Virus record (IMG/VR): IMGVR_UViG_3300027743_000096
Span: 1 to 21,857 of that record
DNA from: a virus
Length of the DNA: 21,857 nucleotides
Reading direction: 5' to 3' (one strand)
In this document: positions 1 to 21,857 of the stretch, one piece after another
How positions within the stretch are numbered: position 1 is the stretch's first letter
Layout of the letters: every line of letters starts with the position of its first letter
Position numbers and translations under genes: made by a program
The notes under the pieces: model-generated
Seen by the model: the letters and a program-made list of their open reading frames with translations, nothing else
Database searches by the model: none
What the model was told of the DNA's origin: nothing

Positions 1-4
1 CCCA

Positions 5-19
5 AAAAATTCCCCGGGG
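5..19. repeat. AAAAATTCCCCGGGG element, copy 1
   Basis: A 15-base sequence, AAAAATTCCCCGGGG, with a CCCCGGGG palindrome lies just upstream of the first gene. An identical copy occurs at 19458-19472, just upstream of a promoter-like element. The bases flanking the two copies differ. Both copies are in non-coding DNA ahead of a gene, which suggests a regulatory or processing role, but no function is known. Confidence 0.5.
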
Positions 20-58
20 GTCATATTTGAAGAATGTTTCCGAGGGCAGCGAGGGAGT

Positions 59-379
59 ATGACCAGCAAAGTCATTGTTCACAAGAGTCGAGTCAACGTA
101 ATCACTGTAAGTATGGGCATTAACGTCTCCGCGGACGTAATCACGAGTGAAATTCGTTCAGAGCCTGACGTAAACGCCCCACTCATAGCCACCTGGGACG
201 TCGCATTCAAGACAGACGGAACAGACGGCGAACTTATTCTCACACTAGACGATCTGGAAACAAGCCAGATCAAAGCCAATAGTGGCTACATGGATCTCAA
301 GAGGGTTGTCAACGGAGAACCTTTCTCTGTATTCGACATGGCCCTGGAGGTCAGCTTCAGAGGATCGGTGACTGCATGA
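59..379 (+). CDS. LtfC-like beta-sandwich tail protein (probable)
   Basis: This 106-residue protein has no signal peptide or membrane segment. Alternating hydrophobic residues indicate an all-beta fold. The C-terminal half has the pattern GYMDLKRV followed by GEPFSVFD and LEVSFRG. I associate this pattern with the LtfC/p132/Gp6 beta-sandwich family found beside actinophage tail and receptor-binding proteins. The ATG is preceded closely by GAGGGAG, and an earlier GAGGG lies about 11 bases upstream. Its stop overlaps the next start (ATGA), so the two genes are probably translationally coupled. The family call is by recalled pattern only; a role as a tail adaptor or fibre-associated protein is inference. 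Confidence 0.5.
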   Translation: MTSKVIVHKSRVNVITVSMGINVSADVITSEIRSEPDVNAPLIATWDVAFKTDGTDGELILTLDDLETSQIKANSGYMDLKRVVNGEPFSVFDMALEVSFRGSVTA

Positions 380-957
380 GCGAGATCAATGTCATTTCTC
401 GAACCCAGCAGATCATCATCGATCCCGCGTCCAGGGTCGTCGCGGTAGTCAACACTCCAGGTAAAAGCTCAGTCCCTACCGCAGGACTTCCAGTCGCGTC
501 CGGTCTCGTTCATAGAGGAACTGCTGCCACAAGTGTCCCGGCAGGACCGAACGGCGCAAATGTTCTCCTGAATCCAACCACAGGCCAGGTTCAGAAGGTT
601 GGAACCGACGTCTCCATCGTAGATGCTGGTGCGAACACCTATCAGATGCGCGTTTCTCAGACCGGCTTGTACCATGTCTATGGGAACATACGCGCTCCTG
701 CGACTGCGCCAACGGCAGGCTCTTTGATGGGCATCAGAGTCAATGGCAACGCGGTCATGCGGGCAACGTTTGACTCTGTCGCCTACGCGTCCGCGGAAGT
801 CGGTGGACCGTTGTATCTGAACCGGGATGATCTGGTGTCTTTGTACGCCTACACAACAGGCGGAACTATTAGTCTAGATCCAGTTTCCCAGACGAACATC
901 GACCCACCTTCGCCAATTCTTTCAATATGGCGAACGTCAACAGTTCAGTTGGTTTAA
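376..957 (+). CDS. Minor tail protein with C1q/TNF-like C-terminal domain
   Basis: This is a 193-residue protein. Its N-terminus (VISRTQQIIIDPASRVVAVVN, about residues 5-25) resembles the opening of many actinophage minor tail proteins. It is followed by a Gly/Ala/Pro-rich linker (about 30-70). Residues about 95-190 look like a jelly-roll of the C1q/TNF type: GLYHVYGNIRA, then a G-x-R-V-N-G strand, then LNRDDLVSLYAY. Such domains commonly form trimeric fibre heads that bind the cell surface. The start overlaps the upstream stop by ATGA and has only a weak ribosome binding site, so coupling is likely. The position directly upstream of the packaging genes is unusual. Structural role fairly likely; receptor binding is inference. 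Confidence 0.6.
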   Translation: MSEINVISRTQQIIIDPASRVVAVVNTPGKSSVPTAGLPVASGLVHRGTAATSVPAGPNGANVLLNPTTGQVQKVGTDVSIVDAGANTYQMRVSQTGLYHVYGNIRAPATAPTAGSLMGIRVNGNAVMRATFDSVAYASAEVGGPLYLNRDDLVSLYAYTTGGTISLDPVSQTNIDPPSPILSIWRTSTVQLV

Positions 958-977
958 TAAATCGGAAAGGAGATTAA

Positions 978-1310
978 GTGGCTGAAAGACGTAAGAAGTC
1001 TAGAAGACCTGCTACCACAGAAGAGAATAGAGAGAACCAGTTAGTCTCCTTAGCAATAGATCTGGCCGAAAAGCAGCTAGCCGAGGGTACAGCCGCCGCG
1101 CAAGTCATCACCCATTACCTGAAACTGGGTTCCACAAGGGAAAAGCTGGAGCAGGAACGTCTGTCCAGAGAAAACGAACTTCTTGGCGCTCGAGTGGACA
1201 CATTGGCTTCTGCAAAGAAGGTTGAGGAGCTATATGCGGCCGCGCTAGACGCAATGCGTCAATATGCAGGCCGAGAAGTCAGGGATATGGACGACGATTA
1301 TGATGATTAA
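978..1310 (+). CDS. Possible terminase small subunit
   Basis: This 110-residue protein starts at GTG after AAAGGAG at a suitable distance. It is highly charged and helical: a basic N-terminus (RRKKSRRP), a helix with LAIDLAEKQLAEGTA, then QVITHYLKLGSTREKLEQERL and a long helix rich in Glu, Leu and Ala, ending in an acidic DDDYDD tail. Conserved actinophage proteins with the STREKLEQERL segment sit just upstream of the large terminase and HNH gene. A small terminase subunit, which recognises viral DNA for packaging, is the best guess from position, size and helical character. No clear helix-turn-helix is seen, and an unknown function remains possible. Confidence 0.4.
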   Translation: MAERRKKSRRPATTEENRENQLVSLAIDLAEKQLAEGTAAAQVITHYLKLGSTREKLEQERLSRENELLGARVDTLASAKKVEELYAAALDAMRQYAGREVRDMDDDYDD

Positions 1311-1710
1311 GCGGTATTCCGAACTTAAACGATACGAGACTTTCGATGAGCGGCTCGAATATCTCAAGTTACATGGAGGCGTCGGACGGAGTACTTTTGG
1401 CTATGATCGTTATCTTAACCAGCGTTTTTATACCTCATATGAGTGGAAAAGGACCAGACAAGAGGTTATTGTACGCGATCATGGGTGTGACCTGGGCGTG
1501 CGTGGTTATGAAATTCATGCTGATCTTTATGTACATCATATCAACCCTATGACCGCTGGCGACATTATTCACGGAAATGATTGGATTTTAAACCCTGAGT
1601 TCTTGATAACAACGACAATATTCACCCATAATTCTATACATTTCGGTGACGATAATTCATTTCCAAAGGTAGTTGTTGCTCGCTCAAGAGACGATACCAA
1701 ACTTTGGTAG
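1300..1710 (+). CDS. HNH endonuclease, packaging-associated
   Basis: This is a 136-residue protein of the HNH (beta-beta-alpha metal) nuclease fold. Visible core residues are the HHINP motif (His79-His80), Asn98 in ILNPEFL, and the C-terminal THNSIHFGD (His110, Asn111). The SYEWKRTRQEVIVRD segment is the usual helix before the core. Only one Cys is present, so the Cys4 zinc knuckle of some HNH proteins is absent. HNH proteins next to terminase genes, as in HK97, help the terminase cut DNA at packaging. The start is ATGATG, overlapping the upstream stop; 1300 and 1303 are both possible, and no strong ribosome binding site is present, so coupling is likely. Confidence 0.75.
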   Translation: MMIKRYSELKRYETFDERLEYLKLHGGVGRSTFGYDRYLNQRFYTSYEWKRTRQEVIVRDHGCDLGVRGYEIHADLYVHHINPMTAGDIIHGNDWILNPEFLITTTIFTHNSIHFGDDNSFPKVVVARSRDDTKLW

Positions 1711-1718
1711 GAGAGGAT

Positions 1719-2195
1719 ATGGAAGACAGCATCCTAAAGAGTACTAAAAAGATTCTTGGGCTCGACGCAGACTACACTCCGTTCGATTTGGATATTATTA
1801 CACATATTAATGCCGCATTCTCTATTCTAAATCAGTTGGGCGTCGGTCCAGAAGCAAGTTTCTTCATCGAAGACGATACTTCGGTGTGGGCAGACTTCAA
1901 TGTTCCGACTAATCAACTTAATTTGGTCAAGACTTATGTATATCTGAAGGTTCGAATTCTGTTTGACCCCCCAGCTACGTCTTATCTCATCTCGGCAGCT
2001 ACAGATCAGATCAAGGAATACGAGTGGCGACTCAATGTGTTCCGTGAGGTCGAGCTGTACCCGCCGGACTACCCGATAGTGGAGCCATGGGAACGACGAC
2101 CAGAGGAGGTGATTTCATTAAATGAAGCCGCGGCCAGAAGTAGAAGAGTTTATCGCGCACCACGGCGTGAAAGGGATGAAGTGGGGCGTCCGTAA
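1719..2195 (+). CDS. Head-tail connector (gp6/gp15-like adaptor)
   Basis: This 158-residue protein starts at ATG after TAGGAGAGG; a TTG 15 bases upstream is less likely because it precedes this ribosome binding site. The sequence is mostly helical, with DLDIITHINAAFSILNQLGVG followed by an NLVKTYVYLKVRILFDPP helix and IKEYEWRLNV. This pattern matches actinophage head-to-tail adaptors that bind under the portal. The C-terminal 24 codons are Arg-rich (RRVYRAPRRERDE) and overlap the next gene in another frame. It lies upstream of the large terminase, apart from the other connector genes at 7450-8068. Confidence 0.65.
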   Translation: MEDSILKSTKKILGLDADYTPFDLDIITHINAAFSILNQLGVGPEASFFIEDDTSVWADFNVPTNQLNLVKTYVYLKVRILFDPPATSYLISAATDQIKEYEWRLNVFREVELYPPDYPIVEPWERRPEEVISLNEAAARSRRVYRAPRRERDEVGRP

Positions 2196-2496
2196 GTCTC
2201 GCTCCAGTATATCGAAGAAGCCGGCGTCAGAAGACTCTTCGGAAGTATCGGCACTTAAAAAGAAGAAGAAGCATGAACTTAGCGACAAGCAGCTGGAAAG
2301 GGTTAACAAGCGACTTAATCTAGAAAAGAACTACAACAAACTGAATCCTACTACTATCAAACGGGGAGCTATCGGAGCCGCAGCAATTCTTAGTACTCTT
2401 CAAACCGCCTCAACTGTATACAACTTGGCAACAAGCCCAGCTGGTAAGGCAGCCATTTCCAATGCTAGGAAAGTAATCGAAGGAAGAGCAGCATAG
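2122..2496 (+). CDS. HGVKGMKWGV-motif protein, capsid-associated (function unknown)
   Basis: This is a 124-residue basic protein. Residues 13-23 read HHGVKGMKWGV, followed by RKSRSS. This short motif recurs in many phage structural and capsid-maturation proteins, but its role is not established. A Lys-rich stretch follows (KKKKKHELSDKQ), then a charged helix (LERVNKRLNLEKNYNKLN), then a hydrophobic, Ala-rich segment (about 80-112) that could be membrane-active or amphipathic. Translation starts at ATG after GGAGGTGA, inside the upstream connector gene; the two frames overlap by 74 bases. Its place between connector and terminase suggests a head-assembly role, which is inference. Confidence 0.5.
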   Translation: MKPRPEVEEFIAHHGVKGMKWGVRKSRSSISKKPASEDSSEVSALKKKKKHELSDKQLERVNKRLNLEKNYNKLNPTTIKRGAIGAAAILSTLQTASTVYNLATSPAGKAAISNARKVIEGRAA

Positions 2497-2514
2497 TTCC
2501 TAAAGGGGTCGACC

Positions 2515-4260
2515 GTGGTTCTATCGAATACTGCGACACCTCTCTACTACGGTCAATTCCGTGAAGCGGTTCTTCGTGGTGACATTCCAGTCAATAGGGA
2601 AGTCTCTATGGAGATGAACAGGATCGACGATCTGATTGCCAACCCAAAGATATACTATGACTCTGACGCAATTACTGGTTTCGTTCAGTATTGCGAATGG
2701 GAACTCACTCTCACTGATGGTAGCGATCTACATCTACTTGACTCGTTCAAACTTTGGGCGGAACAGGTCTTCGGTTGGTACTTCTTCATCGAGAGGAGTG
2801 TCTTCGAGCCTAATGAGAATGGGCGCGGCGGACACTATGTGACCAAGTCCATCAAAAAGCGGCTGGTGACGAAGCAGTATCTCATTGTCGCAAGAGGTGC
2901 TGCGAAGTCGATGTACGCATCCTGTATACAAGCCTTCTTCTTGAATGTAGATACCGAGACAACTCATCAAATCACTACGGCCCCGACTATGAAGCAGGCC
3001 GACGAAGTGATGAGTCCGTTCAGGACTGCCATCATTAGGTCGAGGGGACCGTTGTTCAGGTTCCTCACCGAGGGTTCGTTGCAGAACACGACAGGTTCTC
3101 GGTCTCAGCGCGTCAAGCTGGCTTCTACGAAGAAGGGGGTCGAGAACTTTCTGACTGGGTCGTTGCTTGAGGTCCGTCCTATGACGATCAACAAGCTTCA
3201 AGGTCTCCGTCCTAAGGTTTCGACTATCGACGAATGGTTGTCCGGAGACATTCGAGAGGATGTGGTCGGTGCAATCGAGCAAGGCGCGTCCAAACTCGAG
3301 GACTATCTGATCGTCGCGACGAGTTCAGAAGGCACGATCCGCAATGGTTCTGGTGACACCGTCAAAATGGAACTCGCTTCCATACTTCGCGGAGACTATC
3401 AAGCACCTCACATTTCGATCTGGCATTACAAACTCGACGAGATCGAGGAAGTGAACCAACCAGAGACTTGGTTGAAGGCTAATCCGAACCTTGGCAAGAC
3501 GGTTACGTACGACGTATACCATTTGGATGTCGAACGCGCAGAGAAAGCACCAGCTTCACGCAACGACATCCTCGCCAAACGCTTCGGAATCCCGATGGAA
3601 GGATACACGTATTTCTTCACATACGAAGAGACTCTACCTCATCGTGCAAGAGAGTTCTGGGGACTTCCCTGTGCACTCGGGGCGGACCTTTCACAGGGTG
3701 ATGACTTTTGTGCGTTCACTCTTATCTTTCCGTTTCAGAATTATTCATTTGGAGTGAAGACAAGAAGCTACATCACCTCGTTAACTCTGATGAAACTTCC
3801 TGGGGCCATGAGGTCCAAGTACGAAGAGTTCATTCAGGAGGGTAGTTTGCAGGTTCTGGATGGAACTGTGCTCGACATGATGGAGGTGTACGAGGATCTA
3901 GACGCGTTCATCAGAACTAACGAGTACGACGTCCGGTGTTTTGGCTTTGACCCATACAACGCAAAGGAATTCGTCACTCGATGGGAAGTCGAGAACGGTT
4001 CGTACGGAATCGAAAAGGTAATCCAAGGCGCGAGGACCGAATCAGTCCCTCTTGGCGAGTTGAAGATCTTGTCCGAGGAAAGAAAGCTTATTTTCGACCA
4101 AGAGCTTATGTCGTTCGCCATGGGAAACGCAGTTACTCTGGAAGATACCAACGGAAACCGTAAACTTCTAAAGAAACGAGCAGATGAAAAGATAGACAAC
4201 GTCTCGGCCATGATGGACGCATACGTTGCTTACAAGGCTAACAAGGAGGCGTTCGAATGA
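2515..4260 (+). CDS. terL: Terminase large subunit
   Basis: This 581-residue protein is the ATP-driven DNA packaging motor and nuclease. The ATPase Walker A-type loop is VARGAAKS (about residues 125-132), and the Walker B is VSTIDE (235-240, with Asp239-Glu240). The coupling motif is probably ATSSEG (268-273). The C-terminal nuclease shows its acidic metal ligands at Asp391 (GADLSQGDD), Asp479 (GFDP) and Asp561 (KIDNVSAMMDAY). This arrangement fits the HK97/Terminase_1 family. The start is GTG after an AAAGGGG site. The gene follows the small structural genes and precedes the portal by 40 bases. All expected motifs are intact. Confidence 0.95.
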   Translation: MVLSNTATPLYYGQFREAVLRGDIPVNREVSMEMNRIDDLIANPKIYYDSDAITGFVQYCEWELTLTDGSDLHLLDSFKLWAEQVFGWYFFIERSVFEPNENGRGGHYVTKSIKKRLVTKQYLIVARGAAKSMYASCIQAFFLNVDTETTHQITTAPTMKQADEVMSPFRTAIIRSRGPLFRFLTEGSLQNTTGSRSQRVKLASTKKGVENFLTGSLLEVRPMTINKLQGLRPKVSTIDEWLSGDIREDVVGAIEQGASKLEDYLIVATSSEGTIRNGSGDTVKMELASILRGDYQAPHISIWHYKLDEIEEVNQPETWLKANPNLGKTVTYDVYHLDVERAEKAPASRNDILAKRFGIPMEGYTYFFTYEETLPHRAREFWGLPCALGADLSQGDDFCAFTLIFPFQNYSFGVKTRSYITSLTLMKLPGAMRSKYEEFIQEGSLQVLDGTVLDMMEVYEDLDAFIRTNEYDVRCFGFDPYNAKEFVTRWEVENGSYGIEKVIQGARTESVPLGELKILSEERKLIFDQELMSFAMGNAVTLEDTNGNRKLLKKRADEKIDNVSAMMDAYVAYKANKEAFE

Positions 4261-4300
4261 CCATCGTGGGCTGGGAAATCAATCTATAGGGAGGTGATTT

Positions 4301-5557
4301 GTGTCACTCATTGATCAATTGAAGAAGGGCTGGAACGCTTTTCGTAATAACAACCAGCAAATGGATCAAGCGCTGGAGTATACTACTTCTTATTTCGGTG
4401 GCGGGTCGCCTTCTAGACCTCGATTTCACATATACAACGAACGGTCCATTGTTTCGTCCGTTTACACCAAAATCAGCATAGATGTAGCCGGTCTTGTACT
4501 AAAGCACGTCAAGATCGACAAAAACGGTCGATATCTAAAGGATGTTCCCAGTCATTTAAACGAATGTCTTCTATGGGAACCGAATATTGATCAATCGCCA
4601 AGGCCATTTCGTCAAGATATCGCTATGACGCTGTTTGACAAGGGCGTAGCGGCGATTGTTCCGGTAGATACGTCCCGAGATCCAGCTACGAATGTTCTAT
4701 GGGACATTTATAGTATGAGGGTCGGTGACATTACTACTTGGTATCCAAAACACGTAAAAGTTAATGTGTACAATGAGAACAAGGGTATGCGAGAAGAGAT
4801 CATTATAGAGAAGCGCAATGTAGCGATCATTGAGAACCCTTTGTATGGAGTAATGAACGAACCGAACTCGACATTGCAGAGATTGATCCGAAAGTTGGGT
4901 CTTCTCGACGCGGTCGATGAGCAATCCGGTTCTGGAAAGCTAGATCTAATCATCCAGTTGCCGTATGTCATCAAGTCTGAAGCTCGACGACAACAAGCTG
5001 AGCAACGACGTGAAGACATCGAGTTCCAATTGAAGGGAAGCCAATACGGCATTGCCTATACAGACGGAACCGAGAAGATCACACAGCTTAATCGACCAGC
5101 CGAGAACAACCTTTTGAAGCAGGTCGAGTATCTAACTAATCTGTTGTACAGTCAACTTGGCTTAACGCCAGAAGTAATGGATGGTACTGCCGACGAAGAG
5201 GCTATGCTTAATTATTTCAACCGTTCAGTTGAACCGATTGTCGACGCCATTGTTGAGTCCATGCAAAGAGCGTTCCTTGGGCCCCAGGGTTCGCTAGGTG
5301 ATGAAAGAATTAAGTACTTCAGGGATCCGTTCAAGCTGGTTCCTGTTAATTCGATCGCTGAGATTGCCGACAAGTTCACTCGTAACGAGATTCTTACCGC
5401 TAATGAGATTCGGACATTCATGGGGATCAAGCCTGCTGATGATCCGAAGGCAGATCAGCTAGTTAACAGCAACATGCCACAGCCGGAAGAACCGAAAGTA
5501 TTGGCGAAAGCTCCGGGGCCGCTAGCTTTAGAAAGGGTTAGTCAAAATGGAACCTGA
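4301..5557 (+). CDS. Portal protein (HK97-like family)
   Basis: This 418-residue protein would form the dodecameric ring at the capsid vertex through which DNA enters and leaves. The N-terminal part has the SIVSSVYTKISIDVAGL helix typical of phage portals. The C-terminal part has NNLLKQVEYLTNLLYSQLG and LTPEVMDG, followed by a helix that likely lines the channel. The end, LTANEIRTFMGIKP, is the usual portal 'N-E-R-x-x-x-G' segment. It starts at GTG after GGGAGGTGAT, and the last 11 bases overlap the protease-capsid gene. Length is within the family range. Confidence 0.92.
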   Translation: MSLIDQLKKGWNAFRNNNQQMDQALEYTTSYFGGGSPSRPRFHIYNERSIVSSVYTKISIDVAGLVLKHVKIDKNGRYLKDVPSHLNECLLWEPNIDQSPRPFRQDIAMTLFDKGVAAIVPVDTSRDPATNVLWDIYSMRVGDITTWYPKHVKVNVYNENKGMREEIIIEKRNVAIIENPLYGVMNEPNSTLQRLIRKLGLLDAVDEQSGSGKLDLIIQLPYVIKSEARRQQAEQRREDIEFQLKGSQYGIAYTDGTEKITQLNRPAENNLLKQVEYLTNLLYSQLGLTPEVMDGTADEEAMLNYFNRSVEPIVDAIVESMQRAFLGPQGSLGDERIKYFRDPFKLVPVNSIAEIADKFTRNEILTANEIRTFMGIKPADDPKADQLVNSNMPQPEEPKVLAKAPGPLALERVSQNGT

Positions 5558-7433
5558 TTTCAGTGGGTACGCGACGAAGGCAGGGCTCAAGTGCTCTGAT
5601 GGGCGAACTATCTTGCCCGGTGCCTTCAAGCATCAGGACAAGGCTCGTGTTCCTCTCGTCTGGCAACACGGTCACTCTGATCCAGAGAACGTCCTAGGTC
5701 ATACCATCCTGGAAAACCGTGATGATGGTGTCTATGCCTATGGCTACTTCAACGGGACGTCCAAGGCGGAACACGCCAAGGGACTTCTAAGTCATGGCGA
5801 CATCAGCATGTTGTCCATCTGGGCAAACGAACTGATCGAGAGGTCTGGACGGGTCCTTCATGGGTCCATCCGTGAGGTCAGTCTAGTTCTGTCCGGTGCC
5901 AATCCAGGCGCGCTCATCGAGAACGTCACGATTCGGCACAGCGATGGCGACGAGACTCTCGAGGATGAGGTCATCATCTACACCGGTCTCGAGCTTGAGC
6001 ACGCCGATGGCGAAGAAGAGTCCGATACCAAGGGCGAGACCATTCAAGACGTTTATGACACAATGAATGATAAGCAGAAGCAAGTACTTCATTACATGCT
6101 CGGTCAGGCGCTCCAAGAGGCTGACACAGAAGACCTACAACAAGATAATGTTGACGACAAGAACAACACCAAGAGCGATGATAAGGAAGGGACCGGAATG
6201 ACCCGCAACGTCTTTGAGTCTGGCACGCAGAAGGAAACTGAAGCACCAGTTCTCTCGCATGCCGACATGAAGGGAATTGTTGCCGACGCCACCAAGACGG
6301 GTTCTCTGAAGACGGCTGTCGAGAATTACGCGATTTCTCACGGCATCAACCAGATCGACACGCTCTTCCCAGAGGCTACCGCGCTCACCACTGAGCCAGA
6401 GTTCTACACCCGTCGCACTGAGTGGGTGAACTCGGTTCTCAACGGTGCCCGAAAGACTCCCTTCAGCCGCGTCAAGACGCATTGGGCGGATCTCACGTAC
6501 GATGACGCCCGAGCCAAGGGTTACATCACCGGGACAGAGAAGACCGAGGAGTTCTACGGGACTGCCAGGAGGGAAACGAGCCCGCAGACCATCTACAAGA
6601 AGCAGCAGCTGGATCGAGACGACATCCTGGACGTCACCGACTTCGATGTGGTGGCCTGGATGAAGAGCGAGATGCGTCTCATGCTCGATGAGGAGCTGGC
6701 GCGTGCGATCCTGCTCGGTGACGGTCGTACTCTCGGCACTGACCCTGACAAGATCCTGGAAGATCGCATTCGTCCGATCGCCAAGGACGATCCGCTGTTC
6801 GTGATCACGGTTCTCGCCGATTTGGCTGCCGGTGACATCTCGGACTTCGTCGACGCGGTCATTCAGTACCGTGCTCTGTACCGAGGTACCGGAACTCCGA
6901 CCATGTACACGAGTGAGTCACTGATCGCCCAGATCATGCTCCTCAAGGACACGATGGGGCGTCGTATCTACACCTCGGTCGAGCAGTTCGCGGCAGAGCT
7001 TCGCGTTTCCTCGGTCGTCCCTGTCGATCTCTTCGACCCCGCGGCGGGCAGTCCGTTGGCCATCATCGTCAACATGAACGACTACGTCATCGGCGCGGAC
7101 AAGGGCGGACAGGTCAGTCTGTTCGACGACTTCGACATCGACTTCAACCAGTACAAGTACCTGATCGAGACTCGAGTCTCTGGCGCGTTGGTCAAGCTGA
7201 AGTCTGCGATCGTCGTCAAGCAGGGTACCTTCGTTCCTCCGCCCGCCGGTACTCCTCACATCATCGTTCCTGAGCCCCCGAACAACCGTCAGAGCAGCCC
7301 TTCGGTTCACGGGTCGCTTCCCGATGACGATGGCCTTCCTCTCGGTACCTCCGCCACTGAGGGCCAGACGCGTCGTGGTGGTGAGCGTAGTGAGCGTGGC
7401 GGCGACAGGGACCGTCGCCCACAGTCTGAATAG
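5547..7433 (+). CDS. Fused prohead protease and major capsid protein
   Basis: This 628-residue polyprotein joins two head genes that are usually separate. Residues 1 to about 130 are an S78/HK97-type prohead protease. The likely catalytic residues are His41 (VWQHGH), Ser90 (ISMLSIWA) and Glu110 (REVSLV). Residues about 131-217 are an acidic, low-complexity linker or scaffold. From about 218 the HK97-fold capsid protein follows (TEPEFYTRRTEW, ILLGDGR, ETRVSGALV). Residues about 558-628 are a Pro/Gly/Arg/Asp-rich tail without an obvious fold. The capsid half is visibly richer in C-ending codons than the portal, consistent with high expression. A second start is supported at 6198, inside the gene. 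Confidence 0.9.
   Translation: MEPDFSGYATKAGLKCSDGRTILPGAFKHQDKARVPLVWQHGHSDPENVLGHTILENRDDGVYAYGYFNGTSKAEHAKGLLSHGDISMLSIWANELIERSGRVLHGSIREVSLVLSGANPGALIENVTIRHSDGDETLEDEVIIYTGLELEHADGEEESDTKGETIQDVYDTMNDKQKQVLHYMLGQALQEADTEDLQQDNVDDKNNTKSDDKEGTGMTRNVFESGTQKETEAPVLSHADMKGIVADATKTGSLKTAVENYAISHGINQIDTLFPEATALTTEPEFYTRRTEWVNSVLNGARKTPFSRVKTHWADLTYDDARAKGYITGTEKTEEFYGTARRETSPQTIYKKQQLDRDDILDVTDFDVVAWMKSEMRLMLDEELARAILLGDGRTLGTDPDKILEDRIRPIAKDDPLFVITVLADLAAGDISDFVDAVIQYRALYRGTGTPTMYTSESLIAQIMLLKDTMGRRIYTSVEQFAAELRVSSVVPVDLFDPAAGSPLAIIVNMNDYVIGADKGGQVSLFDDFDIDFNQYKYLIETRVSGALVKLKSAIVVKQGTFVPPPAGTPHIIVPEPPNNRQSSPSVHGSLPDDDGLPLGTSATEGQTRRGGERSERGGDRDRRPQSE
6183..6200 (+). promoter_or_regulatory. 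Internal ribosome binding site for free capsid protein
   Basis: AAGGAAGGG at 6183-6191 is followed by ACCGGA and an in-frame ATG at 6198-6200 (Met218 of the fusion, MTRNVFESG). The spacing suits initiation. Use of this start would give a 411-residue capsid protein without the protease, in addition to the full polyprotein. It sits at the boundary between the acidic linker and the capsid part, as a natural second start should. This is inference from the sequence, not shown by data. Confidence 0.5.
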
Positions 7434-7449
7434 TCCTCAAGGAGTGTGA

Positions 7450-7779
7450 GTGGCTAAATTTTACGGAGAAGTTGGATATGGAACCACGGTAGAGACTCCT
7501 CCTGACTCTGGCGTCTGGGTCGATGACATGGAAGAGAAGCCTTATTATGGTGATGTCATCCGTAGCACCAGAAAAGCTGAGCCAGGAGAAAGCCTGAACG
7601 ATGATCTTGTGGTCAATAATTCAATCACGATAGTCGCCGACCAATATGCCATCGATCACTTCTTCAAAATCAAGTACGTACGATGGATGGGTGTGCTCTG
7701 GACCGTAAAGAATGTTGAGGTCAAGACCCCTCGTCTAGTACTCAGCCTTGGGAGCATTTACAATGGCCCTACGCCTTGA
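7450..7779 (+). CDS. Head-tail stopper / connector
   Basis: This 109-residue, mostly beta protein starts at GTG, five bases after AAGGAG. The centre has the DDLVVNNSITIVADQYAID strand pattern, and the end has YVRWMGVLWTVKNVEV and PRLVLSLGSIYNG, typical of small actinophage connector proteins that close the head exit. It overlaps the following gene by 17 bases. Position directly after the capsid gene and before the tail terminator supports a head-closure role. The exact place in the neck is inferred from gene order. Confidence 0.6.
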   Translation: MAKFYGEVGYGTTVETPPDSGVWVDDMEEKPYYGDVIRSTRKAEPGESLNDDLVVNNSITIVADQYAIDHFFKIKYVRWMGVLWTVKNVEVKTPRLVLSLGSIYNGPTP

Positions 7780-8068
7780 ACTTCAGTTGTTGTTCCGAGG
7801 TATCTTAGGGTCAGATAATGTATATTTCCAGCCTCCCCCAAACATCAAGATGGAATACCCTTGTATCAGGTATCAACGTGACTACGAATTAGCTGAACAC
7901 GCTGATGATATACCATATATGCGTAGAAAGCGCTATTTAGTCACAGTCATCGATCGAAACCCTGATAGTGATATTCCAGATAGAGTTGCGGCTTTGCCTT
8001 TGTGCACTTATGATCGATTTTACACTGCCGATAACCTAAACCACGACGTTTACAAACTGTTCTTCTAA
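7763..8068 (+). CDS. Tail terminator (probable)
   Basis: This 101-residue protein starts at ATG after GGGAG, inside the end of the upstream connector. The sequence has a Leu-rich helix (LRLELQLLFRGILGSDNVYFQPP), then strands with YPCIRYQRDYE and RKRYLVTVIDRNPDSDIPDRVAAL, and ends CTYDRFYTADNLNHDVYKLFF. The pattern and size match small tail terminator proteins that cap the tail tube at the neck. An upstream in-frame TTG at 7748 overlaps the ribosome binding site and is less likely. The gene directly precedes the major tail protein. Confidence 0.55.
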   Translation: MALRLELQLLFRGILGSDNVYFQPPPNIKMEYPCIRYQRDYELAEHADDIPYMRRKRYLVTVIDRNPDSDIPDRVAALPLCTYDRFYTADNLNHDVYKLFF

Positions 8069-8079
8069 GGAGAAACGAA

Positions 8080-8955
8080 ATGCCAGCCCTTGTTTGGGAT
8101 CTTGTCGGCGAACGCTTCTACGAAACCGGCATCGATCACGGTGTTCTGTACATTCCGGATCAGGCAGGAGACTATTCCGAGGGGGTCGCCTGGAACGGGC
8201 TTACCAGTGTCTCGGAAACTCCTACCGGAGCTGAGTCGAATGCTCAGTACGCAGACAACATTAAGTACCTTAACCTCATCTCGGTCGAGGAGTTCGGCGC
8301 GACGGTAGAGGCCTTCACCTACCCGGATGAATTCGCTCAGTTCGACGGGTTGGGTGTTCCTGGCCCAGGTATCTTCGTAGGTCAGCAGCCGCGCAAGACG
8401 TTCGGTCTCTCGTATCGGACCCGCGTTGGTAACGATCTCGAGGGAGATGCTCACGGGTACAAGCTGCACCTCGTCTACGGTTGCATTGCCAGTCCGTCCG
8501 AGAAGGCGTACAACACCATCAACGACTCTCCCGAAGCCATCACCTTCAGCTGGGAGATTTCAACTACTCCGGTTCCCGTATCTGGTTACCAGCCCACATC
8601 TCTACTTGTCGTAGACTCGACTCTTGTCGACTCGACGCAACTTCAGGCACTGGAGTCGGAATTGTACGGTGGAACAACGGATGCTGCGAGACTTCCGTTG
8701 CCCGACGAGGTGATCTCCATGCTCGGCGGTGGCGGACCCCTGGAAGCTACTGGCGCAACCGCTGGTACTCCTGGTACATGGACCCCAGGTGGATCCAACC
8801 CGCCAGGAGATGTCGCGTCGTTGCAGTCTTCTGGCATCGTGGCTTCGCCGACAACTGCCTGGACAACGGGTCAGTACGTTCAGACGATCACGATCGGTCC
8901 TTCCGGGCAAGCTCACTGGGATGGCTCTGCTTGGGTCACCGGGACAGCACCCTGA
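8080..8955 (+). CDS. Major tail protein, copy 1
   Basis: This 291-residue tail-tube protein starts at ATG after AAGGAGA. The first about 215 residues are shared with the paralogue at 9531 (LVWD..G.RFYETG, VAWNGLTSV, YPDEF, FGLSYRT.VGNDL, GYKLHLVY). The C-terminal about 75 residues differ: a Gly/Pro/Thr-rich linker, then a small domain with WTTGQYVQTITIG and GQAHWDGSAWVTGTAP. The codons are strongly biased to C-ending forms, like the capsid gene, so this copy is probably the abundant tube subunit. The C-terminal domain may decorate the tail surface, which is inference. Confidence 0.8.
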   Translation: MPALVWDLVGERFYETGIDHGVLYIPDQAGDYSEGVAWNGLTSVSETPTGAESNAQYADNIKYLNLISVEEFGATVEAFTYPDEFAQFDGLGVPGPGIFVGQQPRKTFGLSYRTRVGNDLEGDAHGYKLHLVYGCIASPSEKAYNTINDSPEAITFSWEISTTPVPVSGYQPTSLLVVDSTLVDSTQLQALESELYGGTTDAARLPLPDEVISMLGGGGPLEATGATAGTPGTWTPGGSNPPGDVASLQSSGIVASPTTAWTTGQYVQTITIGPSGQAHWDGSAWVTGTAP

Positions 8956-8976
8956 TCTAATTGATGGAGGTGGAGG

Positions 8977-9519
8977 ATGCTCAAACTCGTTGTTGTAGGA
9001 ACCGAATACTTTGATGATGCAACTCAAACGTTTGAATCAGAAGATAGCATCGAGATTGAGCTTGAGCATTCTCTTCTCTCACTGTCAAAATGGGAGTCAA
9101 AACATCAAAAACCATTCCTGAGTAAAACTCAGAGAACGAGAGAAGAAGTTTTAGATTACATAGACGCCATGATCATGACTCCTGATTGCCCACCTGGTAT
9201 AGTTGGGAGATTTGATCAAAGTAATCTAGATAGTATTAATAGTTACATCGAGTCAAAAGAATCGGCGACCACGTTTGGATCCATGCCAGAGAGGCCTGGA
9301 CGAGGTGAAGTGATTACCGCCGAGTTAATCTATTACTGGATGGTAGCTTTCAACATTCCGTTCGAGTGTGAGCGATGGCATCTTAATAGACTATTTGCGT
9401 TGATACGTATATGTAACATTAAGAATTCGAAACCCGCCAAGATGTCTCGCCACGAAATGCTGACGCGCAACCGAGAGTTGAACGCGAAGCGAAAAGCAGA
9501 ACTTAACACCAAAGGATGA
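8977..9519 (+). CDS. Tail assembly chaperone (probable)
   Basis: This 180-residue, helix-rich protein starts at ATG after GGAGGTGGAGG. It has an N-terminal beta segment (MLKLVVVGTEYFD), a helix with LEHSLLSLSKWESKHQKPF, and a C-terminal segment with ELIYYWMVAFNIPFECERWH, LNRLFALIRICNIKN and MSRHEMLTRNRELNAKRKAEL. This matches actinophage proteins placed between tail tube and tape measure that are taken to be tail chaperones. No second overlapping frame for a programmed frameshift product is seen. The gene lies after the major tail protein, as expected for a chaperone, but the tape measure comes only 2.5 kb later. Confidence 0.5.
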   Translation: MLKLVVVGTEYFDDATQTFESEDSIEIELEHSLLSLSKWESKHQKPFLSKTQRTREEVLDYIDAMIMTPDCPPGIVGRFDQSNLDSINSYIESKESATTFGSMPERPGRGEVITAELIYYWMVAFNIPFECERWHLNRLFALIRICNIKNSKPAKMSRHEMLTRNRELNAKRKAELNTKG

Positions 9520-9530
9520 TTGGAGGTTAA

Positions 9531-10352
9531 ATGGCCACACTTGTCTGGGACGAAATCGGACAACGTTTCTACGAAACCGGCGTTAGCAAATGCGTCTTTT
9601 ATGATGACGAAGGCCACGGAGTTTCCTGGAACGGTCTTACCTCCGTAGAAGAATCGATATCGGATGAAGTGCAGGCAGTTCACTTCGACGGCTTGAAATT
9701 CAACGACATCTTGACAGTTGGTGACTTCTCGGCTGTCATACGAGCGTGGACCTATCCAGATGAGTTTCTACCTTATGAAGGAATTCTGGAGGAACAAAAA
9801 GGTTTCTTCATGGCGCACCAACCGAGAAGTAAGTTTGGGCTGTCATACCAAACCAAGGTTGGGAACGATCTTGCCGGAATAGAACTTGGGTATAAGATTC
9901 ACCTCTTGTATAACCTGACTGCGATTCCTGCGCAAAAAGGATACCAAACTCTTTCGTCGGACTCAGAGCCTCTTGAATTTGAGTGGACAGTTACTGGCAT
10001 CCCTGAATACATGGAGAACTATAGGCCAACTGCGCACATTATTTTCGATAGTAGAAGATTAGATCCATGGCTTCTCGAAGACATAGAAAGCATTATTTAT
10101 GGCGACGAAGATAATGACGCATATCTTCCGCCTTTGAAGGGTCTTGGCACGTTCATTCGTAAGTGGGACCGGCTCATCATTACCGATTATGGCGATGGAA
10201 CGTGGAGCGCAGAAACTCCTCGCGATGGCATAATTGTCATGCTCGATGACACGACTTTCGAAATCACGGCCGAAACTATTAATTACCTGGATCCAGACAC
10301 TTACGAGATTTGGAGCAGTGACAAGAACGAGGAGGATATATGGCAAAGGTAA
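9531..10352 (+). CDS. Major tail protein paralogue, copy 2
   Basis: This 273-residue protein starts at ATG after TTGGAGGT. It is clearly homologous to the 8080-8955 product over about 210 residues (LVWD..G.RFYETG, VSWNGLTSV, WTYPDEF, FGLSYQTKVGNDL, LGYKIHLLYN). Its C-terminus differs and carries GDGTWSAETP.DGIIVMLDDTTFEI and LDPDTYEIWSS, a small beta-domain often seen on tail-tube proteins. Codons are less biased, with more AGA and AT-ending forms, than in copy 1, so expression is probably lower. The last 13 bases overlap the fibre gene. A minor tube protein or tail-tip adaptor are both possible; function is inference. Confidence 0.75.
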   Translation: MATLVWDEIGQRFYETGVSKCVFYDDEGHGVSWNGLTSVEESISDEVQAVHFDGLKFNDILTVGDFSAVIRAWTYPDEFLPYEGILEEQKGFFMAHQPRSKFGLSYQTKVGNDLAGIELGYKIHLLYNLTAIPAQKGYQTLSSDSEPLEFEWTVTGIPEYMENYRPTAHIIFDSRRLDPWLLEDIESIIYGDEDNDAYLPPLKGLGTFIRKWDRLIITDYGDGTWSAETPRDGIIVMLDDTTFEITAETINYLDPDTYEIWSSDKNEEDIWQR

Positions 10353-11347
10353 CAGGCTTTACCGCCGATAGAATGCTTGTGATCGAGAACGAAACCGTCG
10401 TAGATGGTCAAGTTCAGGGCGATAACCTAATTCTCATGACGAGAGAAGGAACGCCTATCGACGCTGGCAACGTTCGTGGACCTGCCGGGCCTGCTGGACC
10501 TGCTGGCGGAATCTCGTCTGTCAACGACCAGACATCTGGCGCAGTTTATGCTCCACGCATATTTTCAACCAAGGCAGCTCTAGATTCAGGGTGGACGGCT
10601 GCTCCAGCTGGCTCGATGGCTGTCACTACTGACACCGAAACAGTGTGGGAAAAGAACGCTTCTGGTTGGGTGGTTGTTAACCCAAGCCGCATATTTGCCA
10701 GTACTGCCGATAGAGACGCTCGTTGGGCAAATCCTCCAGAAGGTGCTATAGCGACAACTGTAGACGGTGACGTTTCCTGGTACAAGGCACCCGCTGGCTG
10801 GAACATCAGTAATGGTATTCGTGTGTTTGCCAGTGGAGCGGAACGAGACGCTCGTTGGCCGTCCCCTCCAATTGGGTCTCTAGCTATCACTTCGGATAGC
10901 AATGTTCTGTGGCAGAGATCAGCAGCTGGCTGGCAGCCTCCAAACGGAACCCTGGTTTATTCAGCGCAAGCCGCAATTCCAGACCTTGCCACTGGCGCTA
11001 TTTGGCCTGGGTGGGCATCCAATGTATATGGTATTGGATCGGTTAACTTTCCATACCCAACCAGAATTCAGTGTCTTGTTAGCTTTAGCTGCGGTTATGG
11101 AGCTGACTGGATTTCGTGGTTTTCACATTTAACCCCATTTCACACAGGAGCCCCTGAGAGTCCTAACGTAAATGACTCATCTGGTCAGGCTGTTTGGTCT
11201 AGTAGCAGTCTTCTTCATATGTATGATGTTCCGGCCGGAGTTAACGTAGGCTTCAACCATTACTTCCAGGCTGGAGGCATGGGAGGTAACTCCACAAACG
11301 TACATACTGGCGGTCAAGCCGGATATCAGGTCTTCTCAAGAATGTAA
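10340..11347 (+). CDS. Collagen-containing tail fibre / minor tail protein
   Basis: This 335-residue protein starts at ATG after GAGGAGGA, inside the end of the upstream paralogue gene. The N-terminal about 45 residues (VTGFTADRMLVIENETVVDG...) match a common fibre attachment segment. Residues 47-57 are collagen-like (GPAGPAGPAGG). Three tandem 44-residue repeats begin at Arg73, Arg117 and Arg161 (RIF or RVF, ..DARW.., ..GW..). The last about 130 residues are beta-rich with W and G, like a fibre head. A trimeric, surface-binding fibre is likely. Its site ahead of the tape measure, next to the tube paralogue, is unusual. Confidence 0.75.
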   Translation: MAKVTGFTADRMLVIENETVVDGQVQGDNLILMTREGTPIDAGNVRGPAGPAGPAGGISSVNDQTSGAVYAPRIFSTKAALDSGWTAAPAGSMAVTTDTETVWEKNASGWVVVNPSRIFASTADRDARWANPPEGAIATTVDGDVSWYKAPAGWNISNGIRVFASGAERDARWPSPPIGSLAITSDSNVLWQRSAAGWQPPNGTLVYSAQAAIPDLATGAIWPGWASNVYGIGSVNFPYPTRIQCLVSFSCGYGADWISWFSHLTPFHTGAPESPNVNDSSGQAVWSSSSLLHMYDVPAGVNVGFNHYFQAGGMGGNSTNVHTGGQAGYQVFSRM

Positions 11348-11355
11348 GGAGTTCG

Positions 11356-11643
11356 ATGTCGTACAACACAATCTTTGCATGTGCTCATGATAGAGCTTTC
11401 ATGGCCCGAGTTGAATCGGCCTGTGCTCAAGAAGGAGAAGAGAACCCAAACGCGTCAATGTTCAAGGTCATCTATCCAGTATCGGTTGCCGCCGACGTAG
11501 AGGCCGCATACGCCTCCGCAGTAGCCGCAGAGAATCCGAATCCTGGAGGAGATGAAAGCGTCATCACGGACCAGATGATTCTTTCTCACGTTCAGCCCCT
11601 TCTTCCTGTTCAGTTCGAACCAGAACCTACACCTCCGGCGTAA
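11356..11643 (+). CDS. Small conserved actinophage protein, function unknown
   Basis: This 95-residue protein starts at ATG after TAAGGA. It opens MSYNTIFACAHDRAFMARVESACAQEGEENP and ends NPGGDESVITDQMILSHVQP, which I recognise as a conserved small protein near tail genes in actinophages. No catalytic motif, signal peptide or membrane segment is visible. It sits after a fibre gene and four bases before the neck gene, so it is probably part of the late operon. Function is not assigned. Confidence 0.6.
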   Translation: MSYNTIFACAHDRAFMARVESACAQEGEENPNASMFKVIYPVSVAADVEAAYASAVAAENPNPGGDESVITDQMILSHVQPLLPVQFEPEPTPPA

Positions 11644-11646
11644 CGC

Positions 11647-12024
11647 ATGTTCTCAGCCACTACTACAGGAGACTTCACAAAGACCACAAAGTTCTTAAAG
11701 TTCCTGCAGAGCGGCGACTTGTACAACGGCCTTAGCGCTTATGGTCGGAGAGGAGTCGACGCTTTGTCCAGTGCGACTCCTATCGATACCGGAGAGACGG
11801 CTCAGTCTTGGGGTTACCAGATAGGCCGTCAAAATGGGAGGTATTCTATAAGCTGGTTCAACACACACGTGGAGAAAGGCGTGAACATTGCGGTAATCAT
11901 CCAATACGGTCACGGCACCGGAACCGGTGGATGGATCGAAGGCCGAGATTACATCAATCCAGCTATTCAACCGATCTTTGACAAGATCGTAGACGACATT
12001 TGGAGGCAGGTGAAGAATGGCTAG
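11647..12024 (+). CDS. HK97-gp10-like neck / tail-completion protein
   Basis: This 125-residue protein has the HK97-gp10 pattern: an N-terminal helix (KFLKFLQSGDLYNGLSAYGRRGVDAL), then TPIDTGETAQSWGYQI, and strands with HVEKGVNIAVIIQYGHGTGTGGWIEGRDYINPAI, ending with IVDDIWRQV. HK97-gp10-like proteins act at the head-tail joint. The ATG follows the upstream stop by three bases with little ribosome binding site, so coupling is likely. It overlaps the tape measure start by eight bases. Most relatives lie with the other connectors rather than next to the tape measure. Confidence 0.75.
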   Translation: MFSATTTGDFTKTTKFLKFLQSGDLYNGLSAYGRRGVDALSSATPIDTGETAQSWGYQIGRQNGRYSISWFNTHVEKGVNIAVIIQYGHGTGTGGWIEGRDYINPAIQPIFDKIVDDIWRQVKNG

Positions 12025-15000
12025 TGTAGACGATCGCATTGTCAGGATGGAGTTTGACAATGCCGCGTTCGAACGTAAGATCGCTACGACTCTCGCCAGC
12101 CTTGAAAAGCTGGATAAGGCTCTAAAATTTGAAGGAGCTACCAAGGGCCTTAACGATGTTTCTGCCGCCGCGCAAGGCTTTCATCTTGGAGGCATGGGCT
12201 CAGCTATTGAAGGCGTGAGCAATGGTTTCCTTACTCTAGCTACAATAGGTATTACTGCTCTTTCCAATCTTGTATCGGCAGCAATGCATGCGGGTGCACA
12301 AATTGCAAAGGGCCTGCTTGAGCCGATCAAAGATGGGTTTCAAGAGTACGAAACTAACCTGAATTCCATTCAGACTATCCTGGCCAACACTGCGGCCAAG
12401 GGTACTACTATGGATCAGGTTACGGCGTCACTAGATAAACTTAATGAGTATTCGGATAAGACTATCTACAACTTCGGTCAGATGGCCAAGAACATCGGCA
12501 CATTCACAGCCGCTGGTGTAGATCTTGAACCGTCAGTAAACGCTATCAAGGGTATTGCCAACCTTGCGGCTATGTCTGGGTCCACTTCAGAGCAGGCCTC
12601 TTCAGCGATGTATCAGATGTCGCAGGCAATGGCATCTGGTTCTCTAAAGGCGCAGGACTGGATCTCTGTTGTAAACGCTGGTATTGGTGGACAAGCCTTT
12701 CAAAGCGCTCTATATGAGTCGGCCAAAGCGCTTGGTACTCTCAAAGATGTACCAGTCGATCAAACCTTTGATCAGTGGAAGGAAGCTGGCGGTAATTTCA
12801 AGGACGCGATGGCAGAGGGCGTTTTCACTGCTGACGTCCTTGGGATAACTCTTCAAGGGTTTACTGGGGATCTCACCGACGCGGAACTGGCGGCAAAGGG
12901 ATTCACTGAAGCGCAAATTGCAGCCATTCAGTCTACCGCGAGAGTAGCTCAGTCTGCTGCAACCGAAGTAAAGACGTTCACCCAGCTTGTTGGTACGGTC
13001 AAGGAAGCTATCGGTACTGGTTGGGCGGACTCCTTCAAGATTGTTATCGGTAATTTCACAGAAGCTAAGGCTCTTTGGACAAGTGTCAATGCCGGAATTG
13101 GTAAGTTCGTAAGTAAGAATGCCGACGCTCGTAACGAACTTCTGCAAGGTTGGAAGGATCTTGGTGGTAGAACTCAGCTAATCGAGGGCTTCCATCATTC
13201 GTTGAATGCTATTATCGAGATTCTTCGGCCTATAAAAGAAGCATTTAGGGATATTTTCCCACCGCAGACCGCTCAAAGTCTTATGGACCTTACCAATGGG
13301 TTCGTTTCGTTTGCTAAGTCTGCAATGCCTAGTGCTGAAACAATCGAGAACATCAAGCGCATATTTAAGGGTTTCTTCGCAGCACTGGAAACCGGTTGGG
13401 TTATCATCAAGCAGACTGTCTCATTTATTACCACTATGTTCTCGGTTCTAAGTGGGGCCGGGAGTGGTAACTTCCTTGAATTCGCCGCTAAAATTGGTGA
13501 TTTCTTCACTGCTCTGCACGACAAGTTGGTTACTGGTGGCGGAATTGTCGACTTCTTTAAGACTCTATACGCAATAGTACGAGACGTAACTCCGTATATT
13601 CAGGCTGCCAAGGACGCAATTTCCAATTTCTTCTCGTCTCTAGGCGGAGGAGCAGTCGATGTAGCTACTGGATCTGTTGAGAGACTGAGCAGTCGATTCG
13701 ATAATCTGAAGGAAGTACTTGGTAGAGCTGGTGATATGTGGGGGCCGTTCAAGGACGGGCTCACGAAGATTATGGACGTCCTAGACCAGGTTTGGGGCGC
13801 CATCGAACGGTGGTTCAAGGAACTCGGGAACAAGATCGCCGCGGTGATGGGTCCTGGGGACTTTGACGCGGTACTGGACGCGATGAACGTAGGCCTTCTT
13901 GGTGGAATCGCGGCTCTTCTAGCCAAGTTCATCAAGGACGGGTTTACGTTTGATATCGGCGGCGGGATGTTCGAGAAGATCGGAGATTCTTTCGAGCAGT
14001 TAACTGGCGTTCTGTCTGCCATGCAAACCAATATCAAGGCAGATACGCTTATGAAGATTGCTACTGCAATTGGTATTCTTACCGTATCTGTTGTCGCGTT
14101 GTCTTTGATTGACTCCGCCGCGTTGACCAAGGCCATGACGGCTATGGCCATAGGCTTTGGTCAGCTTCTTGGCGCGTTTGCAGCCCTTGATAAGATAAAC
14201 TCCGGTCTTAAGAGTGGAGCTAGCTTTGCTATTATCGCCGCAGGAATGGATCTCCTTGCCGGGTCGATTCTTATCCTAGCTGGCGCGGCCAAGATCCTTG
14301 GAACTATGAGCTGGGACGAACTCGGCAGAGGTCTTGCCGGAGTTACAGCTCTGATGACGATCATGACTACTGCTGTTCTCATTCTAGAGGATCATGCTGA
14401 TGGAATGATTCGAATCGGCATTGGTATGACGGCCATTGCTGTGGCTATCAACATCCTTGCCGGAGCGGTAGCGATATTTGGCACAATGGAGTTGGGCACA
14501 CTCGCTCAGGGATTTGGAGCGGTAGCTGCTGGTCTATTGATCATAGCTGGCGCAATGCAACTCATGCCAAGCAACATGGCTCTAACCGGAGTTGGCTTGC
14601 TTCTGGTTGCCACAGCATTGAACATCTTGTCTGTAGCGTTGAAGTCCTTCGCTGAGATGAGCTGGGGCGAAATGGGAAAGGGGATGGTCGGCATTGCCGG
14701 TGGTCTCCTAATTATCGCCGGGGCTATGCAGCTAATGCCTGCAACCATGCCTCTTATCGGCGCGGGATTGGTCCTCGTAGGTATCGGTCTTATCGCCATT
14801 GCCAAAGCCATGCAAATGGTGGCTTCGCTGTCCTGGGAAGAGATCGCTCGCGGCATGGTCGGTATCGCAGGGGCTCTTTTGATCCTCGGCGTTGCAATGA
14901 ACGCCATGCAAGGCGCGATTCTAGGCGCGGTAGCAATCGGTATCGCTGCTGCAGCTCTTCTTGTCCTGGTTGAGGTCGTCAAGGGCTTCGCTGGGATCAG

Positions 15001-16753
15001 TTGGGAAGACCTTCTTCGAGGCATGGCTGGTATAGCAATTGCGTTGGCCACGCTTGCCATATCTGCATTGCTTATTCAGCCTGCTATTCCGGCTCTGCTT
15101 GCTCTTGGCGCCGCGTTGCTACTTATCGGCGCGGGCTTCGCCTTGTTCGGCCTAGGCGCATCACTAGTCGCGTCTGCGTTCGAACTCTTGGCGCGTGCAG
15201 GGAAAGCTGGGTCTGAGACACTGGTTGTCGCCCTCGAGAACATCGGTAAGGCAATTCCAGCCCTAGCCAAGGGGTTTGCCGAAGGAATTCTCGAACTTAT
15301 TATGATATTGGGTAAGGCTGCTCCAGTTATCGTCAAGGTACTGGTTGAGATTCTTCAGCATTTGCTTGAGGGTCTTGGAAAGCTGATACCAGAGGTTGTT
15401 AATGTCATTGCGGTGCTAGTCACAAGTCTCCTTGAATATATAGTAACTGTATACCCGAAATTTATACAAGCGGGTATTGCACTAATAATGGCGCTGCTTA
15501 CTGGCATCAGAGATGCGATTGGCCCGATCGTAACCGTCGTTGGGGAAATCATCACGAATTTCCTGAACGCATTGGCTGCTCAATTGGGTCCGATCATCGA
15601 TGCTGGCGTCAATCTGATCGTCGCCTTCCTGCAAGGCCTAACTAGCGGCATCCCACGGATTATCGATGCAGTTGTAACCCTGATTGTAACGATCATTAAT
15701 GAACTCAGCAATCAACAGAACGTAATCATCGCTGCTGGTTTGGATCTTCTTCTTAACTTCCTCAAGGGTATTTCTGAGAACCTGAACAAGGTGATAACTG
15801 CGGCAACAGATGTAGTTATCGAGTTCATTAAGGGGATCACCGACAACCTATTTCGACTTGCCTCAGCGGCCACGGACGTTGTGGTTAAATTCTGTGAAGA
15901 ACTTGGAAATAATGTCAACAAGGTAATCGATGCTGGTGGAAATCTGATCATCAAGCTGATCGAGGGCTTTGGAAACAAAGCTGGCGAAGTCATTAGCGCT
16001 GGTGTTACGGCAGTTGAGAAGTTCCTAGAAGGACTTGGACAGAACGCGGTTCGTCTAGCTAATGCTGCTGGTGATTTCATTGTCGACCTTCTCGGGGCAA
16101 TTGAAGCTGCCATCAGAACCTACAGCGGAGAAATTCGTAGCGCTGGGTTGGGGATTGCCGAGGCGATTGTCGACGGTATGAGCTTTGGGTTGGAAAGCAA
16201 GGCTAAGAGCGTAGCCACTAGCGCGTTCAACTTGGCTAAGGGTGCGCTAAATGCAGCCAAGGACGCAGTTGACGCAAAGTCCCCGTCGAAAGAATTCTAC
16301 AAGCTTGGCCAGGACATTGCGGCTGGTCTTTCCATTGCATTGAATGGTGACACCTCAGTCGAGGCAGCTTCAGTAGGACTTGTTGATCGGGCAACAGACG
16401 TATTTACTGAGTCCTTTGCTAGGATGACGGAACAACTTGGCGAGATGACCGAGTTCAATCCGACTATCACTCCGGTTCTCGACCTGACTCGAGTAGCTGC
16501 TGGCGCGCAGCAGATTAGCGACTATATCGCCACTTCGGCGACGCTAGCTCCTGACTATTCGTACACGCAAGCTCGTACCATTGCAACGACAGCCAATGCA
16601 CAACAGAGCGAAGTCGTTCAGGCACCGGCAGGAGCTGGAGAAGTAACCTTCAACCAGACAATTAACTCGCCGACACAGCTATCCACCAGTGATATTTACA
16701 AGAACACACGTAATCAGATCACGATGGCTAAGCAGGAGTTGAGCATCCCATGA
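12017..16753 (+). CDS. Tape measure protein
   Basis: This 1578-residue protein sets tail length and probably enters the host envelope with the DNA. The first about 230 residues form the tape-measure N-terminal region (IANLAAMSGSTSEQASSAMYQMSQAMA, DWISVVNAG). Residues about 675-1065 are hydrophobic with a repeated unit near [ML]SW.E..RGM.GIAG (Trp or equivalents at about 57-residue spacing). Residues about 1110-1370 form a second repeat set of helices rich in Leu, Ile, Val and Gly (LIVAFLQG, LLNFLKG, VIEFIKG, VVKFCEE). At about 0.15 nm per residue the tail would be near 235 nm. The C-terminus has SPSKEFYKLGQDIAAGL. The stop overlaps the next ATG. Confidence 0.93.
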   Translation: MASVDDRIVRMEFDNAAFERKIATTLASLEKLDKALKFEGATKGLNDVSAAAQGFHLGGMGSAIEGVSNGFLTLATIGITALSNLVSAAMHAGAQIAKGLLEPIKDGFQEYETNLNSIQTILANTAAKGTTMDQVTASLDKLNEYSDKTIYNFGQMAKNIGTFTAAGVDLEPSVNAIKGIANLAAMSGSTSEQASSAMYQMSQAMASGSLKAQDWISVVNAGIGGQAFQSALYESAKALGTLKDVPVDQTFDQWKEAGGNFKDAMAEGVFTADVLGITLQGFTGDLTDAELAAKGFTEAQIAAIQSTARVAQSAATEVKTFTQLVGTVKEAIGTGWADSFKIVIGNFTEAKALWTSVNAGIGKFVSKNADARNELLQGWKDLGGRTQLIEGFHHSLNAIIEILRPIKEAFRDIFPPQTAQSLMDLTNGFVSFAKSAMPSAETIENIKRIFKGFFAALETGWVIIKQTVSFITTMFSVLSGAGSGNFLEFAAKIGDFFTALHDKLVTGGGIVDFFKTLYAIVRDVTPYIQAAKDAISNFFSSLGGGAVDVATGSVERLSSRFDNLKEVLGRAGDMWGPFKDGLTKIMDVLDQVWGAIERWFKELGNKIAAVMGPGDFDAVLDAMNVGLLGGIAALLAKFIKDGFTFDIGGGMFEKIGDSFEQLTGVLSAMQTNIKADTLMKIATAIGILTVSVVALSLIDSAALTKAMTAMAIGFGQLLGAFAALDKINSGLKSGASFAIIAAGMDLLAGSILILAGAAKILGTMSWDELGRGLAGVTALMTIMTTAVLILEDHADGMIRIGIGMTAIAVAINILAGAVAIFGTMELGTLAQGFGAVAAGLLIIAGAMQLMPSNMALTGVGLLLVATALNILSVALKSFAEMSWGEMGKGMVGIAGGLLIIAGAMQLMPATMPLIGAGLVLVGIGLIAIAKAMQMVASLSWEEIARGMVGIAGALLILGVAMNAMQGAILGAVAIGIAAAALLVLVEVVKGFAGISWEDLLRGMAGIAIALATLAISALLIQPAIPALLALGAALLLIGAGFALFGLGASLVASAFELLARAGKAGSETLVVALENIGKAIPALAKGFAEGILELIMILGKAAPVIVKVLVEILQHLLEGLGKLIPEVVNVIAVLVTSLLEYIVTVYPKFIQAGIALIMALLTGIRDAIGPIVTVVGEIITNFLNALAAQLGPIIDAGVNLIVAFLQGLTSGIPRIIDAVVTLIVTIINELSNQQNVIIAAGLDLLLNFLKGISENLNKVITAATDVVIEFIKGITDNLFRLASAATDVVVKFCEELGNNVNKVIDAGGNLIIKLIEGFGNKAGEVISAGVTAVEKFLEGLGQNAVRLANAAGDFIVDLLGAIEAAIRTYSGEIRSAGLGIAEAIVDGMSFGLESKAKSVATSAFNLAKGALNAAKDAVDAKSPSKEFYKLGQDIAAGLSIALNGDTSVEAASVGLVDRATDVFTESFARMTEQLGEMTEFNPTITPVLDLTRVAAGAQQISDYIATSATLAPDYSYTQARTIATTANAQQSEVVQAPAGAGEVTFNQTINSPTQLSTSDIYKNTRNQITMAKQELSIP
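14309..15170 (+). repeat. Tandem protein repeats in tape measure (about 57 residues)
   Basis: Five units begin at about 14309, 14489, 14660, 14831 and 14999, spaced 60, 57, 57 and 56 codons. Four of the units open with a Ser-Trp pair (SWDE, SWGE, SWEE, SWED); the second has ELGT instead. The body is G.aGI.G.LLI.AGAMQLMP-like, a hydrophobic helical hairpin. This may form membrane-inserting segments. Confidence 0.6.
15340..16130 (+). repeat. Second tandem helical repeat set in tape measure
   Basis: Repeated units of roughly 30-35 residues have a D[AL]..VI.A...[LV]I.F..G pattern (for example DAGVNLIVAFLQGL, AAGLDLLLNFLKGI, TAATDVVIEFIKGI). They lie between the hydrophobic part and the C-terminal SPSKEF segment. 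Confidence 0.55.
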
Positions 16754-17607
16754 GAGTCACTGACATAGCCGTCTATGCTGGAAAACCAGAAGGCGCAGAG
16801 GAGTTATTCTCCTTCAGTCTAAGCGCGTCGGATCCTTCAGCCCAGTACATGGTTCGTGAAATGACTGGGATGGACGTTGAGGAAATCGTCCCAAAGTTCT
16901 ATGGCTTTAGCCTCCAAACGAAGGCCAAGTTCTACGACTTCGTGGTAAAGCCAAGAACAATTGTGATGCGAATCGTCCTGAACCCTCGATTCAACCTTGA
17001 TGAGTCATATTCTGATGTAAGAGATCATCTCTATCGGTCTATTTCGGCACTTAGATCCGGCGTCGTTGTGATGCACTTCAATTCCGTCGGGACGACAGTT
17101 GCCAGAATCTTTGGGTTCATAACGAAGTTCGAAGTTCCATATTTTACGCCTCTCCCTGAGGTTCAGCTATCTCTTCGATGTGACGACCCGATGTTCCGGG
17201 CTATCAATCCGACAAGGTATGAAGCGGCTGAACTAAAGACAACGAATCCGGTAATCCTTTCCGATAATCTGTCAACTGCTCCTCACGGGTTCCAGTTCCA
17301 GATCACGTTCAAGAGTAACGCGACGTCCTTCACGATTCAGGACGCGCAGATCAATCCGGAGTGGGTCTTCAGAGTTATCCCAACCGGAGGCTTTTTAACT
17401 GGGGATGTGCTATATTTCTCCAGTGATCACGCCAACAAGTATCTATATATGATGAGGGGAACAGTTCAAACATTTTTGGTGGATAAGATTCAGCCCGAAT
17501 CTATCTGGCCTATTATGTTTCCTGGCTCTACCAATTTATATTTCCTGGACATTGCTGCTTTCAATTGGAACTACTTGGAATACTCGGCTGCCTACTGGGG
17601 GGTGTAA
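16750..17607 (+). CDS. Distal tail protein
   Basis: This 285-residue protein forms the ring that joins the tail tube to the tip. The start is ATG overlapping the tape measure stop (ATGA), preceded by AGGAG. It has FKxxAL-type beta strands of the sipho-tail fold: EIVPKFYGFSLQTKAKFYDFV, then RTIVMRIVLNP, then a SALRSG turn, and a C-terminal domain (GFQFQITFKSNATSFTI, NYLEYSAAYWGV). Position between the tape measure and the Gp37-like protein is the usual one. Confidence is high for the family, and the ring role follows from it. Confidence 0.8.
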   Translation: MRVTDIAVYAGKPEGAEELFSFSLSASDPSAQYMVREMTGMDVEEIVPKFYGFSLQTKAKFYDFVVKPRTIVMRIVLNPRFNLDESYSDVRDHLYRSISALRSGVVVMHFNSVGTTVARIFGFITKFEVPYFTPLPEVQLSLRCDDPMFRAINPTRYEAAELKTTNPVILSDNLSTAPHGFQFQITFKSNATSFTIQDAQINPEWVFRVIPTGGFLTGDVLYFSSDHANKYLYMMRGTVQTFLVDKIQPESIWPIMFPGSTNLYFLDIAAFNWNYLEYSAAYWGV

Positions 17608-17609
17608 TC

Positions 17610-18716
17610 TTGGAACTGTTCAAATTCCTCCCAGTACCAGCACCGACAAGCTTCGATCAAGGTCGGATGATAAACGGTGCAACCAGCATAATGTGGGCCG
17701 AACGATATCGTGTTCCTGGTGAATTCGAGATCATAGCCCCATTAAGCACCGATTTGATGAATTTCCTACCGATAGGGACTCTTATTTCGCACGTTGACAC
17801 CTACGAAGTTATGATTGTTGAGAACCAGGAAATTACAGAGGATAGCAAAGGCGATCCAACTATCAAGATTACAGGAAGATCGCTGGAAGCATATTTTGAT
17901 AACAGAATTGTTGGAATGAACCTGGCAAGGCAAAGTTCCACAATTGCCGAGTACATATTACTGTCTGATTCCACTTGGAACCAAACAGTTAAGGTTATTA
18001 ACGACCATATCGGTAATGCAACGAACGTGGACGACAATATTCCAAACGTCGTTGCGGTGGCTAGTGTTACTGGCACTGGAACCTTTGAGCAAAGATCAAT
18101 CAAGCACATGCCGCTAAGCCAGGCGATTTTGGAGATCATGGCTATCGACGATCTTGGTGTTAAGACCATTCGTCGAAATACGTTTGGGGTTCCTAATGGT
18201 AGTACCACAAATACGAACGTTGTTATCTACAGAGGAGTTGATCGAACAGCCTCGGTTATATTCTCGTGGAAGGCTGGCGATCTAACTGCCGCGGAGTACT
18301 TGTTCAGCGACAAGAACATGAAGAACTCAGCTGTAGTCATAGGTCGTTACATAAATACGGTCTATGATACGACTGGTGTGACCAAATACAGCCGTCGATC
18401 GGTTATCGTGGACGGAGGTGATATTGACGGAATCTACAATGCACCACCAACTGGCGCACAATTGACAGATGTGATCAACAAGATGCAGGTTCGCGGGAAG
18501 CAGGAGCTGGAATCACAGAATCTAGTGACCATAACCCGAGCCGATCTTGCTGACATATCTAGATATCAGTATCGGAAGGACTTTGACGTCGGTGATCTGA
18601 TCTCTCTGGACTCAAACTACGGACGCATATCAACTATGCGAATTACCGAGTACGTAGAGATAATGGACGAGAACGGAGAGACCGGACACCCCACACTTTC
18701 ACTTCCGGGGGTGTAA
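17610..18716 (+). CDS. Gp37-like tail/baseplate protein (ReqiPepy6 type)
   Basis: This 368-residue protein resembles the Siphovirus_ReqiPepy6 Gp37-like family, which forms part of the tail tip. Visible marks are MINGATSIMWAERYRVPGEFEI, IMIVENQEI-type strands, ITGRSLEAYFDNR, the LARQSSTIAEYIL segment, and DFDVGDLISLDSNYG near the end. I chose TTG at 17610 because it follows GGGGGGTG at a good distance; an upstream TTG at 17565 would overlap the distal tail gene far more. The next gene begins within its stop codon. It follows the distal tail gene as in related phages. Confidence 0.75.
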   Translation: MELFKFLPVPAPTSFDQGRMINGATSIMWAERYRVPGEFEIIAPLSTDLMNFLPIGTLISHVDTYEVMIVENQEITEDSKGDPTIKITGRSLEAYFDNRIVGMNLARQSSTIAEYILLSDSTWNQTVKVINDHIGNATNVDDNIPNVVAVASVTGTGTFEQRSIKHMPLSQAILEIMAIDDLGVKTIRRNTFGVPNGSTTNTNVVIYRGVDRTASVIFSWKAGDLTAAEYLFSDKNMKNSAVVIGRYINTVYDTTGVTKYSRRSVIVDGGDIDGIYNAPPTGAQLTDVINKMQVRGKQELESQNLVTITRADLADISRYQYRKDFDVGDLISLDSNYGRISTMRITEYVEIMDENGETGHPTLSLPGV

Positions 18717-18946
18717 TGTTCAGTAACATTGTATTTTTCGTTAGCGAATCGCTGCTACTGGCCATTGTTATCGTGTTGATAATCAAACTATTGGCTAAAT
18801 CAAAGATTCACGGAAAAATGGTAATAATTCGGCATGATGACGGACGTAAGACATTTTCCTTGGAGTTAGAACAACCTGCAGAGATACTCGAGAAGTTGAA
18901 ATCGGTTACCTTCAAGGTTGTAGAGAAAGACGATCTCGCAGAATGA
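18716..18946 (+). CDS. Small single-pass membrane protein
   Basis: This 76-residue protein begins within the stop of the upstream gene (TAATG). Residues about 6-26 form one membrane helix (VFFVSESLLLAIVIVLIIKLL), followed by a basic, then acidic, cytoplasmic tail (KSKIHGKMVIIRHDDGRK, ELEQPAEILEKLK). No lipobox or catalytic motif is present. Its stop lies inside the first promoter-like element at 18935-18961. It could be a late membrane-acting protein, but it has no clear holin signature; function is unknown. Confidence 0.6.
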   Translation: MFSNIVFFVSESLLLAIVIVLIIKLLAKSKIHGKMVIIRHDDGRKTFSLELEQPAEILEKLKSVTFKVVEKDDLAE

Positions 18947-18961
18947 GCAATCATTATAGTG
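18935..18961 (+). promoter_or_regulatory. Promoter-like element E (variant copy)
   Basis: CTCGCAG, a five-base spacer and GCAATCATTATAGTG: the most divergent of five copies, but of the same length (26 bases from TCGCA) and spacing. TATAGT fits a -10 box. It covers the end of the 18716-18946 gene and would drive the gene at 18981. Confidence 0.5.
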
Positions 18962-18980
18962 AGACTACGAGAGGAGACTA

Positions 18981-19280
18981 ATGTTAGGATTTCGGAGGAG
19001 GCGCAAGCATTCAGTGCTTGACGAACCCATCGGCAACATTCTGACTCGCATGAACGAAGCTGGCATGGACGGCCAGAAGTACAACGAGTGCATAGATCGC
19101 CTGGACAGGTTGATGGAGATGAAGGCAGACGAGCGCCGGAGTCGAATCGATCCGAACACCGTGATCATCGTGCTGGGAAATCTTCTGGGGATCCTGGTCA
19201 TCGTCGCGTACGAGCAGAAGCACGTGATGGTTTCTCGAGCCCTGGGGTTTGTGAATCGAACGGAACCTCGTATCAAGTGA
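18981..19280 (+). CDS. Membrane protein with LGNLLGILVIVAYEQ helix
   Basis: This 99-residue protein starts at ATG after GAGAGGAG. Residues 1-50 are charged and helical (HSVLDEPIGNILTRMNEAG, ...LDRLMEMKADERRSR), then one membrane helix (about 55-73, VIIVLGNLLGILVIVAYEQ), then KHVMVSRALGFV. I recognise the DEPI...L and GNLLGI.IIVAYEQKHVM pattern as a conserved actinophage protein, usually found beside minor tail genes. It lies between promoter-like element E and the first terminator, so it is the first insulated cassette. Function unknown. Confidence 0.7.
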   Translation: MLGFRRRRKHSVLDEPIGNILTRMNEAGMDGQKYNECIDRLDRLMEMKADERRSRIDPNTVIIVLGNLLGILVIVAYEQKHVMVSRALGFVNRTEPRIK

Positions 19281-19293
19281 TTTGAGGGTCTCG

Positions 19294-19332
19294 AGCTTGG
19301 GAGCTGTGGAAACATGGCTCTTAAGCTTTTTT
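19294..19332 (+). terminator. Rho-independent terminator, GAAA loop
   Basis: A perfect 15-pair stem, counting G-T pairs, from AGCTTGGGAGCTGTG (19294-19308) to its partner at 19313-19327, closed by GAAA (19309-19312) and followed by a T run (19327-19332). It ends the 99-residue gene's transcript and, by position, the late block. Confidence 0.85.
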
Positions 19333-19457
19333 CTCCTCACACAGTCGTTTCTGCTGCATTTCCAGAAGTTCAGCAGTACGATTCTACCTGAAAAGGGGTC
19401 AAGCGGCTTAGAACGGCAAATAGAGGCCTCTCAAACGAAATGGGGTATTTCAAGGCG

Positions 19458-19472
19458 AAAAATTCCCCGGGG
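19458..19472. repeat. AAAAATTCCCCGGGG element, copy 2
   Basis: Identical to the element at 5-19. It lies 18 bases upstream of promoter-like element A and next to a GGTAGGG run. The flanking bases do not match those of copy 1. Confidence 0.55.
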
Positions 19473-19489
19473 TAGGGTTCTAAAAACCT

Positions 19490-19516
19490 TTCGCAAGTTA
19501 AACAAGCATTATAATG
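19490..19516 (+). promoter_or_regulatory. Promoter-like element A
   Basis: TTCGCAA, GTTAA, then ACAAGCATTATAATG. TATAAT fits a -10 box exactly, and a 14-base gap separates TTCGCA from it, shorter than the usual 16-18. It would drive the 73-residue gene at 19541. Identical length and spacing to the other four copies. Confidence 0.7.
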
Positions 19517-19540
19517 GGAGACTAATCGAAAGGAATGACG

Positions 19541-19762
19541 ATGTTTAGACGAACACTGAAGGTGGACGTGGTCAAGGAGAAGAAGGCAAAGCCGGAGATC
19601 GCTGAGAATCCTGGTCCTTCGTTTGAAGAGAAAGCCGTAATGATCGGCCGACTCTTGGAGCGGAGTATCAAGAAGCTCACGATTGCCGTGTGTGTCGTGA
19701 TTCTCGTGGACACGGTTCGCCGAGTGGCAGTGGAGGCAGCATCAGCACAAGAAGATGAATAA
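19541..19762 (+). CDS. Small single-pass membrane protein
   Basis: This 73-residue protein starts at ATG 19541 because AAAGG at 19529-19533 suits it; the ATG at 19535 is too close to that site. The N-terminal half is basic and charged (RRTLKVDVVKEKK), then FEEKAVMIGRLLERSIKK, then a membrane helix (about 48-62, LTIAVCVVILVDTV), then RRVAVEAASAQ. It is its own cassette between element A and the terminator at 19766. It resembles small conserved membrane proteins of actinophages, but no role is known. Confidence 0.65.
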   Translation: MFRRTLKVDVVKEKKAKPEIAENPGPSFEEKAVMIGRLLERSIKKLTIAVCVVILVDTVRRVAVEAASAQEDE

Positions 19763-19765
19763 CCC

Positions 19766-19797
19766 AGAAGGGAGAGACAGCAATGTCTTTCCTTTTT
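19766..19797 (+). terminator. Rho-independent terminator, GCAA loop
   Basis: A 14-pair stem, including G-T pairs, from AGAAGGGAGAGACA (19766-19779) to 19784-19797 around GCAA (19780-19783), ending in a T run. It directly abuts promoter-like element B. The GAC-N-GCAA-N-GTCTTTCC core is shared with the terminator at 19991. Confidence 0.8.
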
Positions 19798-19822
19798 CGC
19801 AATTCCTACAAGTATTGTAATG
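19796..19822 (+). promoter_or_regulatory. Promoter-like element B
   Basis: TTCGCAA, TTCCT, then ACAAGTATTGTAATG. TGTAAT is the -10-like box. It begins in the T run of the upstream terminator and lies 17 bases before the 48-residue gene's ATG. Confidence 0.7.
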
Positions 19823-19838
19823 AGGAGAGGAGACTGTA

Positions 19839-19985
19839 ATGAAATGGACTTACGAAGAGGTCGCTTACATGAGCGCCGAGGAGTTCAGCGAGAACTGGGA
19901 AAATGGAAGTATTCAGAGTTCTATGCTAGAACTCCTTGGAGCCGAGAAGCAGATCGACGAGAAGTCACAACAAGAGAAGATCTAA
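19839..19985 (+). CDS. Small acidic protein, 48 residues
   Basis: This short gene runs from ATG 19839 to TAA 19983-19985 after GAGGAGAGGAG. The product begins MKWTYEEVAYMSAEEFSENW and ends KQIDEKSQQEKI. It is acidic, helical, with no membrane helix or signal, unlike its neighbours. It lies between promoter-like element B and a terminator, so it is a complete cassette, which supports it as real. No family is recognised; a small regulator or host-interacting peptide is only a guess. Confidence 0.65.
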   Translation: MKWTYEEVAYMSAEEFSENWENGSIQSSMLELLGAEKQIDEKSQQEKI

Positions 19986-19990
19986 CCTCG

Positions 19991-20019
19991 AAGGATTGAC
20001 CGCAAGGTCTTTCCTTTTT
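19991..20019 (+). terminator. Rho-independent terminator with imperfect stem, GCAA loop
   Basis: Arms AAGGA..GACC (19991-20001) and GGTC..TCCTT (20006-20016) enclose GCAA; two facing T-T mismatches interrupt the stem. A T run follows. The interrupted stem may leak, which matters because no promoter-like element is seen between it and the gene at 20040. Confidence 0.7.
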
Positions 20020-20039
20020 ATTTCCACAAGGAGAAGCGA

Positions 20040-20225
20040 ATGGTTGGTTATGCGATAGTTGCGATCCTTGGTATTGTGATTGGGTTTGTTCTGGCCGGAT
20101 GGAAAATCAGTAGAGACTACAGACAGCTAAGGGAGAAGCTTGAATTCGAAGAAGAGCTACGACTCAAAGAAGGTGGGTGGCTCCAAGATGATGCTGAGCG
20201 GGAAGGCGGAACTGAGCATGCTTAG
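20040..20225 (+). CDS. Small single-pass membrane protein with charged tail
   Basis: This 61-residue protein starts at ATG after AAGGAGAAGCGA. Residues about 3-22 form a membrane helix (GYAIVAILGIVIGFVLAGW), followed by a charged helical tail (RDYRQLREKLEFEEELRLKE). Size, single helix and coiled-coil-like tail resemble small phage membrane proteins, including some holin-like and spanin-like proteins, but no specific motif is visible. Its last eight bases overlap the start of the secreted protein gene, so the two are probably expressed together. Transcription may come from readthrough of the preceding terminator. Confidence 0.55.
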   Translation: MVGYAIVAILGIVIGFVLAGWKISRDYRQLREKLEFEEELRLKEGGWLQDDAEREGGTEHA

Positions 20226-21189
20226 AACCAGACAGTCGTTTATGGCAGGTGTTTTCGTTTGTGCTGTTCTGTGTCTGTTGATATTCATCCTTGTTGATAG
20301 TGCATCTGGGCAGATTCCAGACGATCAGCGGCCTCCACTGGTCACTGACTACGCGAACTACCCAGGAACGCCTCAGGCATTTTTGACACCTGGGTGTGAC
20401 TTCAGTGGGGTCCTCAATCCCACATTCGGAGCGCATATTCAACTCACGAACACCGATTTCGGTCCAGTTAACGACCTTGGGTTGCTCCCGACCCTTACTC
20501 AAGGTGATTTGGTTCGTATGGCGTGGACGGACGTCGCGCCTGAGTGCATCGGTTCCGCCGTGTCGTTCGTCGTCAAGGTAGCACTTGGGCCGTCCTTCGA
20601 TCCGAACGTGGATCAGTTAACAGGACCTAATGGAGGATACAGTGTTGAATTCCTGGTGGCTGGACCTGGTGAGATTACTTTTCCAATGCCTGATCTGGCA
20701 CGTTTTGGCCTCGGCTGTGATTATCAGCTTGATGCCATCGTTGGTATCCCGCTGCGAGATGTTGGGCCGTCGGGGTCGTTCTTCTCAGAAGCACTGCGTG
20801 TACAGCAAGGGAAACAGACTGCTGATAATCGAACCACTGTGATATCGGCCAAGAACGGTACGTACCCTGACTGCGTTCCGACTGGGACCACGACAACCGT
20901 GCCTCCGACCACAGTCCCTACGACGGTTCCTCCGACCACAGTCCCGACGACTGTGCCTCCGACAACGTCACCGCCGAGTTCAGCCGCGCAGACGAGTAGC
21001 CCCCCGCAGACGTTCAGCGCGCCGCCACCTACTTCACCTCCCACTACGACTCACTTCCCCTTTGGGGCAACCGGTCCGGGGGACGTGTACGGTCTGGCTC
21101 CGCTGTTTGCGTTCGCGGCCTTCGTGCTCGGCTTGATGTTCTTTGCGTTGGAGAGGCATCGCCGTTCGCAAGGGAAACAAGCTTTATAG
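20218..21189 (+). CDS. Secreted, Thr/Pro-stalked membrane-anchored protein
   Basis: This 323-residue protein has a signal sequence: RTRQ, then a hydrophobic core (about 8-27), then DSASG with possible cleavage before Gln32. The ectodomain (about 55-220) has four Cys (60, 110, 167, 219), enough for two disulfides, and beta-rich strands. A stalk follows (about 222-280), rich in Thr and Pro, with a nine-residue VPPTTVPTT repeat. A membrane helix (about 291-312) and basic end (ERHRR) close it. The FGATG before the helix resembles a degenerate sortase sorting signal. I chose ATG 20218 because it gives the signal sequence and overlaps the upstream stop. A phage-encoded surface protein is likely; function is unknown. 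Confidence 0.7.
   Translation: MLRTRQSFMAGVFVCAVLCLLIFILVDSASGQIPDDQRPPLVTDYANYPGTPQAFLTPGCDFSGVLNPTFGAHIQLTNTDFGPVNDLGLLPTLTQGDLVRMAWTDVAPECIGSAVSFVVKVALGPSFDPNVDQLTGPNGGYSVEFLVAGPGEITFPMPDLARFGLGCDYQLDAIVGIPLRDVGPSGSFFSEALRVQQGKQTADNRTTVISAKNGTYPDCVPTGTTTTVPPTTVPTTVPPTTVPTTVPPTTSPPSSAAQTSSPPQTFSAPPPTSPPTTTHFPFGATGPGDVYGLAPLFAFAAFVLGLMFFALERHRRSQGKQAL
20902..20967 (+). repeat. 27-bp tandem repeats coding the VPPTTVPTT stalk
   Basis: CCTCCGACCACAGTCCC occurs at 20902 and 20929, and a partial third unit at 20956, at a 27-base period. Each unit codes nine residues. Such repeats can expand or contract and change stalk length. Confidence 0.7.
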
Positions 21190-21191
21190 TG
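21165..21191 (+). promoter_or_regulatory. Promoter-like element D
   Basis: TTCGCAA, GGGAA, then ACAAGCTTTATAGTG. TATAGT is the -10-like box. The element overlaps the 3' end of the secreted-protein gene, including its stop, and would drive the gene starting at about 21243. Confidence 0.65.
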
Positions 21192-21242
21192 AGATAGCGA
21201 CCGACGTTATCTGTAATGAGAATCATGAGGAGATTGAGGCAA

Positions 21243-21722
21243 GTGGAACTAGAAGAGAGCAAGACAAGCAAGATCGAGAAGATGAGGAGGCATATCAAGG
21301 AGAACAAGTCGGTCTACATAGGAACAATTTCCGGCGTCATTGCCGGAGCCGTTGTTGTGAGCATCGTCATGTTGAGGACACGCTCGCGGACAACACAGAT
21401 CAATACTGGTTGCGCGGTGAACAACATCGAGACGGATGTCACGAACATCTACCAGTTGGTGTCCAGGTTTGGCAACAAGCTTGGGCATCCTGGTAACGCC
21501 GTACTGGATTTGAACACTGGCGAACGATGGGAAGCTCAGCATCTCGCGGCTAAGAACCTGGGCGTGAGCGACTCCAGGTTGTCAAAGCATTTGAACGGGG
21601 ATAAGCCGAATTTGAACGGCCGCGTTCTGGTTCGAGTCCCGTCGAAGAAGCAGATGATGAACGAGCTAGAGGAGCAGTTCAACGAGTTGCTTGACGAGAA
21701 GTTCAACAGCCAGTACGACTGA
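21243..21722 (+). CDS. Membrane-tethered NUMOD1-like DNA-binding protein
   Basis: From the GTG at 21243 this is 159 residues; ATG at 21216 or 21225 would add nine or six residues, and only a GAGGAG ten bases upstream of the GTG looks like a ribosome binding site. After a basic start, one membrane helix lies at about 24-44 (VYIGTISGVIAGAVVVSIVML). Residues about 82-131 resemble a NUMOD1-type helix-turn-helix (HPGNAVLDLNTGERW, AAKNLGVSDSRLSKHLNGD, NGRVLV). A charged helix (MMNELEEQFNELLDEKF) ends it. Such domains usually bind DNA in homing-type nucleases and phage proteins. Anchoring one to the membrane is unusual. The element D, gene, terminator arrangement suggests an independent unit. Confidence 0.6.
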   Translation: MELEESKTSKIEKMRRHIKENKSVYIGTISGVIAGAVVVSIVMLRTRSRTTQINTGCAVNNIETDVTNIYQLVSRFGNKLGHPGNAVLDLNTGERWEAQHLAAKNLGVSDSRLSKHLNGDKPNLNGRVLVRVPSKKQMMNELEEQFNELLDEKFNSQYD

Positions 21723-21728
21723 TGAACG

Positions 21729-21760
21729 AAGACCTAGATTCCGCAAGGGGTTTAGGTTTT
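21729..21760 (+). terminator. Rho-independent terminator, GCAA loop
   Basis: A 14-pair stem, counting G-T pairs, from AAGACCTAGATTCC (21729-21742) to 21747-21760 around GCAA, with a T run in the descending arm. It immediately precedes promoter-like element C. Confidence 0.75.
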
Positions 21761-21765
21761 CTCAG

Positions 21766-21792
21766 TTCGCAAAAATTACAAGCATTGTAGTG
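21766..21792 (+). promoter_or_regulatory. Promoter-like element C
   Basis: TTCGCAA, AAATT, then ACAAGCATTGTAGTG. TGTAGT is the -10-like box. No complete gene follows within the window, so its target lies beyond the edge. Confidence 0.65.
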
Positions 21793-21807
21793 AGAGAATG
21801 TTAACTT

Positions 21808-21857
21808 AGTGCAAACGCCCCTCCTATTGGGGGCACACTACAGTGCAACCGCCCCTC
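21808..21857. repeat. 34-bp-period direct repeat with hairpin at window end
   Basis: AGTGCAAACGCCCCTC at 21808-21823 and AGTGCAACCGCCCCTC at 21842-21857 differ by one base, with a period of 34. Between them GCCCCT and GGGGGC (21817-21822 and 21829-21834) form a six-pair hairpin, with no T run after it. The second copy ends at the window edge, so an array may continue. An origin, a regulator site and a leader hairpin are all possible. Confidence 0.5.

Follow-up and report, generated by a model that had tools for sequence, protein, structure and literature searches.

The protease-major capsid fusion gene studied here carries a second, in-frame start signal at the joint between its two parts. 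This signal is real and is under selection at the RNA level throughout the family, and initiation at the predicted internal start, ATG 6198, is very likely. We consider it highly probable that the gene is read from two starts in one frame, yielding the fusion as well as a protease-free capsid protein, and that the two proteins co-assemble and are later cleaved.

The Fusion Gene and Its Predicted Internal Start

The window, meaning the whole stretch of DNA that was analyzed, is the 21,857-base virus record IMGVR_UViG_3300027743_000096, and it carries genes for the head and tail of a siphovirus-type phage. The fusion gene is preceded by the terminase and portal genes, its start overlaps the portal stop, and the genes for a major tail protein and the tape measure lie downstream. 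The features referred to below are the following.

2515-4260, terminase
4301-5557, portal
5530..5537, + strand, Shine-Dalgarno sequence AGAAAGGG of the full-length start ATG 5547, read from the sequence
5547..7433, + strand, protease-major capsid fusion gene (628 aa, 69.3 kDa)
5547..5936, + strand, predicted prohead-protease domain (residues 1-130)
5937..6197, + strand, acidic linker (residues 131-217)
6183..6191, + strand, putative internal Shine-Dalgarno element AAGGAAGGG
6198..6200, + strand, putative internal start codon ATG (Met218)
6198..7433, + strand, predicted free capsid product (411 aa, 45.4 kDa)
7251..7430, + strand, disordered and variable C-terminal tail (residues 569-628)

The open frame of 628 codons matches Pfam Phage_capsid as well as PHROG 3270, the latter over its full length and with both domains (residues 2-559 on profile positions 4-566 of 603, E 1.2e-217). 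On this match the gene product is assigned to the PHROG 3270 protease-capsid fusion family, whose members related to it carry the annotation "major capsid and protease fusion protein."

The protease domain is predicted from a match of residues 5-127 to the prohead protease profile TIGR01543 (E 3e-9), with a score of 37.1 bits that is below the curated cut-off of 59, and from a match of residues 5-214 to the head maturation protease family PHROG 3244 (E 3e-7). Residues His-41, His-52, Ser-90, Glu-110, and Ser-112 of this domain are invariant among 46 homologues. An AlphaFold2 model, of moderate confidence overall (mean pLDDT 66), shows an ordered protease part, a disordered stretch around Met218 (residues 193-233), and a capsid domain of the HK97 type; pLDDT is below 50 throughout the C-terminal tail. 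The top Foldseek hits of this moderate-confidence model are shell proteins with the HK97 fold (E about 1e-8). Residues 219-558 match the major capsid profile TIGR01554 with 33.3 bits, above the cut-off of 27.5, and residues 320-557 match PF05065 (Phage_capsid) with 34.9 bits against a cut-off of 24.2. By profile and by predicted fold, the capsid part is an HK97-type major capsid protein. Solved structures were also searched by sequence; the profile found none, and the protease part gave only one hit, at chance level.

The linker contains 27 Asp and Glu residues against 6 Lys and Arg, so that it was rightly called acidic in the preliminary description. A conserved helix at 166-192 (175-192 in the model) is followed by a disordered, hypervariable end from residue 193, and in the alignment the linker before Met218 varies freely in both length and residues. 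In four homologues (L036, L037, L038, and L051) the helix motif (VYDSMxxxQxxVLHYMxGxAL) is doubled, with two copies before the joint.

Six bases separate AAGGAAGGG from the in-frame ATG at 6198, from which 411 codons extend to the stop. The preliminary description had proposed a ribosome binding site and an in-frame ATG at this place, and all of its numbers are correct. It had also located the ATG between the linker and the capsid domain, in agreement with the start of the capsid profile at residue 219 and with the disorder of residues 193-233 in the model.

Three further observations concern the rest of the window. The genes at 8080-8955 and 9531-10352 encode two related major tail proteins (42% identical over 206 residues) that both match PHROG 2645, and a 180-aa ORF separates the two genes; PMC13313380 likewise reports a pair of related tail subunits for Rhodococcus cluster CB phages. 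A 124-aa ORF at 2122-2496, which overlaps the upstream ORF in another frame, contains the motif HHGVKGMKWGVRKS; its PHROG matches are one virion structural family and many families of unknown function. The 349-aa ORF at 20140-21189 encodes a Thr/Pro-rich repeat (TTVPPTTVPTT) together with two hydrophobic stretches, one close to either end, and its product is possibly a surface or lysis-region protein.

Conservation of the Joint Start

Two sets of homologues were compared. For the first, 80 viral contigs, 24 phage records, and the window were reduced to 81 sequences under 93% identity. Using the conserved residue Phe-223 as an anchor, a sequence passed when a start codon in frame lay 3-8 codons before this residue and the accompanying Shine-Dalgarno sequence reached an energy of -7 kcal/mol or better. 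All 81 non-redundant homologues pass. As a control, the same test applied at 517 anchors in the gene gave a mean pass rate of 3.9%, and the best other anchor, which lies beside the conserved Met376/379, reached 46%. On this comparison, chance is ruled out as the origin of the joint start and its predicted Shine-Dalgarno sequence.

One of the six seed peptides used to collect the first set (DDKEGTGM) spans the joint, and for this reason the named phages found by tblastn and a second set served as checks. The second set consists of bacterial and metagenome-assembled contigs, mostly from Clostridia and other Firmicutes according to the record titles, and its seeds (FDDFDID and T[IV]YKKQ[KQ]L) lie in the capsid domain, far from the joint. 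It contains 62 non-redundant members, and all of the 60 that cover the joint pass. In the two sets together, 141 of 141 testable homologues thus have ATG, GTG, or TTG in frame at the joint, accompanied by a Shine-Dalgarno sequence. Phages with widely differing bacterial hosts share the predicted start signal.

In five complete phage genomes of the family, a Phage_capsid match occurs only once each. With no second gene of this kind, all subunits of the shell must come from the fusion gene.

Selection on RNA Rather than on Protein

The start codon in the first set is ATG in 72 sequences, GTG in 7, and TTG in 2, and the tree shows at least six changes of its identity, all of them among these three codons. 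In the second set there are 50 ATG and 10 GTG codons, and every one of the ten valines is encoded by GTG. No other valine or leucine codon occurs at this position in either set. At the other methionine columns of the gene, GTG or TTG account for 35 of 408 non-ATG codons (8.6%).

The Shine-Dalgarno sequence behaves in a similar way. In the second set its GGAG core is found in codon phases 0, 2, and 1 in 41, 18, and 1 cases, respectively, and is spelled through 46 different residue quartets, which indicates selection on the RNA and not on a peptide motif. Homologues without the residues EG still have a purine element (AGAAAGG, AAAGGAG, or GAGGAGG). Most actinobacterial members have GGAAGG, a moderate match, and some have AGAAAGG; the longer CCUCCUUUCU end of the actinobacterial 16S RNA allows pairing with either. 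In these members Glu-214 is encoded by GAA in 68 of 72 cases, whereas most other conserved glutamate columns favor GAG. The other exception of equal strength is Glu-2, which adjoins the upstream start.

RNA structure is also weaker at the joint than elsewhere in the gene, with a mean at the 89th percentile (n = 81); in the window the joint is only modestly open (80th percentile, fold z 0.41). The strength of the joint Shine-Dalgarno sequence does not exceed that obtained by synonymous recoding of the same residues (mean p 0.57), since the element is already spelled by the conserved residues. The claim of a start signal therefore rests on its conservation.

A different origin of the free capsid protein can be considered, in which only the fusion is made and the protease cuts at the linker, with EG-x-M as a conserved cleavage site. 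Maturation proteases of such a kind do cut capsid precursors, as established for HK97, and the residues K/Q-E-G-x-M-x-R-N are conserved as protein, too, in the actinobacterial members. Across the family, however, these residues vary (KGG, EEDD, EKG, QTGG, and SREG), whereas the Shine-Dalgarno sequence and the start codon are kept. Cleavage also has no need for valine to be encoded as GTG or leucine as TTG, and we regard it as an improbable explanation of the joint.

The element could instead act as a programmed pause or folding signal with no part in initiation. A slowing of elongation has been proposed for Shine-Dalgarno-like sequences within genes, and the site lies exactly between the domains of the model. 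A pause would work without a start codon set at a constant spacing, yet all 141 homologues have one, which makes this role highly unlikely. Least probable of all is a separate transcript for the free capsid protein, initiated from a promoter in the linker. A sigma-70-like sequence at 6121-6149 does match at 10 of 12 positions, but 9 or more matches occur at 6% of joints compared with 3% elsewhere, and its GATAAT reflects a QDN motif of the protein whose codons vary; on both grounds a conserved internal sigma-70 promoter was rejected. In addition, promoter-like sites are no more numerous than chance, and an internal start would still be needed on such a transcript.

Two Predicted Products of One Gene

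For the reading with two starts in one frame, we infer the use of 6198 by ribosomes, the ratio of the products, their co-assembly, and the later cleavage as follows. Initiation at 5547 would produce the 69-kDa protease-linker-capsid fusion, and independent initiation at 6198, through AAGGAAGGG in a weakly structured stretch, would produce a 45-kDa capsid protein free of the protease. Since both contain the same capsid domain, they could co-assemble into a procapsid, where the fused copies would carry the protease inside. The protease would later cut itself and the N-terminal segments away.

The preliminary description had expected only a few protease-carrying copies, and this is not supported by the strength of the two sites. 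In the first set, the mean Shine-Dalgarno energy is -11.0 kcal/mol upstream and -9.2 kcal/mol at the joint, with the upstream site being stronger in 69 of 79 sequences. The corresponding values in the second set are -11.8 and -11.1 kcal/mol (stronger upstream in 37 of 57), and in the window the two are about equal (duplex energies of -9.1 upstream and -9.7 kcal/mol at the joint). Host factors, codon context, and the passage of translating ribosomes across the joint could each push the product ratio in either direction.

The 411-aa protein had also been described as a free capsid protein. Its start has very strong comparative support, but as a plain capsid gene product it falls short of an unfused counterpart by about 85 N-terminal residues. 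This counterpart, the capsid protein of Streptococcus phage Str03, is 23% identical to the capsid domain of the window, and before the aligned part it has a long N-terminal region that was judged by eye from the sequence to be coiled coil. In the alignment, residue 35 of the 411-aa product is paired with Str03 residue 119. The internal product would therefore begin near where the delta domain ends and be without about 85-90 residues of a coiled-coil domain of the delta type. An N-terminal delta domain of about 100 residues is absent from the 411-aa product, and TIGR01554 is matched only from position 86. The work of a scaffold may be done either by the short segment 218-275 or by residues 131-217 in the fused copies only.

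A more far-reaching proposal, which we offer tentatively and consider rather doubtful, is that the capsid protein is born without a delta domain and that the fused copies bring both the protease and the scaffold-like segment 131-217. The procapsid would then be a mixture set by translation, with only some subunits having both, and the same arrangement would have evolved separately in unrelated fusion lineages. If true, such a procapsid would be unlike that of HK97, where every subunit has its own scaffold.

Protease-capsid fusions are remarked on as an oddity in numerous sequenced phages, and the dual supply has gone unexplained. The conserved second start answers in principle how one gene can supply hundreds of shell subunits as well as the protease. 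The system is a natural case for the effect of the ratio between protease-bearing and plain subunits on capsid assembly, and the family includes phages already grown in teaching laboratories.

Comparison with Known Systems

The closest described relatives are the "major capsid and protease fusion" genes of actinobacteriophages (Arthrobacter clusters AM/AU, Microbacterium EL, Gordonia, and Streptomyces; PHROG 3270). They are about 38-53% identical to the fusion of the window, homologous over nearly the full length, and found in the same order of portal, fusion, connectors, and tail. They are annotated as one CDS without an internal start, whereas the joint start is present in all 23 annotated phage records. 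PMC5513430 and PMC7302621 describe the protease-capsid fusion, and PMC13313380 describes a Rhodococcus cluster with one gene for both functions; the available text of these three papers does not mention an internal start in the fusion. No report of an internal start in such fusions was found in the literature covered, and an earlier notice may exist, for instance in work on Rhodococcus equi phages, Gifsy-2, or Lactococcus phage 1706. An ATG discussed for gp9 of phage EpicDab precedes the protease domain of that protein and is a separate case.

The predicted free capsid protein is missed in the annotations of the records examined. In Rhodococcus and Lactococcus phage records (L088, L105, L103, and L104), the fusion is named only "prohead protease" or "head maturation protease," and in ReqiPepy6 and ReqiPoco6 a gene in the usual position of the major tail protein is called "head protein." With the fusion named for its protease alone and the head label on a gene in the tail position, the capsid protein has been overlooked there.

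A second family of fusions, found in small-genome phages of the Maggie/RRH1 kind, has little or no sequence similarity to the type of the window according to PMC5513430. In Maggie, three close relatives, Atraxa, GMA5, and RRH1, the ATG at the joint has the best or second-best Shine-Dalgarno sequence of the gene, and in L113 this sequence is weaker and among the best in the gene. Emperor (L118) has no joint start. The sample, which includes L106:3704-5287, L117, L119, and L120, is small and the test was less rigorous; it suggests that the joint-start solution arose more than once. Together with the conservation of the joint start and the selection on RNA, this parallel family makes internal initiation very likely.

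The Gifsy-2 capsid gene is tripartite, with a ClpP-like protease, a middle region, and the capsid in one reading frame. Its protease is of a different class from that of the window, where NF045541, an NCBIfam model for fusions of this kind, has no match and a Pfam scan found no ClpP family. HK97 gp4/gp5 and unfused relatives such as Str03 have the same two functions in the same order, with related capsid domains. There, however, the genes are separate, and a coiled-coil delta domain of about 90 residues is part of the unfused capsid protein but not of the 411-aa product.

In phage lambda, C and Nu3 are nested in-frame genes that share a C terminus, and the shorter product is made from an internal start. 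The nested product of lambda is the scaffold, whereas here it would be the major capsid protein. The lambda scaffold-protease fusion is cited in PMC5513430. As in a nested in-frame gene, an internal start with a ribosome-binding site under selection is found here in each of the 141 homologues.

Follow-up and report, generated by a model that had tools for sequence, protein, structure and literature searches.

A recurrent promoter-like element, putatively read by a phage-encoded polymerase, precedes exchangeable small membrane-protein cassettes in a siphovirus lineage

The block at positions 18935-21792 of IMGVR_UViG_3300027743_000096, a 21,857-nt viral contig fragment analyzed here over its whole length (the window), is the truncated start of the small membrane-protein array known from Rhodococcus cluster CC, Arthrobacter AM/AU/AW, and Gordonia DJ phages, an array flanked by the tail genes on one side and the replication genes on the other. 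Five copies of an element with the consensus TCGCA-N6-ACA-N5-TATAATGAGA occur in it (Table 1). In the explanation that we favor, with a probability of roughly 0.6, this element is a dedicated phage promoter, most likely read by the polymerase-like protein phrog_4291, and drives small envelope-protein genes that can be exchanged. Since the contig ends at 21857, directly behind element C, the block is cut off at the right; the array of the relatives extends several kb further than the window allows.

Table 1. Predicted features of the small-protein block and its 5' edge (window coordinates)
Feature	Position	Strand	Basis
76-aa membrane protein gene, upstream of block, end overlaps element E	18716..18946	+	ORF, hydropathy
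Element E (CTCGCAGAATGAGCAATCATTATAGTGAGACT), predicted promoter of first cassette	18935..18966	+	profile scan
99-aa one-helix protein, phrog_5818, first cassette	18981..19280	+	hydropathy, alignment with nine relatives
Intrinsic terminator, 16-bp stem, after 99-aa gene	19283..19334	+	z -4.2
Non-coding spacer with AAAATTCCCCGGGG motif	19335..19489	+	sequence
Element A	19490..19521	+	profile scan
73-aa one-helix protein	19541..19762	+	hydropathy; homologue in L262
Terminator abutting element B (terminator-promoter unit), after 73-aa gene	19764..19797	+	z -5.6
Element B, hexamer TGTAAT	19796..19827	+	profile scan
48-aa soluble protein	19839..19985	+	ORF, hydropathy
Terminator after 48-aa gene; no element before 61-aa gene	19986..20019	+	z -4.0
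61-aa one-helix protein, no element of its own	20040..20225	+	ORF, hydropathy
Secreted Thr/Pro-rich protein, N- and C-terminal helices	20218..21189	+	sequence, hydropathy
Element D, overlaps secreted-gene end	21165..21196	+	profile scan
159-aa protein, GTG start, phrog_27818, N-terminal helix	21243..21722	+	hydropathy, profile match
Terminator directly 5' of element C, after 159-aa gene	21724..21760	+	z -4.8
Element C, hexamer TGTAGT; its gene past contig end	21766..21797	+	profile scan

When both strands were scanned with leave-one-out profiles, each copy ranked directly after the four training copies and first among all other positions of the window, confirming the repeated elements E, A, B, D, and C that the first-pass annotation had pointed out. 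The distance from element to start codon is mostly 17-22 nt and includes a ribosome-binding site, and two of the five copies carry G at -11. The terminators claimed behind the 99-, 73-, 48-, and 159-aa genes were likewise borne out by their folding z scores. Generic scans of the window for sigma-70 promoters and for terminators gave nothing above chance, the latter missing three of the four terminators, and neither a tRNA search of the window nor Rfam, applied to the window and to a structured non-coding stretch of phage Conley, returned a match. The supposed layout of one promoter, one gene, and one terminator holds for these same four genes but not for the 61-aa gene or the secreted one, which have no promoter of their own because no element lies between the end of the 48-aa terminator (about 20019) and the 61-aa ATG (20040); uniformity is also broken at element D, which has no terminator on its 5' side. 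At the 5' edge, the gene whose stop element E overlaps also encodes a membrane protein.

As had been proposed, every product of the block except the 48-aa protein contains a predicted membrane helix (Kyte-Doolittle 19-mer mean of at least 2.0), and the tilt toward small membrane proteins proved strong, with a helix in 61% of the first genes behind an element vs 9% of the other genes in the one phage counted. In a Pfam search, none of the window's array proteins scored above cut-off, and the one similarity to a Ren-like family is weak (E 0.09) and is not evidence for superinfection exclusion, one of the functions first envisaged. A tblastn search with the 99-aa protein retrieved no phage record, though alignment shows the family to be present in phages. 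The secreted protein comprises 323 aa from the ATG at 20218 or 333 aa from 20188, and in relatives its place is taken by SLT or GDSL enzymes; a gene similar to the 73-aa one occupies its slot in other contigs. The slot of the 76-aa gene, equated by position and similar C-terminal sequence, is filled in L006 and L010 by a Dp-1-type holin that is extended at its C terminus. The 159-aa protein, with relatives in Gordonia DJ phages, Qui, and ReqiPepy6, has a C-terminal region that we read as HTH-like; the idea that this membrane-anchored protein reads the element was dropped, since the ORF lists of L001, L002, L006, L008, and L009, all element-bearing, showed no homologue.

By several features, the window belongs to the CC/AM/AU/DJ/BI-type siphovirus lineage. 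Its TerL matches those of Streptomyces phages at 80-82% and those of its closest long relatives (G062 and G063) at 88%, its tape measure protein matches at 34-38% over most of its length, a 628-aa ORF has the size of a fused protease-capsid protein, and the membrane array is present. Across about 1 Mb of loci selected independently of the element, 149 elements were found, all on one strand, and reversed controls gave none. Among viral contigs, at least 120 stretches carried the element vs 0 for the reversed pattern, while the four occurrences in 257 Gb of bacterial genomes were at chance level (about two expected). Variants with conserved spacing appeared in every phrog_4291 carrier tested, from Streptomyces to Faecalibacterium phages, and same-spacing variants also in Lactococcus phages P092 and P1046 and two saliva phages. 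No element was detected in 183 kb of three Gordonia terrae phages without phrog_4291, nor around yonK in SPbeta. This distribution argues for a phage-specific rather than host-type promoter, as far as sequence comparison can tell. A search of the literature on these clusters, the original ReqiPepy6 description apart, found no description of a shared promoter.

Phrog_4291 and the element were found to co-occur. The protein was present in 29 of 41 element-positive contigs, including all 12 of at least 50 kb; elements occurred in 14/14 phrog_4291-positive records among contigs picked by terminase; and of nine contigs of at least 41 kb picked by phrog_4291 itself, seven matched the element pattern and the other two carried a variant. 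G062 and G063 also encode it; the window itself, being a fragmentary contig, lacks a polymerase gene. In 14 phrog_4291 sequences a GAD-x-DGD motif (D518, D520, G521, D522) is invariant. Sequence comparison of the polymerase with PDB entries (phmmer) yielded a short repeat match only, so that fold comparison was needed: with a model of moderate quality (pLDDT 73, pTM 0.49), QDE-1 was the best and the only PDB match with E ≤ 0.001, and the model barrel aligned with the Pol II large subunit at Z 8.2-8.4 over about 90 residues. Judged from the DxDGD motif and the modeled two-barrel fold, phrog_4291 is thus a predicted QDE-1/YonO-type RNA polymerase-like protein. About 250 sequenced phage records carry it (in Streptomyces phage Moozy it is gp57), mostly annotated as a 'helix-turn-helix DNA-binding protein', and SPbeta is not matched by it. 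Since phrog_4291 is common by descent together with terminase, primase, and other genes, the co-occurrence does not show which protein is the reader, and another phage protein redirecting the host polymerase could take its place.

Comparison of the block across related phages revealed the anticipated swapping of genes between constant terminators and promoters. Gene content differs among related contigs by such swaps, and Tanis and Gravy differ by a clean 323-bp cassette indel between two 70-bp terminator-promoter repeats; single cassettes thus appear to be exchangeable between terminator-promoter units, which measure 76 nt in L010 and 70 nt in Tanis. A strong hairpin stands directly upstream of 21 of 29 elements in Qui vs 7% of random positions, and in Qui, Moozy, ReqiPepy6, and Conley the first cassette is followed by spacers with long hairpins, similar to that of the window. 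An adjacent terminator is absent at some elements, which counts against the favored explanation. Lysis timing, another suggested role, is unlikely because endolysin and holin sit at the left genome end in several sequenced members, although some contigs do encode a Dp-1-type holin and secreted enzymes of the SLT or GDSL type in the array or close to it.

The view of the cassettes as morons could be kept in part only. If they were true morons, they would be independent, functionally unrelated accessory genes behind ordinary host-recognized promoters and terminators, and the terminators, the partly monocistronic layout, the variable gene content, and the absence of the 48-aa, 61-aa, and secreted genes from close relatives would all agree with this. 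However, the 99-aa gene holds the first position in 10/10 aligned phages (the window and nine relatives, from several host genera) and is therefore core and no moron, the phage-specific element is common to all cassettes and conserved across host phyla, and most carriers are described as lytic, which together make this reading very improbable. We give equally little credence to the elements being, instead of promoters, sites of a silencing or terminating phage regulator. An asymmetric site that recurs between genes in many copies, always in one orientation, does recall the stoperators of mycobacteriophage L5, but the fixed distance to a start codon with a ribosome-binding site, the position directly behind terminators, and a 3' half that resembles a -10 element speak against it.

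A more serious alternative, albeit an unlikely one in our estimate, is that the elements are middle-type promoters for the host polymerase, at which a phage activator bound to the CGC and ACA boxes replaces the -35 contact and sigma-A reads TATAAT. T4 MotA acts in this manner from a box at -30. The hexamer TATAAT is found in 117 of the 149 elements, position -11 is A in 93% and position -7 is T in 99%, and a GAGA discriminator follows, so that in most lineages these bases resemble a sigma-A -10 element with a good discriminator, counting against our explanation; moreover, the box centered near -29 is spaced too closely for an ordinary -35 and fits the MotA geometry, and a single helical turn separates the -30 and -19 boxes. 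On the other hand, in all 11 elements of FP_oengus position -12 is C and position -11 is T or C, never A, and T occupies -11 in five of eight elements of G076, substitutions that should abolish sigma-A reading; the G at -11 in the window points the same way. Some lineages, by their aligned elements, thus seem to lack bases required by sigma-A.

In the favored explanation, the element would be a complete promoter in which a CGC box spans -30 to -28, ACA spans -20 to -18, and TATAATGAGA spans -12 to -3 (numbered by analogy), with a leader of 18-20 nt and its ribosome-binding site behind it. The reader would be a phage-encoded factor, most likely the virus's own QDE-1/YonO-type polymerase, whose gene would lie outside the fragment. 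The cassettes would form a single regulon, probably early, whose small products, for the most part membrane or secreted proteins, would act on the host envelope, with many units insulated by terminators and single cassettes gained or lost by homologous recombination at the repeated terminator-promoter units. Considering that the family has its own RNA-polymerase-like enzyme, the virus probably turns on envelope-directed genes without the host's normal promoters. More tentatively, and less likely than not, a two-barrel polymerase carried in the virion may enter with the DNA and, from the first minute, transcribe an early regulon of small envelope proteins from a 30-bp promoter of its own with no need of host sigma factors, in Actinomycetota and Bacillota hosts. 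The element offers a concrete candidate promoter and regulon for YonO-type enzymes, open to testing in phages of Streptomyces, Gordonia, Arthrobacter, and Lactococcus that can be cultured. If true, it would explain why long membrane-protein arrays are kept under one control and how they are exchanged, and it could supply an orthogonal promoter-polymerase pair for Gram-positive hosts.

The arrays of the CC, AM/AU/AW, and DJ phages, represented in our comparison by ReqiPepy6, Conley, Gravy, Tanis, and Qui, agree with the block in position, gene families, and membrane bias, and excerpts of the reports describe their genes as of unknown function (PMC5513430, PMC5679793, PMC13313380). Text searches for promoters or repeats in the available parts of PMC13313380, PMC5559632, and PMC7302621, and a count of zero for 'promoter' in that of PMC5513430, found no common promoter named for them. 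The start-associated and intergenic repeats of cluster K mycobacteriophages and Microbacterium EC/EF/EG/EI phages, as excerpted (PMC7302621), are likewise short conserved intergenic sites before small genes, but their sequences differ. YonO of the Bacillus subtilis phage SPbeta is a single-chain QDE-1-type DNA-dependent RNA polymerase that transcribes the late genes as one operon, its promoter being stated as undetermined (PMC5467207). Although of homologous type, this enzyme thus serves late genes in a phage without the element, which counts against the favored explanation. Two-barrel phage polymerases fused to the tape measure protein, as outlined in partial accounts, have their own conserved motifs before pre-early and early genes, and relatives that have no virion enzyme lack the promoter motif as well; they differ in motif, architecture, and host, and the assignment there came from ChIP-seq and start-site mapping. 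Arbiol and colleagues reportedly showed in 2010 that, in PeSL cassettes of T4-type phages, repeated terminator and promoter units between small genes mediate shuffling. Both the repeated intergenic units and gene exchange at them were found here; as for a host sigma-70 promoter, TATAAT is present in most lineages, lost in FP_oengus, and varied in G076. Whereas the T4 early promoters serve the host sigma-70 polymerase, the promoter here would be phage-specific and probably has a phage reader.

The window, a complete IMG/VR record of 21,857 bases that is itself a genome fragment, runs from pre-terminase genes through the large terminase, the portal, a 628-aa ORF of the size expected of a protease-capsid, tail genes, a 1578-aa tape measure and two minor tail genes to the block. 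The contig end cuts the block immediately after element C; the array of relatives extends several kb and closes with a conserved set including DUF6353 membrane proteins. As summarized in the table below, the block holds five elements, copies of one candidate phage promoter, each of which took the top rank among non-training positions in a leave-one-out scan of both window strands. Folding of its four intrinsic terminators gave z of -4.0 to -5.6 against dinucleotide shuffles, and hydropathy indicated a helix in every block product except the 48-aa one. The repeated elements, the terminators after four genes and the membrane helices noticed in the first-pass annotation were thereby borne out. 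Its uniform layout of one promoter, one gene and one terminator failed at two points: no element lies between the terminator and the 61-aa gene, which starts 20 bases downstream and is followed by the secreted gene, and no terminator precedes element D, which lies over the 3' end of the secreted gene. The 61-aa and secreted genes rely on read-through or some other promoter.

Coordinates of features in the window and in loci of relatives (L-numbers)
Feature	Source	Coordinates
32-base elements	window	18935, 19490, 19796, 21165, 21766
Spacer behind first cassette	window and relatives	19335-19489; L012:4996-5177; L014:5069-5220; L013:5251-5445; L015:4094-4249
GTGTAGGTGAAAATCCTACCCGCCTGG structured non-coding stretch	relatives	L015:4540-4729; L141:5832-6000; L013:7330-7550
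Elements with tRNA-like sequences	Lactococcus phage P092	L234:23580-24123
gp040 region	ReqiPepy6	L148:38884-39249
Secreted protein	window	20218-21189
159-aa-type family	window and relative	21243-21722; L005:2154-2630
HHGVKGMKWGVRKS ORF	window	2122-2496
phrog_4291 protein, annotation examples	relatives	L147:40338-43088; L149:23543-26257

The element profile was built solely from loci chosen independently of the element, and it yielded 149 distinct elements, all on the plus strand, with 0 in reversed sequence. The consensus comprises TCGCA at -31 to -27, ACA at -20 to -18 and TATAATGAGA at -12 to -3 (numbering by analogy). Most elements end 17-22 bases ahead of a start codon that has a ribosome-binding site. 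All 11 contigs retrieved by the 99-aa protein have the element, one copy preceding the 99-aa gene in each. ReqiPepy6 holds 15 elements and, with up to 3 mismatches, Arthrobacter phage Qui holds 33, and the phages Conley, Moozy and Pherobrine hold 11, 6 and 14, on a single strand throughout and with 0 control matches; most copies fall in the interval bounded by the minor tail genes and the primase-polymerase gene. Viral contigs yielded at least 120 stretches with the strict pattern and 0 with its backward reading; in 257 Gb of bacterial genomes the strict pattern occurred 4 times, against about 2 expected by chance. In ReqiPepy6, the annotated gp040 start precedes an element and is probably too early, since the start at 38950, behind the element, aligns with the 99-aa family.

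Non-coding stretches also accompany the elements. In several phages a long spacer with a strong hairpin, and a AAAATTCCCGG-like motif within or near it, follows the first cassette, possibly as a small RNA or other cis element. A conserved structured stretch (GTGTAGGTGAAAATCCTACCCGCCTGG...) behind an element in Gordonia and Rhodococcus phages appears to be driven by it; its Conley copy had no Rfam match. In Lactococcus P092, two elements precede tRNA-like sequences ending in terminators.

The association with phrog_4291, a QDE-1/YonO-type RNA polymerase-like protein, was approached from three starting points. Contigs picked by the element carried phrog_4291 in 29 of 41 cases (12/12 at 50 kb or longer); among records picked by terminase, all 14 phrog_4291-positive ones had elements, the rest being fragments below 34 kb; and among nine long contigs picked by the protein, seven had the element pattern and the other two a variant on the strand of the phrog_4291 gene. 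Neither was present in three Gordonia terrae phages from other lineages. In element carriers the gene lies at the right genome end, where its label is RNA-dependent RNA polymerase or, in the larger number of cases, helix-turn-helix protein, and its product was assigned to phrog_4291 (E = 0). It bears the motif GADFDGD, with D518, D520, G521 and D522 invariant in 14 sequences. In the predicted structure (pLDDT 73, pTM 0.49), the central barrel aligns with its catalytic counterpart in the Pol II large subunit; the only PDB match at E <= 0.001 was QDE-1. We know of no enzymatic activity for this family. Across 250 phage records many labels read "helix-turn-helix DNA-binding protein" or hypothetical protein, and contig89 has "tail fiber protein". 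The ReqiPepy6 annotation calls the 1706 relative a structural protein, which hints that the enzyme may be virion-borne.

Variant elements bear on what reads them. Lactococcus phages P092 and P1046 and two saliva phages keep the core and vary the upstream box; the phrog_4291 proteins of P092 and P1046 share 37-39% identity with the ReqiPepy6 protein. For Faecalibacterium phage FP_oengus, whose array is interspersed with CGCG-N6-NCA-N5-CTTTAT elements at unchanged spacing, the identity is 43%. A sigma-A promoter requires A at -11, yet FP_oengus has it in 0/11 elements (C at -12 in 11/11) and contig G076 has T there in 5/8 (GAGA kept in 8/8); the reader is therefore best taken as phage-encoded and evolving together with the element. 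The only transcription-type protein identified in all these phages is phrog_4291, which we infer to be the reader; its gene, however, is inherited together with other core genes. The eight elements of G076 (the contig of L217) have variable AT-rich hexamers (TTAAAT, TTAGAT, TAATAT, TAGTAT, TTTAGT) beside the constant GAGA block, a useful natural variant for learning which bases the reader requires.

Gene swapping between constant promoters and terminators, proposed as a check, was found in relatives. Tanis and Gravy share 99.7% identity on either side of a 323-bp segment holding Tanis gene 36, flanked by two 70-bp terminator-promoter repeats (95.7% identical) where Gravy has one, which is what would be left by recombination between such units. 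The 99-aa gene persists in the long relatives closest to the window (88% identity in TerL, about 56% in the minor tail), one of which also retains the 73-aa gene, and the remaining cassettes differ. What occupies the secreted slot varies: a lytic transglycosylase-like lipoprotein, a GDSL-like lipoprotein or, in the window, a Thr/Pro-rich protein. The latter's TTTTVPPTTVP repeats are of a kind we take to be associated with Acidimicrobiia, a possible host hint.

The first genes behind elements have a median of 73 aa, and 61% encode a helix, versus 9% of Moozy non-array genes, so that action at the host envelope is likely. One candidate role is superinfection exclusion; a less likely one is lysis timing, also suggested earlier, given that Gravy and ReqiPepy6 carry endolysin and holin at the left genome end. 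The 159-aa-type family (window member phrog_27818), whose annotations range from membrane protein to HTH to HNH endonuclease, combines an N-terminal helix with a C-terminal HTH/NUMOD-like region and possibly comprises membrane-tethered DNA-binding proteins. Elsewhere in the window, an ORF carries a HHGVKGMKWGVRKS motif that resembles short motifs of phage head proteins.

Arrays of small membrane proteins have already been described in AM, AU, AW, CC and DJ phages (PMC5513430, PMC5679793, PMC13313380); a literature search, with Summer et al. 2011 outside it, found no description of a common promoter for them. The YonO promoter was stated as undetermined (PMC5467207), and P23-45 provides a precedent for phage polymerases with their own motifs ahead of early genes (PMC10770324). 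The block is classed here with shuffled terminator-promoter cassettes, a known kind from which it departs in that its candidate promoter is most likely one read by the phage's own polymerase.
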